NCBI RefSeq assembly: GCF_029960785.1
Contig: NZ_JASBQE010000009.1
Location: forward strand, 1-64,000
From: Polyangium sp. 15x6
GTDB taxonomy: Bacteria > Myxococcota_A > Polyangia > Polyangiales > Polyangiaceae
Direction: 5' to 3'
Length of the DNA: 64,000 nucleotides
Made by a program: the position numbers and the translations under genes. The notes below the pieces were generated by a model, which did no database searches, had not been told where the DNA came from, and worked only from the letters and a program-made list of their open reading frames with translations. The stretch's first letter is position 1, and every line of letters starts with the position of its first letter. Positions 1 through 64,000 of the stretch are shown piece after piece.

Positions 1-20
1 GGGCGCGGCTCCTCGCCGCC

Positions 21-956
21 GTGCGGAGGCGCCGCGCGGGGCCGGTCCGGGCGCGTCCGGGCGCGGGGCAGACGCCGGGGCTCGCGGCGCTCCTCGGGCT
101 GCTCGCGCGGAGACGGGACGACGTGCTCGAGCGCGGCACGGACTGGGTCTTCGCGCTCGCGCCGGACCTCCAGGGCAAACGGCCGCGCGAGGAGACCCAG
201 AGCCTCGTCGACCAGGTCATCACGACGAACGTCGCCGTCCTCGAATCCGGCGACCGTCGGCCCCTGCATACGTTCATCGATTACGTGACCAGCCTGCGCG
301 CGGCCAGCGAGTTCCGCGTCTCCACGCTGCTCCGGGGGTTTCTCTCGTTCAAGCAGGGCGTCGCGGCCGTGATCGCCGAGGAGCGCTGGCCCGCGCGCGA
401 GGCCCTCGGGGCGCTCGGGCTCGTCGAAGAGGTCTATCACGAGGCGATCTTCGAGCTCTCGGACGTGTACGGCGACAAGCTCGTGGGCTCGGTGGTGGCG
501 CAGAGGCGCGAGCTCGAGGCCGAGCTCGGGGAGAAACGCGCCGAGCTCGACGCCCAGCGCGCCATGCTGCGCGTGCTCTCCTCGCCGGTCCTTCGCGTCT
601 GGGAGGGCGTGCTGCTCCTGCCGCTCATCGGCGAGATCTCGCCCGAGCGGGCCGAGCACGCGAAGAGCGTCCTGCTCCACGCGATCGGGACGTACCAGGC
701 GCGCGTCGTGCTGATCGACGTGACGGGGCTCAGCGTCGTCGACGCGCACGCGGCGGGGGTGCTCGGCGCGATGATGCGCGCGACGGGGCTCGTGGGCGCC
801 GAGGGCATGCTGGTCGGCGTGCGGAGCGACGCGGCGCGCACGTTCGTGGACATCGGCGAGCTCTTCCCGGGCGCGCGGACCTTCGCGACGCTGGGCGACG
901 GCTTGCGGCATGCGATCCGGCGCGTGCTTCATCTTTCGAAGGCGCGGCCGTTCTGA
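21..956 (+). CDS. RsbR-like stressosome protein with C-terminal STAS domain (5' end may lie outside the window)
   Basis: Residues about 20-155 are helical and resemble the N-terminal sensory domain of RsbR-type (RsbRD) stress regulators. A charged coiled-coil linker follows (about 160-185), then a STAS domain to about residue 300 with the strand-turn 'VLIDVTGLSVVDA'. Family members build stressosomes or act as anti-sigma antagonists controlled by Ser/Thr phosphorylation. At the place where SpoIIAA/RsbR proteins carry the phosphorylated Ser/Thr after the conserved Asp, this protein has Ala (VDAHAAG); a Thr is kept in the later 'AARTFVDIG' segment. The frame stays open to base 3, so the GTG chosen at 21 may be internal. 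The next gene starts 14 bases downstream and may be cotranscribed. No partner kinase or phosphatase is visible here. Confidence 0.75.
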   Translation: MRRRRAGPVRARPGAGQTPGLAALLGLLARRRDDVLERGTDWVFALAPDLQGKRPREETQSLVDQVITTNVAVLESGDRRPLHTFIDYVTSLRAASEFRVSTLLRGFLSFKQGVAAVIAEERWPAREALGALGLVEEVYHEAIFELSDVYGDKLVGSVVAQRRELEAELGEKRAELDAQRAMLRVLSSPVLRVWEGVLLLPLIGEISPERAEHAKSVLLHAIGTYQARVVLIDVTGLSVVDAHAAGVLGAMMRATGLVGAEGMLVGVRSDAARTFVDIGELFPGARTFATLGDGLRHAIRRVLHLSKARPF

Positions 957-970
957 TAAAACCCCGGGCC

Positions 971-2080
971 GTGGCCCTTCCGCCGAACATCTGCCTGGTG
1001 AACGCCGCGCGCAGCCTCTGCGACGACGTATTTTTTGCGATTGCCTCGACCAACCGCCTCGACGAGGGCGTCCTCCGCGCGCTCGCGAAGCGCCGCGCGC
1101 CCGTGCTTCAGGCGACCGCGCGTGGGGCGCTGCCCGAGCACCTCGGCGCGTGGGACACGTGGCTCGTGCGGATGACGGCGGCGATCGCCCCGATCCACCC
1201 GCCGCGATGGCTCGCGATGGCGGACGTGATCGACGAGGGGATCTCGCTCGAAGGCGGGGCGCGCGGCGTGCGGTCCTTGTTCACGTCGAAGCCGAGCGAG
1301 AAGGACATCGCGCGGGTGACGGCGTTCGGGGGGTTCGCTGCGCGCGCGCTCGCGGCGGTGCTCGGGGCGACGGGGACGTTCCAGATGGAGGCGAAGTCGC
1401 AGCGCGGCTGCTTCATCGCGTCGCTCGGTTTGCCCGAGGAGGACGAGCGGGCGCTCGCGAAGGAAGAGCCCGTGAAGGCCGAGACGCTCGAAGTGCCGGA
1501 GGGGCTGCCGCCGAAGATCGCGCGGGCCGTGCTGCGAGGCGCGTTTTACGCGGCGATGCTGGAGGGGGTCGACCCGCGCGAGGAGCAGGCGGTCCTGGTG
1601 ATCGGGAAAAAGACGTCTCTCCTCGCCGAGGAGGTCACGGCGGCGCACGGGGAGGCGCGGCAACGCATCGAGGCGGCGCGGGCGTTCGGCGCGCCGTGCG
1701 TGGATGCGATCCGGTATGTGCTGGAGGGCGAAAAGGAGTCGAGCGACGAGCTCGCGGTCGCGGCGGCGCGGCTGACCTTGCCCATGAATCACCGCACGGA
1801 GGCGATTACGGCGGTGAACGTGGGCGGCAAGGTGGTGCTCGCGAAGAAACATTCGCTCGACAAGAAGCAACGCGAGGCGGCGCTCGGGTTGGCGTGGGCC
1901 GCGGCGCTGCGGTCGGATCCCTCGTACGTGCGGCGGAGCGAGCTCGCGTTGCGGCACGACGCGGTGGCCGCGGACCTCGGGGACGAGGGGGCGGGGAAGG
2001 ATGCGCGGCGCGGGGTGGAATCGTTCATCGAGGACGAGCTCAAGGCGCTCGTGCCGCTGGTGCCGCCGCCATTGCCGTGA
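971..2080 (+). CDS. uncharacterised 369-residue soluble protein
   Basis: I do not recognise this family. The protein is Ala/Glu/Lys-rich with no signal peptide or membrane segment, so it is probably cytoplasmic. It opens with '[23 protein letters not shown]', has a mid region with '[19 protein letters not shown]', and ends in a Pro-rich tail. The codon pattern (G/C at third positions throughout) and its fit between flanking genes support a real gene. The start is GTG at 971, directly after the STAS gene. The monooxygenase gene begins 16 bases after the stop, so the first three genes may form one transcription unit. Confidence 0.6.
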
Positions 2081-2096
2081 TGGAGGAGGTGTAGGG

Positions 2097-3095
2097 ATGG
2101 GAATTCCGCTCTCCGTGCTCGATCTGGCGCCGGTTCGTCGGGGGTCCGGCGTGAGCGAGGCCTTTGCCGAGAGCATCGATCTGGCGCGCCATGTCGAGGC
2201 GCTCGGCTATCGGCGGTACTGGTTCGCCGAGCACCATGCCATGCCGGGCATCGCGTCGGCGTCGCCCGCGGTGCTGATTGCGCGGATCGCCGCAGCGACG
2301 TCGACGATTCGTGTCGGCTCGGGCGGCGTGATGCTCCCGAACCACGCGCCCCTCGTGATCGCGGAGCAATTCGGCACGCTCGAGGCGCTCTTCCCCGGCC
2401 GTATCGACCTCGGCATCGGCCGCGCCCCGGGCACCGACCCGCTCACGGCGTCGGCGCTGGGCCGCGATGATCCGACGACGGGCGAGGGCCTGCCCGCGAT
2501 GCTCGACGAGCTCTACGGGTTTTTCCGCGGCGACTTCGGCGAGGATCACGCCTACCATGGCATTCGCGCCGTCCCGGCGCTCGGCCATGAACCGCCGGTC
2601 TGGCTGCTCGGGTCGAGCGGCTACAGCGCCAAGGTCGCCGGCCGGCGCGGCTTGCCCTTCGCGTTTGCCCACCATTTCAGCCAGGCCAATACGCTGCCGG
2701 CCCTCGAGCTCTACCGGAAGACGTTCAGCCCGTCGGCCGTGCTCTCCCAGCCCGAAGCGATGATCGGCGCGATCGTGATCGTCGCCGACACGGACGCCGA
2801 GGCGCGGCGCCTCGCGCTCCCGAGCGCGCTCGCATTCATGCGCGTGCGCCAGGGCAAGCGCGAGCCCTATCCGACGATCGAGGAGGCGGAGACGTATCCG
2901 TGGGCGCCGGAGGAGCAAGCCTTCGCCGAGAAATGGCTCGCGCAGAACATCGTCGGCGGCCCGGCGTCCGTGCGTGAGCAGCTCGAAAAGCTCCTCGATG
3001 AAACCCGCGCCGACGAGCTGATGGTGTTATGCGTGGTGCCGGATGCGGAGGCGCGCAAGCGCTCGTATACGCTGCTCAGGGAGCTCCACGGCTGA
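2097..3095 (+). CDS. luciferase-like (LLM class) flavin-dependent monooxygenase
   Basis: 332-residue single-domain TIM-barrel oxidoreductase of the bacterial luciferase superfamily, closest in pattern to the YhbW/MsnO8-type branch. These enzymes use reduced flavin and oxygen to oxidise a small substrate that cannot be named from sequence. Diagnostic stretches are '[17 protein letters not shown]' near residue 45, '[20 protein letters not shown]' near 80, '[16 protein letters not shown]' near 105 and '[12 protein letters not shown]' near 170. The ATG at 2097 is chosen because a strong ribosome site (GGAGGAGGT) lies 6 bases upstream; the frame is open further 5' but overlaps the preceding gene. 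No flavin reductase gene is adjacent. Confidence 0.9.
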
Positions 3096-3111
3096 TTTCG
3101 CCGCGCGCGTC

Positions 3112-3137
3112 GAGGTGCGGGCGAGGTCTCGCACCTC
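3112..3137. terminator. terminator-like hairpin between convergent genes
   Basis: A perfect 8-base inverted repeat (GAGGTGCG / CGCACCTC) with a 10-base loop lies in the 54-base gap between two genes transcribed towards each other. There is no T-run on either side, so it may be a hairpin barrier or a factor-assisted end. Confidence 0.45.
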
Positions 3138-3149
3138 CGTTCGTCGAGC

Positions 3150-3491
3150 CTACTTTACTTCTCGCGTCACCTTGGAGTTCCACGGGCAAAAATGGCAGCC
3201 CGGAAGGAACGCGCCGCAAGCTTCATCGAGGTGCTCCTCGACATACGTCATGTCGGCATCACAGACTTCGATCGCCATCGCGAAGAAGCTGATCGTAGCG
3301 GGATCGAGGTGATACGACCAGTTCGGGTTGTAGTCCACTCGTCTCTTCACGATCCGCCCATGGACATGCACCTCGTTCTGTTCCTCTCCAGAGATGATCC
3401 GGCGCGCCTTGGCGATCTTCTCTTCATCGGTGATCTCGAAGATGAACTCTCTCCCTGGCGAAGAAGGTTGCGTGAATGCAAAGCGGGCCAT
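3150..3491 (-). CDS. small BP74-like conserved protein
   Basis: 113-residue protein without signal peptide. The layout 'ISGEEQNEVHVHGRIVKR' then 'YNPNWSYHLDPATISFFAMA' then 'EVCDADMTYVEEHLDEACG' then 'LPGCHFCPWNSKVTREV' matches, from memory, a small family annotated as BP74 N-terminal-like in bacteria. Its biochemical role is unknown to me. The Cys-Pro-Trp near the end and the His/Asp-rich core could bind metal, which is inference. The ATG at 3491 has a GAAAGGA ribosome site 5-6 bases upstream. A 15-base palindrome lies 38-52 bases upstream (separate entry), suggesting a dedicated regulator. Confidence 0.75.
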   Translation of the reverse strand: MARFAFTQPSSPGREFIFEITDEEKIAKARRIISGEEQNEVHVHGRIVKRRVDYNPNWSYHLDPATISFFAMAIEVCDADMTYVEEHLDEACGAFLPGCHFCPWNSKVTREVK

Positions 3492-3528
3492 GACGTTTCC
3501 TTTCGCGGGGGCTCGTGTGTATTGGACG

Positions 3529-3543
3529 GGTGTCTACGACACC
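3529..3543. promoter_or_regulatory. operator-like palindrome upstream of the BP74-like gene
   Basis: GGTGTC-TAC-GACACC is a perfect 6+6 inverted repeat with a 3-base centre, 38-52 bases upstream of the start at 3491. Position and symmetry suit a dimeric repressor site; no cognate regulator is seen in the window. Confidence 0.3.
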
Positions 3544-3696
3544 GAGTTCCGCCCCCCCGGCCCCGGGTTAGGCCGGTCTTCCGGAGAAGTCAACGGTACT
3601 CCTCCGTACGCTGAATCCGTGCTGGCGGACGCGAATTTCTGCTCGCCTCTTGCGAAGGGAACACGATGCCCCGCTCCGTGCTCGGGGCGCGGTCGA

Positions 3697-4006
3697 TGAC
3701 CCGGGTCAAAGCCGAGGGCTGACGGCCAGGCGTTGGAGCTCACCCGGGTCATCTGTGAGGCCCGCGGACGGGGCGTGGGGATGCCCCGGGTCAGGTCCGA
3801 GGGCCGACGGCCAGGCGTTGGGGCTCACCCGGGTCATCTGTGAGGCCCGCGGACGGGGCGTGGGGATGCCCCGGGTCAGGTCCGAGGGCCGACGGCCAGG
3901 CGTTGGGGCTCACCCGGGTCATCTGCGAGGCCCGCGGACGGGGCGTGGGGATGCCCCGGGTCAGGTCCGAGGGCCGACGGTTGCGTGTCGTGGATGACCC
4001 GGGTCA
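3697..4006. repeat. tandem array of 42/43-base units (85-base dimers) with eight CCCGGGTCA boxes
   Basis: CCCGGGTCA occurs at 3700, 3743, 3785, 3828, 3870, 3913, 3955 and 3998, a spacing of 43, 42, 43, 42, 43, 42 and 43 bases. The first and last boxes are full 12-base palindromes (TGACCCGGGTCA at 3697-3708 and 3995-4006). Alternate units are nearly identical over 85 bases; the two halves of each 85-mer are diverged copies of one another (both contain GAGG, CCG and a GGCGT-GGGG block). The spacing is close to four DNA turns, so the boxes would face one side of the helix. The array lies in a non-coding gap (3492-4267). Confidence 0.8.
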
Positions 4007-4010
4007 TGTG

Positions 4011-4143
4011 CAACCGGAATCTTGGGTGACACATCAGACCGGGACCTCGGGTGACACTTCTTCGCTTCTCGAGAGGTCGACCCATCACCTTGGGTGGCGC
4101 AACCCGGGGGCTCCGGCACGTAGACCGGGACCATGGGTGACAC
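4011..4143. repeat. three GGGTGACAC direct repeats, possible insertion-sequence end
   Basis: AGACCGGGACC-NN-GGGTGACAC occurs at 4036-4057 and 4122-4143, and a diverged copy (CAACCGGAATC-TT-GGGTGACAC) at 4011-4032. Multiple short directly repeated boxes of this kind are typical of the termini of some transposable elements, for example IS21-like ones. No transposase frame is adjacent, so this would be an orphan end or remnant. The rest of the gap (4144-4267) shows no feature I can support. Confidence 0.5.
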
Positions 4144-4267
4144 TGTTCGGCAGGGCAGGTACGGAGACGGTTTGGGGGGCGGGGATCCGGGGAGCTGGGG
4201 GGAGTGGCCAGGCCAACCGTTGAGCCCGTCCCTGTGGGTGTGGTAACCGTGGGAAGCGCCGAAGGTG

Positions 4268-4558
4268 ATGGGCATGCGCTTGCTGTGGCTTCTGCTTGGG
4301 GTGCCGTGGTGGGGACGGGGTGTGCGTCGCCGTCGGTGACGGCGACGCAGTGCATGCCCCCGAACTGGTGCGCAGAGCAAACGCCCCTCTGTTACAACAG
4401 TTGCAGCGGTACGGTTCACCATCGATGCGGGCGACTGCATGCCCCTCGATAACAACTACTATTGCCTGGAACGTGTCGTCGACGCGGAGTCGGCGACGTT
4501 CCGGGCCACGTACAAAAAGCCCACCCACCCGTTGGGCAACCTCGAGCGAATTCAGTAG
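4268..4558 (+). pseudogene. small Cys-rich lipoprotein gene with two compensating frameshifts
   Basis: No single frame gives a sensible protein, but three segments join into one. The frame from 4268 gives a lipoprotein-like start (MGMRLLWLLLGV) and stops at 4339. The neighbouring frame gives a lipobox-like 'GTGCASPS' and 'QCMPPNWCAEQTPLCYNSC'. After about 4410 the first frame resumes with 'FTIDAGDCMPLDNNYYC' through 'HPLGNLERIQ' to TAG at 4556-4558. Two opposite single-base shifts restore frame, which suggests a decayed gene or paired sequencing errors. The product would be a roughly 95-residue lipoprotein with at least seven Cys. It converges on the radical SAM gene, only 2 bases away. Confidence 0.4.
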
Positions 4559-4560
4559 CG

Positions 4561-5808
4561 CTATGCCTGCCCTTGCCTCGGGCGCCGCGTGATCTGAACG
4601 AGGCCCTCCACCGGGCCGAGCGGCGCCGGCTCGGGGGCGTCGAGAGGCTCGACGACGAGCTCGAAGAGGCCGTGATCGAACGGTTTTCCCTCGGCCGCCG
4701 CGGCGGGGACGAGCCGCTCGCGTTTGCCCTCGGCGGCGAGCGTGCGCGCGCGGAAATGGCAATACGGGTTGTTTCCGGGTCGGCCGAAGAGCGCGTGCGC
4801 GGTGAACGTGCAGCCGCCCATGCAGACCTCGGCGAACGAGCAGGTGCGGCAATGACCCCAGAGGTCGTCGATGGTGCGGTTTCGCGCGAACGCAAGGGCC
4901 GGGGCCTCGTCCCAGATCGCGCCGAGGCTCCTCTCGCGTAACGTGCCGCCGACGTAGGGATGGCTTTGCAAGGAGGGACAACCCTTCACCGCGCCGTCCG
5001 ATTCGATCCCGAGGACACGTTTTCCCGCCTGACAGCCAATGAAATGGTCGCGCCCGCCCTCTTTCACGGAGCGCAGGAGCGCCTCCTCGGGGCCGAAATA
5101 GCCGAGGTTGTTGCCGGGCATCAGCGTGATGCCGTCGCGGAAGGCGCGGCGCTTCAGCGCGGCGACGCGTGGCACGACGTCGAGCAGGTCGTAAGGCTGA
5201 AGCAGCATGTCCGGGCGATCGGCGGCGCGGCCGAGGGCGGCCGTGATCTGGACCTGCCAGGCGACGATGCCGAGCACGCGCAGGTGCTCGTAGAGCGCTT
5301 CGAGGTCGCCCCGATTGACGCGGTTCACGTTCGTGTTCGCCGCGACGAAGAGGCCCGCCCCGCGCAGATGGCCGATCGCGCGCGTGGCGCTCTCGAAGCT
5401 CGATTTCGCTCGGCGGATGAGGTCGTGCGTGCGCGCGAGCCCGTCGACGCTCACCGAGACGCTGTGCAGACCCGCTTCTTTCATGGCCCGCGCGAGCGCC
5501 GCGTCGATCCCGCGGCCGCCCGTGGTCATGGTGGGCCGGATCCCTGCATTCTTGAGGGCCCGGACAATTTCGAGGAAACCCTCGTGCAGGTATGCCTCGC
5601 CGCCGATGAGCACGACTTCCCGCGCGCGGCGCTCCTTCAATTGCTGGACGACGCCGAGCGCCTCCTCGGTCCCGAGCTCGGTCGTCCGCGGCCCGCCGGC
5701 GCGTGAACCGCAATGGGCGCAGGGCTGATCGCAGCGGAGCGTGAGCTCCCAGACGACATAGGCGGGATGATGGTCGTCAGCGAGCACGGGGACGCGGCGG
5801 AGGGGCAT
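4561..5808 (-). CDS. radical SAM/SPASM domain enzyme
   Basis: 415-residue protein. The radical SAM core carries C26-x3-C30-x2-C33 (LRCDQPCAHCG) for the SAM-binding [4Fe-4S] cluster, followed by 'VVLIGGEAYLHEGF'. The C-terminal third is a SPASM-type region with 'GIESDGAVKGCPS' and 'CRTCSFAEVCMGGC', expected to bind auxiliary clusters. The family includes peptide-modifying enzymes and enzymes acting on small molecules; the substrate here is unknown. ATG at 5808 is preferred because it begins directly before the conserved 'ADDHHPAYVVWELTLRC'; a GTG at 5835 is possible. It starts 30 bases after the histidine kinase gene on the same strand and may be cotranscribed. No clear RiPP precursor is present, but a Cys-rich small frame lies at its 3' end. 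Confidence 0.9.
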   Translation of the reverse strand: MPLRRVPVLADDHHPAYVVWELTLRCDQPCAHCGSRAGGPRTTELGTEEALGVVQQLKERRAREVVLIGGEAYLHEGFLEIVRALKNAGIRPTMTTGGRGIDAALARAMKEAGLHSVSVSVDGLARTHDLIRRAKSSFESATRAIGHLRGAGLFVAANTNVNRVNRGDLEALYEHLRVLGIVAWQVQITAALGRAADRPDMLLQPYDLLDVVPRVAALKRRAFRDGITLMPGNNLGYFGPEEALLRSVKEGGRDHFIGCQAGKRVLGIESDGAVKGCPSLQSHPYVGGTLRERSLGAIWDEAPALAFARNRTIDDLWGHCRTCSFAEVCMGGCTFTAHALFGRPGNNPYCHFRARTLAAEGKRERLVPAAAAEGKPFDHGLFELVVEPLDAPEPAPLGPVEGLVQITRRPRQGQA

Positions 5809-5838
5809 GGCGGCGCTCAGGTTACCACCACGCACGCC

Positions 5839-9243
<3,405 letters not shown>

Positions 9244-9402
9244 GGGTACGGCCCCCCTCGGATCGTGGACGATCGGCGCGGAGGGGGAGATCTCCAATAA
9301 AGAAGAACCCCGTCAGGCCGTCAAGCGCGAGCGTCGCCACAACTACGTCGCGGATGCCGCGTTTCGCTTGCGTTCGCCTGTGTGCATGACAGCTTTCCTC
9401 GC

Positions 9403-9978
9403 ATGCTGAAGACTTGCGTATCTTGTGAAGGTTTCGTTCCCGGATCGGCTTCGAGCTGTCCTCACTGCGGCGCGGCCGCAGAGAAGGTTCCTTCGGCGCT
9501 CGCGGGCTTCGGGAAGAGCCTCGCGGCCCTGGCGACGGGCGGGGCCATGGCCGTCACGCTCATGGCTTGTTATGGCCTACCCCCGTGTGATCCGGCCGAT
9601 GACAAGGACGGCGACGGGTTCTGCCCCTGGCACGATGATTGCGACGACACGAACAAGGACATCCATCCTGGCGCACAGGATACGACGGGCGACGGAATCG
9701 ATCAGAACTGCGACGGCACGGACGGCGTCATGGGCGACGGCGGGGCGTGCCTCAGTTGCGTGCTGGCCATGTCCACGCAGGGCGCCACGGAGGCCGACGT
9801 TTGCCCGGGCGACGCCCTCACGGCCTACCAGGCCCTGAAGCAATGCGCTTGCCAGGCCGCCTGCGCGGCTGATTGCCAGGACGAATACATCTGCACGAGC
9901 GGCGAGTCGACGGCCGATTGCCAGGGCTGCGTCACTACGCAGTGCAGCACGCAAAGGCTCGATTGTCAGGAAAACTAG
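9403..9978 (+). CDS. zinc-ribbon membrane-anchored or lipoprotein with MopE-like metal-binding motif
   Basis: 191 residues. The N-terminus is a small zinc ribbon (CVSCEGF...CPHCG), followed by a hydrophobic segment (ALATGGAMAVTLMAC) that ends in a lipobox-like Cys or is a membrane anchor. The exported part has an Asp-rich calcium-type segment (DKDGDGFCPWHDDCDD, then DTTGDGIDQNCDG) seen in MopE-like proteins of myxobacteria, and a Cys-rich tail with about a dozen Cys likely held in disulphides. A cytoplasmic zinc ribbon before the anchor with an exported Cys-rich domain is an unusual but recurrent myxobacterial layout. ATG at 9403 is used; a GTG at 9382 would add 7 residues. It diverges from the kinase gene across 159 bases. 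Confidence 0.75.
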   Translation: MLKTCVSCEGFVPGSASSCPHCGAAAEKVPSALAGFGKSLAALATGGAMAVTLMACYGLPPCDPADDKDGDGFCPWHDDCDDTNKDIHPGAQDTTGDGIDQNCDGTDGVMGDGGACLSCVLAMSTQGATEADVCPGDALTAYQALKQCACQAACAADCQDEYICTSGESTADCQGCVTTQCSTQRLDCQEN

Positions 9979-9985
9979 CCGTGGC

Positions 9986-10786
9986 CTAACGCAGCGTGGC
10001 GACGAGGATCCCGAGCGTCGCCACGCTCGCCCCGATGAGCCCCCACCCGATGCGGCGCAAATGCCGCGTGTGGACCGGCAGCACCGTCACCCCGAGCGAC
10101 AGCATCACGAACGGCGCGAGCGCGATCGGCGCGGCCATCGGGAGCGCGCCCCGGAGCGCGAGGATCACGCTCGCCGCGCCGAAGCCGATCGTCGCGATGA
10201 ACGCGGCGACGAGCGTCGCCTTCCCCTCGTGTTTGGCCCGCGCGATCACGGCGCGCACCGCGAGCGTCGACATGAGGAACGCCGTCGTCCAGACGATCCA
10301 GGCCACGGCCGCGGGCAGCAGCGCGACTCCGCTCGCGAGCGCCACCGGAAACCCCGCGCCCGAGAGCGCCGCCGCCGCGATGATCTCGCCCGCCGCGGTC
10401 TTCTCTTCCTTGCGCCAGACGAACGCCATCACGACGAGCCCGAGCAAAACCGGCGGGACGAGCGCGAGTCTCGCTTCGGCGGGCGCGAAGAGCAGGAACA
10501 CGCAGCCAGACAGCGCCACCGCCGCGCCGAGCCACGCGAGCCGCCGCGCCGCGCGCGGGCCGTCCTGCGCGCGGGCCTTCTTGCCCCGCTGCCCGAGCAG
10601 GACGAGCACCGGCTCGTGCGCGAGGAACGCCGCGATCCACGCGATCGTCAGGCCAAACGCCGCGATCCCCGGCCGGCCGAGCGCGAGACCCGCCACGAGC
10701 GGCAAGCCGAGCTGACCGTACGCGCCGTGCTCCCGCGGCGCGAGCGAACGCGCGGGTGCCGGGGAAACGAGCGGGGCGGAGGTCAT
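9986..10786 (-). CDS. YwiC-like multipass membrane protein
   Basis: 266-residue hydrophobic protein with about eight to nine membrane helices and the start 'LAPREHGAYGQLGLPLVAGL', the hallmark of the YwiC-like family. Function is unknown for the family. Helices end with the C-terminal 'GWGLIGASVATLGILVATLR'. ATG at 10786 has GGGGGAAGG directly upstream; an ATG at 10798 is an alternative. It follows the EamA-like gene by 44 bases on the same strand, and both products are inner-membrane proteins, so an operon is likely. It converges on the MopE-like gene with 7 bases between stops. Confidence 0.8.
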   Translation of the reverse strand: MTSAPLVSPAPARSLAPREHGAYGQLGLPLVAGLALGRPGIAAFGLTIAWIAAFLAHEPVLVLLGQRGKKARAQDGPRAARRLAWLGAAVALSGCVFLLFAPAEARLALVPPVLLGLVVMAFVWRKEEKTAAGEIIAAAALSGAGFPVALASGVALLPAAVAWIVWTTAFLMSTLAVRAVIARAKHEGKATLVAAFIATIGFGAASVILALRGALPMAAPIALAPFVMLSLGVTVLPVHTRHLRRIGWGLIGASVATLGILVATLR

Positions 10787-10830
10787 GCCTTCCCCCATGG
10801 CATTCCGCGCGTCCGCTGGCAACGGTCCCG

Positions 10831-11496
10831 CTAGAGCTCCTCGGACTCCTCCGCGCTCGAGCGAGGATCGTTCTCCTCGACGAGCTCGTCGATCGTGGGC
10901 TCGGCGCGCTGCCGCTCTCGCTCGCGCTCGACCTCCGCGTGCTGGATTTCCCGCTGGCGCACGCCCACCGCTCGTTTGGGGTCGTGGCCGTACTCGGCCG
11001 TGTGGCGGTCCTGAATCGGCATGGGTGAAGCCTCCTCCCCGCCTGCACCTTGGGGCGTTTCCTTCGCATCGGAAGGGGTCGCGAGCAGGAGCATCGCGAT
11101 CACGCCGAGCGCGACGCCGAGCGCGCGCCGCACCGTAAAACCCTCGCCGAAGATGAGCGGAGCGAGCGCGGCCGAGAGGACCACGCCGCCGCCGAGCGCG
11201 AGCGTGCCCGTCGCGGCGACCGGGCCGCCGAGGCGGAGCGCCGTGAAGAGGAGCGTCGTCGCGACGCTGATGCAGAGGCCCGCGAGGCATGCCCACACGA
11301 CGCCGGGCGTGCTCGTCGGCGTGGCCTCGGCCTCGCGACGCACGACGAGGAAGGCGAGGATCCCGAGCGCGGCCGTTCCTTCGAGGCAAAGCGCGCCGAG
11401 GGCGTCGCCGATGCGACCGCTCGACGCGCGCAGCGCGAGGTAGTGCAGGCCGAAGAAACAAGCCGCGACGATGGCGGGCAGGGTCCAGGCGGGCAT
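10831..11496 (-). CDS. half-size EamA/DMT-like transporter with a charged cytosolic tail
   Basis: 221 residues. The first 145 contain five predicted helices of a single EamA (drug/metabolite transporter) unit, including 'GPVAATGTLALGGGVVLSAALAPLIFGE'-like helix 4, the usual EamA pattern. Typical DMT carriers have two such units and ten helices; a half-size protein would have to dimerise. From about residue 150 the chain is hydrophilic and rich in Arg and Glu (REIQHAEVERERERQRAE), a tail not usual for the family. An in-frame ATG at the start of this tail (MPIQDRH) raises the alternative that it is a separate small gene fused by loss of a stop. The start ATG at 11496 is upstream of the first helix. 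Confidence 0.7.
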   Translation of the reverse strand: MPAWTLPAIVAACFFGLHYLALRASSGRIGDALGALCLEGTAALGILAFLVVRREAEATPTSTPGVVWACLAGLCISVATTLLFTALRLGGPVAATGTLALGGGVVLSAALAPLIFGEGFTVRRALGVALGVIAMLLLATPSDAKETPQGAGGEEASPMPIQDRHTAEYGHDPKRAVGVRQREIQHAEVERERERQRAEPTIDELVEENDPRSSAEESEEL

Positions 11497-11637
11497 CGGG
11501 CGACCCTAGTGGGCCGGAGCGCCTGGGGGAAGAGCTGGCGAAGCTGGCGGGATCTTGCCACCGGCGCGTGTTCATGAGACACACGTGGACCTGAACTGTC
11601 GGCCGAGGTGCCCGTCCCTCGGCGATGCAAGGGGATC

Positions 11638-12030
11638 GTGAAGCCGCTCCGCCATCTCGCCGCCCTCTGCGTGCCCTTCGTCATGGTCGCCCTCGCGGGA
11701 GGCCCCTTGGGTTGCCAGCTCATCGGCCTGCCGGACGCGCCCCAGGCGCCGCAGGCCCAGCTCCCGCAGGTGCCCCAGGTGCCCGAGGTGCCCTCCGTCG
11801 ACATGCCTGCGCCGCCCTCGGTCTCGCTGCCGTCGGCGCCCGAGAAGCCCAAGATGGACGTGCCTCTCGACGAGGACACCGAGGTCTGCTGCCTGCGCAG
11901 CGGCCCTGTCGAGCAGGTCTGCGGCGGCGCGGCGAAGCGCTGCTGCACGATCAAGCTCGAGCGCGACGCCTGCGAAAACCAGGGCGGCCTCTGGTTCCAC
12001 AGCGTCCGCGGCTGCGCCGGCGCCTGTTGA
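11638..12030 (+). CDS. Pro-rich small lipoprotein with C-terminal Cys motif
   Basis: 130-residue lipoprotein with signal 'HLAALCVPFVMVALAGGPLGC' ending in a lipobox. A Pro/Gln/Val-rich linker (PQAPQAQLPQVPQVPEVP) follows, then a folded C-terminal part with 'EVCCLRSGPVEQVC', 'RCCTIKLERDAC' and 'GLWFHSVRGCAGAC', giving eight Cys that probably form disulphides outside the cell. GTG at 11638 is preferred over the GTG at 11608 because AAGGGG sits just upstream and it places the positive charge at the start of the signal. Function unknown. The next lipoprotein gene follows after 39 bases. Confidence 0.7.
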   Translation: MKPLRHLAALCVPFVMVALAGGPLGCQLIGLPDAPQAPQAQLPQVPQVPEVPSVDMPAPPSVSLPSAPEKPKMDVPLDEDTEVCCLRSGPVEQVCGGAAKRCCTIKLERDACENQGGLWFHSVRGCAGAC

Positions 12031-12069
12031 CGACGCACGGAGGAGGCGAGGGCTGGTAGACTGGCCCGC

Positions 12070-12894
12070 ATGCCTCTCCGGACGGCGCGGTTTTTCCTGT
12101 TCTTGCTCGCTCCCGCATTCGCGGCGGGGTGCATCTTCGGCAAGGACCTGAAGGAGGTCCTCGCCGAGCATCGCGCCCCGGTCGAGGCGAAGCTCGCCAA
12201 CGTGAAGGCGTTGAAGGAGCAGGCCCGCGCCCTGCCCGCGGTGTCGAGCGACGTCGTCCACATCGCGGGCGGCCCTGCGCCGGTGGTGTCGTGGAGCGGC
12301 GGCACCGTCGGGGTCAATGCCGCGATTGTGTACCTCGAGGACCTCGACAATCTCACGGAGCTCGGGAACGTCCCTCATCGGGTGTCCGCGACCGGGACGA
12401 TCAATCGATGCGCGTCGGCGCTCGCGACGCACCGGGAGCCGTACGACGCGGCGCACCCGCAATCGGCGCCGCCGACGATGAGCAGCTATCGCGCGGACGA
12501 GGTGCTCGACCTTTGCCAGGCGCTCCGGTATCTGCTCGTCATCCGCTCGCTCGCGTTCGTCGAGCCCTCCGCTCCGCGCACGTCCACCGCATGCAGCCTG
12601 TACGATGCAGGCGTGGGCGACGGCGGCGCGGGTGATGCGGGCGCGAGCGACGCCGGGACGTGCCATCGGTTCGACGGCGGGTACCTGAAGGCGGACGTGC
12701 TCGTCTTCGACGTGGAATCGGGCAGCCACCTCGGCGGATTCGGGTTCGTCGCGGAGAACAGCGCCATGGTCGACGTCACCGACGACGGGGCGAACGTCAA
12801 GGGCGAGATCGCCGGCAATTTCCATCGCAACATCGAGGAGGCGCTGAAGGCCGCGGCGCGGAAGGCTCTCCCCGGCCTGCCCACCGAGGATTGA
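12070..12894 (+). CDS. uncharacterised lipoprotein, 274 residues
   Basis: The signal 'TARFFLFLLAPAFAAGC' ends in a clear lipobox at about residue 21. The mature part starts with a helical segment (KDLKEVLAEHRAPVEAKLANVKALKEQARAL), continues into a beta-rich domain with 'GGTVGVNAAIVYLEDLDNL', has a disordered Asp/Gly insert (YDAGVGDGGAGDAGASDAGTC), and ends 'EALKAAARKALPGLPTED'. I know no functional family. It abuts the TPM-domain gene (1 base between stop and ATG), so the two are translated from one message. Confidence 0.7.
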   Translation: MPLRTARFFLFLLAPAFAAGCIFGKDLKEVLAEHRAPVEAKLANVKALKEQARALPAVSSDVVHIAGGPAPVVSWSGGTVGVNAAIVYLEDLDNLTELGNVPHRVSATGTINRCASALATHREPYDAAHPQSAPPTMSSYRADEVLDLCQALRYLLVIRSLAFVEPSAPRTSTACSLYDAGVGDGGAGDAGASDAGTCHRFDGGYLKADVLVFDVESGSHLGGFGFVAENSAMVDVTDDGANVKGEIAGNFHRNIEEALKAAARKALPGLPTED

Positions 12895-12895
12895 T

Positions 12896-13522
12896 ATGGC
12901 GTCGATATCATGGCGAAAGGACGGGGCGGAGCGGGCGCAGATCGAGGGCCTCATCAAGGAGGTCGAGGCGATGTGCTCCGCGGAGATCGTCATCACGGTG
13001 CGGCCTCGGTCGGGAGCCTACCGCCAGGCCGATTACCTGTTCGGCGCGATCTGCGCGTTCGTCGGCCTCTGCGTTTACATCTATGCGCCGCCGGAGTTCA
13101 CGGACGACCTCGTGCCGCCGGCGCTGCTCCTCCTGTTCGTCGCGGGCGCGGTCTTCTGCGCCAACGTCGCGCCGCTGCGGCGGCTCCTCCTGCCGAAGGC
13201 GTTGCAGGCGCGGCAGGTGCGCGCGGCCGCGCGGGAGGCATTTCTGGATCAGGGGATCGCTGGCACCCGCGACCGCACGGGCATTCTCATCTACATCTCG
13301 GTCTTCGAGCGCCGCGCCGAGGTCGTCACCGATATCGGCATTCTCCGCCGCGAGAGCGACGGCCAGCCCGGCGAGGCGATCCGCGGGGTCGAGCGCGCCG
13401 TGGCCGAGGGTTTGCCCATGGAGGGGTTCGTCTCCGCGGTCCGAGGCCTCGGCGGCTGGCTGAAAGAGGCGCTCCCGCCGCGCGCGGACGACATCAACGA
13501 GCTCAGCGACGAGGTGAGGTGA
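12896..13522 (+). CDS. TPM-domain membrane protein
   Basis: 208 residues. The N-terminus (AERAQIEGLIKEVEAMCSAEIVITV) and the segment after the helices (FLDQGIAGTRDRTGILIYISVFERRAEVVTD) are the two halves of a TPM domain, the fold of YgcG and the photosystem II repair factor Psb32. Two membrane helices (about 45-65 and 70-92) split the domain, as in the YgcG-like 'TPM_phosphatase' group. The domain binds metals and has been linked to membrane-protein maintenance; the activity here is unknown. Its stop is 2 bases before the ATG of the Tim44-like gene, and TPM/Tim44-like pairing occurs elsewhere, so the two products probably act together in the membrane. Confidence 0.8.
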   Translation: MASISWRKDGAERAQIEGLIKEVEAMCSAEIVITVRPRSGAYRQADYLFGAICAFVGLCVYIYAPPEFTDDLVPPALLLLFVAGAVFCANVAPLRRLLLPKALQARQVRAAAREAFLDQGIAGTRDRTGILIYISVFERRAEVVTDIGILRRESDGQPGEAIRGVERAVAEGLPMEGFVSAVRGLGGWLKEALPPRADDINELSDEVR

Positions 13523-13524
13523 CC

Positions 13525-15321
13525 ATGACACGGCGCAAGACGCTCCTCGGATCGGCGCTCCTCTCGCTGCTCCTGTTGTGGTCCAACGATCAGGCCTTCG
13601 CGCGCCCCGGCGGCGGCAGCTCCTTCAAGGGAGGCTCGCGCTCGTCCGGCAGCAGCGGGAGTGGGAGTCGTTCGTTGGGCAGCAGCAGCGGGAGTCGTTC
13701 GTCGGGAAGCAGCAGCGGCAGCGGGAGCCGATCCTCCGGATCGAGCTGGGGAAGCCGCCCGGTCACACTCGGCGGTAGCACTGGAAGCGGCTCGAAAAGT
13801 CATGGCGGAGGTACGCCGCGCAAGACCGTCTGGGCGTTCCGGGACCAGAGCGGGGTTCTTCACGCCAAACAAGCCTCGTCGCCCGGCGCCTCGATCTATC
13901 CGGCCCCTCCGCCGCACGCGCCCATTCCGATCGGACCCGACACGGCGTCGACCGCCGAGCGCGTCGCCGGGTTCGCCTTCGGCGCCGGCTTCTTCGCCAT
14001 GGGCGCGGGCGTGCTGGCGGCGCCGATGTTCCTCATCGGGCTCCTGCTTCATAGGCAACGAAAGCGAAACCAGCTCGACGTGGGCTGGTCCTCCGCCGGC
14101 CATTTCGTCGCCACCGGGGTCATGAACGCGCCGACCGAGCCGGAGGAGAGCCCGGCCGAGGTCCGCCGCAAGATGGAGCTCCTGCGCGGACAGGACCCCG
14201 ATTTTTCGGTCATCCTGCTCGAAGACTTCATCACCGCGCTCTACGCCGAGGCACACACGGCCCGCGGCTCGAATGCGCTCGAAAAGTATTCCCCTTACCT
14301 GCGGCCGGCCGCACGGAGCACGCTCGGCGCGTTGCCGCGTGTCCCGGTCACCACCGTCATCGTCGGGGCGCTCCGGCTCGTACATTTCGCGATCGACAGG
14401 CGGACCCAGCTGAGCCGGCTCGTCGTGGAGCTCGAATCCAATTACACCGAGGACCCGCAGGGCGCCCCGCCGGCCTCCTATTACGCGCTCGAGCGCTGGG
14501 TCCTCGTGCGGGCCTTCGGCGCTCGCTCGCGCTCGCCGGATCGGGTCCGCTCGTTCGCCTGCCCGAACTGCGGCGCGCCGCTCGAGCGCACGACGCACGG
14601 GCGCTGCACGTATTGCAGCCAGGCCGTGGACTCGGGGCAATTCGACTGGGTCGTCGAGCGGATCGACCTCCTCGCCCGCGAGAGCCGCGGGCCCATGCTC
14701 ACGGGCACGACGGAGGAGGAGGGCACCGAGCTGCCCACGATCTTCGATCCGGGGCTCTCGGCGGCGCGCATGGAAATGGCGCGGCGCGATCCGTCCTTCA
14801 CCGAGTCGACGCTCTCCGGGCGCGTGCAATGGGTCTTCGCCTCCATGCAGCACGCGTGGACGTCGCTCGAATGGAATCGCGCGCGGCCTTGCCTGACCGA
14901 TCGGCTCTGGCGAGCGCAGAGCTACTGGATCGAGGCCTATCGGCAGCAGGGGCTCCGGAACGTCACCGAGAATGCGCGCATCCTGCGGATCGAGCTCGTG
15001 CGTATCGCCTCGGATCGGTGGTACGAGGCCGCGACCGTGCGGGTGCACGCGACGGGGCTCGATTACACGATCCGGCTCGGGGACAACGCCGTCGTCGGCG
15101 GCAGGCGCGACAAGGAGCGCGCGTACACCGAATACTGGACCCTCGTGCGGAGCGCGATCCAGCACGGCCCCACGCGCGCCGCACCGGCCTGCCCGCAATG
15201 CGGCGCGACGCTCACCATGGAGATGGCCGAGCGCTGCGGGTATTGCGGGACGCTCGTCGAGGCGAGCACGTTCGACTGGGTGCTGAGCCGGATCGAGCAG
15301 GACGAGGCGTACGCCGGTTGA
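13525..15321 (+). CDS. Tim44-like membrane protein with two zinc ribbons
   Basis: 598 residues. A signal-like helix (LLGSALLSLLLLWSNDQAFA) is followed by a Ser/Gly-rich low-complexity stretch (about residues 28-95), a hydrophobic segment near 155-180, and then two copies of a Tim44-like module (about 225-340 and 415-550). After each copy there is a zinc ribbon: CPNCGAPLE...CTYC near 350 and CPQCGATLT...CGYC near 560, each followed by 'FDWVL/V-RI'. Tim44-like domains bind membranes or protein partners. The duplicated Tim44-plus-ribbon layout suggests internal duplication. ATG at 13525 is used; longer open frame upstream only overlaps the TPM gene. Confidence 0.75.
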   Translation: MTRRKTLLGSALLSLLLLWSNDQAFARPGGGSSFKGGSRSSGSSGSGSRSLGSSSGSRSSGSSSGSGSRSSGSSWGSRPVTLGGSTGSGSKSHGGGTPRKTVWAFRDQSGVLHAKQASSPGASIYPAPPPHAPIPIGPDTASTAERVAGFAFGAGFFAMGAGVLAAPMFLIGLLLHRQRKRNQLDVGWSSAGHFVATGVMNAPTEPEESPAEVRRKMELLRGQDPDFSVILLEDFITALYAEAHTARGSNALEKYSPYLRPAARSTLGALPRVPVTTVIVGALRLVHFAIDRRTQLSRLVVELESNYTEDPQGAPPASYYALERWVLVRAFGARSRSPDRVRSFACPNCGAPLERTTHGRCTYCSQAVDSGQFDWVVERIDLLARESRGPMLTGTTEEEGTELPTIFDPGLSAARMEMARRDPSFTESTLSGRVQWVFASMQHAWTSLEWNRARPCLTDRLWRAQSYWIEAYRQQGLRNVTENARILRIELVRIASDRWYEAATVRVHATGLDYTIRLGDNAVVGGRRDKERAYTEYWTLVRSAIQHGPTRAAPACPQCGATLTMEMAERCGYCGTLVEASTFDWVLSRIEQDEAYAG

Positions 15322-15412
15322 TCCGCCTGCCCGTGCGCTTTGCCGTCCGCGCATGCTCCCGTCCGCCCGTGTGGTCCCTGGAACGGTACGGTTCTTGGAT
15401 TGCTCCCGCACC

Positions 15413-15622
15413 ATGAAACACCTCATGGCGTTCGGGATGGTGACCGCGTTCGGTTTCGTGCTCGCGGCTTGTGGCGGCGGAGGCAGCGAGGCGAAGACGC
15501 CGGACGCGGTCGAGCAGGACGCGGAGAAGGCGGGCGAGAAGGCCGGGGAAGAGATCGAGAAGGCCGGGGACAAGGCCGAGGAGGCCGGAGACGAGGCCAA
15601 GAAGGAAATGCAGAAGGACTGA
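15413..15622 (+). CDS. small lipoprotein with amphipathic charged repeat
   Basis: 69 residues. Signal 'LMAFGMVTAFGFVLAAC' ends in a perfect lipobox. The mature chain is Lys/Glu/Ala-rich with repeated 'EKAGE', 'EKAGDKAEEAGDEAKKE' units, predicted to be one long amphipathic helix, like entericidin-type or Lpp-like small lipoproteins. It could cover the outer membrane or be stress induced; this is inference. ATG at 15413 is chosen because it starts the signal peptide; a longer frame from 15353 has no signal at its end. It converges on the next gene with 5 bases between stops. Confidence 0.7.
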   Translation: MKHLMAFGMVTAFGFVLAACGGGGSEAKTPDAVEQDAEKAGEKAGEEIEKAGDKAEEAGDEAKKEMQKD

Positions 15623-15627
15623 TCGGG

Positions 15628-16731
15628 CTAACTTCGTTCGCCCGCCAGAGGCCGGGGCAGCGACCGATCCCAGAGCTCCTCTTGATACGAAATATCGCCG
15701 AGGAGCCGCTCGAAATCGGCGATCGGCATGCTGCACCGGCCGTACTCGTCCTCGATGCGCACGTCCGCTCCCTCGAACCAGCGCTCCCGCGGATCGATGG
15801 GATCGTCGTAATGCACGACGCCTTTCTCCTCGTCGATCGAGAGCACCAGAATCTTGTGCTCCGCGTGCCGGATCGGCTCACCGCCCGCGTCGCCCTGGAA
15901 GCTCGTCACGACGGGGAGCACGATCGTCGCGAAGACCGGCTCGCCTTTGCGCGTCGATTGATCGAGGATCGAGAGCCCGTCGCGCGCGAGGTCGGCGACG
16001 CCTTCCGTGGAAATGCCGAGCTTCGCGAAGGCCTTCGCCATCATCGCGTGCTCGGTCGAGAGCGTCTTCCAGGGTTTGCCCGTGACCGCGACGAGGAGTC
16101 GCTCGAACGCGCCCATTTCGAGCCCGGTCCCGACGCGCTCGCCGCCCTTGAAGTGGCTGTCGAGGATGTTGTCGTAATCGAGGTCGGGGTATGCGAACTC
16201 CATGCACGCGACCTGGAAGATGCGGCTGATGGGGTTGCGCCCGCGCTCGCCCGCGTTCGGCAAGAGGATGTCCTCGTCGCAGACGAGCTCCTCGCCCGAT
16301 CGTAGCGTCGCCCGGCCCGACGCGGAAAGGAGGCAGGCCACGAGGCGCGCATATTCGGCCGGATCCTGCGTGGCCAGATAGATCTCGAGGCAAGCCGCGG
16401 CGCACGTGCCCTTGAGCCCCTGATTGATGCGCCCTGGATTCGCCAGGTTCTGCACGAGCTCGAAGAGCGCGCGATTTCTCCCCTCCGGCGTCGCGAAGAA
16501 GCTCCAGAGCGGGGCCGTCGCGATGGCCACGAGCGATTCGACGAGCGGATGCCCGAGCGCGTCGAGCCGCGCGAGCCGCCCATCCCCCGAGAGCGCATGC
16601 AGCGCGTCATCGAGCGTCGCGCGCCAGGGCCGCTGCGGCTCCGTCCATCCAGGAATGCGGCTCGGCGGCACGGCCCACGTTTCGATGGTGCCGGCGAGCT
16701 CTTCGATGAGGCTTTCGACGGTGCCCCCCAT
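15628..16731 (-). CDS. possible papain-like (C39/C70-type) cysteine peptidase-like protein
   Basis: 367 residues, no signal peptide. A candidate catalytic Cys (about residue 110) sits at the start of a helix in 'GLKGTCAAACLEIYLA', and a His (near 288) in 'IRHAEHKILVLSID' is followed by 'VVHYDDPIDP', the strand-Asp order expected for papain-fold enzymes. Such folds occur in bacteriocin peptidases and secreted effectors, but I cannot assign a family, so the call rests on motif order only. The ATG at 16731 has GAGGAGG 5-6 bases upstream; the open frame upstream to 16926 lacks a better site. It diverges from the macroglobulin gene across a 267-base gap with no further recognised gene. Confidence 0.55.
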   Translation of the reverse strand: MGGTVESLIEELAGTIETWAVPPSRIPGWTEPQRPWRATLDDALHALSGDGRLARLDALGHPLVESLVAIATAPLWSFFATPEGRNRALFELVQNLANPGRINQGLKGTCAAACLEIYLATQDPAEYARLVACLLSASGRATLRSGEELVCDEDILLPNAGERGRNPISRIFQVACMEFAYPDLDYDNILDSHFKGGERVGTGLEMGAFERLLVAVTGKPWKTLSTEHAMMAKAFAKLGISTEGVADLARDGLSILDQSTRKGEPVFATIVLPVVTSFQGDAGGEPIRHAEHKILVLSIDEEKGVVHYDDPIDPRERWFEGADVRIEDEYGRCSMPIADFERLLGDISYQEELWDRSLPRPLAGERS

Positions 16732-16998
16732 TCGAACCTCCTCAGTGCAGCATGCCCCCGAGGCCGCGTGATTTCCAGATGGAAGCAGGCTCCCTCCCGC
16801 GTTTTCGAATGACGTCCTGGGTTGGAAATGGTGGTAGCATCGAACCATGGCGGCTCGCACGCGCGCCTCGTCTCCCTCGCGCCCACCCCGCGGCGTGGTT
16901 TCCACACGTCGCGGCCCGTCGGACACACACCGGAGCTCGTAACCATGCGTTTTCGTTCATTTCTCCGGCAGGCGCAGGGCGTGGAAAGGGCGCGGGCC

Positions 16999-19900
16999 AT
17001 GTCCTCCGCTCGTACCCGTCCCGTCTGGCTCGTCCCGGCCGTGCTGCTCGCCTCCTCGTTCGGCCTCGTTTGCAGCAGCACGCCCTCCGTTCCGACCACC
17101 CTGCCCGGACAACCCCCGCCGCCCGTCGTCATCGAGCGAGCCGTGCACAAGGGCGACGAGCCGCTGGTCTTCCCTCCTGCCGTGTCGCGCAATGCGCGCC
17201 TGCCGGTGTACGGCGACGAGGTCGAGCGCACCTCCACCGACCTCGACGTCCAGAGCCCGAGCCTCGACAGCGACGGCAAATTCTCCTTTCGCGGCACCTC
17301 GTTCCGCATCTCCTTCAATCAGCGTGTCGCCCGCCCCGCGGCCGATCCCAATGCGAAGGGCCCCACGAAGGCCGCCGAGGGCACGATTCGCCTGACGCCG
17401 AGCGTCGAGGGGGAGGCGCATTGGCTGAACGACACCACGCTCGAATTCGTGGCGAAGCGCCCCTTCGACACGGAGACCACGTACGGCGTGGAGCTCGGCG
17501 AAGTGAAGACGCCCGCGGGCGCCGGCCTGAAGCAGGCGTGGAAAGCGCAATTCAAGGCGACGCCGGGCGTCACGATCGCCGGAAAGGACCTCGGCTACCT
17601 CCCCGTTCCCGGCCGCCACCGCGTGATCGCGATGCACCCGAACGACGGTCTCGACGTCGGCGCGCGCGCGACGTTTGCCGTGCTCTATGATCAGCCGATC
17701 GATCTCGGCCTCGCGCGCAGCCTGATCACGCTGACGGAGGCGGCGAGCGAGAGACCCATCTCCGTCGTCTTCGATCATCCGAAGACGCCGACGTTCCAGG
17801 GGATCAAGGTCGATCCCAAGTTCGTCGTGCTCGTCCGGCCCGTCTCGCCCGTCGCGCCCGGCACGAAGCTGGTCCTCCAGGCAAAACCTCGCTTCCTGGA
17901 AAAACTCCATCAGGCGCGCGAAGTCGAAGTGACCGTGGCCGAGCCGCTCGCGTTCCAGGACGTGACGTGTGAATGGTACTGGGACGACGACGGACGGCAG
18001 CGGTCGTGCACGTTCCAGGACGGGAAGCTGTACACGGCGGGGCGCGAGATTCGCGTGGCGTTCAATCATGCCGTCGCGACCCCGGACGACAAGCTCGCGG
18101 CCCGCGTGCGGGTGAGCCCGCCCGTGCGGAACATGACCCTGCGGAACGAGCGCTGGGACGATGAAATCGTGATCCGCGGCGAGTTCGAGCCCTCGAAATC
18201 GTACGAGGTCACGATCGAGGGCCTCACCGACGATCACGGAAGCCGCCTCGCGAAGCCCGTCTCGTTCCGCGTCGAGATGGCCCCGATGCCGGCGAGCGTG
18301 ACGATGGCGGACGGCATGTTGTGGCTCGATCCGGAGACGACGCGCCATTTCGCCGTGACCTCGCGCAACGTCGCGAAAGCTTCGCTCCTCGCCTGGCCCG
18401 TCGCCTCCGCGGACCGCGCCGCGCAGGAGGTCGCGCTCCGGCGCGTGCGCACGCGGGACCTGCCTCCCGAGGCCGCGCCCGTGCGGATTCCGATCGCCAT
18501 CAAGGCCGAACGAAACAAGCTCGTCACGACACGAATCGATCTCTCGAAGCACCTGTCGGCGGGGCAAAGTTACGTCACGACGATCGCCGCCGACGAGATT
18601 GCCTTCGGCGCGAAGCTCGTGAAGTTCTCGCGCGGCAGCGAGGCGGGGAAGCCGATCGTCGCATTGATTCGTCCCGGCGACGAGCGTTCGCTCGCCGTGC
18701 ATACCCGCGCGACGCCGAATGCGACGCTCGTGCAGGTCTCGCGGCTCGCGGGCGGCGCGCCGGTGCAGGGCGCGCTCGTGCGCCTCTCGGGCGACGAGAA
18801 TTCGGCCGGTGTGACCACGGATGCCTCGGGCGTCGCGCTCCTGCCGTTCGACCTGCGCACGACCGAGCGGCCTTTCCTCGACGTGCGCGCGCAGGACGCC
18901 GATTTCATTCTTCCGCTCGATGGGGACGGGATCACCGAGCGCCAGATCTTTCCGGACCTCGCCTCGGGTGAGGGCGCGCCCTCGTCGTTCGGGCGGGCGT
19001 TCGTCCTGACGGACCGCGGCATTTACCGGCCCGGTTCGAGCGTGTTCGTCAAGGCAACCGTTCGCAAACCCGACGGGGCCACGCTCTCGCCCATTTCCGG
19101 CGCGTCCCTGCGATTGCACGTCGTGGGCCCGACGGGCGACGACGTCTTCCAGCAGACGCTCACGACGAACGACATGGGCAGCCTCTCCACGACGATCACC
19201 ATTCCGGCCGACGCCAAGATCGGCCGGCACCAGATCCTCCTGGAGCAGCCCGAGCAAGGTCAGGACGGCGAGCCGCTCGCGCAGACGATCGTGCAGGTGG
19301 CCGAGTTCGAGCCGCCTCGATTCGTGGTCGACGTCGATGCGTCCGCGGACGCCAAGAATACGCTGCGGGCCGAGGTGCGGGCGCGATATCTGTTCGGCGC
19401 GCCGATGGACGGCGCGACCGCGTCGTGGACGGTGCGGCGCGAGGGCGCGCCTTTCCCGGAGGGGCCTTTGACCTCGGCGGGGCTCTCGTTCCGGCGCGCG
19501 CCTCGCTGGTACGACGACGAGGAGCAGCCGTGGTCGCGCGCGGGCGAGGGATCGCTCTCGGCCGATGGGAAGCTCGCGGTGGTGCAGGCGCTCGAAATCG
19601 CGCCCGCGCTCGGGCCGCAGAGATTCGTGATCGAGGCGGACGTGACCGACGCCTCCCACCGGCACGTCGCGGGGAGGGGGAGCGTCGTGGTTCATCCGGC
19701 CAAACGGTATGCCGGCATGAAGCTGCCTTCGACGTGGTATGGCGTGGGCGACGACGTTCCCGTCGAGCTCGGCGTGATCGATCCGGAGGGGCGGCCCGTC
19801 GAGGGCACGACCGTGACGGCGAAGCTCGAGCGGATCGAGTGGCAATATGCGAGGCGGCGCGGCGCGGGCGGGTCGCTCGAATGGGACTGGACGTCGAAGC

Positions 19901-22749
19901 GGGTCGAGGCCGGCCGCTGCACGGTGACGAGCGCAAAGCAGCCCGCGACGTGCAAGGTGAACATCGGCCGCTCGGGCAGCTACGAGATCACGGCCGAGGT
20001 GGACGGCCGGCCCGGCGGCGCGATGGGGCTCTGGGCCTACGGGAGCGAGGGCGAGGCGCTGCCGGCCGCCCCGGAGAGGCCGCATGCGCTGGATCTCTCG
20101 GCGGACAAATCGAAATACGCGCCCGGCGAGACGGCGAAGATCCTCGTGCGCAATCCGTTCCCCGAGGCGACGCTCGTGACCACGATCGAGCAGGGCACTC
20201 TGCTGGAAAAACGCGCGATGCGCGTGAAGGCAGGCGCGACGGTGATCGACGTGCCGCTCCGGGCCGAGCATGCGCCGTACGTGCACGCGACGGCGACGCT
20301 CCTGCCGATCGGCGCGAAAGGCCGCGCGGCGACGGATTACAAGATCGGCGCGGTGCGGCTGCCCGTGTCGATGGCGGGCGCGCGGCTCGAGGTCGCGGCG
20401 CGGACCGACAAACCATTTTATCGGCCGGGGGACGAGGCCGAGATCGACATCGAGGTCATGGACGGGGGCAAACCCGAGGGCGACGCGGAGGTCGCGCTCG
20501 CGGTCGTCGACGAGGGCGTCCTTCGATTGACGGATTTCCACCCGATCGATCCCGCCGTGGCGCTCCGGCCTGGCCGGGGCCTTTCGTTCCGCGTGCGTGA
20601 TTCGCGCAGCGACCTCGGCGAGCTGTTCGAGCGCAGCCACGTGCCCGGCGACGGCGGCGGCGCGGCGCTCTCGACGATCACCGAGGCGCGCAAGAAATTC
20701 GTGGAGACCGCGCTCTTCAAGCCCGACGTGCGCCCGGACGCGCAGGGCAAGGCGAAGGTGCGGTTCAAGCTCCCCGATAACCTCACCGAGTTCCGGATCA
20801 TGGCCGTCGCGCTCGATCGCGAGGGCAAAGGGGCGAAGTCGGAGTCGAGCTTCTTCGTGAAGAAGCCGGTGATGCTCGTGCCCGTGGTGCCGCGATTCGC
20901 GCGCGTGGGCGATCGATTCGAGGCGGCGGCGATGCTGCACAACGAGACCGTCGCCGCGCTCGGCGCGACGGTGCGGCTCGGGGCGCGGTCGCAGACGGTG
21001 AACGTGCCGGCGGGCGGCAAGGCGCGGGTGGGATTCTCGCTCGAACCGGCGGCCGCGGGCGCGCTCCCGCTCGTGTTTTCGGCCGAGGACGAGGCGGGCA
21101 AGAAGCTCGACGAGGTGGAGGCGAAGCTCTCCGTGGACGAACCCGGAATCGACGAGCGGCCGCGGCTCGGCGGGGCGTTCGTCCGAAATGAGGAGGTTTT
21201 GCTCGACGTACCGGCGGGCGTGATCGAGCGGGGCGGGTTCCTCACGGTGAAGGTGGGCGAGCACCTCTGGCCCGAGCTCGGCGCGCGGCTCGAGTGGTTG
21301 CTCGGATATCCGCACGGATGCGTGGAACAGACGACGTCGAGCACGCTGCCGCTCATCGCGGCGCGCACGATCCTGCCGCGCATCGGCGTCACGCGCCTCT
21401 CGGAGGGCGAGCTCCAGAAGCGGATCGCGGCGGGCATTCAGCGGCTCGCGACCATGCGCACGGATTCGGGCGGGCTCGCTTATTGGCCCGGCGGCGACGA
21501 GCCGAACGTGTATGGCACGGCGTACGCGATCCGGGCCGTCATCCTGGCGAAGAAGGCCGGCGTGAATCCTCCGGCGGGCTTGCTCGAAGGCATGCAGCGG
21601 TTCCTCGCGGATCGAATGCTCGACGAGGACACGGCCCCCGAGGTCTCGGCCGCGATCGCCGAGAGCCTCGCCGACGCGGGCGCGCTCGATCGGAGCGCGG
21701 CGGACGCGCTCTTCGATCGGAAGGACAATCAGAGCGTCTTCGGGCTCGGCAGCCTCGCGCTCGCGCTCGCGTCGCTCCCGGACCAGGAGGATCGCGTGAA
21801 GACCCTGCTCGACAAGATCGAGGGGAGCTTCGACGAGCAGGGCGCGCTCTCGAACACGAAGCGGATGAACGATTTCTACTATTATGGTTCGCCCTCGCGC
21901 TCGCGGGCGCAGGCGGCCATCGCGCTCGCCCGGCTGCGTCGCTCGTCGACGATCCTCCCGCTGCTCCTGCGGGAGATCGCCGCCGACATGGATGATTACA
22001 CGACGCAAGCGACGGCGTATTCGCTGCTCGCGTTGAGCCAGCACCTCGAAGCGAGCACCGACGACGGCGTGGCCGTGCGCGTGAAGCTCGACGGCGAGAG
22101 CCTCGTGCCCACGGCGGATCTCGGCTTCGGCAGCAAGGAGTTCGCCGTTCCGTTGAGCCGCGTGCGGGGCAAGAAGATGAAGCTCGTGCTGGAGGCCGAG
22201 GGGGATCGGTCGGTCGGGTATGCGATTTCGTCGGCCTGGCAGCGCGCGATCGCGGCCGCGGATTCGCCCGCCGCGACCCGCGGTGAGAATGGGCCGTCCG
22301 TGTATCGCGTGATCAGCGATCCGCGCGGCGGGGCCGTCGATCTCGCGAAGGTCAAGGCTGGGGATCTCCTGCGTGTCGCGCTGTATGCGCGTCTCCCGGA
22401 GGTCGGCGACGAGCGGCGCGGATACGTCGCGCTCACCGATCGCCTGCCGGCGGGCTTCGAGCCGGTGCAGCCGGACCTCGCGACGGTGGCGAGCGCGCCG
22501 GGGATCGATTCGCATCATCCGTTCTACTCCGCGCTCCGCTGGAGCTCGTCCGAGGCGAGCCACATCGAGATGCGCGACGATCGGGTGAACGTGTATTTCG
22601 ACAAGGTCTGGGGCGATTCGGTTGCCGCGACGTATCTCGTGCGGGCGACGACGCCGGGCGTGTTCGCATTGCCCGCAGCGGCCGGCGAGCTCATGTACGA
22701 GCCGGACAGCGTGGGGTACAGCGACGCCGGGCAGGTGACGATCCAATGA
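16999..22749 (+). CDS. yfhM: bacterial alpha-2-macroglobulin (YfhM type)
   Basis: 1916-residue lipoprotein that traps attacking proteases in the periplasm. The signal 'WLVPAVLLASSFGLVC' ends in a lipobox. MG domains fill the first half, including 'LTDRGIYRPGSSVFVKA' near residue 675, the standard MG2 motif. A bait-region area and 'TALFKPDVRPDAQGKAKV' follow, then the thioester motif GCVEQ with Cys at about 1441, so the covalent-trapping thioester is intact, and a C-terminal receptor-binding-like domain. ATG at 16999 is preferred (GAAAGGG upstream, compact signal); an ATG at 16945 would put 18 residues before it. The stop overlaps the pbpC start by 4 bases (ATGA), the yfhM-pbpC arrangement known from many Gram-negatives. 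Confidence 0.95.
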   Translation: MSSARTRPVWLVPAVLLASSFGLVCSSTPSVPTTLPGQPPPPVVIERAVHKGDEPLVFPPAVSRNARLPVYGDEVERTSTDLDVQSPSLDSDGKFSFRGTSFRISFNQRVARPAADPNAKGPTKAAEGTIRLTPSVEGEAHWLNDTTLEFVAKRPFDTETTYGVELGEVKTPAGAGLKQAWKAQFKATPGVTIAGKDLGYLPVPGRHRVIAMHPNDGLDVGARATFAVLYDQPIDLGLARSLITLTEAASERPISVVFDHPKTPTFQGIKVDPKFVVLVRPVSPVAPGTKLVLQAKPRFLEKLHQAREVEVTVAEPLAFQDVTCEWYWDDDGRQRSCTFQDGKLYTAGREIRVAFNHAVATPDDKLAARVRVSPPVRNMTLRNERWDDEIVIRGEFEPSKSYEVTIEGLTDDHGSRLAKPVSFRVEMAPMPASVTMADGMLWLDPETTRHFAVTSRNVAKASLLAWPVASADRAAQEVALRRVRTRDLPPEAAPVRIPIAIKAERNKLVTTRIDLSKHLSAGQSYVTTIAADEIAFGAKLVKFSRGSEAGKPIVALIRPGDERSLAVHTRATPNATLVQVSRLAGGAPVQGALVRLSGDENSAGVTTDASGVALLPFDLRTTERPFLDVRAQDADFILPLDGDGITERQIFPDLASGEGAPSSFGRAFVLTDRGIYRPGSSVFVKATVRKPDGATLSPISGASLRLHVVGPTGDDVFQQTLTTNDMGSLSTTITIPADAKIGRHQILLEQPEQGQDGEPLAQTIVQVAEFEPPRFVVDVDASADAKNTLRAEVRARYLFGAPMDGATASWTVRREGAPFPEGPLTSAGLSFRRAPRWYDDEEQPWSRAGEGSLSADGKLAVVQALEIAPALGPQRFVIEADVTDASHRHVAGRGSVVVHPAKRYAGMKLPSTWYGVGDDVPVELGVIDPEGRPVEGTTVTAKLERIEWQYARRRGAGGSLEWDWTSKRVEAGRCTVTSAKQPATCKVNIGRSGSYEITAEVDGRPGGAMGLWAYGSEGEALPAAPERPHALDLSADKSKYAPGETAKILVRNPFPEATLVTTIEQGTLLEKRAMRVKAGATVIDVPLRAEHAPYVHATATLLPIGAKGRAATDYKIGAVRLPVSMAGARLEVAARTDKPFYRPGDEAEIDIEVMDGGKPEGDAEVALAVVDEGVLRLTDFHPIDPAVALRPGRGLSFRVRDSRSDLGELFERSHVPGDGGGAALSTITEARKKFVETALFKPDVRPDAQGKAKVRFKLPDNLTEFRIMAVALDREGKGAKSESSFFVKKPVMLVPVVPRFARVGDRFEAAAMLHNETVAALGATVRLGARSQTVNVPAGGKARVGFSLEPAAAGALPLVFSAEDEAGKKLDEVEAKLSVDEPGIDERPRLGGAFVRNEEVLLDVPAGVIERGGFLTVKVGEHLWPELGARLEWLLGYPHGCVEQTTSSTLPLIAARTILPRIGVTRLSEGELQKRIAAGIQRLATMRTDSGGLAYWPGGDEPNVYGTAYAIRAVILAKKAGVNPPAGLLEGMQRFLADRMLDEDTAPEVSAAIAESLADAGALDRSAADALFDRKDNQSVFGLGSLALALASLPDQEDRVKTLLDKIEGSFDEQGALSNTKRMNDFYYYGSPSRSRAQAAIALARLRRSSTILPLLLREIAADMDDYTTQATAYSLLALSQHLEASTDDGVAVRVKLDGESLVPTADLGFGSKEFAVPLSRVRGKKMKLVLEAEGDRSVGYAISSAWQRAIAAADSPAATRGENGPSVYRVISDPRGGAVDLAKVKAGDLLRVALYARLPEVGDERRGYVALTDRLPAGFEPVQPDLATVASAPGIDSHHPFYSALRWSSSEASHIEMRDDRVNVYFDKVWGDSVAATYLVRATTPGVFALPAAAGELMYEPDSVGYSDAGQVTIQ

Positions 22750-25181
22750 AACGCCTTCCCTCGAAAAAGGCCCTGCGTCGGCTCGGCGTCGTGGCGGGCG
22801 TGGTGGCCTGCATCGTCCTCGGCAGCGTGGTGGCGTCGCAGCGGGTGCGCGCCGCCGCGGGCGAGCCGTCGGCGCACCTCGCGGATCATTGGCACGAGGG
22901 GCATCGGATCGTCGATCGAGAGGGGCGCCTGCTCCGCGAGATCGGCTCCGAGGCCGAGCAGCGCGGCCGGCCCGTGGCGCTCGATCAAATGGGGGATCGC
23001 ATCGTGCTCGCGACGCTCGTCAGCGAGGACAAACGGTTCTTCGAGCACGACGGCGTCGACGGCCGAGCGATTGCGAGGGCGATCGGGCAGAATTTGAAGG
23101 GCCGGCGTATCGTGTCCGGGGCGAGCACGATCACGCAGCAGCTCGTGAAATTGCTCGACGCCGAGGGAAAACCGGCGCCGCGCACGCTCGAGCGCAAGGT
23201 CACGGAGGCCGCGCGGGCGCAGAACCTCGAAGAGACCGTGGACAAACGGACGATCCTCGAGGCGTACATGAATCGCCTCGGGTATGGCCACGGGCTCACG
23301 GGGCCGGAGGCCGCGGCGCTCGGGTATTTCGGGGTGTCGGCGAAGGATCTGAGCTGGGCGCAGGCCGCGTGGCTCGCGGTGTTGCCGCGCGCGCCGTCGT
23401 TCCTCGATTCGTACGATCATCCGGAGCGCGTGCGCCTGCGGCAGCGGGCTTTGCTCGACGATCTGCGCGAGGAGGGGGTTTTGAGCGAGGCCGACCACGC
23501 GCGTGCCGTGGACGAGCCTGTCCGCGTGCGGAAGAGTCAGCGGCCGTTTTACGCGCCACACTTCGTGGATGCGGTGGTGCGCGAGGTGTCGCAGCCCGGC
23601 GAGCGGGCGCATGGGGTCACGAAGACGACGCTCGATCTTGCTTTGCAGGAGGATACCGAAGGGCTCGTGCGCACGCATCTCGCGGCGCTCGCGTCGCTCG
23701 GGGCAAAGAATGCGGCGGTGATCGTGGTGGACAACGAGCACGGCGAGGTGCTCGCCTGGGTCGGGAGTGGTTCGTACTGGGATGATTCGATCGCCGGGCA
23801 GGTCGACATGGTGCGGGCCCGGCGGCAGCCGGGGTCGACGCTGAAGCCGTTCGTGTATGCGCTCGCGTTCGCGGACGGGCATTCGGCGGCCGAGCCCCTT
23901 CCGGATGTGCCGACGCGTTTCTCGGAGCAGGGCGGGACGTACGCGCCGGGCAATTTCGACGGGACGTTCGAGGGGCCGATCAGCGCGCGCGAGGCGCTCG
24001 CGGGGAGCTTGAACGTGCCCGCGGTGCGGCTCGCGGCGGAGGTGGGCGAGGGGCGGATGCTCGAATCGCTACGGAGCCTCGGGTTTGCGAGCCTCGATCG
24101 GGAGGCGCGGCATTATGGTTTGTCGCTGGCGCTCGGGACCGGCGAGGTGACGCTGCGCGAGCTCGCGGGCGCGTACGTGGCGCTCGCGCGGGGCGGAGAG
24201 CGGATTCCGATCCGGATCGTGGCGAACGAGGCGGCGGGCGAGCCTTCGCGCGTGATGGATGCGGCCGTCGCGTCGCTCGTGACGGAGTCGCTCTCGGATC
24301 CGCTGGCGCGCGTGCGGGGATTGCACGGGCGCGGGCCGTTCGATCTCGGGTTTCCCGTGGCGGTGAAGACGGGGACGAGCTCGGGGCATCGTGATACGTG
24401 GTGTGTCGGCTACACGCACGAGCGGACGGTCGCGGTGTGGATCGGCAATGCCGACGGGGCGCCGACGCAAAAGCTCACGGGCGCGAGCGGCGCGGGGCCG
24501 CTCTTCGGCGACGTGATGCGGCGAGCGATGGAGGACGTGTCTTCACGCGCGCCGCTCCGGGACGAGGCGCACCTCGAATCGGTCGAGGTTTGTCCCCTCA
24601 CGGGCAAGCTCCCGGGGCCGGCTTGCGTGGATCATGCGTCGCGGCATTTCATTCGAGGGAAGGCGCCGAAGGAGACGTGTGATTGGCACGTACGCGCGAG
24701 CACGCGGGAGGGCGCGGGTCCGGGCGAGACGCCGTTTGTCTGTGATTCGCAGGGGAGCCGGTCGATCGTGGTGTTGCCCGAAACTTACGACGGTTTTTTG
24801 GCGGCGCTGCCGTCCGGCGCGCCGGGGCACGATCCCTTTGGTTTGCCCTGGCTCTCGCGGTCGAGCGTGCCCGGCTGTGGGGATCAGGCGCATGCGGAGG
24901 CGATGCTACGAATCGACGGGCCCGCGGCGGGCAGCGTGTTCGTGTACGGGGACGAGGGCGATGCGCAGGTGATCGTCCTCTCGGCGTCGGCGGTGGGTGG
25001 TTCTCCGGAGCGGCGCGTCAGCGAGGTCGAGTTCGTGGTGGATGGCGAGGTCGTGGGGCGATCGCGCTGGCCGTTCCGCGTGCGGTATCAGGCGACGCGG
25101 GGGGATCACGAGCTCGTGGTGCGGCCCGCCGATCCGCGCGTCGCGGTGCGCACGGCGAAAACGAGCTTCAGCGTGCGTTAG
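22746..25181 (+). CDS. pbpC: penicillin-binding protein 1C
   Basis: 811-residue bifunctional peptidoglycan synthase. One membrane anchor (about 13-31) precedes the GT51 glycosyltransferase with 'VSEDKRFFEHDGVDG' (catalytic Glu about 94) and 'GASTITQQLVK'. The transpeptidase has the SxxK Ser at about 364 (QPGSTLKPF), SLN in 'AGSLNVPA', and KTG at about 541 (VKTGTSSGHRDTW). A C-terminal BiPBP_C beta domain ends 'RPADPRVAVRTAKTSFSVR'-like. All catalytic residues are present. PBP1C works with the macroglobulin in the cell-wall repair/defence model for this pair: the protease trap guards periplasm opened by wall damage. Translation is coupled through the ATGA overlap. Confidence 0.95.
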   Translation: MKRLPSKKALRRLGVVAGVVACIVLGSVVASQRVRAAAGEPSAHLADHWHEGHRIVDREGRLLREIGSEAEQRGRPVALDQMGDRIVLATLVSEDKRFFEHDGVDGRAIARAIGQNLKGRRIVSGASTITQQLVKLLDAEGKPAPRTLERKVTEAARAQNLEETVDKRTILEAYMNRLGYGHGLTGPEAAALGYFGVSAKDLSWAQAAWLAVLPRAPSFLDSYDHPERVRLRQRALLDDLREEGVLSEADHARAVDEPVRVRKSQRPFYAPHFVDAVVREVSQPGERAHGVTKTTLDLALQEDTEGLVRTHLAALASLGAKNAAVIVVDNEHGEVLAWVGSGSYWDDSIAGQVDMVRARRQPGSTLKPFVYALAFADGHSAAEPLPDVPTRFSEQGGTYAPGNFDGTFEGPISAREALAGSLNVPAVRLAAEVGEGRMLESLRSLGFASLDREARHYGLSLALGTGEVTLRELAGAYVALARGGERIPIRIVANEAAGEPSRVMDAAVASLVTESLSDPLARVRGLHGRGPFDLGFPVAVKTGTSSGHRDTWCVGYTHERTVAVWIGNADGAPTQKLTGASGAGPLFGDVMRRAMEDVSSRAPLRDEAHLESVEVCPLTGKLPGPACVDHASRHFIRGKAPKETCDWHVRASTREGAGPGETPFVCDSQGSRSIVVLPETYDGFLAALPSGAPGHDPFGLPWLSRSSVPGCGDQAHAEAMLRIDGPAAGSVFVYGDEGDAQVIVLSASAVGGSPERRVSEVEFVVDGEVVGRSRWPFRVRYQATRGDHELVVRPADPRVAVRTAKTSFSVR

Positions 25182-25194
25182 GCCAATACGACGT

Positions 25195-25224
25195 TTGACA
25201 GGTCGGGTGAAGCCGCCCTAGCAT
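25195..25224 (+). promoter_or_regulatory. housekeeping-type promoter upstream of the AAA ATPase gene
   Basis: TTGACA (25195-25200) is followed after 18 bases by TAGCAT (25219-25224), 4 of 6 matches to the -10 consensus. A start near 25231 would give a leader of about 38 bases before the ATG at 25269. Confidence 0.4.
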
Positions 25225-25268
25225 GCGTCGCGGAGGGGGGCCGCTCGCCGGCTCTCGCAGACCTCGGG

Positions 25269-26549
25269 ATGATCACACGCATCGAGATCGACGGGTTCAA
25301 GTCGCTGCGCGCGTTCTCGCTCGATCTCGAGCCGCTCACCGCGATCGTCGGGCCGAACGGGGCAGGGAAGTCGAATCTGTTCGACGCGCTCGCGCTGCTC
25401 GCGAAGGTGGCGGAGACGAACCTCGTCACCGCGTTCAAGGGAGGTCGGGGGCGTATTCGGGATCAGTTCGCGCGCACGCCCGAAGGCGTCGAGCGTTCGA
25501 TGCGCTTCGCGGCCGAGCTCCTGCTCCTGCCCGGGTCGTCGCGCTACGAGCTCGTGCAGTCGCGCGTGCGGTACGAGGTGGAGATCGAGCGGACGCTGGA
25601 GCGCGGCGGGCTCGACGGCCTCGTGATCACGCGCGAGCGGCTTCTTCCGATCAAGCGCGGCGCCGACGCGTGGATCGATCAGCATCCGCATTGGGGGCCG
25701 CTCGCGCGGTACGGGGCGCCGGAGATGCGCGTCGAGCTCGAAGGCGCCCCGGGGCCGGAGCGGATCGTGCGGATCGAGCCGGGCGACGGCGGGCCGTCGT
25801 TATCGGTGGATATCGGGCGAGATCGAAGCCTCTTATCGCTGCCGTATGCGCTCGTGACGCCGCTCGTGGAGGCGACGAGCCGCGAGCTCCGGACGTTTCG
25901 GCTCCTGCACCTCGAGCCGCACCGGCTCACGAAGCCGAGCGATCGGGCGGCCGGGACGTCGCTCACGGAGGACGGCTCGAACCTGCCGACCGTGCTCGCC
26001 GCGCTCGGGCCCGAGGCGCGCGCCGCGATTCGCAAGGACATGGAGACGCTCCTGCCCGGGTTCCGGGGCTTCGACGTGACGCCGTTCGAGGACGAGCTCC
26101 GGCTCGAGGCCGATTTCATGGATATGAAGCGCCTGCCGGCGCGGCTGCTCTCGGATGGGATGCTCCGGCTGCTCGCGCTCTTCACGCTCTTGCGATCCGC
26201 GCGGCGCGGCGCGATCGTGGCCATCGAGGAGCCCGAGAACGGCGTGTATCCGGGGAGGCTGCGCGCGCTCGTGGATTCGCTGCTCTCGGCGACCGCGCCG
26301 GCGCTCGGGGAGGCGACGGCCGTGCCGCAGGTGCTCCTGTCGACGCATTCGACGGCCATCATCGCGGCGCTGCGCGGGCTGCCCAGGGCGATCGTGTTCG
26401 CGGATCTCGTGCGCGGGCGCGACGGGATGCGCTCGACGCGGATGCGGCACGTGGTGTCGGAGGGCGAGAACGAGAGCGGCGCGGTCCCGAGCGTCTCCTC
26501 GGGGGAGATGATGCGGCTGCTCGAATCCTCCCGACCCTGGGACGATTGA
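25269..26549 (+). CDS. AAA family ATPase, RecF/OLD-like
   Basis: 426-residue ABC/SMC-type ATPase without a long coiled coil. Walker A is 'GPNGAGKSN' at residues 28-35, preceded by 'IEIDGFKSLRAFSLDLEPLTAIV'. A signature-like 'LLSDGMLRLLALF' near 297 and Walker B 'AIVAIEEPENG' near 315 follow, with a late 'VLLSTHSTAII' His switch near 355. It resembles stand-alone ATPases that occur singly or next to nuclease genes in OLD/Septu-like defence loci, but no nuclease or TOPRIM domain is fused or adjacent here. Role in DNA metabolism or defence is unassigned. Confidence 0.85.
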   Translation: MITRIEIDGFKSLRAFSLDLEPLTAIVGPNGAGKSNLFDALALLAKVAETNLVTAFKGGRGRIRDQFARTPEGVERSMRFAAELLLLPGSSRYELVQSRVRYEVEIERTLERGGLDGLVITRERLLPIKRGADAWIDQHPHWGPLARYGAPEMRVELEGAPGPERIVRIEPGDGGPSLSVDIGRDRSLLSLPYALVTPLVEATSRELRTFRLLHLEPHRLTKPSDRAAGTSLTEDGSNLPTVLAALGPEARAAIRKDMETLLPGFRGFDVTPFEDELRLEADFMDMKRLPARLLSDGMLRLLALFTLLRSARRGAIVAIEEPENGVYPGRLRALVDSLLSATAPALGEATAVPQVLLSTHSTAIIAALRGLPRAIVFADLVRGRDGMRSTRMRHVVSEGENESGAVPSVSSGEMMRLLESSRPWDD

Positions 26550-26603
26550 GCTATCCTGGGGGCGCGCGGAGCACGATCACGGTCGCGCAGGAAAGGGACC
26601 AGG

Positions 26604-27869
26604 ATGGGCGAGCCAGCGTTTTTCAGGTCGGGGTCGGTGGATCGGATTCCGACGGAGTTCCGCTACTGGGACAACATGAACGACGCTCGGACGCAGAAGC
26701 GTCGCAAGCAGTTCGGGAAGCTGGTCGGCTTCGATCCCGTGCTGCCCGATGAGCTCGTGCGGACGTTCGCGCACTGCTATTACGACGCGGATCCCGTGGC
26801 CGAGGCTTTCGTCGAGGAGGTCTACCTCGCGCAAGGGCAAGGGGCCGGGCGCAAGCTCGTGGATCGCGCCCTCGAATCGGGCGTGGCGTCGATCCCGGAC
26901 GCGCCGGCGTCGCTGCAGGCGCTCTTCGCCGAGGTGGAGACGCCGCCTTCGTGGCTCGATTGGGACAAGGTCGAGCACGGCGCGCGTGTATGGCGGCGCT
27001 ATGGGACGCACATGTTCAGCTTCGCGGGCGCGGTGACGCTCGACGGGTACCAGGAGAGCTCGGTCGCGAAGCCGCTCGCGTTCACCGGCGCGTATACCGG
27101 GGAGTCGGCGCATCGGCGGTTTCTGGAGACGGCCGCGTTCTGGATCGACATCTCGGAGCCGGGGGCCCTGCGGCCGGGCGGGCTGGGCAGGAAGACGGCG
27201 CTGCGCGTGCGGCTGATGCACGTGTTCGTGCGAAAGCGGCTCCTGCGTCATCCGGGGTGGGACCTCGACGCCTGGGGCGTGCCGATCAGCCAGGGGGATG
27301 CGCTGATCACGCTGATGGCCGGCAGCGTGGGCGCGCTCGCGCTGAAGAAGCTCGGCTATCGCACGAGCCGCGACGAGATCGAGGCGCTCATGCACTTCTG
27401 GCGGTACGTGGGCCATTTGATGGGTGTGCAGCCCCGATGGTATCCGACGACGTACGAGGACGGCGTGCGCCTCCTGTTCACCGCGCTCAACAAGGGCGCA
27501 AAGAAGGCCGGCGAGGACGGCGTGGATCTGGCGCGCTCGTACGTGCAATCGTATGCGCCGCGCGAGGGCGATCCGCCGCTCGTGGTTTTGCGCAAGCGGC
27601 TCGAATATCACCTCGAGCTCGGGTACACGAAGTTTTTCCTGTCCCCGCAGGCGTTCCGCATTTTCGGATTGCCGGATCCGGGGATCTGGAGGTTTCACCC
27701 GATCGCGCAGTTCCCGCTCGTGTTCGCGCTGGAGACCGTGCGCAGGCACGTGGACGTGGTCGACACGTGGGCGGACAGGTTCGCGCGGTGGCGCACGCGG
27801 CAATGGCTCGATACGCACCTCGGGAAGCGGCGCGCGGAGTACAAGGCGGTCGAGTCGTTCACGCGTTGA
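26604..27869 (+). CDS. MpaB/Lcp-family (DUF2236) heme oxygenase-like protein
   Basis: 421-residue helical protein of the oxygenase MpaB/latex-clearing-protein family. 'HGARVWRRYGTHMFSFAG' near residue 126 and 'LRVRLMHVFVRKRLLRHPGW' near 200 match the conserved family regions, where Arg and His residues form the heme pocket in Lcp rubber oxygenases. The substrate here is unknown; many relatives are uncharacterised and cytoplasmic. No secretion signal is present, unlike secreted Lcp enzymes, so rubber cleavage is unlikely. AGGAAAGGGACC upstream fixes the ATG at 26604. Its 3' end overlaps the end of the convergent PAS-STAS gene by 11 bases. Confidence 0.85.
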   Translation: MGEPAFFRSGSVDRIPTEFRYWDNMNDARTQKRRKQFGKLVGFDPVLPDELVRTFAHCYYDADPVAEAFVEEVYLAQGQGAGRKLVDRALESGVASIPDAPASLQALFAEVETPPSWLDWDKVEHGARVWRRYGTHMFSFAGAVTLDGYQESSVAKPLAFTGAYTGESAHRRFLETAAFWIDISEPGALRPGGLGRKTALRVRLMHVFVRKRLLRHPGWDLDAWGVPISQGDALITLMAGSVGALALKKLGYRTSRDEIEALMHFWRYVGHLMGVQPRWYPTTYEDGVRLLFTALNKGAKKAGEDGVDLARSYVQSYAPREGDPPLVVLRKRLEYHLELGYTKFFLSPQAFRIFGLPDPGIWRFHPIAQFPLVFALETVRRHVDVVDTWADRFARWRTRQWLDTHLGKRRAEYKAVESFTR

Positions 27870-28809
27870 GGCGGCCGGGGCGGCGGCGCCCCGCCTGTGC
27901 GAGGGCGTATCCGAGCGCGGCGCTCAGCGTGGCGAACGTGGAGAGTTTCGCCACGTCGATTCCCAGCGAGACGATGATCGAGGCCACGCGCGGGGAAATG
28001 CCCGAGACGAGGCAATGGCTGCCGAGGAGCGTGACGGCGCGGACCATGCGCATGAGGTGCTCCAGCGTGGCCGCGTCGACGTCTTCGAGGCCCGTCAGAT
28101 CGAGGACGGTGACGCGGACGCGGCTGCGGGTGATCTCGGCGAGGAGCGCGTCCGTCATGGACGAGGCGCGCGCCTCGTCGACGGCGCCGAGCACGGGCAT
28201 CGCGAGGACGCCGTCCCATACATGCAAGAGCGGGCTCTTGAGCTGCCTCAGGGTCCGCTCGTTGCGCTCGAGCACGAGGGATTGCTCGATGCGGTCGGTG
28301 GTGTCGAAGATGTAGCCGAAATAATGGGTGATCTGGCCGCTCGCCCGGTCGCGCCGGATGACGGTATAATCGGCGATCCAGATCGTCTGTCCGTCGCGGC
28401 GCTTGATGCGGTAGGGCTCGTGGGCGAACCATTCGACGCCGCTCGCGCTGTTCGTGCTGACCTCCTCGCCGACGCGGCCGAGGTCTTCCGGGTAGACGAG
28501 GTCGGAGTATTTCAGCTTGTCCAGGAGGTAATCCTCGGTCGGATACCCCGTCAGATCGAACACGTTCGGGGAGACGTACTCGACGGGCCAGCCCTCCGTG
28601 GCGCGCCAGCGAAAGACCACGACCGGGCCCACGGAGAAGAGGAGGCGCTCCTCCAGGCGCGTGCTCAGGTTGCCGATGGCGCGATTGAGGTTCCGTTCGA
28701 GGTCGCCGAGAGGGCCATCGTCGATATCCTCGATGAAGTCAGGCAGCTCTTCGTTCGCGAGGCGTGCCAGGGTCGTGGAGATTCGACGCAGTCTCTCGGC
28801 TTGATCCAT
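27859..28809 (-). CDS. PAS-STAS regulator, paralogue A
   Basis: 316 residues: a helical N-terminus, a PAS domain (about 60-178; 'GPVVVFRWRATEGWPVEYVSP', 'LTGYPTEDYL', ending 'HYFGYIFDTTDRIEQ'), and a C-terminal STAS domain (about 190-300) with 'VLDLTGLEDVDAATLEHL'. The PAS fold is the type that senses a ligand or redox state in RsbP/RsbR-like regulators. The usual Ser/Thr after the STAS Asp is Ala, so direct phosphorylation there is unlikely. The closest relative in the window is the next gene upstream on this strand. AAGGAA 6 bases before the ATG supports the start at 28809. Confidence 0.85.
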   Translation of the reverse strand: MDQAERLRRISTTLARLANEELPDFIEDIDDGPLGDLERNLNRAIGNLSTRLEERLLFSVGPVVVFRWRATEGWPVEYVSPNVFDLTGYPTEDYLLDKLKYSDLVYPEDLGRVGEEVSTNSASGVEWFAHEPYRIKRRDGQTIWIADYTVIRRDRASGQITHYFGYIFDTTDRIEQSLVLERNERTLRQLKSPLLHVWDGVLAMPVLGAVDEARASSMTDALLAEITRSRVRVTVLDLTGLEDVDAATLEHLMRMVRAVTLLGSHCLVSGISPRVASIIVSLGIDVAKLSTFATLSAALGYALAQAGRRRPGRLNA

Positions 28810-28995
28810 GGGGGTTCCTTCGGCTTTCGAGCACCCCCCGAAGCTTATCCCCCCAATGAAAACCCGTCCAGTTTACCCGAGCCGCGTTCCCGTCGACAAG
28901 GGGTTCACGGGGACCACGAACGTTTCGAATTCGGATGATGACGGAATTCGTAGCCTTCGGTGTGGCGCAATGGGAATTCTGCGCTGTGCGCTCTT

Positions 28996-29937
28996 CTACC
29001 GGCTGCCGCGGCGGAGATTCCGTTGCCGGAGGGCGTGGCCGAGCGCGGCGCTCAGCGTGGCGAAGGTGTGTAGTTTCGTGACGTCGAGGCCGAGCGATAC
29101 GATGGCCGCGGCGACCCGGGGCGAAATGCCCGAGACGAGGCAATGGCTCCCGAGGAGCTCGGCGGCGTGAACCATTCGCACGATATGTTCGAGCGTGGCC
29201 GCGTCGACGTCGTCGAGGCCCGTCAGGTCGATGACGCTGACCTTGATTCCGCCGTGTGTGATCGACTGAAGCAGGGTGTCGGTCATCTGCGCGGCGCGGG
29301 TCTCGTCGAGGGCGCCGATGACGGGCATCGCGAGGACGCCGTCCCATACGTGGAGGACCGGGTTCGCGAGCTTGCGGAGGACGAGCTCGTTCTGCTGGAG
29401 CCGGATGGATTGCTCGATGTGCGCGGTGCTGTCGAAGATAAAGCCGAAATAATGCGTGATCTCCCGCGTCCACGGGTCGCGGTGGATGACCGCGTGGTCG
29501 GAGACCCAGATCGTCCGGCCGTCGCGCCGACGGATGCGATAAGGGGACTGGGTGAACCATTCGGCGCGGCTCGCCTCGAAGGCCCGGAGCTCCTCGGTGA
29601 CGCGCGGGACGTCCTCGGGGAGGATGAGGCCGGAGTAGGTCCGCGTGAAGGAGAGGAATTCTTCGGCGGGATAACCCGTCAGTTCGAGGACGTTTGGCGA
29701 GACATACTCGACGGGCCAGTCGGGTTCGGCGCGCCAGCGAAAGACGACGACGGGGCCGATGCGGAAGATACGGCGCTCTTCGAGGCGGACGGCGAAGCTC
29801 GTGATGGTGCGATTGACCTCGCGTTCGATGTCGCCGAGCGGGCCGTCGTCGATGGTGTCGATGAGCGCGGGCACCTCTTCGTCCACGAGGCGCGAGAGCG
29901 TGTCGGCGATGCGGCGCATGCGGGCGGCGTGATCCAT
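28996..29937 (-). CDS. PAS-STAS regulator, paralogue B
   Basis: 313 residues with the same order as paralogue A: helical N-terminus, PAS (about 60-178) and STAS (about 190-300). Shared blocks include 'IGPVVVFRWRAEPDWPVEYV', 'LANPVLHVWDGVLAMPVIGA' and 'LLGSHCLVSGISPRVA', so the two arose by tandem duplication. The STAS turn is 'VIDLTGLDDVDAATLEH', again with Ala in place of the phosphorylated Ser/Thr. ATG at 29937 is preferred; the longer upstream frame has no signal and overlaps the peptidase gene. It follows the M28 peptidase by 11 bases, so the three genes 30989-27859 may be one unit, though a 186-base gap separates the two paralogues. Confidence 0.85.
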   Translation of the reverse strand: MDHAARMRRIADTLSRLVDEEVPALIDTIDDGPLGDIEREVNRTITSFAVRLEERRIFRIGPVVVFRWRAEPDWPVEYVSPNVLELTGYPAEEFLSFTRTYSGLILPEDVPRVTEELRAFEASRAEWFTQSPYRIRRRDGRTIWVSDHAVIHRDPWTREITHYFGFIFDSTAHIEQSIRLQQNELVLRKLANPVLHVWDGVLAMPVIGALDETRAAQMTDTLLQSITHGGIKVSVIDLTGLDDVDAATLEHIVRMVHAAELLGSHCLVSGISPRVAAAIVSLGLDVTKLHTFATLSAALGHALRQRNLRRGSR

Positions 29938-29948
29938 CGCGGCGGACC

Positions 29949-30989
29949 TCAGGCGAGCTTCGATTCGAGCATGCCGACGAGCATCGATGCGTGGCTCCGG
30001 AGCGGCTCCGGCAAGGCGCCGCGCTCGTCGCATTGAGCGAGCAGCTCCTCGGCGATCTCGCGGGCGCCGCTCGCTTCGGCGGAGACGGGTTCGAGCGCGG
30101 TCGTGATCGTGACGAGGGAGCGAAGCGTCGCGGCGTCGTCCCGTCCGTGGCGCAGGAAAGGAATGGGGCCCGGGGGCCGCGCGCAGGTCTCACGCACGAA
30201 TCGCTCGAGCCAGCGGGCCGTCGCGATCATCTTGGGCCAGTCGAGCTTGTCGACCGTATCGGTCGGCATGTGGTAATGGCGGGAGCGGCCCGAGGTGAGG
30301 AACAAGAAAGGGACGCTGCGCTGCCAGAAGGCGAGGTAATCGGAGAGGGGCGGGATGATCTCGGCGTCGGCGCGGCGGATGCGCACGCCGGGCTCGCTCG
30401 TCGCGATGGTGTCGACGTGGGCCGCCGTCCCCTCGCTGCGCTCGGCGCCGAGGGCGAAGAGGGACGCTCCGACCTCGTCGGGGACGCCCGCGGGGCCGAA
30501 GGTGTGGCCGACGAGGTCCATGGCGATCATCATGTCGATGCGGTCGAGCGGGACGGGGGGGTGTTTCGCGAAAAACACCGAGCCCATCGTGTTCTGCGTG
30601 AAATGCGGGGGCTCCTCGCCGTCGAAGGCGGCGAGGATGACGCCGCGGCCGGCCGGGCGTTTCGCTGCGAGGGCGCGGGCGACTTCGAGGAGGATGCCGA
30701 CGGCGGCGGCGTTGTCGTCGGCGCCCCAGTAGACCTTGCCGGCGAGCTCGCCGAGGTGGTCGAAATGGGCGCCGACGAGGACGTATCGCTCAATGTCGCC
30801 GGGGAGGACCGCGATGACGTTGGCGCCGCGCAGGCCCGGGACGGGCTGCTCGTGCGGATCGAGGCCGGCCTGGCGTAGCGCGGATACGACGGCGGCACGC
30901 GCGGCGTCGCCGCCCTTCGTGCCTGGTTTGCGACCGGCGCATGCCGGAGAACAGAGCTCTTCGACGAGCTTTCGCATCCCCGTGGTCAT
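29949..30989 (-). CDS. M28 family zinc aminopeptidase
   Basis: 346-residue di-zinc peptidase. Metal ligands are visible in order: His in 'VGAHFDHLG', Asp in 'YWGADDNAAAVG', the catalytic Glu pair in 'AAFDGEEPP', Asp in 'MIAMDLVGH' and His in 'HYHMPTDTVDKLDWP'. All ligands are present, so it is likely active. The N-terminus (MTTGMRKLVEELCSPACAGR) lacks a signal peptide, so it is predicted to act in the cytoplasm, whereas most M28 relatives are exported. The C-terminal about 70 residues form an extra helical region. ATG at 30989 with AAGGTG upstream is used. It diverges from the cytochrome gene across 138 bases. Confidence 0.9.
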   Translation of the reverse strand: MTTGMRKLVEELCSPACAGRKPGTKGGDAARAAVVSALRQAGLDPHEQPVPGLRGANVIAVLPGDIERYVLVGAHFDHLGELAGKVYWGADDNAAAVGILLEVARALAAKRPAGRGVILAAFDGEEPPHFTQNTMGSVFFAKHPPVPLDRIDMMIAMDLVGHTFGPAGVPDEVGASLFALGAERSEGTAAHVDTIATSEPGVRIRRADAEIIPPLSDYLAFWQRSVPFLFLTSGRSRHYHMPTDTVDKLDWPKMIATARWLERFVRETCARPPGPIPFLRHGRDDAATLRSLVTITTALEPVSAEASGAREIAEELLAQCDERGALPEPLRSHASMLVGMLESKLA

Positions 30990-31127
30990 GAGGAGCACCT
31001 TATCACGGCGCGTGGACCGAGGTAAGATGCGCGCTCTTGCGTGATCCGGGACGAGGGGCCGAGGTCCGAGCGTTGCTCGGCGCCGCGGCGAAGGTAGGGG
31101 ACACGCGAGCCGGGAGAGACAGGGACG

Positions 31128-33353
31128 ATGCGTTTTTCATGGGGCTATCCGATCGCAGTCGCAGCGGCATTCGTTGCATGCAAGGGGGGTGGCGAGGCGC
31201 CCGCGGGGCCCACGCCGGGCCCGGCGGAGGCGACGAGCGCGACGGCGAAGGGCGCGGCCGAGGCGCCGGCGGCGCCGAAAGAAAAGCCGAAGGCGGTGGC
31301 GCGGGAGGGAAGCACGATCGCGCGTTCGCCCATGAATGACGCGCTTTACGTGGCCGACGAGGATCGGGGCGTGGTGCACGTGATCGCGATGCCGGTGGAT
31401 GTGGAGAAATCGGCGCAGACCGTGAAGGTGCCCGGTCAGCCGGCCCAGGTGCTCGCGCTCGCGGATCGGGTGCTCGTGACGATCCGGAGTGAAGGGGCGA
31501 TCGCGCCGGGCACGGACCTTTCGCCCGAGGAGCGCGCGGCGAGCGCGGCGCCCGCGCCCACGGCGTCGGCGAGCGCGGCGCCGGCGGTCGTGAAAGCAAA
31601 GGGGCCGGAGAAATACGAGAAGCCGAAGACGGTGCCATCGGCGACGGGGCCGGGGCTTTTGCTCGTGATGCGAAAGGACGCCGAAAAGGGGCTCGTGGTC
31701 GAGTCGCGGGTCGAATTGCCCGAGGACGCGTGGGGCGTGGCCGTGACGCCCGATGAATCGACGGCGATCGTGACGAGCGCCTGGACGCACAAGGTGTCGG
31801 GGGTGGACCTCGCGACGGGGAAGGTGCGTTTTTCCGTGGATGTGGCGCGTGAGCCGCGCGCGGTGGTGGCGCACCCGAGCGGAAAAGCGGTTTACGTGAC
31901 GCACCTCGTGGGCACGGATCTCACGCGGATCGATGGGATCGACGGGGAGGCGGCGTCGGTCAAGCGGATCAAGCTGCCGGCGTCGCCTTTGCGGACGCCG
32001 GTGGGGGCGACGTCGAATGCGTCGCTCGCGTATTCGGCGGTGCTGTCGCCGGATGGGAAGAAACTCTACGTGGCGCGGCACGCGCTCGGCGGAATGGGGC
32101 CGCAGGTCTGGATGGGGGTGTCGGCGGTCGACGTGCTGCTCACGACGGACGACACGCCGCTCGCGCCGACGCGCCTCGCCGGGCCGAAGACGACGACGCC
32201 CGACGTGACCGGGATGGTGGAGGATCCGGAGACGGGCGGCGAGGGGCCGCGTACCGCGCCAAACCCGTTCGTGCAGCCGCGCGCGATCGTGTACAAGAAG
32301 AGCACGGATACGCTGCTCGTGGCGTCGGAGGGGACGGACGAGCTGTCGGTGCTTCACGCGGGGCCGATCGATCCGACGCTGTTCATCGCGGGGAACGTCG
32401 AACTACGGAAGAATCCGGATTCGAATTACAAGGTGGCGACCGGCTGCGGCGCGCCGAGCGGGATCGCGCTCGCCGCGGACGAGAAGTCGGCGTACGTGTT
32501 CTGCCGGGCCACGCATTCGTTGGAGATCGCGTTCTTCGATTCGAGGAAGAACCAGTTGATGCGGCTCGGGGAGGAGCCGCTCCCCGCGCAGGCGGCGCTC
32601 GGGCGGAAGCTTTATTATAACGGGACCGACGAGGTGACGAGCGGGGGAATGGGCTGCGCGGGCTGCCATCCGGAGGGGCGAGACGATGGGCACGTCTGGC
32701 ACGAGCGCGCGGCCGTCGGGCAGGGGCCGAATTTCTTCGCGGGGGCGGCGAACATGCCCGGGTGGGATGTGGAGAAGGGGACGGGCGGAGGTTTTGCCCG
32801 ACAAACGCCGATGCTCGCGGGGCGCGTGGTGTACGAGGGGCCGTACGGGTGGCACGCGGAGAGCCCGCATCTGACGCACCGGCTGACGAACGGGTTCTTG
32901 CTGCATCGATGGGGCGATCTGCCGTACGGGCACGATCGGAAGGAGCTGACCGAGCGGGCGATGGCGTTGCGGGCGTTCTTGCGGCTCGGGCTCGTGCCGC
33001 CGCCGCGCAAGGCGCGGGAGCTCTCGGACGAGGAGAAGAAGGGGCAGGAGGTGTTTCTGCGCGTGGAGACGAAATGCGCGGGATGCCACGTGCCCGAGAT
33101 GGATTACAGCGATCGCGCGCCGTATCCCGTGTATTCGAAGCTGCCGCCGCCGGAGAGCTTCGAAGCGGATCCGGAGCTCGAGTTCAAGACGCCGTCGCTG
33201 CGGTTCGTCGGGGGGACGGCGCCGTATGCACATGATGGGCGTTTTTCGACGCTGGAGGAGCTCATCGAGCGGAACGACGATCGCATGGGGAACACGAACC
33301 AGCTCACCAAGCCGGAGCGCGCGGCGCTCGTGGCGTTCCTGAGGACGTTATGA
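31128..33353 (+). CDS. lipoprotein with beta-propeller and two c-type hemes (MauG-like)
   Basis: 741 residues. The signal 'YPIAVAAAFVAC' has a lipobox at about residue 18. An Ala/Pro-rich linker leads to a YncE-like beta propeller (about 60-480; 'VAVTPDESTAIVTSAWTHKVSGVDL', 'AVLSPDGKKLYVARHALGG'). The C-terminal half is a di-heme cytochrome c peroxidase/MauG-like domain with CAGCH at about 510-514 and CAGCH at about 650-654 and a late 'PYAHDGRFSTLEELI' motif. Both heme sites are intact. The family makes peroxidases and protein-modifying oxidases. It overlaps the next gene by 4 bases (ATGA). Confidence 0.85.
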   Translation: MRFSWGYPIAVAAAFVACKGGGEAPAGPTPGPAEATSATAKGAAEAPAAPKEKPKAVAREGSTIARSPMNDALYVADEDRGVVHVIAMPVDVEKSAQTVKVPGQPAQVLALADRVLVTIRSEGAIAPGTDLSPEERAASAAPAPTASASAAPAVVKAKGPEKYEKPKTVPSATGPGLLLVMRKDAEKGLVVESRVELPEDAWGVAVTPDESTAIVTSAWTHKVSGVDLATGKVRFSVDVAREPRAVVAHPSGKAVYVTHLVGTDLTRIDGIDGEAASVKRIKLPASPLRTPVGATSNASLAYSAVLSPDGKKLYVARHALGGMGPQVWMGVSAVDVLLTTDDTPLAPTRLAGPKTTTPDVTGMVEDPETGGEGPRTAPNPFVQPRAIVYKKSTDTLLVASEGTDELSVLHAGPIDPTLFIAGNVELRKNPDSNYKVATGCGAPSGIALAADEKSAYVFCRATHSLEIAFFDSRKNQLMRLGEEPLPAQAALGRKLYYNGTDEVTSGGMGCAGCHPEGRDDGHVWHERAAVGQGPNFFAGAANMPGWDVEKGTGGGFARQTPMLAGRVVYEGPYGWHAESPHLTHRLTNGFLLHRWGDLPYGHDRKELTERAMALRAFLRLGLVPPPRKARELSDEEKKGQEVFLRVETKCAGCHVPEMDYSDRAPYPVYSKLPPPESFEADPELEFKTPSLRFVGGTAPYAHDGRFSTLEELIERNDDRMGNTNQLTKPERAALVAFLRTL

Positions 33354-33961
33354 GGACGAAGAAGGGCACGATCGGGTTCGTGGCGCTCGCATTCGCAGGG
33401 GGCGCGCTGTTCGCGGGGTGGGCGAGCGCAGAGGATGCGCCGCCCGCGCAAGAGGCGCCGCTCGGGAGCGTGGCGGTGCTGGACGATGCGGGGACGGAGG
33501 AGGGGGGCGACGGTGGGGACGCGGAAGCGGCGCCGGCCGCGCCGCCGAAGCAGACGCTCGCGATTTCGGCGGACAAGTCGCCGCGGCCGAAGGATGCCGA
33601 CTGGGACGTGCTGGGCGTGGAGATGTCGTTTTCGCCGGGGTCGATACCGGGTGGCTGTCGGCTGCACCATATCCGGGAATGGGTGCGGATCCGGTGCACC
33701 GGGTCGATCGGGCAGATCGCGATGCTGGGCGGCAATCACGAAGGGGTGTCGATCAAGCTCGATCCCGTGGGAACCGACGAGTTCGTCCCGTTCCCCCAGG
33801 GCGGCGAGGTCGTGTTCCCGGTGCGGACCGGGGATCGCCGGGTGTTCGAATGGATCGGCGTGGAATTTGGCTACAAGGGGATGACGTCGGCGTCGACGTT
33901 CCTCATGCTCTCGGAGTCGTGGCTGCGGTGGGAAGAAGGGCCGACGATTTACGTGCGTTAG
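33350..33961 (+). CDS. secreted partner protein of the MauG-like lipoprotein
   Basis: 203 residues with a signal peptide (GFVALAFAGGALFAGWASA, cleavage before EDAPP). An Ala/Gly/Asp-rich linker precedes a small beta domain with 'WDVLGVEMSFSPGSIPGGC', 'CRLHHIREWVRIRC' and 'IGQIAMLGGNHEGVSIKL'. No known family. Two Cys pairs could form a disulphide. Because the start overlaps the stop of the cytochrome gene (ATGA), the two products are made in step; it may be a substrate or a partner of the heme enzyme, which is inference. It ends 4 bases before the stop of the convergent di-heme gene. Confidence 0.7.
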   Translation: MRTKKGTIGFVALAFAGGALFAGWASAEDAPPAQEAPLGSVAVLDDAGTEEGGDGGDAEAAPAAPPKQTLAISADKSPRPKDADWDVLGVEMSFSPGSIPGGCRLHHIREWVRIRCTGSIGQIAMLGGNHEGVSIKLDPVGTDEFVPFPQGGEVVFPVRTGDRRVFEWIGVEFGYKGMTSASTFLMLSESWLRWEEGPTIYVR

Positions 33962-33965
33962 CCGA

Positions 33966-35438
33966 TCAAAGCGAATCGACGAATCGAAGGAGGGCGGCCC
34001 GCTCCGACGCGGAGAGCGCGCGGAATGCCTCGCGCGAGGCTTCGGCCTCGCCGCCGTGCCAGAGGATGGCTTCCTCGATGCTCCGGGCGCGCCCATCGTG
34101 CAGCAGCCGCGTGTGTCCGGAAATCAGGCTCGTCATGCCGACGCCCCAGAGCGGGGCCGTCCGGAAATCGCGGCCCCCGGCCTCGTGGTCGGGGCGATCG
34201 TCGGCGAGCCCCGGGCCCATGTCGTGAATGAGGAGATCGGTGTACGGGTAGATCCGCTGGCCCTCGACCTCGGGAAAACCCGCGAGCGGGCCGGTGACGA
34301 ACGATGGCGTATGGCACGCATTGCATCGTGTCTGCGAGAACAGGGCCTTTCCCAGGAGAACCTCGGGGTCGGCCGCGTCCGGGCGGTGGGGCACGGCGAT
34401 GAGGTGAGAAAAGACGATGATCGCGTCGAAGCGAGCCGGGTCGATGTCCAGCGTCGTGCCTGCGGCCGCGGCGCAATCTACCTGAATGGGCGGGCAATTG
34501 TCGGTCGGGCGCAGGGGAGAGGTGATGCCGATGTCCCCGAGGAAGGCACCGGCGGTTTGTCGCGCGAGGTCCACCTCGTTTGCTTTCCACCCGAATCGCC
34601 CGGGCATGAGCGTGTTGTCGATGGATACATGATTTCTGCGGCCGCGAATGCCGTCCCCATTGGCATCGTCGGGATCGGCCAGCGCCTCGATGTCCTCGTC
34701 GCGGACGGCGGCGAGGAGGCCGAGCCCGATCATGGGCTGAGCCACGCGTGGTGAAATGCGGGTGTCCGCGGCGAGCGGGCCGAATGCAAGATCGCGCGCC
34801 GTGTACGTCGGCTCCAGCAGCTCGTACGATGTGCCATCCGCATACGAGCCGGGTTTCGGGGCATGGTCGACGGAAAACCACCCCTCCGGCGTGACCCCAG
34901 GAATGGCCTTGTTCTGGATCTGATCGCCGTAGCGGGGATCGGGGACGAACGTGGCGCCGTCCTCCGAAGGAATCGACAGCCGCACGAGCATCGACGTCAT
35001 CGGCTGGCCAGGAGGCGGAGGCGCGCCGCGGCCGCCCCGGAAATGACAGCTCCGGCAGGAGGTGCCGACGTACGTCGGACCCAGGCCGTCACGGTCGATT
35101 TCGCCTCCGACCGTCCACGCGACGTCGAAGAGCGCGAGCCCGGCCTCGAATGTCCCGAGGCGCTCCAAGGAGAGGTTCGCGGCGGGTCGCGAAAAACTCT
35201 TTTCGTCGCGCGTCTCGAGGGTCGTGTCGCCGCCGGGCCGCTCTTCGCCAGGTTCGAACATCGCCGGCGTGGCTCCGCCCGCGCCCGCCGTGCCGGAGCT
35301 CGAGCTGCTGCTCGACATGCCCGCGCCGCCGGCACTCGAAGAAGAGCCGCCGGTTCCGCCGGGGCTCGGTTCGAGGTTTGGATCGGAGCACGCGAATCCG
35401 AGGGGAATCGCGGCCCAAAGTGCTCTCCGAAGCCTCAC
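33966..35438 (-). CDS. DUF1111-type di-heme oxidoreductase lipoprotein
   Basis: 490 residues. The short signal 'LRRALWAAIPLGFAC' gives a lipobox at residue 17, followed by a Gly/Ser linker (SSSSAGGAGMSSSSSSSG). The catalytic part is the di-heme oxidoredictase (DHOR, DUF1111) family with CRSCH near 127-131 and CNACH near 371-375, plus 'DMGPGLADDRPD' and 'LWGVGMTSLISGHTRLLHDG', all family signatures. It probably passes electrons to a peroxide or another acceptor in the periplasm. GTG at 35438 is chosen because it gives the lipoprotein signal and overlaps the upstream stop as GTGA. Third gene of the RCC1 operon. Confidence 0.9.
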   Translation of the reverse strand: MRLRRALWAAIPLGFACSDPNLEPSPGGTGGSSSSAGGAGMSSSSSSSGTAGAGGATPAMFEPGEERPGGDTTLETRDEKSFSRPAANLSLERLGTFEAGLALFDVAWTVGGEIDRDGLGPTYVGTSCRSCHFRGGRGAPPPPGQPMTSMLVRLSIPSEDGATFVPDPRYGDQIQNKAIPGVTPEGWFSVDHAPKPGSYADGTSYELLEPTYTARDLAFGPLAADTRISPRVAQPMIGLGLLAAVRDEDIEALADPDDANGDGIRGRRNHVSIDNTLMPGRFGWKANEVDLARQTAGAFLGDIGITSPLRPTDNCPPIQVDCAAAAGTTLDIDPARFDAIIVFSHLIAVPHRPDAADPEVLLGKALFSQTRCNACHTPSFVTGPLAGFPEVEGQRIYPYTDLLIHDMGPGLADDRPDHEAGGRDFRTAPLWGVGMTSLISGHTRLLHDGRARSIEEAILWHGGEAEASREAFRALSASERAALLRFVDSL

Positions 35439-36889
35439 GGCCAGGGCACTCCGACGGGGACACTCGATCGTTCGGGGCCTTCCGGGGGCAGCGGGAGCGC
35501 GAGCTGTCCGCTTGCATTCGAGCCCCACGCCTGGAGGCCGCCGGCGCCGTCCACGACGAGCGCGCCGGTGAGGCCCGCGGAGAGCGCGCGCACGGCGCCC
35601 ACCAGGCACGGCGTTGGCTTGGTCCGCAAATGGGTGTCGCCCACGCCGAGCTGCGCGAGGCTATTTTGACCCCAGCCGAGGAGAGCGCCGCTCGTGAGCA
35701 CCGCGTAACTCGTATTTCCCCGGGCGCCGAGCGCGATCACGCGGTCGGGCAAGACGAGGGGAACGGGCTGCGGCCTCACAGCGAGAATGCCGGCCGAGCC
35801 ATCCCCGATTTGCCCGCTCGAGCCGAGGCCCCATGCATACACGTTGCCGCTCGTGGTCATGGCAAGGACATGGTCCCGGCCGGCGGCCACGTCGACGACG
35901 TCGACGAGATTCGGCACGATGAGCGGCGAGGGGTGAGGTGAAATGTCCTCGTCGCCGATTCCGAGCTGGCCCTCGTCGTTCGAGCCCCACGCATGAACGA
36001 GGCCATTCGTGTCGACGGCGAACGACGCGTCGTCCGAGGCGGCGATGGCGACGATTTCGTCCGTGGTGGGCACTTCGACGATTCCAACGTGGCTCTCCGT
36101 ATCGCCGACGCCGAGCTGCCCGCGGCCATTGAGCCCAGCGGCGAAGACGCGACCATCCGCGCGCAGGAACAAGGTATGTCCTGCGCCGGGCGCGAGGGCC
36201 GTGATGTCGTCGAGCCCGGCCACCGGCGCGAAGGACGGCTGGTCCGCGGTCGCCGCGAAGACGTGTCCCTCGGCATCCAGCACGAAGAGCGAGCCTCCGC
36301 CTTCGGCCACGGAGACGACCCCAGCCGGGGCTTCCCTCTTGGCGGGAATCGGGTCGCCGCCGCCCCATTGCACGATCGACCCGTCGCGAACGGCATACAT
36401 CGTGTCGAGGGAGGCGGCCACGGGGCGTCCGCCATAGAGGTGACCCTCCGCATCGGTGGCGTGCCCCGACGGCAAAACGAGCGTCACGACGAATGGATTC
36501 ACGCCCCGAGAAAGAGGGAGCCGCAGCCTTGCTGCTCCGGTGGTCGTCGATGCGTCGATGGGTCGCTCGTCGAGGAGCTGTTCGCCGCGCTGGAGCCGGA
36601 GGGTGGCTCCTCCTTCCGGTACGGAAAACGCGACGTCCACGTCCACGAAATGGCGCTCGAATGCCATACCGGGCGGGGGGCTCGTGAGCGTGAGCGTGGC
36701 GTCGGGCGCGGGGATCGAGCCGCCGCCTTCACCGCCCGAGCCGGCCCCGCCTCCTCCGGCGCCCGGGGCCATGCCCCCCGAGCCCCCCGAGCCGGCGGTC
36801 GTCGATTCCGAGGCCGGCGGCCCGTCGCCGGAGCACGCGGCGACCACGCACCCGGCGAGCACCAGAATGGCGAGCGCGCGGAGCCTCAT
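35435..36889 (-). CDS. RCC1-repeat lipoprotein 2
   Basis: 484 residues. Signal 'LRALAILVLAGCVVAAC' ends in a lipobox (Cys about 19); then a Gly-rich linker (GSGGSGGMAPGAGGGGAGSG). A bacterial Ig-like strand-rich section (about 60-150) precedes a seven-bladed RCC1-type propeller with repeated 'W/AAG-N--GQLG-GD' units, for example 'VFAAGLNGRGQLGVGD', 'VHAWGSNDEGQLGIGD' and 'VYAWGLGSSGQIGDG'. RCC1 folds in bacteria are binding platforms; no enzymatic motif is seen. Coupled at both ends: its ATG overlaps the stop of the first RCC1 gene (ATGA), and its stop overlaps the GTG of the di-heme gene. Confidence 0.85.
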   Translation of the reverse strand: MRLRALAILVLAGCVVAACSGDGPPASESTTAGSGGSGGMAPGAGGGGAGSGGEGGGSIPAPDATLTLTSPPPGMAFERHFVDVDVAFSVPEGGATLRLQRGEQLLDERPIDASTTTGAARLRLPLSRGVNPFVVTLVLPSGHATDAEGHLYGGRPVAASLDTMYAVRDGSIVQWGGGDPIPAKREAPAGVVSVAEGGGSLFVLDAEGHVFAATADQPSFAPVAGLDDITALAPGAGHTLFLRADGRVFAAGLNGRGQLGVGDTESHVGIVEVPTTDEIVAIAASDDASFAVDTNGLVHAWGSNDEGQLGIGDEDISPHPSPLIVPNLVDVVDVAAGRDHVLAMTTSGNVYAWGLGSSGQIGDGSAGILAVRPQPVPLVLPDRVIALGARGNTSYAVLTSGALLGWGQNSLAQLGVGDTHLRTKPTPCLVGAVRALSAGLTGALVVDGAGGLQAWGSNASGQLALPLPPEGPERSSVPVGVPWP

Positions 36890-38571
36890 GGGAGCGTCAC
36901 GAGCCCCGGCGTCGGATAAGCCCAGTTGTTGAGCAGGTTCGGCCGCCCGAGGCTTCCATTCGTGCTCCATCCCCACGTGAAGACCGCGCCGTCCGGCGCC
37001 GTGCCGATCACGTGAGTCGCCCCAGGTTCGATGTCGAGCACCGCAGGCAGCGCGAGCGGCGCGTCCGGCGCGCTTCGATCGACGGTGTCATCGCCGCCGA
37101 TGCCGAGCTGCCCATTGAAGTTCTGCCCCCAGCCGACCGCGCTTCCATTCGTCCGGATGGCGAAGCTGAAGTTTCCGTCGGCGAAGACGGCCGCCGCGTC
37201 GGCCAATCCCACGACGCCGGTGGGTGAATGAACATCCGCGTCGGCGCCGCTCATTCCATTGCCAATCTGACCGCTCTGGTTGAGCCCCCACGCGACGATC
37301 GTCCCATCGGAGCGCAGCGCAAGCACGTGATCCCGCCCCGAGGCGAGGTGCACGACGTCGGCCACTCCCGGGACCTGGACGGGCGTCGGGTGAGGGTCGG
37401 TATCCGCGGTCCCCTGGCCGAGGTTGCCGAATTGATTCCTGCCCCACGCCCACACGGTGCCATCGCGCCGCAGCGCGAGAGAATGCTTGGAGCCGCCGAG
37501 GATCTGGATGATGTCGTCGAGCCCCGCGACCGTCACGGGGGAATGGCGGTCCTCGGTCGTGCCGTCGCCGAGCTGTCCCGAAGCATTGTCGCCGAAGGCG
37601 CGGACCGTTCCATCCTCGAGCAAGACGAGCGTGTGATCGTACCCGAACGTCGCCGCGAGGACACCGGAGAGGTTCGTGTTCTGTGTGGGGACCTCGCGTT
37701 TGTCCACGTCGCTCATTCCTGGGGCGGCGAGGCCGAGCCGGCCGTCGGCGTTGTTTCCCCAGACGAACAGGGCGCCGTCCTTGCGGAGCGCCAGCGATTG
37801 ATTCTGGCGGAAATCGAGGGCGGTGATTTCCTCGATCCCCGGCACGAGCATGGGTTCGAGGCGCGACGTCGTGTCTCCGACGCCGAGGCCGAGCTGCCCG
37901 AGGTTGTTGCGGCCCCACACGGCGACCTTCCCGGACGCGATTGCGCCCGTGTGAGACCCTCCGGCGCCGGCCCTTCGCTCGAACGTCAGGTCGAGGGGCA
38001 CCTCCGTGCGATGGCCGGCGAGGTCCTCGGCCGCGACGACGAGCGTGTTTTTCCCGCGTGTCGGCCGCGCGTCGACGAATCCATCGAACATCGGCGCGCC
38101 GCTGCTCACGGGGAGCGCCGTCACGGGGGCGCCGTTCAACGTGAATTCGACCTTTGCCAGGCCGCCGGAATCCTCGGCGTGCACGGAGACGAGAATACGA
38201 GCCGTACGGAGCAGCGCGCCGTTGCCGATTCCTCCGAGGGTCACGACGGGCGGCGTCAGGTCGGACGATGCGCCTCCTTCTCCGCCCGAGCCGCCCGCGC
38301 CGCCGGACCCGCCGGTGCCACCCATTCCGCCGGTGCCACCCGAGCCGCCGCCGCCTTCGCCGCCGGTATTCCCCGTGCCGCCGCTGGCGGACGCGGCCGA
38401 TCCACCCGATGCCCCCGAGCCGCCTTGGCCTCCGCTGCCGGAGGTCGTGGTCGACGCGCCGGTGTTCCCCCCGGAGCCGGGCATTACTTCGCCTTCGTCG
38501 GTGCAACCCGCGCCCGCGCACACCACGAGAGCCGGGGCCAGCGCCCACGGCCAGAAGATCGTTCTTTTCAT
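36886..38571 (-). CDS. RCC1-repeat lipoprotein 1
   Basis: 561 residues. Signal 'WALAPALVVCAGAGC' with lipobox Cys near 23; a long Gly/Ser/Thr linker (repeats of GGTGG and GGSGG) to about residue 100; an Ig-like strand domain (PVVTLGGIGNGALLRTARI) and then an RCC1 propeller with 'VAVWGRNNLGQLGLGVGD', 'LFVWGNNADGRLGL', 'VRAFGDNASGQLGDGTTED', 'VWAWGRNQFGNLGQGTAD' and 'IVAWGLNQSGQIGNG'. Same architecture as its downstream neighbour, so a duplication. It is the first gene of the operon behind a promoter with a Fur box 61-79 bases upstream (separate entries). Confidence 0.85.
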   Translation of the reverse strand: MKRTIFWPWALAPALVVCAGAGCTDEGEVMPGSGGNTGASTTTSGSGGQGGSGASGGSAASASGGTGNTGGEGGGGSGGTGGMGGTGGSGGAGGSGGEGGASSDLTPPVVTLGGIGNGALLRTARILVSVHAEDSGGLAKVEFTLNGAPVTALPVSSGAPMFDGFVDARPTRGKNTLVVAAEDLAGHRTEVPLDLTFERRAGAGGSHTGAIASGKVAVWGRNNLGQLGLGVGDTTSRLEPMLVPGIEEITALDFRQNQSLALRKDGALFVWGNNADGRLGLAAPGMSDVDKREVPTQNTNLSGVLAATFGYDHTLVLLEDGTVRAFGDNASGQLGDGTTEDRHSPVTVAGLDDIIQILGGSKHSLALRRDGTVWAWGRNQFGNLGQGTADTDPHPTPVQVPGVADVVHLASGRDHVLALRSDGTIVAWGLNQSGQIGNGMSGADADVHSPTGVVGLADAAAVFADGNFSFAIRTNGSAVGWGQNFNGQLGIGGDDTVDRSAPDAPLALPAVLDIEPGATHVIGTAPDGAVFTWGWSTNGSLGRPNLLNNWAYPTPGLVTLP

Positions 38572-38608
38572 CGAACTGCGTCCATTCTTTCCCAGGTCGG
38601 CCGAACGG

Positions 38609-38636
38609 ACTTTACCCCGCCTTCCACAAATGACAA
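38609..38636 (-). promoter_or_regulatory. promoter of the RCC1/di-heme operon
   Basis: On the minus strand TTGTCA (38636-38631, 5 of 6 to TTGACA) is followed after 16 bases by TAAAGT (38614-38609, 4 of 6 to TATAAT). A start near 38602 would leave a leader of about 30 bases before the ATG at 38571. The -35 box lies inside the Fur-box-like palindrome. Confidence 0.5.
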
Positions 38637-38650
38637 TGAAAATCGTTTTC
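38632..38650. promoter_or_regulatory. Fur-box-like operator
   Basis: GACAATGAAAATCGTTTTC matches 15 of 19 positions of the classical GATAATGATAATCATTATC Fur box. The core TGAAAAT-C-GTTTTCA (38637-38651) is a 7-1-7 palindrome with one mismatched arm pair. It overlaps the -35 of the operon promoter, the usual place for iron-dependent repression. It stands out because the flanking DNA is very GC-rich. Confidence 0.6.
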
Positions 38651-38805
38651 AGTTTATTCGGCGAACGAGGTGCTGGAATGTGGTGGGATGCGTGACATGC
38701 GCGTGACGCCGTCCCGTTCCGCAGATGCGCCCGCGCTGATCGGTGCCGCGTGGATCGCGGCGGGGCGCTCTCGTATTTCGTCCGGTTTCGAAGGAAATGA
38801 AGGAA

Positions 38806-41800
38806 TCAGCCAGCAGGCGCGGGATCCCCGGCCGGCGGAGAGTCGCCCTTCTTGTCGTCCTTCTTCTGCTCTTCCTCGCTCTTGCCCTTGAGCCAGGGGA
38901 ATCGCTCCTCCTGCTTGGCCCACCATTTCTTGAGGTCTTTGTAGAGCCAGCCGCCTTTCGAGCGGCCCGTGACGTCGCGCAAGAGAATGGCGGCCTGGCC
39001 GTGGCCGACGCGCGCGGCGAAGAGGTCGTTCATGACCGTCTGCGCGGTGTTCGTGCGGCGGACCGAGTCGAGGTGGTCGAAGAGCTGCTCGACCTTGTTG
39101 AGCACGCGTTGCCCGAGGCCCGCTTTGCCCGTCGCCTGGAGTTTCGTGACCTTGTCCCGCTCCAGGTTGCTCAGGCGCTCGAGGGCGGCGTTGATCAGAT
39201 TCGCGTGCTTCTGCCAGTCCGGATCGTCGGAGACCTTCGCGCGTCTGGTCGCGTCGAGGGCCTCGCGGCAATCGATCAGGCTGAAGTCGTTGTACGACAT
39301 GAAGAACGTGAGCACCTCGGCGCGCGCGCTCGGCGTGGTCTCCATCTTCTCGATGTTCTGACGCACGCGGTCCATCGAGAGCCACCGATAGACGAAGTCG
39401 AGCCCCGTGCCCTTGATGTTCTGCGTGCCCATGATGCGCACGTCCATCCCGGGCGGGATCTGCTTGACCATGAAATCGATGACCTGATCACCCGTGGAGC
39501 CGGCATTCCAGAGGACGCAGACGCGCTCCAAGAAGAGCTCGCGGTAGGCGGTGCGGAAGATCGTGTCGGCCTCGGCCCAGGCCTTCTGATCGAGGGCGGC
39601 CGTGACGCGTTTTTTCGCGTCGTCGCGGAGCTTCGTGCGCTTGGCGTAGCGGATCGTGTGCGTGACGATGTCGGGGCGGATGTCGTCCTTGCCCTCGGCG
39701 GGCGTTTTTCCGGACAAGGCTTTTTCGATCGCGGCGCCGAGCTCCTCGGGGGTCGCGTTGAAGAGGGGGCGGGCGTCCTCGACGATCTTGCGCGCGTCCT
39801 CGTCCTCCATCGGCAGGGCCTTGAGCATGATGAGGAGCGTCTCTTCGAGGGCCTCGAGGCTCGAGCGGGTGCCGGTGCGGCGGAGGTATTCGTCGAACTT
39901 GAGGAGCGCCTTTTCCTTGTCGGCGTCGGCGGTGATGCGGGTGCCGCCGAGCCAGATGTCGAGGGCCTCGGTGATGAACTGCATCATGCCGCCGAGGTTC
40001 GTATTGATGAGGACGATGTGGTCGCAGCCGGCGTCGTCGACGAAGATCTGCGCGAAGACGCGGGAGCGGGCGACGCGGTCGGCGCGGTTGTTGACGACGG
40101 CGCAAGTGGCCCGGTCGGGCGTCTCGTCGGGGTTGTGTTTGTCGTAGGCGAGGCGCGTCCAGTTCGAGAGGAAGCCGGCGCGCTCGTTCGCGCTCATTCC
40201 ATTGGAGAACGTGAGCTTGCGGCCGCGGTATTCGACGGTGGGATAGGTCTTCAAGACGCCGAGGTCGAGGATGACGTGGTCGGCGATCTCGACGAGGGCC
40301 TTTTCGCGGTCGATCTCGAAGTAATCGGCGAGCTCGAGGACGAGGGCGACGTTGCGCGGGTGCTCCTGGTACGGGAGGCGCTGGAGGAGGTCGACGGGAA
40401 TGAGGTCGGCCTCGATGGGCTGGACGTGGACGAGCTTCGTGCGCTTGCGGCGGGCATTGTCGAGGAAGAGCGGGAACATCTGCTCTTCCGAGGTGAACGT
40501 GACGCCGTCCTGGGGCATGAAGCAGGAGATGACGCGCGCCACGTCCTCGCCGCCGGGGCCCTGGATGTCCTCGTGGTCGGGATAGGCGTTCGTGAGCGTC
40601 GTGATCGGGTCCTGCATCCATTCGTTGCAGAGCGTCTCGACGAACCTCGGCTGGAGCGCCATGCACTCCCAGAGGAAGACCTGGCAATGGAGGTTTTTCC
40701 CCGTGAAGAGGACGTTCCGCTGCTCCCAGATCGTGGCCTTGTCGTAGGGGCGGTAGATGAAGATCTCGCCGGCCGGCAGGTCGCGCATCGCGTGAATGAA
40801 CATGGCCTCGCAGCCGGTGGTCTTCACGACGACGTCGTAGCGCATGGCGTGGAAGAGCGCGGCCTTCAATCGCTCGGAGCCGGATTTGCCGCGGGTGCCC
40901 CAGCCGCCGATGGAGAGCGGAATCGAGGCGCGCGCTTTTTCGATGCCGCGCATGATGACCGCCGTGCGGAGCATGAGGTACGAGAAGAGGCTCCACACGA
41001 CGACGGCGAGGTGCGCCGGGGTGTTGCCCGAGGGCGACAACAAGAAGGAAAGGACGTGCTCGGCGATCGGCGGGAGCGCGAAGGGGAACGGGGCGTAGAA
41101 ATTACGCGGGAGGTGCGGGACGAGGTTGAAGCGGGCGTTTTCGATCTCGCCCTCGGTGTCGACGACGTCGAGGGAAAACCCGAGCTCCTGGGCTTTTTGC
41201 CAGAAGAACTTTTTCTCGCGCGGTTCGCTGGCGGCGAGCGAGCGCTGGCGGACGAGCGCGAGCTGGGGGTATTCGAGCGAGAGCTTCCAGCGCGTCCGCA
41301 TGCGCTCCTTCAGCGTGTGCGGGCCGCGGAGGAGGACGGTGCCGACGGGCGTGATCATGCGCAGGGGTTTGCCCGAGATGGAGCAGACCGCGAGCAATTC
41401 GTCGACGCGCGGGAGGAACGGGCCCCAGCCGGCGACGGGCGGGCAGAGCTGGCGCTCGCCGGGGACGCGGGTCGGCGTGACCTCGGCCATGCCGTGCGGC
41501 GGGACGACGATTTCACCCTGCCAGACGCGGCCCTGGGTATGGGCGTAGCCTTTGCGTTTGTCCGGCATGGGCGTCTTGAGCTCGTTCCAGAATCGCCAGA
41601 ATCGCCAGTGCCGGGGTTCGCCGCGCCAGAGGATGTATTTGCCGGCGCGGACCTTCTGGAGGGAGACGGTCATGTCGCCGCGCGAGGCGACGGCGAGGGC
41701 GCGTTCGAGGTCGCGCGTGGGGGTGTTCGGCGGGACGTCGAAGCGCGAGGAGCGGCCTTCCTTGATTTTTTCGAGTTTGTCCTTGAAGCGCTGCGCGAGG

Positions 41801-43167
41801 GCCACGAGCTCCGGCTCGGCCGCGACTTCGAGCCAGCGGAGCGTGGCCGCGGCGCCCTCCGTGAGCTCGGCGCCGGCCTTTTCGTTGTTCGCGAGCGTGG
41901 CCAAGGGCTCGACGAAATGGCCCGGGCGGAGGACGGGCGTCGTGCCGGCCGCGACGAGCTTGATCGATTCGAGCGAGACCCGGACCGGGAGCGAATCTTC
42001 GGGTTTCGTGAGGGCGCGCTGGATGACGCCGAGGAGCGCCTCGGCCGCCTCCGGATCACGATCCTCGATCGGAGGTTCGTTCCCGGCATTCGGGCCCTCG
42101 CAGGCGAAGCCGCCGGCGCGCTTCGTGAGGACACGAATGCCGAGGCCGCGGACGCGGGGCGATTTGTCCTCGGTGATGATCTTGACGAGCTGCTCGAGGC
42201 CGCCTTCGCCGCGGGTTCGTCCGAGGAATCGCGCGAGCTCCTGGCGGACGTGCTCGCTCGGGTCGTCCTTGGCGATGAGGCCGGTTTCGAGGCGGGTGCG
42301 GTCGTCGGCGAGGGTGCCGAGGATGCGCAAGGCATTGCGGCGAATGATGGGGCCGTCCTTGCCGGAGCGAATGCGGAGGCGCTCGGAGATGACGCCACGA
42401 ATGCCGTCGGGAAAGACGAGGGAGGCGATTTCGAGCGCCGCGACCTGCGCCCAGCGCATGGCGTCGACGCCGCGGGCCCACGCGAGGACCTGGCGGGCGC
42501 GCTCGACGCCGAAGCGGCCGAGGCGCTGCGAGGGGTTGAGGCGCGCGAGGAGGGCGGCGAGGACACGCAAGGCGGCGACGCGGACGGGCTGCGGGCGCCC
42601 GGTCGAGGCGTGCGACATCGCGAATTCGAGGACGCCGCCGCCGGAGAGGAGGCGGAAGGCGTCGGCCTCGGTGAGCGATTTGGCTTTGGTGATCGTCGCT
42701 TCGTAGGCGACCTCGACGGCGTCGACCTGGTCGGCGATGCGCGCGGCGAAGCGCTCCTGGACGGCCTCCATGTCGAGCCAGCGCTTGGTGGCCTGGACGT
42801 CGCGGCGGGCGTCGAGGCGGCTCTTGGCCGAGCCGCGGAGGTGGTCGATGAGGATCTTGCGTTTGTCCTCGTCGGTGGCCGCGCCCTGGTAGGCGACCAT
42901 GAGGGAGGCGGCCTCGCCGTTCAGGCGGTCGAGCTCGCCGACGGCGACGTCGGCAGCGCGTATGAGGGAGGCGATGAAGATGCCCGGGGGATGCGGGCCC
43001 GGGCCGAGCTCGGCGGCGATGTTCTCGGCGATGCGCTCGACGGTGGGGACGCGGAGCTTCGCCATGAGGGGCGAGACGCTCTGGAAGAGGTCCACCGCGA
43101 GCCCGTCCCGCCCGTCGGCGTAGCGGGATCTGCGTTTGGTGAGCGCGGGAGCGAGGGGGTACTTCAA
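38806..43167 (-). CDS. CapB/PgsB-like amide ligase fused to N-terminal HEAT-like helices
   Basis: 1453 residues, last gene of the five-gene operon. The first about 500 residues are helical with HEAT-like repeats ('VRVAALRVLAALLARL', 'IIRRNALRILGTLADD', 'VRGLGIRVLTKRAGG'). A hydrophobic stretch near 715-740 may anchor the protein. From about 750 comes a CapB/PgsB-type Mur-ligase-like domain: P-loop variant 'GGWGTRGKSGSERLKAALF' and 'YDVVVKTTGCEAMFIHAM', as in poly-gamma-glutamate synthases that activate the gamma-carboxyl with ATP. Further family-like parts are 'WEQRNVLFTGKNLHC' and 'DHEDIQGPGGEDVARVI'. Usual CapB is about 400 residues, so this is much enlarged. The last about 280 residues are unknown. 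The TTG start is preferred because TTGA overlaps the upstream stop, as at the other junctions; an ATG at 43065 is the alternative. Confidence 0.75.
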   Translation of the reverse strand: MKYPLAPALTKRRSRYADGRDGLAVDLFQSVSPLMAKLRVPTVERIAENIAAELGPGPHPPGIFIASLIRAADVAVGELDRLNGEAASLMVAYQGAATDEDKRKILIDHLRGSAKSRLDARRDVQATKRWLDMEAVQERFAARIADQVDAVEVAYEATITKAKSLTEADAFRLLSGGGVLEFAMSHASTGRPQPVRVAALRVLAALLARLNPSQRLGRFGVERARQVLAWARGVDAMRWAQVAALEIASLVFPDGIRGVISERLRIRSGKDGPIIRRNALRILGTLADDRTRLETGLIAKDDPSEHVRQELARFLGRTRGEGGLEQLVKIITEDKSPRVRGLGIRVLTKRAGGFACEGPNAGNEPPIEDRDPEAAEALLGVIQRALTKPEDSLPVRVSLESIKLVAAGTTPVLRPGHFVEPLATLANNEKAGAELTEGAAATLRWLEVAAEPELVALAQRFKDKLEKIKEGRSSRFDVPPNTPTRDLERALAVASRGDMTVSLQKVRAGKYILWRGEPRHWRFWRFWNELKTPMPDKRKGYAHTQGRVWQGEIVVPPHGMAEVTPTRVPGERQLCPPVAGWGPFLPRVDELLAVCSISGKPLRMITPVGTVLLRGPHTLKERMRTRWKLSLEYPQLALVRQRSLAASEPREKKFFWQKAQELGFSLDVVDTEGEIENARFNLVPHLPRNFYAPFPFALPPIAEHVLSFLLSPSGNTPAHLAVVVWSLFSYLMLRTAVIMRGIEKARASIPLSIGGWGTRGKSGSERLKAALFHAMRYDVVVKTTGCEAMFIHAMRDLPAGEIFIYRPYDKATIWEQRNVLFTGKNLHCQVFLWECMALQPRFVETLCNEWMQDPITTLTNAYPDHEDIQGPGGEDVARVISCFMPQDGVTFTSEEQMFPLFLDNARRKRTKLVHVQPIEADLIPVDLLQRLPYQEHPRNVALVLELADYFEIDREKALVEIADHVILDLGVLKTYPTVEYRGRKLTFSNGMSANERAGFLSNWTRLAYDKHNPDETPDRATCAVVNNRADRVARSRVFAQIFVDDAGCDHIVLINTNLGGMMQFITEALDIWLGGTRITADADKEKALLKFDEYLRRTGTRSSLEALEETLLIMLKALPMEDEDARKIVEDARPLFNATPEELGAAIEKALSGKTPAEGKDDIRPDIVTHTIRYAKRTKLRDDAKKRVTAALDQKAWAEADTIFRTAYRELFLERVCVLWNAGSTGDQVIDFMVKQIPPGMDVRIMGTQNIKGTGLDFVYRWLSMDRVRQNIEKMETTPSARAEVLTFFMSYNDFSLIDCREALDATRRAKVSDDPDWQKHANLINAALERLSNLERDKVTKLQATGKAGLGQRVLNKVEQLFDHLDSVRRTNTAQTVMNDLFAARVGHGQAAILLRDVTGRSKGGWLYKDLKKWWAKQEERFPWLKGKSEEEQKKDDKKGDSPPAGDPAPAG

Positions 43168-46100
43168 GGCGGCGTGCCCCAGGTCGGGTCGGAGGAGGTG
43201 CGGCGCCTGTCGATACGGCCACTGCCCTCTTCGAGCCGAGCACGGAACGGTGCCTCCCGCGGTGGCAAGTCACGAAGGCCCCTGCCACCCGCGAGGTCGT
43301 AGCCCACGAAGATACCTCCGGAGAGTCGGAAGGGCGAGGCCTCGACGGGGAGGTCGAGCAGGACACGGCCCTCGGCCCCGGCGCTGAGCCGATGGCCCCG
43401 CATGAGCCACGTCCAGAACGTGAGCTGGGCACTGACGCCGCTGCGAAGGAAGGATTCGGCGCGGTCGTAGCCGGCCGGTCGGTAGCTCGTGAAGGCGCCG
43501 AGGGTGATCCAGGGGGCGAGGCCGCGGCCGGGGAGGAGGTGGAGCTGGGCTTCGAGGTCGGCGCGGTCGATGCCAGCGAAGTCGGGGGTGGTGCGCGTGG
43601 AGACGCCGACGCTCGCGAGGGCGTCGATGGCCGGGCGGAAGAGGGCGCGGAGGCCGACGACGCCGTAGAAGGGGCGCGTGCTGGAGTAGCGGGTCCAGAC
43701 CTCGCGGTCGGCGTCGTCGCGGCCTTCGAGGGCGGGGTCGGTGAGGATGACGGCCGCGCCGCCCCAAGGGACGAGCGAGACGGAGTCGGCGACGGGGATC
43801 GACCAGAGGACGCCGCCGAGGGCGCGGGCGCCGAGGGCGAAGGTGTCGGTCGGCTGCGCGACGACGCGGCCGCGGACGAAGAGGCCAGGGATGACGCCGT
43901 TCGGGGCGAGGTCGAAGGAGCCGGCGACGCCGAAGCTCGGGGCGCCGAAGCGGGCGCGGGCGAAGACGGAGCCTTGCGCCCAGGCGTTGATCGATTCGAT
44001 CTCGCGGCGCAGGGCGACGCCGACTTCGAGGAGGCGCGCGCCGGTGAGGTTGTCCTCGTCGCCGACGTCGAGGTCGACGAGGCGGGCATAGAAGGAGGTG
44101 AGCAGGCTGCCGGGATCGGCGTCGGAGACGATGTCGGGCGCGACGCGGAGGGGCGGCTCGGGGGCGCCGCTGGGCGCGGGGCGGAGGCCGGGCGCGGGCG
44201 CGACGCGGCGAGGCTTGGGCAGGCCGATGGGGACGGCGAGCTGGACGCGGACGAGGGCGCGGCCGCCGGGCGAGGTGACGTGGAGCGTGTGCGGGCCGTC
44301 GGGGAGGACGGGGATGCGCTTTTCGAGCTCCTGGCCGAGGGGGCGGAGGTTGTTCGGGTCGCCGCCGACGAGGTGCGCGGTCGGGTCGGCGGTGGGATCG
44401 AGGGGGAGCTCGCCGCGGGAGGTGGTGCTGGGGAGGGGGATTTGCGGATCGACCGACCAGTTGAGGGTGCGAGGTTCGCCGGCTGGCCCGCGGGCCTGGA
44501 GGCGGACGACGGTGGGCGCGGCGAAGGTGAGCTCGAGGGGGCGCTCGGGGTCGATCTCGAACCACTCGGAGACGACGCGGGCCTGGAAGGAGAAGCCGCC
44601 GGCGCCGGAGAGGCGCGCCGAGCCGATGATGGTGCGGCCACGCGGGGCGCGGATCTCGACGCGGTGCGGGCCGCGGGGGATCGAGAGGGTGCAGGCGGCG
44701 CGGGGAGACTTGGGGTCATGGCCGCAAGGCGCGGGTTTGCCGTCGATCTCGACGCTGAGCTGGCAGTTCGGGTCGTCTTCGAGGGCGAGGCACTGGGTCT
44801 CGACGCCGAGCGTGGTGGGCTTGCTCTGGCGGACGCGGAGCTCGACGTGCTGGCCTTCGGCGAGGAGGAGGGCGTCGTCGGGGGCGTCGAGCAGGGCGCG
44901 GCGGACCTGGAAGCCGAGCGACGGGGCGCGGCCGCCGCGGACGTCGACGAGGCCGGTGCCGGCCGCTTGATCGGCGCGGGCGACGGCAAGCCAACCCACG
45001 GCGGGTGCAAGGCGTGCGAAGGCGTTCGAGGCGGGATCACCGTTCTCGACGGCGTGCTGGGCGAGGACGAAGCTGCGGAGGGCGCGGGCGCGGTCCTGGT
45101 CGTCGGCGGAGCGGTCGGCGGAGAGGGAGGCGGCGCGGGCGAGGGCCGGGCCGGAGCCATGCGCGAGGCCGATGCGTTCGAAGACCTCGCCGGCGATCCA
45201 GCCGGCGCCGGTGCGCTCCGTGAGGACGGCGTAGAGGAGGCCGTCGGCGTCGGTGGAGGAGCGGGCGTTTCCGTCGGTGAGGGCGGTAAGGGCGGCGGCG
45301 GTGTCGTCGGCGACCTGGGCGCGGCGGGCGCGCGTGAGCGGGTCGAGGTCCTTCGGCAAGGGGAGGGGCGGGATGCGCGGGACGAGGCCGAGGGGGACGA
45401 CGGCGGGGCTGCCGGCGGGCAAGCGGAGGGCCTGCGGCGGGCCTTGCGCGTCCGGCTCCTCGAGGGCTTCGAGGGGGATCTCGTCCTTGCGATCGAGGGC
45501 GGCGAGGGTTTCGTAGCCGAGGGATGCGAGGGCCTCGGCGCGTCGCTTCCGGATTGCGTCCTGCTCGGCGGGCGGGGCTTTTTCGAGCTCGCGGGAGGCG
45601 TCGCGGACGCGGGCGAGGAGGAGGCTGACGGCGTCGAGGGCCGTTTCGCGGGCGGCGGCGGGGATGCGAGGCTCGGGGGCGCGGCGCGGGTGGAGGCGCG
45701 CGGAGACGCGGACGAGGGTCTCTTCCTGGGTCTCGATCTGGATCTCGCCGACCTCGGCGGGGACGGGGACCTCGATCGCGCCGGTCGCGCCGTGGTCGAT
45801 CCAGGCCTCGTACACGCGGTCGCCGACGCGGACGTGGAGGCGGCGTGGCTTGCGGGTGCCGCTCTCGGCGGCATGGGCGACGACACGCGCGACGGTGGCG
45901 CGGCCCGGGTCGGGGACGCGGAACTTGGCGTCGCCGTTCAGCCGGATCCAGCGGGTGAGCTCGCGCAGGGTGTCGCAGGGCGCGTAGCCGTCGCGGGGGA
46001 TGCGGGCGAAGACGGGGACGGCGCCGGCGGGGCGCTCGAACGCGTGGCGGCCAGGCGTGACGGCGATGCCGCTGCCGAGGCCGGCGCCGGTGTGCACGGC

Positions 46101-48011
46101 GGAGGCGATGTTGTCGATGAGGAGCGAGGTCTCGGGGGCCGGGTCGGTTTGTCCGGAAATGACGAGGAGGCGGGTGTGGGTCGCGGGCGCGGGCGGCGGC
46201 AGGACGTCGATGTCGGCGCGGCCTTCGCGGAGGACGGTCCAGCGCAGGCCACGCGGGCCGACGAGGGCGCAGCGGGTGCTGCCGACGTTGTCGAAGGGGA
46301 CGGAGATGTCGTTCCAGACGACGGAGCCGGTGGGCGGATCGAGGGTGTCCCACGGCGCCTCGCGGACCCAGGTTTGCCGTGCGCGGCTGGCGGCGCCGGG
46401 CAGGTCGCCGTGGAGCCAGGCGTAACGCTCGGCGAGGGGCGCGGCGGCGGGGCGGCGGCCATCCTCGGGCGGCGAGAGCATGGCGCGGAGGGCGTCGAGG
46501 GCGACGCGATCGTCCTCGTGGGTGGCCTCGGGCAGCGGGCGCTCCCAGGGGCGCGGCGGAGGGAGCGTGTGGGCATGGGCCGAGGCGAGCCGTTCGAGGA
46601 CGGCGCGCAGGACGGGGCCGGCGGCGCCCGCGGGGAGGGCGCGGGCGAGGTCGAAGGCGCGCTCGGCGGCCTCGCGGGCCTGCTCGGGGCTCGTGGCCCA
46701 GCGGACGGCTTCGGTGAGGAGGAAGGCGCGGAGGGCCGGAGGGATGTCGCCCGCGAGGATGCGCTTCAGCGCGGCATCGACGTCGCGCGCGGCGCCCGTG
46801 CGGTCGGCGGCGGCCGCGAGGCGGACGACGGCCGCGGCGGCGGGCTCCTTCGCGCCTTCGCCGAGGGCGTCGAGGCGGGCTTCGCGATCGCGGACGCGAG
46901 GCGCGATGTCGAGGACGTCGGTGCGTTTGCGGAAGGCGGTGGCGGCGACGGCGATCTCGCCTTCGAGGGCCTCGATCGAGACGCGACGTGTATCGACGGG
47001 CAAGGGGACGCGGATGCTCTGCGTCGCGGTCCATCGCTGCGCATCGGCGGTGCGGGTCGCGACGTCCCACACGAGCTCGCGCACGACGACATCGCCGGCG
47101 CGCACGATGGCGCGGGCCGCGCCGATGCCACGGGCCTGGATGGAGAGGCGCACGACGTCGGAGGCGGGCGCGTCGACGACGATGCTGTTCGCCTTGGCGG
47201 CGAGCGCGCCGCGGGAGGCGAGGACGAGGCGCCACGGCGAGGCATCGGGCAGGACGGCGAGCTGATCGGCGGCCTCGCGGGCGTCCCGGCCGCCTTCGAG
47301 GGAGACCGGGCGGCGGACGAAATAAGGCTCGACGAGGGGGCGAACGAGGAGGGTGCTCTCGAGCCAGCGGACCGTGAGCCAGTCGCGGGTGGCGTCGGTC
47401 GGCGCGGCCTCGAGCGCGCTCCTCGCGGCGAAGAGCCAGCGGAGGATCGAGGCGGCCTCGGGGATGGCGGTCTCGGGGCGGGCCGCCGTGGGATCACGCA
47501 GCCAGCGCGTGACGTCCTCGTCGAGCCTGTGCCAGGCGAGCGAGGAGCGGAGGAGGCTGCCCATCGCGGCGGTGATCGCGGCGGGTTTGTCGGACCGGAC
47601 CACGAGGAAACGAGCGCCGGTCCACATGGGGACGTCGACGACGCGGGATTCGCGGGTCTTGGCCGACGTCGGGGCGATGGTGGGTGGAAGCGGCAGCCAC
47701 GTGACCGCGTCGGGCACCTCGCGCACGCCGGTGCCGAGGCCGACGGCGGTTACGGGTCCTTCGAGGCGGACGCGATCACCGGGCTCGATGGGCAGAAGCA
47801 GGACCGAGCCCTTCGCGAGGGAGATCGGCGCGCTCGGATCGACCTCGACGGCACCGCCTTGCGTGGGGGTGTCGAGCGAGAAGGGCGCGACGCGGGCGCG
47901 GGTCGGCGCGACCCAGCCGGGCGGATCGAGGCTCGCATCGGCGCGCGCTCCCGCGGGAGCGAGGCCGAGGACGAGCCCGAGGGCCGCGGCGAGGGCAGAC
48001 CGAACGTTCAT
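43164..48011 (-). CDS. 1615-residue secreted protein with probable C-terminal outer-membrane beta-barrel
   Basis: Signal peptide 'SALAAALGLVLGLAPAGARA' is cleaved before DASLD. The bulk (about 30-1280) alternates beta-sandwich-like segments with helical stretches (near 370-560) and has no known domain; two short regions have Cys clusters ('ETQCLALEDDPNCQLS'). From about residue 1300 to the end the sequence turns into alternating hydrophobic strands with Gly and aromatic girdle residues ('INAWAQGSVFARARFG', 'LGARALGGVLWSIPV', 'FYGVVGLRALFRP', 'GIFVGYDLAGG'), the pattern of an outer-membrane barrel of about twelve or more strands. I infer an outer-membrane export channel or anchor for the polymer. 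The start ATG at 48011 overlaps the lipoprotein stop (ATGA). A longer open frame upstream to 49163 is only overlap with the neighbouring gene. Confidence 0.65.
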   Translation of the reverse strand: MNVRSALAAALGLVLGLAPAGARADASLDPPGWVAPTRARVAPFSLDTPTQGGAVEVDPSAPISLAKGSVLLLPIEPGDRVRLEGPVTAVGLGTGVREVPDAVTWLPLPPTIAPTSAKTRESRVVDVPMWTGARFLVVRSDKPAAITAAMGSLLRSSLAWHRLDEDVTRWLRDPTAARPETAIPEAASILRWLFAARSALEAAPTDATRDWLTVRWLESTLLVRPLVEPYFVRRPVSLEGGRDAREAADQLAVLPDASPWRLVLASRGALAAKANSIVVDAPASDVVRLSIQARGIGAARAIVRAGDVVVRELVWDVATRTADAQRWTATQSIRVPLPVDTRRVSIEALEGEIAVAATAFRKRTDVLDIAPRVRDREARLDALGEGAKEPAAAAVVRLAAAADRTGAARDVDAALKRILAGDIPPALRAFLLTEAVRWATSPEQAREAAERAFDLARALPAGAAGPVLRAVLERLASAHAHTLPPPRPWERPLPEATHEDDRVALDALRAMLSPPEDGRRPAAAPLAERYAWLHGDLPGAASRARQTWVREAPWDTLDPPTGSVVWNDISVPFDNVGSTRCALVGPRGLRWTVLREGRADIDVLPPPAPATHTRLLVISGQTDPAPETSLLIDNIASAVHTGAGLGSGIAVTPGRHAFERPAGAVPVFARIPRDGYAPCDTLRELTRWIRLNGDAKFRVPDPGRATVARVVAHAAESGTRKPRRLHVRVGDRVYEAWIDHGATGAIEVPVPAEVGEIQIETQEETLVRVSARLHPRRAPEPRIPAAARETALDAVSLLLARVRDASRELEKAPPAEQDAIRKRRAEALASLGYETLAALDRKDEIPLEALEEPDAQGPPQALRLPAGSPAVVPLGLVPRIPPLPLPKDLDPLTRARRAQVADDTAAALTALTDGNARSSTDADGLLYAVLTERTGAGWIAGEVFERIGLAHGSGPALARAASLSADRSADDQDRARALRSFVLAQHAVENGDPASNAFARLAPAVGWLAVARADQAAGTGLVDVRGGRAPSLGFQVRRALLDAPDDALLLAEGQHVELRVRQSKPTTLGVETQCLALEDDPNCQLSVEIDGKPAPCGHDPKSPRAACTLSIPRGPHRVEIRAPRGRTIIGSARLSGAGGFSFQARVVSEWFEIDPERPLELTFAAPTVVRLQARGPAGEPRTLNWSVDPQIPLPSTTSRGELPLDPTADPTAHLVGGDPNNLRPLGQELEKRIPVLPDGPHTLHVTSPGGRALVRVQLAVPIGLPKPRRVAPAPGLRPAPSGAPEPPLRVAPDIVSDADPGSLLTSFYARLVDLDVGDEDNLTGARLLEVGVALRREIESINAWAQGSVFARARFGAPSFGVAGSFDLAPNGVIPGLFVRGRVVAQPTDTFALGARALGGVLWSIPVADSVSLVPWGGAAVILTDPALEGRDDADREVWTRYSSTRPFYGVVGLRALFRPAIDALASVGVSTRTTPDFAGIDRADLEAQLHLLPGRGLAPWITLGAFTSYRPAGYDRAESFLRSGVSAQLTFWTWLMRGHRLSAGAEGRVLLDLPVEASPFRLSGGIFVGYDLAGGRGLRDLPPREAPFRARLEEGSGRIDRRRTSSDPTWGTPP

Positions 48012-49177
48012 GGATTCGGGGGCAACGGTCGGGCGAAGATCGGATCGAGCGCGGCGGCGAAGCGCGCGCGCTTCTGCTTGTCGGCGCCGAGCGCGTCGCG
48101 GACGGTGCGCGAGAGCTCGACGTGGAAGAACGGCGCTCCGAGCTCGCGGCAGGCGCGCGCCTGCTGGTTGATGGTGCCCCCGAGGATCGAGACGTCGGTC
48201 GGGTAGACCTTGACGCGGGTGTCGGTGACGGCGGGCCCGAGGCGCGCGGCGAGGCTCGCGGCGTCGGCGTTCGTCTTCGCGGCGCTCACGATGATGCCCG
48301 TGCCCTCGGACTTGTCGTCTTTGAACCCGTGGATCTGCACGGTGACCGCGCCTTGCACGAGCGCGACGAGCTCGCGATGGGCCGCGTGGAAGAACGAGCG
48401 CTCCGCGTGCGCCACGTCCGACGCGACCACCGGCGCCGCCGCGTTCGCGTCGTCCGCCTCGTCGCGATCGACGCCGGCCGGCTCCTCCACGGCGGCGCCC
48501 TTGTCGTCGTCCTTGTCGTCGTCCTTGTCGTCGACCTCGTCCCCTTCCGCCTCCGTGCCCTTGGGTTTGTCCTTGTCCTTCCCGGCGGACGCCTTCTCGT
48601 CCTTCGCGCCGCCGTCCTTCGCGGCCTCCGCGGGCTTGTCGATGTAGCGGTGCACCGTGTTGATCAAGAGCACCCGCGCCGCCTGCGCGTCGAACACGGA
48701 GAGCGCGATCGGCAACGTGCCCGCGTCGTAGAACGTGTGCGGCGCTTCCACGAGGATCGGCCTCGCGCGACCGGTGCGCATCACGACCACGCCCGCGCCC
48801 CGCTTCTTTTTCCGCGCCTCCTCGAGCAGCCACACGTCTCCGAGCACGCGGAGCGAAAACCCCTCGGGCGCCTTCTTCGGCGGCTCCTTGCGTTCGGTCG
48901 CGGCGACGAGCGCGTCGCGCACCCAGGCGGCGTATGCGCGCTCTTCGTCGTTCGTCGGCGCCTTGTACGTCACGGTGCGGCGACCGCCCTTCCGCAGCTT
49001 GGCGATCCGCTCTTCGAGCGCCTTCGTCGCCCCCTCGTCCACCTGGGGCATCATCGCGGAGGCCTCCGAGGGAGGACAAGCGGCGGCTGGCGCGGGCGGG
49101 CTCTTCGGGCAGGACGGCGCCCCGCAGCCGAAGAGCAACGTGGTCGAAAGAAGCCCTGCCCATCGTGCTTTTTTCAC
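48008..49177 (-). CDS. lipoprotein resembling N-formylglutamate / poly-gamma-glutamate amidohydrolases
   Basis: 389 residues. Signal 'LLSTTLLFGC' with lipobox Cys 18. Two segments resemble the FGase (N-formylglutamate amidohydrolase) zinc-hydrolase fold: 'ILVEAPHTFYDAGTLPIALS' (His 147, Asp 151) with 'LINTVHRYID' (His 177), and 'VTVQIHGFKDDKSEGTG' (His 283) with 'FFHVELSRTVRD' (Glu 354). In FGase-like enzymes such His/Asp/His/Glu residues bind zinc and act on gamma-glutamyl or formyl-glutamyl bonds. A highly charged insert (about 183-255, rich in Lys and Asp, e.g. DDKDDDKDDDKG) splits the domain. I infer a periplasmic enzyme that trims the operon product; the homology is by motif order only. 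Start GTG at 49177 overlaps the upstream stop (GTGA). Confidence 0.55.
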   Translation of the reverse strand: MKKARWAGLLSTTLLFGCGAPSCPKSPPAPAAACPPSEASAMMPQVDEGATKALEERIAKLRKGGRRTVTYKAPTNDEERAYAAWVRDALVAATERKEPPKKAPEGFSLRVLGDVWLLEEARKKKRGAGVVVMRTGRARPILVEAPHTFYDAGTLPIALSVFDAQAARVLLINTVHRYIDKPAEAAKDGGAKDEKASAGKDKDKPKGTEAEGDEVDDKDDDKDDDKGAAVEEPAGVDRDEADDANAAAPVVASDVAHAERSFFHAAHRELVALVQGAVTVQIHGFKDDKSEGTGIIVSAAKTNADAASLAARLGPAVTDTRVKVYPTDVSILGGTINQQARACRELGAPFFHVELSRTVRDALGADKQKRARFAAALDPIFARPLPPNP

Positions 49178-51690
49178 AGATCGTCCTCCGACCAAAGCCT
49201 CGGCTCGAGGTCTCCCGGCAGCGGCGTCTGGCCGACGAGCACCGCTCCGATCCACACGCGATCGACGCTCTCGATCTTGATCGTCCGGAGCCCCGGCTCG
49301 AGGTCGTCGCCGATCGGGATTTTTACCTTGGCGAGGCCATCCAGGTTTTTCCGCGCTTCCTTCGCCGTCCGTCGCGCCTCCCAGAGCAGGCCCATCCCCG
49401 CGTCGCCCGTGCGCCCCGAGAGCTCGCCGCTGGCCGTCGTGATCGACCGGAAAAACGCGCTCTTCTGCCGCGCCGGTTTGCCCCCGTCGATGCTGTAGCG
49501 AATCTTGAACGGGCGCGCCGACGCTTCGCTGATCACGAACAGCACGAGCGTGAGCGACTCGCCCGGGCGCTGCCGGAACGTGAACGAGAGCGGCTCGCGC
49601 GCGGGCAGCTCGAAGACGTCGCGGCGACGCATGATCCCGCCGCCTTCCCACGGCGCCGCGTCCGCGTACGCGAGCCCGTCGCCGATGCCCTTCACCTGGA
49701 TGTCGTGGACGCCGGCCTTGAGGCTCGCCCGCAGCACGCCCGAGAGCGACGCGATAGGCTGCTCCACCATGTTCTTCCCGTCGATCCAGAGCTCGGCCAT
49801 CTTCCCGAGCCGCGACGGATGCGCCCGGTAGAGCACCTTCAGCCGCCCACCGCGCTCCCCCGCGTAGCCGATCCCGAGCTTGAGCGGGCTCTCCAGATCG
49901 AGCGGCGTCCACCCGTCGTTCGGGAGCAGCTCCTTCGCGGCGATCTCGTACGGCGCGAGGAAGCGACGCCGGACGGGCGCTTGGTCCGGCACGAGCGTGC
50001 GCTCGGGCTTCTGGCCGGCCTCGCTCGGCGAAGGCTGGCCGCGCAGCTCGATGCGCACCTGCTCGTAGAGGTCGGCGATGCGGCCTTGCCGTTCGAGCTC
50101 GTTCTGGTTCTCGGCGCGGATGGGCGTCCAGGTGCGCACGTCGAACGGCGCGTATCGCCAGATCTCGTTCTCCGCGAGCTCGACGCGGTACGGCACGCGC
50201 AGGATGTCCTCGGGCACGCCGGGATCGAGCACGCGCAGGTGCACGCGCATGTGAGCGTCGCCGAGGATCTCGATCTTCGTCGCGCCCTTCGGGATGCGCA
50301 GGATCGCGCGGCGCGGATCGGTCGCGTCGGCCTCGGTCTTGTCGCTCCCGGAGGCGAGCGCGCCGCCCTCCTCGGCCTGATCCCGCGGCCTGCCCCAGCG
50401 TTCGAAGCGCGAGTACGGCAAGGTCTGGCGCAGCTCGGCGCGCTCGTTCGGCCCGGGGCCCCAGCGCGCGACGACGGTGCCGGACATCGAATCGGGCGCG
50501 CCTGCCTCGGGCAGCTCCGCGCGGAGAAGCAGGCCGAGGTAGGGCTGCTCCGGCGCCACGCGCGCGAGGACCGGCCGCTCCGGATCGAGCTTCAAATACT
50601 TCACGACCCGCACGTCGGGCCGGATCTCGAGCCGTTCCCCCTCGAACGGCAGCGCGATGAGATCGCCGATCTGCGCGCGCTCGTACGGTTTCGGAAGGAC
50701 GAACCGCACGAGGAAATCGTCGCCCTTGCCCTCGACGACGAACGTGCGCGGGTTGAGGCGCGACGACGACACGTGAAACACGCCGTCCTCGGGCACCGTG
50801 AGCATCCGCGCGCCGCCGCCTCCGCCCTCGCTGACCGTCACCGTTCGCCCCGGCGGCGCGAGCACGTCGAGCTCGACCGGACCCATCACGTTGATCGCCG
50901 CCGCGTGCCGCTCGCCCACCGAATACCCCGGCACCGTGCCCGCGGCCGCGGGGAAGGGCGTGCGGTAGTTGCGGAGCAAGAGCCGCCGGAGCGAGTAGTC
51001 CTTGCCTTCGAGCCCGGCCGCGTCGAGGCGCCGATCCCAGCCCGAGAGCGCGCGCGATCGCGCCGTCTCGGGGAGATCCTCGAAGCCGAGCGAGGTCATG
51101 TCCGACACGACGCGCGAGCGATCCTCGTCGTCGAGGCTCATCTCGTAGAACGTGCGCTCGTACGATCCGCGCCGGTATCGACCTTCCACGCGCGAGAGCA
51201 CGTCCTTCACCGAGATCGGCAGCCCCCGCATCCGCATCACGCCGCCGCGCGGCAAGAGCTCCCCCGTCGTGATCGTGGTCGTGCGTGGATCGAGCACCCA
51301 CTCGTCGCCCTGCGCGACCCGCGCGGCGTACTCGCCCGCCGTGGCGCCGTCCTTGTCGTCGCACGAGAGCCGGCTCTCGAGCTCGAACCTGTGCGTCTGG
51401 ACGTCCTTGCCGTGCTCGTCGACGAACGTTGCTTCGAATCCGTACGAAAAACGTGCCTTTGGATCACAAACGGTCACGCGGGGCACGAGGGCCCAGGTCG
51501 AGACCACGACCGCGTCGATCGACGAGGGCACCTTCACGGCGACGGGTTTGTCGGGGTCGACGCGATACGCGAGGATCTCGTCCATCGCGGGCAGCGCGAG
51601 GTGGGACGCGGGCGGCGGCGAGGTGAGCGGCCAGAGCAAGGCCGCCCAGCCGAAGAAGAGGATCGCGACGATGAACCAGCGGATGATCAC
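49174..51690 (-). CDS. membrane-anchored beta-rich periplasmic protein of the CapBC-like operon
   Basis: 838 residues. A single signal-anchor helix (IIRWFIVAILFFGWAALLWP) puts the rest outside the inner membrane. The exported part is rich in short beta strands with Pro and Arg and ends in 'IKIESVDRVWIGAVLVGQTP'. A conspicuous Gly run (SEGGGGGARMLTVPEDGVFH) lies near 340. No catalytic motif or family is recognised; it could be a periplasmic scaffold between the inner-membrane synthase and the outer-membrane protein. The GTG start at 51690 overlaps the CapC-like stop (GTGA). A longer frame upstream to 52407 is overlap with that gene. Confidence 0.6.
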   Translation of the reverse strand: MIIRWFIVAILFFGWAALLWPLTSPPPASHLALPAMDEILAYRVDPDKPVAVKVPSSIDAVVVSTWALVPRVTVCDPKARFSYGFEATFVDEHGKDVQTHRFELESRLSCDDKDGATAGEYAARVAQGDEWVLDPRTTTITTGELLPRGGVMRMRGLPISVKDVLSRVEGRYRRGSYERTFYEMSLDDEDRSRVVSDMTSLGFEDLPETARSRALSGWDRRLDAAGLEGKDYSLRRLLLRNYRTPFPAAAGTVPGYSVGERHAAAINVMGPVELDVLAPPGRTVTVSEGGGGGARMLTVPEDGVFHVSSSRLNPRTFVVEGKGDDFLVRFVLPKPYERAQIGDLIALPFEGERLEIRPDVRVVKYLKLDPERPVLARVAPEQPYLGLLLRAELPEAGAPDSMSGTVVARWGPGPNERAELRQTLPYSRFERWGRPRDQAEEGGALASGSDKTEADATDPRRAILRIPKGATKIEILGDAHMRVHLRVLDPGVPEDILRVPYRVELAENEIWRYAPFDVRTWTPIRAENQNELERQGRIADLYEQVRIELRGQPSPSEAGQKPERTLVPDQAPVRRRFLAPYEIAAKELLPNDGWTPLDLESPLKLGIGYAGERGGRLKVLYRAHPSRLGKMAELWIDGKNMVEQPIASLSGVLRASLKAGVHDIQVKGIGDGLAYADAAPWEGGGIMRRRDVFELPAREPLSFTFRQRPGESLTLVLFVISEASARPFKIRYSIDGGKPARQKSAFFRSITTASGELSGRTGDAGMGLLWEARRTAKEARKNLDGLAKVKIPIGDDLEPGLRTIKIESVDRVWIGAVLVGQTPLPGDLEPRLWSEDDL

Positions 51691-54600
51691 GGGCTCTCCA
51701 CCACCCGTATGCTGGTCAGGCCCGTCGCGACCGCGCGCCGCACCCGCACGATCGAGGTGAGCGGCTTCGGCGCGCGCGGCACCCGCGACGTACCGAGCGG
51801 GACCAGCATGACTTGCCCCGGCTCCGCCACGAGCGCCCAGATCCGCCGGGACACCGCGTCCCGGACCACCTCGACGTGGCACGCCCGATCGTCCTTGATC
51901 GCCGCGCGCAGATCGAACGGATTGTTCTGATCGAGATAACGCTCGAAGCTCTCGAGGCGCGCCTCGGCGTCGCACCGGTTCGCCGCGTCCGCCGTGAAGC
52001 TCGGGCAACGCGACTTCGGGGCCTCGGCCGGGGTCGCGTCCTCCGCGCCCTTCTTCTTGCCGTCCGTCTTCTTGCCGTCCGCCTTCTTCGGCGTCCCCTT
52101 CGGCGCCGGCGCCTCGGCCTTGCACGCGATGAGCTCGAACGCGCGCGACGCGACGTCCTCCGAGCCGAGATCCACGCCGAGCCGCCCGAGCCGCGGCGTG
52201 AGGATCCCGTCGCCCTCGACCGCGGACAGCGCCGAGCGCAGCTCGCCCGACATGTACACGAGCGCGAAGCGACCATCGGCGAACTTGCGCGCGTAGCTCA
52301 TCGAGAGGTCCGCCGAGCCGTTGTACGGCGCGTGCTCGCGCGCCCCGTCGAACATCCCCACGCGCATGCCGAGGTCGCCGAACACCTCCACCATCGGCCG
52401 CGCCCACTCCGGCACCTGCTCGCGCCGGATCACTTCACGCCCGAACGAAACGACGAGATCACCCGTGTAGTCTCGCTCCGGCGCGATGCCCTGCATGCTG
52501 ATGCCGGAGTTGCCCTCGCCGAGCCAGACCTCGTGCACACGCTGGAAGAACGATCGTCGCGACACCCGGCGCCGCGGATCCGCATACCCGCGCGGATCGG
52601 CGCTCGGCAGCGCGCCCGCGATCAAGAGCCCGCGCGCGCCGAGCGCGTCGTACAGCGACAAACCCGCGCCGAACGTCCCGATCTCCCAGCGCGGCGCCGG
52701 CACCTCGATGAGGATCTCCCCCGGCGCGACGACCTCTCGGGTCGACATTTGGGGCTTCGGATCGCCTCCGGCGTCCTCCGCCCCAAGCCCCAGCTTCTCG
52801 ACCTTCACGAACAGGCTCGCGTTCCCGCGCCGCCCGCCCGTCTCGTCCTCGACGAGCCCCCACGCCTCGATCTCGCCGTCCGGCTTGTGCACCCGCACGA
52901 TCGCGTAGCCGAGCCGCGCCGCCACCGCGCGCTCCCACGCCGTCCATCGAGGCTCCATGCCCGCGTGCGGCATCCGCCGCGCGAGCGTCGCGTCGAAGAG
53001 GCGCAGCTCCTCGATCGTCGGCCCGCGATAACCCGTCGTGCCCACCGACGTCAGCGCCACGACCCGGCCCACGAGCTCCTGCCGCAAGCCGCCCGACCAC
53101 ACCTCGACCTCACGCGCGCCGAGCAGCGATCCCGCGACCTCCTCCGCGAGCGCCAAGGGCACACGCAACGTCGGCGCGTTCGACCACGGCCGCTGCGTCG
53201 CGCCTTGCACCGGCGCCCTCCACGAGAGCGTCACCTCCGCGCTGAGCATGCGCCCGAGCGCCATCACGTCGAAGCCTTCGGGCACCGAGCCGACCGCGCT
53301 CACGCCGGGCGGCTCGTCCCCGCCCGCCTCGACCACGAGCATCTGATCCAGCCCGAGCCGCTTGCCGAGCTCCGCCGCGAACGCCTCGTCGAGCGCCCGC
53401 TGCCCCTCGTGCCTCGACAAGAGCACGAGCGCCCGCGCCCCGAGCGCCTCCGCCGCCGCGTGCGCGAGCGCGGGCAGCGCCGAGCCGGGACCCTCGGGCG
53501 CGGCGAGCACGAGGAAGCCGCCGTGACGCGAGACGACCCCCGGCGTTGCCTTCGGCCGCACCGCGAAGCGCGGCGCCGGCGTCACGTCGTCCGGATCGAT
53601 CTCCGATGCGCGCGGCCGCGCCACCACCCAGCCGCCCTTCTCCTCGCGCATCACCAAGAGGCCCGCGGTCTTCGCCGCCGTCAGCGTCCGCGGCGAGACC
53701 TCCTCGCCGCCGCGCGTCTCGGTGAATCCATCGACCTCGTTCGCGACCTCGAGCGCGACCTCGAGCGCCGTGATCCCCACCGATCGCTCCGCCGCGGGCC
53801 TCGGCCTCGGCCCCGTGTCGCCCAGCGTGAGCTCGTACGGCACGGTCGCGCCGCCCGCGATCATCGCGATCTCCGAGACCGAGGCGCGCGGCACGAGCAG
53901 CCCCTCGGCCTTCACGAGCCCGTAGCCGATCCCGTTGCCGACGAGGAACGCGGTGATCGACACCTGCAGCGTCGGCATGACGACGATGCCGATGTGGTCC
54001 TTGTTCCACATCTTCACCGCCAGGAGGCTCGGCAGGAGGTAGCCGAATCCGAAGTAGTCGATCATCGGGACCCCTGGCCAGAAGTAGGCCAGGACGAACC
54101 CGAGGAGGACCTTCACGAAGAAGCCCGTGATGTAGCACATGAGCATGCGCCGCGGGCCGACGATGAGCATGCGCGAGAAGGGCGGGACGCTCATCAAGAA
54201 CTTCGATGCGCCGTACACGAGCAGCGCTTCGACCGTGGTCGTCACGAGCTTCAGCGGCTCGTAACACGCGACCGCGAGCAGCCCCGGGACGAGGATGCCG
54301 TTGTAGTCCCAGCCGTACCGGACGTTGTTCCGCGCGCCGAGCAGCGCGCCGATGACCAGGATGATCTGCGCCTTCGGCGACTCGAGGAACTTGATCGAGA
54401 GGCTCTCGTTGATGACCTGGAAGCGCGAGACCGAGAGGTTCGTCGTGCGCAGGAGCAAGACGAGCAGGATCCAGGTCAACACCGTGACGAACCCGACGCG
54501 CGGGAACGCCTTGATGATCCCCGCGTTCCAGAACGTGTTCGACACGAGCGGCACGAGCACGAGCCCCACGCTGTAGAGCTCACGCGAGTGCGCGAAGCCG

Positions 54601-54962
54601 TATTGCGCCTCGACACGCGGCACGATGACGCCCTCGAAGAGCAGCCGCACGAGCACCGCGCCGACGATGAACAGGTAGAAGCGCTCGCGCCCGAACGCCG
54701 CCGACCACGCGCCGAGGTGCGTGACCCATCGGCCCACGCCCGCGACGAGCCAGTACGTCACGACCGACTCGACGATGATGAAGATCGCGGTCGCGGGCGC
54801 GGCGATGAAGATCGTCGCGAGGTAGCCGGGGACGACGAGGCCTGCGTAGGTCCAGCCGAACAGCTCGGTGAACATCGTCCCGATCACGAGGCCGATGAGC
54901 ACGGCGACGTGCAGGCTTCGATCGAGACCGTTGGGCGGGAAGACGGCGAGAGAGGCCAGCAT
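51687..54962 (-). CDS. CapC/PgsC-like membrane protein with internal duplication and large soluble domain
   Basis: 1091 residues, first gene of the operon. The N-terminal about 370 residues carry about ten membrane helices and contain two copies of the CapC/PgsC signature: 'GWTYAGLVVPGYLATIFIAAP' in the first half and 'GWDYNGILVPGLLAVACYEP' in the second, each followed by a GRERF/GPRRM pair (FGRERFYLFIVGA and VGPRRMLMCYITG). Normal CapC is about 150 residues with one copy. Residues about 380-1091 are soluble, mixed alpha/beta, with a Lys-rich low-complexity stretch near 960-990 (KGTPKKADGKKTDGKKKG) before a Cys-containing end. CapC is the membrane partner of CapB in poly-gamma-glutamate synthesis. 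An 11-base inverted repeat lies in the 87-base gap before it. Confidence 0.75.
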   Translation of the reverse strand: MLASLAVFPPNGLDRSLHVAVLIGLVIGTMFTELFGWTYAGLVVPGYLATIFIAAPATAIFIIVESVVTYWLVAGVGRWVTHLGAWSAAFGRERFYLFIVGAVLVRLLFEGVIVPRVEAQYGFAHSRELYSVGLVLVPLVSNTFWNAGIIKAFPRVGFVTVLTWILLVLLLRTTNLSVSRFQVINESLSIKFLESPKAQIILVIGALLGARNNVRYGWDYNGILVPGLLAVACYEPLKLVTTTVEALLVYGASKFLMSVPPFSRMLIVGPRRMLMCYITGFFVKVLLGFVLAYFWPGVPMIDYFGFGYLLPSLLAVKMWNKDHIGIVVMPTLQVSITAFLVGNGIGYGLVKAEGLLVPRASVSEIAMIAGGATVPYELTLGDTGPRPRPAAERSVGITALEVALEVANEVDGFTETRGGEEVSPRTLTAAKTAGLLVMREEKGGWVVARPRASEIDPDDVTPAPRFAVRPKATPGVVSRHGGFLVLAAPEGPGSALPALAHAAAEALGARALVLLSRHEGQRALDEAFAAELGKRLGLDQMLVVEAGGDEPPGVSAVGSVPEGFDVMALGRMLSAEVTLSWRAPVQGATQRPWSNAPTLRVPLALAEEVAGSLLGAREVEVWSGGLRQELVGRVVALTSVGTTGYRGPTIEELRLFDATLARRMPHAGMEPRWTAWERAVAARLGYAIVRVHKPDGEIEAWGLVEDETGGRRGNASLFVKVEKLGLGAEDAGGDPKPQMSTREVVAPGEILIEVPAPRWEIGTFGAGLSLYDALGARGLLIAGALPSADPRGYADPRRRVSRRSFFQRVHEVWLGEGNSGISMQGIAPERDYTGDLVVSFGREVIRREQVPEWARPMVEVFGDLGMRVGMFDGAREHAPYNGSADLSMSYARKFADGRFALVYMSGELRSALSAVEGDGILTPRLGRLGVDLGSEDVASRAFELIACKAEAPAPKGTPKKADGKKTDGKKKGAEDATPAEAPKSRCPSFTADAANRCDAEARLESFERYLDQNNPFDLRAAIKDDRACHVEVVRDAVSRRIWALVAEPGQVMLVPLGTSRVPRAPKPLTSIVRVRRAVATGLTSIRVVESP

Positions 54963-54981
54963 GGACTCGCGGCTAGGAGCT

Positions 54982-55013
54982 CCGGCGCGAAGGAAAGATG
55001 ATCTTCGCGCCGG
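54982..55013. terminator. strong hairpin between the S53 gene and the CapBC-like operon
   Basis: CCGGCGCGAAG (54982-54992) and CTTCGCGCCGG (55003-55013) are a perfect 11-base inverted repeat around a 10-base loop. It lies between the S53 stop at 55050 and the operon start at 54962, both on the minus strand. No U-tract follows, so it may terminate S53 transcription with Rho or act in the leader of the operon. Confidence 0.5.
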
Positions 55014-55049
55014 CGGGGCCGCGCTGTCGAGTTAACGCATGATCCTGGA

Positions 55050-57086
55050 TCAGGGGAGGGTGAGCGCGAGCCCCATCGCGTTCGGCGCCCCCCATCCTGT
55101 CGGATAATCCCATCCCGCCTTGGGCAGTTTGTTGGAGGGCGTATTGCCGTCCGGATCCGTCTGCGTGATGTCGCGGAACGACGCCTTGACGGCGGCGTTC
55201 GTGTAGAGGATCGAGTTCAGCCAGCCGGCCTGCGGCAGGTTGTTCGCCGCGCGGTACTGGTTCACGACGGCCATGAGCCCGCCGAAGACCGGCGACGAGA
55301 ACGACGTGCCGCCGTAGGCTTGCGTCCAAGCCCCGAGATAGAAGACGTAGTAGCCCGCGTACTGCGAGGCGTGGACCGCGAGGTCCGCCGTCGCTCGGCG
55401 CGGCGGGCTGTTGATCTCGACGTTCGTGACGTACGGCGCTTGCCACGTGGGCATGAGGAACGTGAGCGAGTCGCCGCAGCCCGACGCGTACCAGTTCGTC
55501 TCGTTCGCGAGCGTCCCATTCGAGTTCCAGAAGAGATGCGTGCCGCCGACGCCCGTGACGTACGGGCTCGCCGAGGGCGTGTCGATCTGCGCCGAGTCGC
55601 CCGTCGCGGCCATGACCGTGATGCCGAGCGCCGCCGCTTGCATCGCCGAGTCGTGGTACTGGATGCGCACGGGCGCCGGCTCGGAGTCCTCGCGGTGTGC
55701 GAACGAGTCGGTGATGACCGAGACCTCGTTGCGGGCGATCGCCTCGTTGAACGTGTAGACCATCGACGTGTTGCGCGCGTCGTGGCCCGCGTAGACCATC
55801 AGCGTCGCGCCCGGCGCGAGCGCGCCGGCCCACTCCACGTCGAGCGTCGTCTCGATGTAACGCGTCGACGGCGGCTCCATCGTGTACGTCACCACCGGAT
55901 CGTCGCGGATGATCCCGAAGGACTGCCAGAACGACTGCAGATCCTTGTAGCGGAACATCGCGCCGACCGTGACGCCGAGCTTCACGCCCTGGCCGCGGTA
56001 GCCCATGCCGTAGAGCTGATCGACGCCGTACGCCTTGGCGATCTTCGCGGGCGACTGCCGGTTCGTCGGGACGGTCTGCGGCTGCACCACGATGCCGCCG
56101 CCCTCGGGCGTGAGCGGCGTCGTGGACGCCCCGAGATCGCAGGTGATCACGCCGCCGATCCGCTGCGCCACCCAGGTCGGCACCTTCAGCGGCTCGAGCG
56201 TGCCGTACACGTCGATCGGGTCGTTGCCTTGTTGCGGGTTCTCACGCTCGAAGAGGTGCAGCGTTGTCTGGAAGACCTCGTTGAACCTCGCGACCGTGCC
56301 CTGGAACTCGATGAGCAGGCGGTTCGTCGCGACGTACGGCACCGTGAAGCCCTCGGATTCGAGCCAGATCTTGACGAGGTGCGGATCGACCTCGGGCGGC
56401 GCGTGCTGCGCCATCCACTCGTCGACCGTCATGTAGTCCCGGAACATCGGGTGGCCCGGGTCGTAGATGTTCGCGATCGTCTCCTCGAGGACCTGCTTGT
56501 CCCGGATGGGGAAGGCGATCAGCGAGCGGAACTTTGCGTTCAGATTGGCCGGACCGAGGTCCATGTAGACGCCCGGCAGCGGGTTCGGGATGCCGTCGAT
56601 GCTCGTCACGGGTTCGAGCTCGGCGTCCGTGAAATCGGGGAGCGCGTCGGGCAATTCGCCCGCGTCCGGTTCCCCGCCGCCGCCCACACCGCTCGACGAG
56701 CTCGAGCTGCTGGACGAGCTCGACGAACTGCTGGTCGACGGGTCCATGCCGCCCGCGCCGCCTTGGCCGCCGGTCCCGCCGATGCCGCCCGTGCCGCCGG
56801 TCCCTCCGACGCCGCCCGTGCCACCGGTCCCTCCGACGCCGCCTTGGCCGCCTTGGCCGCCTTGGCCACCCTGACCGCCTTGGCCACCTTGACCGCCAAC
56901 GCCGCCCTGGCCGCCTTGGCCGCCGACGCCGCCTTGACCGCCTTGGGCGGTGGAGCCTGCGGTGCCGCCGGGAGGCGTCTCTACGGAGCCTCCGCTGCAG
57001 CTGACTGCGGCGAACGCCGCGCCGTTGACGAGGGCGAGCAGCGTGAGTACCCGCGCCGTGGTGGAAGGGAATCGCAAGGACAGCAT
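55050..57086 (-). CDS. S53 (sedolisin/pro-kumamolisin) serine-carboxyl peptidase
   Basis: 678 residues. Signal 'VLTLLALVNGAAFAAVSC' gives a lipoprotein; a very long Gly-rich linker follows (about 30-110). The prodomain (about 150-300; 'PDFTDAELEPVTSIDGIPNP', 'IEFQGTVARFNEVFQTTLH') precedes the catalytic domain with Glu near 412 and Asp near 416 in 'YIETTLDVEWAGALAPGATL', and the catalytic Ser near 595 in 'YGGTSFSSPVFGG'. The calcium-type C-terminal part has 'DITQTDPDGN' and 'GWDYPTGWGAPN'. The Glu-Asp-Ser set is complete, so an acid-active secreted protease is expected. ATG at 57086 has GGAGGGAG about 10 bases upstream; an ATG at 57107 lacks one. Confidence 0.9.
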   Translation of the reverse strand: MLSLRFPSTTARVLTLLALVNGAAFAAVSCSGGSVETPPGGTAGSTAQGGQGGVGGQGGQGGVGGQGGQGGQGGQGGQGGQGGVGGTGGTGGVGGTGGTGGIGGTGGQGGAGGMDPSTSSSSSSSSSSSSSSGVGGGGEPDAGELPDALPDFTDAELEPVTSIDGIPNPLPGVYMDLGPANLNAKFRSLIAFPIRDKQVLEETIANIYDPGHPMFRDYMTVDEWMAQHAPPEVDPHLVKIWLESEGFTVPYVATNRLLIEFQGTVARFNEVFQTTLHLFERENPQQGNDPIDVYGTLEPLKVPTWVAQRIGGVITCDLGASTTPLTPEGGGIVVQPQTVPTNRQSPAKIAKAYGVDQLYGMGYRGQGVKLGVTVGAMFRYKDLQSFWQSFGIIRDDPVVTYTMEPPSTRYIETTLDVEWAGALAPGATLMVYAGHDARNTSMVYTFNEAIARNEVSVITDSFAHREDSEPAPVRIQYHDSAMQAAALGITVMAATGDSAQIDTPSASPYVTGVGGTHLFWNSNGTLANETNWYASGCGDSLTFLMPTWQAPYVTNVEINSPPRRATADLAVHASQYAGYYVFYLGAWTQAYGGTSFSSPVFGGLMAVVNQYRAANNLPQAGWLNSILYTNAAVKASFRDITQTDPDGNTPSNKLPKAGWDYPTGWGAPNAMGLALTLP
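56757..56943. repeat. short tandem repeats encoding the Gly-rich linker of the S53 lipoprotein
   Basis: Nine-base units of the CCGCCTTGG and CCACC(G/C)TT types recur and code GGQ, GGV and GGT triplets on the minus strand. Such arrays change length by slippage. Similar Gly-linker arrays are in the RCC1 and FGE lipoprotein genes of the window. Confidence 0.7.
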
Positions 57087-57170
57087 GGTCCGCGATGCTC
57101 CCTCCATGGGAGGAAAAAATCCACCAATTCCGGGTGATGTGCAGCACGCGCTCTGGGCGGAAGGTCGCTC

Positions 57171-57196
57171 AAATATTCGGAAAGAAAGCAATATTT
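57171..57196. other. AT-rich inverted repeat in the S53 upstream region
   Basis: AAATATT (57171-57177) and AATATTT (57190-57196) form a perfect 7-base inverted repeat with a 12-base spacer, about 85-110 bases upstream of the S53 start. It is strikingly AT-rich for this genome and may be a regulator site for the divergent gap 57087-57506. Confidence 0.3.
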
Positions 57197-57298
57197 GGAC
57201 GCCGTCGAGAAATGGGCGCCTGGGCATGGGCCCTGGTAGCATCGAGGACCGGGCCACGGTTCCGCCCACGCAACCAACACTTTGAGGTATAAAGGCCA

Positions 57299-57471
57299 CG
57301 CTGCGTGAGGACTGTGGACATCGGAGGCGAGGACTCCAGACCGCAGCGGAAACGCCCGTAAGGGCAGCCCCGGGAGCATGCCGGTCGATTTTCCAGGATC
57401 GAGAAAGTGCAAAGATCGACGTTCCCACAGCGAGACGGGTGAGCTCTGCCTGGCATCGGTCCGATGGCAGG
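57299..57471 (+). ncRNA. candidate structured RNA or leader, upstream of the CHASE2 gene
   Basis: Within the non-coding gap, several helices with typical RNA loops line up. CGCTGCG (57299-57305) pairs with CGCAGCG (57342-57348) around a small GGAG/CTCC hairpin. GCG-GAAA-CGC (57346-57355) and GCCC-GTAA-GGGC (57354-57365) carry GNRA-type tetraloops. GTCGAT (57384-57389) pairs with ATCGAC (57415-57420). CCTG-G-CATC / GATG-G-CAGG (57449-57471) forms a strong hairpin around GGTCC. A TATAAA lies at 57288-57293, just upstream. The GNRA loops read on the plus strand only, which sets the direction. No known family is matched; a 5' leader of the gene starting at 57507 is the other reading. Confidence 0.35.
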
Positions 57472-57506
57472 AAAATTGCCGCACACGCTGAACCCGTACC
57501 CCCTCG

Positions 57507-60005
57507 ATGCGAAGTTTCGCCCGACGCCTGCTCGAAGCACGCAAGATACCGAAGCCGTTCCGCGCCCCGCGGCCGATGGCCTTCGAGAAGGATCGATCGC
57601 GTCTCTCGAGCCGCGCCCGTCTCGAAGCGATGGCCATCCTCGTCGCCGGGATCACGGCCGCGATCGCGCCCCTCCGCGGCGCCGACGACGAGGCGCGTGA
57701 GCTCACCCTGCGCGCGATCGGAGGCCGCAGCCCCTCGTCGCACGTGCTCGTCGTGCATGCCTCGCCCGAGACGCTCGCCGCACGAGATTGCCTCGGCGCG
57801 CTCTCCGATCTCGTCGCCCTGGGCCACGCGCGCGGCGTGCTCGTCGTGCCGCCGCTCGACGCGTTTTGTGTGAACCGCAAAGAGCCGAATGCGGAGCCGG
57901 CCGCGTCGATCCAGCCGCTCCCGCCCGGGATCGTGCGCGTCGGCGCGCAAGGCGCGGCGGTGGGCTTTTCGGCCCCGCCCGCGGATCGGCCGGCGCTCGC
58001 CGCGCTCGGGATCGCGGAGGCGCCGTGGATCGTGCCCGCGCCAGCCGAGAGCGTGCCCAAGGTCTCGCTCGCCGACGTCGTGGCCGGACGAACGCCGCTC
58101 TCCGTCGCCGCGGGGCGCGTGGTGATCGCCGCGCTCGACTCGCCGTTCGAACCACGCGCGAGCGCCGCGGGCGCGCCCCCGATCTCGATGGGCACGCACG
58201 TGGCCTCCGCGCTCGGCGGCCTGCTCGACGGCGGCGCGAGGCGCGAGGCGCCGCGCTGGATCAGCGCGCTCGTCGCTTCGCTCTCGGTCTTGATCCTCGC
58301 GTTCGTCCGGAGGGTCGCGTCGATCCGCGGCGCGCTGATCACGCTCGGCATCTGCCTCCTCGCGACGATCCTCGGGCAAGCGATCTTCGCGGCCTCGATG
58401 GTGCGGGGCCTCCTGCCGGCGGCGAGCATCGCCGCGAGCATCCTCGCGGGCGCGATCGTTGCGCTCTCGCTCGATCTTTCGGGCTGGCGACGCGCGGTCA
58501 CGCGCACCTCGGATCTGCTCGGCCGCGAGGGCATCTTCCGCCGCGTGCAGACCGAGCCCGACGCGATCTTCTGGCCCCGGCTCGGCCGCCTCGCGGGGCG
58601 CCTCTTCCCCTCCGACTTCGTGCTCGTGGCGGAGCTGCCGTCTTCGCAGTGGCACCTCAAGTTCTGGGACGACGGCGACGTCGGCGAGCACCTCATCGCC
58701 GAGCGCCGCCGCGACGTGCGCCGCAGGCCGTTCATCAACGAGCACGGCGTGGCCGCGCCCCACCTCGTGACGGATTTCCTCAAGAACCCCGGCGAGCCCT
58801 CGCTCGTCGTGCCGCTCATCGCGCTCGGCGAGACGGAAGGCTACGTGTTCCTGTGCGGCCCGAAGGCCGAGGCAGCGTTCGCCAAGGCCCCCGAGCGCCT
58901 CGAACGCCTCGCGCGCGAGCTCGCGCTCATCGCGCGCAGGCGCCGCCTCGGGAGCGCGGGCGAAGGCGAGCCGATCTCGGGATCACGCCTGCTCGACGCG
59001 CCCTTGCCGCCGTCCGAGCGCCTCGTGCAACGCGCGGACGGCGCCGCGAAGGAGATCGCCACGTTCAGCGAGGTGCTGCGAAGCTCGCCGGTGGGCCTCT
59101 TTTATGCGGACGCGCTCGGCGACGTGCGGCTCGCGAGCCGCGAGCTCGGCCGCTGGCTCGGTGCGCGCGGCGTCTCCGTCCCGCCCGAGTCGGCCGACGG
59201 CGCGCTCCCGCCTGGATCGATCCACCTGAGCCAGATCCTCGTCGCGCTCACCGGCTGCACCGCCGAGGAGGCCGCGACGAGCATGGCCGAGGTGCTGCAG
59301 AGCGAGTCGGGCATCACGGGCCGCAGCCAGGCGGGCACGTCGCCGGCGTTCGTCCTGACGATCCGCGCGCTCCGGCAGAAGGCGGACGGCTTCTCGTCGA
59401 TCGTCGGGTACGTCGCGTCGGTCGTGGAGCAGCCCGAGGACAAACCCACGAACGTCCGCGCGCTCGCGACCGCGCCGACGCACGATCCGCTGAGCGCGTT
59501 CCCGCTCTCGGAGGTGATCGCGCAGGCGGTGGCGGGCACGGCGCGGGCGACGGGGCGGCAGGTGAAGATCGAGCCGATGCGGGGCATGGGCCACGTGATC
59601 GGGCATCGATCGGCGCTGGAGAAGGCGCTCGAGGCGTTCATGGTCGAGGCGGCGGGCCAGTCGCCGTCGGCGCAGCCGCCGGTGATCTCGGTGCGAGAGA
59701 CGAGCACCGCGGTCGAGCTCTCGATCCTCGACTGGAGCCTCGGCTTTGGCTTGCCCGAGTCGGCGCTGCAGCGCGTGCTCATCGCGCCGGGCGCGGCGCC
59801 GCCGGGGCTCGAGGTGCTCGGGCGGCTCATCATGTCCATCGAGGACAGCCACGGCGCGGTGCAAATTCGCAGCGAGGATGGATGGGGTCTCACGCTGGTG
59901 GTGAGCCTGCTTCGGGCCAAACCTCGGGTGAAGGTGACGGTGGGCGAGGGGGGCGCGAGCGCGGTGGACAACGTCGTGGCGCTCGGTCGCAACACGGCGA
60001 AGTAG
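57507..60005 (+). CDS. CHASE2-type membrane sensor with degenerate kinase-like C-terminus
   Basis: 832 residues. A helix near 40-57, an exported CHASE2-like region (about 58-250) and three more helices (about 250-325; 'LVASLSVLILAFVR', 'GICLLATILGQAIFAA', 'ASILAGAIVALSLDL') match the CHASE2 sensor layout. The cytosolic part has a GAF-like region (about 340-510) and a PAS-like region starting 'LRSSPVGLFYADALGDVRLA'. The end resembles a HATPase domain in position only: there is no H-box His, the N-box Asn-Ala is replaced ('LEKALEAFMVEAAG'), and the glycine box is altered ('LDWSLGFGLPES'). It is best read as a pseudokinase sensor. No response regulator is adjacent. ATG at 57507 lacks a clear ribosome site; ATG at 57576 is an alternative. 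Confidence 0.7.
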   Translation: MRSFARRLLEARKIPKPFRAPRPMAFEKDRSRLSSRARLEAMAILVAGITAAIAPLRGADDEARELTLRAIGGRSPSSHVLVVHASPETLAARDCLGALSDLVALGHARGVLVVPPLDAFCVNRKEPNAEPAASIQPLPPGIVRVGAQGAAVGFSAPPADRPALAALGIAEAPWIVPAPAESVPKVSLADVVAGRTPLSVAAGRVVIAALDSPFEPRASAAGAPPISMGTHVASALGGLLDGGARREAPRWISALVASLSVLILAFVRRVASIRGALITLGICLLATILGQAIFAASMVRGLLPAASIAASILAGAIVALSLDLSGWRRAVTRTSDLLGREGIFRRVQTEPDAIFWPRLGRLAGRLFPSDFVLVAELPSSQWHLKFWDDGDVGEHLIAERRRDVRRRPFINEHGVAAPHLVTDFLKNPGEPSLVVPLIALGETEGYVFLCGPKAEAAFAKAPERLERLARELALIARRRRLGSAGEGEPISGSRLLDAPLPPSERLVQRADGAAKEIATFSEVLRSSPVGLFYADALGDVRLASRELGRWLGARGVSVPPESADGALPPGSIHLSQILVALTGCTAEEAATSMAEVLQSESGITGRSQAGTSPAFVLTIRALRQKADGFSSIVGYVASVVEQPEDKPTNVRALATAPTHDPLSAFPLSEVIAQAVAGTARATGRQVKIEPMRGMGHVIGHRSALEKALEAFMVEAAGQSPSAQPPVISVRETSTAVELSILDWSLGFGLPESALQRVLIAPGAAPPGLEVLGRLIMSIEDSHGAVQIRSEDGWGLTLVVSLLRAKPRVKVTVGEGGASAVDNVVALGRNTAK

Positions 60006-60104
60006 CCGGCGTTCTCTCGGCGTGGGGCGGGCGACGTGCGTGTTTCGTCCGCGCCATCGCTCCCCCGTTGCGGTTCGCGGGCGACGTGTGTCATCGTCGG
60101 ACTC

Positions 60105-61016
60105 ATGCGCGTCACCGTTTCTTTTTTGCTCATTGCTTGCCCGCTCGTGATCGCGGCCGGTTGCTTTGGCGGTGGGGGGATCGACGCTCCGCCGCCCGGA
60201 CCGAGCGGATCGGGTGCGACGGGCGGCACGGGCGGGAGCGGTGGAACGGGCGGCGCGGGCGGGGGCGCGTCGTCGTCGAGCAGCTCCGGGAGTGGAGGCA
60301 TGGGGGGCGGCATCCCGCAGAACGCGTGTCCGAAGGTCCCGAATACGCCCGCCATGGTCGAGCTCGAGTCCTCCGGGACGAGGTTTTGCATCGACAGCAC
60401 CGAGGTGACGAACGCGCAGTACAAGGCCTGGCTCGACACGAACCCCGATCCGACGCTCGAAACGTTCCAGCCGTTCCCCCAATGCGAGTTCAACAAGAGC
60501 TTTGGGGCGGTCACCTCCCCGAACGATCACCCCGTCGCCAACGTCGACTGGTGTGACGCGTTCGCATTCTGCGCCGCGCACGAGAAGCGGCTCTGCGGCG
60601 CCATCGGTGGGGGGCCCACGCCGTACGCGAACGATTACGATGACCCCACGATCAGCCAGTGGCACAACGCCTGCACGATGGGCGGGATGCGCACGTTCCC
60701 CTACGGAAAGGAGTACGTGGGCGACGCGTGCAACGGCGCCAATATGGCGAATGGGACCGTGCCCGTCGGCAGCCTCGCGACGTGCGAGGGGGGGTTCGAC
60801 CATATCTTCGATATGAGCGGGAACGTCTGGGAGTGGGAGGACTCCTGCGAGACGCAGATGGGGATGGGCGACACCGACTTGTGCCACCGTCGCGGGGGTG
60901 GGTTCACGAGCGGCGAGTCAGATCTGGATTGCTCCACGGCGAGCATGAGCATCACGCGTAGCAACACCGACCCGCGCACCGGCTTCCGCTGCTGCGCGGA
61001 CCTTCCGGCGCCCTGA
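60105..61016 (+). CDS. FGE-sulfatase domain lipoprotein
   Basis: 303 residues. Signal 'TVSFLLIACPLVIAAGC' with lipobox, then a Gly/Ser linker (TGGTGGSGGTGGAGGG, SSSSSSGSGG). The C-terminal about 210 residues are a formylglycine-generating-enzyme-like (SUMF1/FGE-sulfatase) domain: 'CIDSTEVTNAQYKAWLDTN', 'DHPVANVDWCDAFAFC', 'DMSGNVWEWEDSC' and 'RTGFRCC'. Many bacterial proteins with this fold are binding or assembly factors rather than sulfatase-activating enzymes; copper-binding Cys needed for true FGE activity cannot be confirmed here. ATG at 60105 is preferred because it opens the signal. It converges on pspA with 18 bases between stops. Confidence 0.85.
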   Translation: MRVTVSFLLIACPLVIAAGCFGGGGIDAPPPGPSGSGATGGTGGSGGTGGAGGGASSSSSSGSGGMGGGIPQNACPKVPNTPAMVELESSGTRFCIDSTEVTNAQYKAWLDTNPDPTLETFQPFPQCEFNKSFGAVTSPNDHPVANVDWCDAFAFCAAHEKRLCGAIGGGPTPYANDYDDPTISQWHNACTMGGMRTFPYGKEYVGDACNGANMANGTVPVGSLATCEGGFDHIFDMSGNVWEWEDSCETQMGMGDTDLCHRRGGGFTSGESDLDCSTASMSITRSNTDPRTGFRCCADLPAP

Positions 61017-61034
61017 TCCAGAACGCGGCGTCGT

Positions 61035-61757
61035 TCAGCCGATCCGGATCTTCTTCTTCAGCGCGGCGAGCTCATCGTCGATCTCGGGGTTCGAGGGCTT
61101 GCCGTCCTTCGAGATCGTCCCGCCGCCTTCGAGCTGCGCGAACTTCGACTCGAGCTCCATGTCGGACATCCCGCCGCTGCGGAGCGCGTCGTCGAGCTCG
61201 CGGGCGGCGGCCACCTCGGCGACCTTGCCCTCGATCTTGTCCTCCATGCGCCGGAACTCGGCGAACGCGCCGCCCGTGCTGCCGCGCGCGCCGAGCCCCT
61301 CGGCGCCGCCGCCGGCCTTCGCCTGCTGAAGCTGCGAGGCGATCGTCCCCTTGCGCGCTTCGAGCTCCTGCTGCTTCTGCTCCATGCGCTCGAGCTCGCG
61401 CTTCATGTTCAGCGCGGCCGCGCGTTGCTCGGCGCGCAGCGCTTCGGCGCGGTCGCGCTCGGCGATGATGCGCTTCTTCTGCACGAGCGCCTCACGGGCG
61501 AGCGACTCGTCTCCGGCCTTCAGGGCGAGCTCGGCGCGCCGCTCCCACTTCGTCGTCTCGGCGTCGACCTCGTCGACCTTCTTGCGCAGCACCTTCTCGG
61601 CCGCCACCGCTTCGACCAGCTCCTTGCGGGCGGCGCGGATCTGGTCCTTCATCTCCTCGACGATCAAATCGACCGACTTTTTCGGGTCTTCCGCCTTGTC
61701 GAGGAGCGCGTTGACGTTGCTCGAGATGACCTTGCCCATCCGGTCGAAGATGCCCAT
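61035..61757 (-). CDS. pspA: PspA/IM30 family phage-shock protein
   Basis: 240-residue coiled-coil protein beginning 'MGIFDRMGKVISSNVNALLD', the amphipathic membrane-binding helix of PspA/IM30. Residues 20-190 are almost entirely heptad-rich helix ('EEMKDQIRAARKELVEAVAA', 'RIIAERDRAEALRAEQRAAA'). Residues 195-240 form a Gly/Ser hinge and a last acidic helix, longer than in E. coli PspA. It repairs and supports stressed membranes as a large oligomer. PspF, PspB and PspC genes are not in the window, common in bacteria with stand-alone PspA. ATG at 61757 starts the conserved helix; the ribosome site is weak. Confidence 0.9.
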   Translation of the reverse strand: MGIFDRMGKVISSNVNALLDKAEDPKKSVDLIVEEMKDQIRAARKELVEAVAAEKVLRKKVDEVDAETTKWERRAELALKAGDESLAREALVQKKRIIAERDRAEALRAEQRAAALNMKRELERMEQKQQELEARKGTIASQLQQAKAGGGAEGLGARGSTGGAFAEFRRMEDKIEGKVAEVAAARELDDALRSGGMSDMELESKFAQLEGGGTISKDGKPSNPEIDDELAALKKKIRIG

Positions 61758-61806
61758 GCGGCAAAGGTGCACCGGCGAGCGGCGGCTGTAAAGCGTGGGG
61801 CTTGGA

Positions 61807-62727
61807 TCACCGAGCCTGGAGCGGGCGCGTCCAGGGCCGATGCACGGCGGCGCGCCGAAAGCCGGCCGAGGCGTAGAGCGCCTCCGACGCGGCGTTCGTG
61901 GGCCTCGAGAACACGAGGGCCTCGCGCGCGCCGAGCCGGCGCAGCAGGTGGAGCCCCGCGAGGTTCACGGCCCTGGCGAGGCCTTTCTGCTGATGGTCCG
62001 GATGGGTCCCGACCGGCTCGAACTCGCCGATGCGGGCCACCGGATCCCACCAGACCATCGTGAAGGCGGCGAACGATCCGTCCGGCGCCTCGACGACGAG
62101 GTCCCTCTCGAACGCGTAAAGGTCCATGGCGACGAGCCGCTGGTACTTCTCGACCGTCATCCGGGAGGGCGCGAAGGCGGCGCGATGCACGGCGACCCGC
62201 GCCGGGATGTCATCCTCGCCCCGGACGTGACGAATCGTGTATCCGGGCGGGAGCACGGGCGCGGCGGGGCTCTCGAAAAGGGGCGCGATGAAGTGGCTGT
62301 ACGAAGGCTCGTCGGCGGGTGTGAACCCGAGCGACCGGAGCTCTTCTCGCAGCGCGTGATCGGTGTCGAGGACGTGGGTCGTGAGGTGGCTCGGCGCCTC
62401 CGCGTGGGACACGACCCTCTCCGTCAGCCATTCGACGAGCTCGGCGACGACGGCGCGAAGGGGCGCGGCCGGCAGGTCGGCCCGGAGATGACAGAGAAGC
62501 TCACCCGGCGGTTGGAACCCGCCCCAGGCGACCACGTCGCCGCCGGACTCCCACAGGCGGATCCGCGTTGTCCAGTCGACCTCAAGCGGCGAGACGACCA
62601 TCCACCACGCGACGTCTCCCACGGTCATGTTCACGAACGGCCGCGCGAGGAGCCACGAGGCCGTGATCGTGCGCTGGAGAGCGCGCAGATCGGCAAGGCC
62701 GGTGTAGGGCCGAGAGGTGATGTGCAT
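61807..62727 (-). CDS. GNAT family N-acetyltransferase with two GNAT-like domains
   Basis: 306 residues. The C-terminal half (about 155-300) is an active-looking GNAT with acetyl-CoA motif 'EPVGTHPDHQQKGLARAVNL' and the late 'NAASEALYASAGFRRAAV'. The N-terminal half (1-150; 'LLARPFVNMTVGDVAWWMVV', 'RLWESGGDVVAWGGFQPPGE') looks like a diverged GNAT lacking the pantetheine loop, so a tandem-GNAT monomer is likely. The substrate is not identifiable. ATG at 62727 is preferred; the longer upstream frame is probably overlap. Confidence 0.8.
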   Translation of the reverse strand: MHITSRPYTGLADLRALQRTITASWLLARPFVNMTVGDVAWWMVVSPLEVDWTTRIRLWESGGDVVAWGGFQPPGELLCHLRADLPAAPLRAVVAELVEWLTERVVSHAEAPSHLTTHVLDTDHALREELRSLGFTPADEPSYSHFIAPLFESPAAPVLPPGYTIRHVRGEDDIPARVAVHRAAFAPSRMTVEKYQRLVAMDLYAFERDLVVEAPDGSFAAFTMVWWDPVARIGEFEPVGTHPDHQQKGLARAVNLAGLHLLRRLGAREALVFSRPTNAASEALYASAGFRRAAVHRPWTRPLQAR

Positions 62728-62819
62728 GGTCGGCTCCGCGTGTGGAGGGGGAACGTGGATCCCGAAAGATCCCCGCGATCCTTGGGCGATTGTCAAGCCG
62801 AAAAGCAAGTTTGGCGGAT

Positions 62820-64000
62820 CTAGTTCTTCCCCGAGCGGAGCTTGCACGTCGGAGAGGGCTTCGTGTCGCCGAAGAAGCGAGCCCACTGCTCCGCCGTCAT
62901 GTTGCGGATGGACCGGCGGCAGATCTCGTCGATGAGCTTGTCCTGTCCGAGTGGGTGCAGGTGCACGCCCTCGAATTCGCTGGCGATCGTCCACAGCAGG
63001 TCACGGTTCACGAATCCGAAGCGTGACCACGTGTGCTCCTTGCTCGGGATTCGAGCGACCTCGCGGGCGGGATACGTGGAGATATCCCACACGTCGATGT
63101 CGCCCTTCGCGTGATGGATGGCCAAACGCTGCCCGTCCCAGCTCAGAATACCGATCGCATCATTCTCGACGGGGAAGGTGTACTCTGCGGCGCCCGTTTT
63201 GATGTCCCAAACCACGATGGAATTCGTGGGTTTGTCCCCCGCGCTCGGATGCACGCCGTATTTGCTGGTGGCGATACGCGCGTCGTCCTTGCTGGTCAAT
63301 GGGTTTCCGCCGACGGCGCCGAAGGTCGCCACATCGTCGCCGTTCCATGTCTTGACGATGAATTTGTCTCGATACAGCACGAAGAAGTGCTTGTGACCCC
63401 TAATCACGACGCCGTCCGGCGTGGCGAGCCGCTTGAGAGGCACCGGCTCGGAGCCGCTCTCCGTCCATTGCCACAAGATCCCCTGGTGCGTGACGACGCC
63501 GAGTCGCTGGCCCGAGTCGTCGAACATCATCTCGTCGACCGCGCTGGTGTAGAAGCCTTCCATGAACAAGGTATCGATGGCCATACCGATCGAAAAATAA
63601 GCCTTTCGCGCCCCGGAGTGGGTATCGTAGACCCACACCTTGTCTCCCGCGGCGATCGCAACCTTGTCGCCCTGCGGGCTCACGGCGATTTTCGCCCTCC
63701 AAGGAAGAGAGACGCTGGCATCCTTCGGCAGGCCCTCGTCTTCTCCTTTCACCCGGATGTGAAGTCGGCGTCGGACGAAGAAGTTCGGCGGCAGATGCTT
63801 GTCGGTCATGGAGGCCTTGGAATCGAAGGTGCGTATCTCCTCCGTGCGATCCTTGAAGCCGAACAACGTCTCTCGGGCCTCACGCGAGGGGACGACGACC
63901 CACTCGTCGCCCTCGTCGAGTCGCGACTGCTTCAGCGACAAAAGGGGCAATTCGAGGGACCACAAGCGCTCGCCGTTCGGCAGCTTGAAGGCCGCAGCGC
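62820..64000 (-). CDS. WD40-like beta-propeller protein, 5' end outside the window
   Basis: The reading frame is open to the right edge (the last in-window residues read AAAFKLPNGERLWSLELPLL), so the N-terminus is missing. At least 393 residues of propeller are visible with 'KIAVSPQGDKVAIAAGDKVWVYDTHSGA', 'LSWDGQRLAIHHAKGDIDVWDIST' and similar blades. It ends 'MTAEQWARFFGDTKPSPTC', the C-terminal motif common in WD40 proteins of multidomain STAND/NACHT or kinase proteins of complex bacteria. The missing N-terminus may therefore be an enzymatic or signalling domain. The stop at 62820 lies 92 bases after the GNAT start, same strand, so the two may be linked. Confidence 0.7.
   Translation of the reverse strand, partial: AAAFKLPNGERLWSLELPLLSLKQSRLDEGDEWVVVPSREARETLFGFKDRTEEIRTFDSKASMTDKHLPPNFFVRRRLHIRVKGEDEGLPKDASVSLPWRAKIAVSPQGDKVAIAAGDKVWVYDTHSGARKAYFSIGMAIDTLFMEGFYTSAVDEMMFDDSGQRLGVVTHQGILWQWTESGSEPVPLKRLATPDGVVIRGHKHFFVLYRDKFIVKTWNGDDVATFGAVGGNPLTSKDDARIATSKYGVHPSAGDKPTNSIVVWDIKTGAAEYTFPVENDAIGILSWDGQRLAIHHAKGDIDVWDISTYPAREVARIPSKEHTWSRFGFVNRDLLWTIASEFEGVHLHPLGQDKLIDEICRRSIRNMTAEQWARFFGDTKPSPTCKLRSGKN

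Follow-up and report, generated by a model that had tools for sequence, protein, structure and literature searches.

Intergenic tandem arrays with a unit-length quantum of about 21.3 bp in Polyangium and relatives, and the probable landing of an IS481-family element at their edges

Tandem repeats in bacteria are usually ascribed to slippage, which favours no non-triplet unit length. The sopC centromere of the F plasmid is built of 43-bp tandem repeats with palindromes. Among dispersed intergenic repeats, REP sequences are known targets of insertion sequences (ISs) of the IS3, IS110, IS4, IS256 and IS5 families (PMC1525189); IS481 is not one of these five REP-targeting families and is not mentioned in the main text of that paper. 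In Borg elements, many independent, locus-specific intergenic arrays turn over fast, some with units of 20–21 nt (PMC9879509), and neither "helical" nor "transposon" appears in the main text of that report. In the text available for RepRanger (PMC12306157) and for the GTAG/CGTC paper (PMC3733652), Polyangium, Sorangium and Myxococc- names are not mentioned. Titles and abstract openings among the literature matches listed, in which few subscription journals are represented, contained nothing on arrays quantised at 21.3 bp or on their association with IS481.

The window analysed here is a stretch of 64,000 nucleotides from Polyangium sp. 15x6 (contig NZ_JASBQE010000009.1, positions 1 to 64,000), and it contains a tandem array that invites comparison with each of these systems. 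The array shares with sopC a 43-bp period and a palindrome in each unit; unlike sopC, it has no plasmid match, the neighbouring genes that were scanned include none for partition, and further arrays lie elsewhere in the genome. These arrays resemble REP/BIME sequences and the ISs that target REPs (PMC1525189, PMC2817692) in being intergenic, often palindromic and IS hot spots, with some families dispersed. They are unlike REP/BIME in that arrays of unrelated sequence have unit lengths near multiples of about 21.3 bp, in that the window family has a single other relative in its genome and in that RAYT was not found in three of six genomes; unlike the REP-targeting ISs known, the element here belongs to the IS481 family and its right end consistently faces the array. 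Many independent, locus-specific intergenic arrays with fast turnover and, in part, 20–21-nt units are likewise the mark of Borg repeats, which differ in being A-enriched, nearly perfect and located on archaeal extrachromosomal elements (PMC9879509).

A simple gene caller leaves 3096–4560 as the largest gap in the window, the next largest being 543 bp. It missed an ORF for a BP74_N-domain protein (3150–3491); with this ORF taken into account, the remaining 3492–4560, which holds the array, is still the longest gene-free stretch in the window, as stated in the initial annotation. For the neighbouring radical SAM protein, P. fumosum and two strains of Polyangium supply the closest relatives (94–95% identity), which places the genome in Polyangium. 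The parts of the locus are as follows.

2097–3095, forward strand: MsnO8-family LLM class oxidoreductase (luciferase-like monooxygenase; TIGR03558, 431.8 bits), anchor gene
3150–3491, reverse strand: BP74_N-domain protein of 113 aa (PF23621, 171.8 bits), left neighbour of the array
3683–4006, no strand assigned: tandem array, 85-bp unit x3.5 (43+42 dimers), with eight CCCGGGTCA boxes at 3700–4006, the outer two in TGACCCGGGTCA
4007–4161, forward strand: decayed IS481-family right end, flush with the array at its outer tip, TGTGCAACC; the full copy in genome G039 supplied the family name
4011–4033, 4036–4058 and 4122–4144: three direct repeats of about 23 bp within the right end
4162–4214, no strand assigned: unassigned DNA separating the IS right end from the flank conserved with P. 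fumosum, probably insertion debris
4215–4413, no strand assigned: flank conserved with the orthologous P. fumosum locus (88% identity over 200 bp; L086 7769–7964), which anchors the site comparison
4561–5835, reverse strand: radical SAM/SPASM protein (protein comparison and domain scan), anchor gene

Eight CCCGGGTCA boxes lie on the forward strand of the array, starting at 3700, 3743, 3785, 3828, 3870, 3913, 3955 and 3998. Their spacing alternates exactly (43, 42, 43, 42, 43, 42 and 43 bp), and the outer two sit in perfect TGACCCGGGTCA palindromes (3697 and 3995). This geometry had been recorded correctly in the initial annotation, and its judgement that such regularity exceeds chance is borne out: both strands of the window together hold ten matches to the 9-mer, all inside the array, compared with a mean of 0.89 and a maximum of 4 in 100 shuffles. 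TRF describes the array as an 85-bp unit repeated 3.5 times (95% match, 3683–3980), which is a 43+42 dimer, or with a shorter period as a 43-bp unit repeated 7.3 times (70% match, 3695–4006). Palindromic units, a criterion for REP/BIME, are present, and each strand of the array forms a more stable fold than its shuffled versions (z −3.94 and −3.5). The array thus fits the earlier reading of a palindromic intergenic element amplified in dimers of 85 bases, with a phasing of roughly four helical turns, and its unit-length family also recurs in the two Polyangium genomes sampled (see below).

Scattering of the unit through coding DNA, which had been named beforehand as counter-evidence, was not seen, as the 9-mer does not occur outside the array in the window and the 12-mer TGACCCGGGTCA is near unique. 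The latter is found at four places in the 13.38-Mb assembly, twice in the window array and at C65:14077 and C261:50005 (reversed control pattern, 0), and all seven same-strand CCCGGGTCA pairs 39–51 bp apart in the assembly lie in the window array. The sole relative of the array found in the genome (C261, about 50008–50059; L007 1524–1575) has two boxes 43 bp apart, namely CCCGGGTCA, within a perfect TGACCCGGGTCA palindrome, and CTCGGGTCA; dispersal of the family in its own genome therefore amounts to one two-box relative and not to many copies. A CRISPR array was rejected as a candidate, there being no unique spacers and the sequence between boxes itself repeating within the 85-bp unit, and Rfam gave no match over 3100–4800 at E up to 1. 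By eye, about 16 spacer bases are largely replaced in the last half-unit (3977–4015) with the 43-bp box spacing kept; the edges of this segment read GGTTGC and GCAACC, as if it were the former site of a second IS tip.

The DNA adjoining the array on its right (4007–4161) is the right end of an IS481-family element, since transposase-bearing full relatives share this end. Positions 4008–4161 have five further matches in the same genome, at 84–97% identity and some partial (six copies in total), and the right end was matched in 9 of 98 genomes of the family Polyangiaceae, its own included. In G039, two such ends enclose a 1.7-kb element with one transposase gene (L066:1355–2488), which scores 230.4 bits against the NCBI IS481 cut-off of 224 (NF033577) and also has rve domains; the right ends of this element and of the window copy are 83% identical over 52 bases. 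By eye, GCACCGCAG flanks the G039 full copy on both sides and is longer than the 3-bp duplications found elsewhere. So ceGT47 (G078), a closed Sorangium genome, holds eight near-identical full copies of 1500 bp, and five full copies in G019, of the Sorangium group, are about 90% identical to these. A DDE transposase above the NCBI cut-off in G039 is in keeping with the IS481 family, and exact 3-bp target duplications flank 8 of these 13 Sorangium-group copies. Unlike that family as generally known, the ends bear two or more direct repeats of about 25 bp, a long non-coding stretch precedes the right end (about 225 bp in the G078 copies and, between transposase stop and right end, about 470 bp in G039; L066 2492–2955), and the association with arrays is one-sided.

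Copies in Polyangium are decayed right ends, truncated at differing inner points or running off contig ends. Because the points of truncation differ, a short MITE-like mobile element with a fixed inner end was dropped as a candidate. The window copy has no transposase gene and no left end, and is a remnant. The only transposase match in the genome of the window (G000) is a 50-residue IS481 N-terminal fragment (C198:203134). Directly beside this fragment, which is followed by CTGTGCAACCGGGG, lies a 21-bp x20.6 array (L029 3048–3733; C198, about 203048–203733), and the tip motif at this site is orientated opposite to that at other sites.

Samples of 738 kb from G000 and 800 kb from a second Polyangium genome, G056 (1.54 Mb and 611 predicted intergenic gaps), contained arrays in 30 gaps. 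In 23 of these (12 in G000 and 11 in G056), the unit is 21/22, 42/43, 64, 85/86 or 129 bp long, that is, a multiple of about 21.3 bp, and we refer to such arrays as in class. The choice of the G000 sample rested partly on contigs with IS hits, which inflates the IS-bearing share there. Pieces of G056 were picked regardless of IS hits, and none of the 11 class arrays there is at an IS end, the three IS ends of that genome falling outside the sampled stretches. By extrapolation, if the sampled density holds, there would be some 200 class arrays per genome. A period that is not a multiple of three makes a codon repeat unlikely, and 11 of the 14 non-triplet arrays in Polyangium have periods of 43, 64, 85 or 86 bp, the remainder having 65, 73 and 131 bp; this excess (p = 7e-9 against uniform periods) is to be taken as rough because the class was defined after the data had been seen. 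The strongest intergenic self-match lags agree, at 43, 42, 86, 84, 85, 21 and 129 bp in G000 and 43, 86, 129, 42 and 21 bp in G056. Lags differ in G020 (78, 77 and 76 bp), where none of seven non-triplet arrays is in class. The background of So ceGT47 has three of ten non-triplet periods in class and mixed lags (30, 42, 84 and 60 bp). Small samples of G032 and G039 gave lags at multiples of 21/42 bp, some of which might stem from overlooked coding repeats, and in a small sample of other Myxococcota loci one of four arrays was in class.

Sequence is mostly not what these arrays have in common: 38 arrays form 28 sequence clusters, 21 of them singletons, and some families, for instance that of the array on C199, are dispersed at non-orthologous sites. 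In base-content spectra of the 38 arrays, the maxima fall at 21.3 and 10.6 bp, and odd harmonics of 42.5 bp (14.2 and 8.5 bp) are weak. The 21.3-bp quantum would correspond to two helical turns of DNA; in the A/T-content spectrum the 7.1-bp harmonic is as strong as the 10.6-bp one, and phasing beyond the 21.3-bp quantum is therefore not proven. At least one strand folds with z below −2 in 17 of 23 arrays (first 130 bp of each, 60 shuffles), and neither strand folds beyond shuffles at z −2 in the other six, so that hairpins are common but not required. Counting all 30 arrays, in class or not, raw shares are similar in tandem (15/334), divergent (10/200) and convergent (5/77) gaps, on which ground a terminator- or promoter-type placement was rejected.

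Adjacency of arrays and ISs was scored at 36 right ends, comprising 23 sites (28 places minus five left ends, namely two in G063, two in G084 and one at 6297258 in G039) and the 13 full copies from G078 and G019. The positions of right ends were set by eye, and two sites in G086 (C147 and C130) were matched weakly, with E values of 5e-4 and 9e-4. An array (TRF score at least 80, period at least 18) was counted as adjacent if it started no more than 150 bp outside the right end. Such arrays were found at 29 of the 36 right ends; all 29 are in class, with best periods of 21–22, 42–43, 64–65, 84–86 or 129 bp. For comparison, 400 positions were drawn each way in G000, G056 and G078 only: 387 usable random intergenic positions gave 13 arrays in class and 9 out of class, and 399 usable random genomic positions gave 2 and 6, respectively. 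The difference (Fisher, 3e-28) is rough, given that the class was defined after the data had been seen. Nor are the sites fully independent: copies in one and the same genome have a common ancestry, and a dispersed repeat recurs together with its array at three P. fumosum sites. No array lay within 150 bp at the remaining seven (G000 C239 and C245, G086 C130, G014 C23, G056 7.25 Mb, G093 C139 and G078 L256); at G093 C139, a 42-bp array begins about 170 bp off, past the limit.

The association is one-sided. Among 14 full copies (eight in G078, five in G019 and one in G039), an in-class array lies outside the right end in 13 and outside the left end in two; one further left end has a 31-bp repeat. 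At a left end in G063, no array was found outside. When the edges of 44 arrays were pooled, the 40 most enriched k-mers were all IS-end sequence.

Several further observations concern the surroundings of individual arrays. Outside the G000 right end on C245 (L006, about 1460–1510), where TRF reported no array, a single unit of the L030 4080–4140 family can be seen by eye. The three P. fumosum sites (C178, C161 and C33) have in common a dispersed repeat of about 400–530 bp, array included (75–87% identity; L225 127–666, L226 146–655 and L224 9430–9801), which also occurs in G056 at about 6279309–6280023, and the P. fumosum IS right ends sit within the arrays carried inside it. GTTGCAC is also present near the edges of P. 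fumosum and L030 arrays. Two unrelated IS-free arrays (L033, about 19360–19421, and L072, about 19450–19475) are preceded, by eye, by GGAATCTTGCT within inverted GCAAGA/TCTTGC, hinting at the edge of another element. In G078 at about 1.635 Mb (L257 1–1047), a divergent copy of IS481 is flanked, beyond its left end, by CRISPR-like repeats of 72–73 bp (GCTTCAATGGGGCCGCCGCCTTTCAGCGGCGGAGAG).

Turnover is seen at the window site, which was compared in P. fumosum, P. sp. 6x1 and y55x31. Between the same anchor genes, P. fumosum has a 21-bp unit repeated 12.6 times, and 6x1 has a degraded array (best lags 84, 105, 21, 42, 63 and 126 bp) with extra genes in the interval; blastn matches neither of these to the array of the window. 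y55x31 lacks both the interval and the LLM gene, and none of the three showed an IS end at this position. Elsewhere, by eye, the C199 site in y55x31 has no more than a short related piece and lacks an IS end, the array at C275:72671 has no counterpart in five relatives, and downstream genes at the C198 site differ between the genomes compared.

The geometry of the array, the unit-length class in the two Polyangium genomes sampled, the IS end, its repeated adjacency to arrays, the one-sidedness and the greater age of arrays at several Sorangium-group insertions were observed directly. We consider it probable, judging from these comparisons, that mostly unrelated intergenic arrays quantised at about 21.3 bp are a recurrent feature here, that an IS481-family element lands at their edges with its right end towards the array, and that the window is one such case. 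The arrays would be REP-like satellites, often palindromic, that form and are replaced locally. The IS would prefer them as landing sites, inserting at or near an edge and turning its right end to the main body of the array; the window copy would have landed at the right edge and then decayed to the right end at 4007–4161. Two-turn phasing may itself matter, and something arrayed on the DNA may both constrain unit length and attract the transposase; gyrase and nucleoid proteins are guesses prompted by the helical length. Tentatively, and with more doubt than confidence, one could go further and see a hitherto undescribed Polyangiaceae satellite class in which a dedicated process of two-turn stepping sets unit length but not sequence, and IS481 transposases that read this periodicity, or the protein responsible for it, as a polar platform on which they dock with the right end facing the array.

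An alternative is that these are ordinary REP/BIMEs spread by RAYT, with IS481 as another REP-targeting IS and the unit length without special meaning. The folding of 17 of 23 arrays beyond shuffles (z below −2 on at least one strand), the dispersal of some families at non-orthologous sites (that of the C199 array and others) and the published targeting of REPs by five other IS families (PMC1525189) would all agree with it. However, the RAYT domain (Y1_Tnp, PF01797) has no match in three of six Polyangium genomes (G056, G077 and G093), the array-rich G056 among them; it is partial in G000 (54.9 bits) and full in G086 and G014, and membership of the class in a RAYT–REP system was rejected on this basis. 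Moreover, one two-box relative of the window family was found in the genome, six of the 23 arrays have no such fold, and REP copying does not predict a single unit length across unrelated sequences. We therefore regard this explanation as unlikely.

It is also conceivable, and in our estimate rather improbable, that the IS makes the arrays, an inserted right end driving the copying of its flank in steps of about two turns and leaving a private satellite at each insertion. Many arrays are indeed flush with a right end and arrays are rare at left ends; in So ceGT47, right-end arrays accompany seven of eight full copies, all seven in class as against three of ten background non-triplet periods, and four of the five G019 copies have an array on the right side only. 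Target-duplicated copies speak against this order of events. At L233, L253 and L320, array units clearly continue directly to the left as well; left-side units are modest at L247 (score 39 vs a control maximum of 31) and weak at L240 (24 vs 20). The left flank of L320 matches an array of the other genome better than its own (73 vs 52), as expected for a shared family, yet with no clean control. As units lie on both sides of target-duplicated copies, arrays existed before at least these three insertions in Sorangium-group genomes. In addition, the IS copies of G078 are near identical while the unit identity of their arrays ranges from 76 to 99%, none of the 11 class arrays sampled in G056 coincides with an IS end detected there, and in two relatives the window site has an array, again without a detected IS end. 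Five of the 13 full copies have neither a target duplication nor a left-side array, and later deletions may therefore contribute to the one-sided placement of arrays.

The eight identical in-phase 9-mers of the window array, its palindromic outer boxes and the box spacing kept by the last half-unit though the spacer differs (by eye) might suggest that it serves to bind a single dedicated protein, be it as an iteron, a centromere-like element or a multi-operator. This is very improbable: the three scanned neighbours (LLM monooxygenase, BP74_N and radical SAM/SPASM) include no initiator, partition or regulator gene, plasmid and phage collections gave no match, two of three Polyangium relatives examined carry other 21-bp arrays, without a blastn match to this one, between the same anchor genes, and the 12-mer is nearly absent elsewhere. 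The initial annotation thus holds where it described amplified palindromic dimers with helical phasing. Its iteron reading, and with it a plasmid origin, is rejected, since those neighbours include no replication initiator and the plasmid and phage collections gave no hit. It is unlikely that the boxes form a dedicated operator, and the adjoining IS481 right end had been overlooked.

A class of many arrays per genome, mostly of unrelated sequence yet with a single length quantum, suggests that the formation or maintenance of repeats is physically constrained. The eight near-identical IS copies in the closed Sorangium genome make the association with IS481 directly testable; that association would represent the targeting of a transposon by the geometry of a repeat, not by its sequence, and with a fixed orientation.
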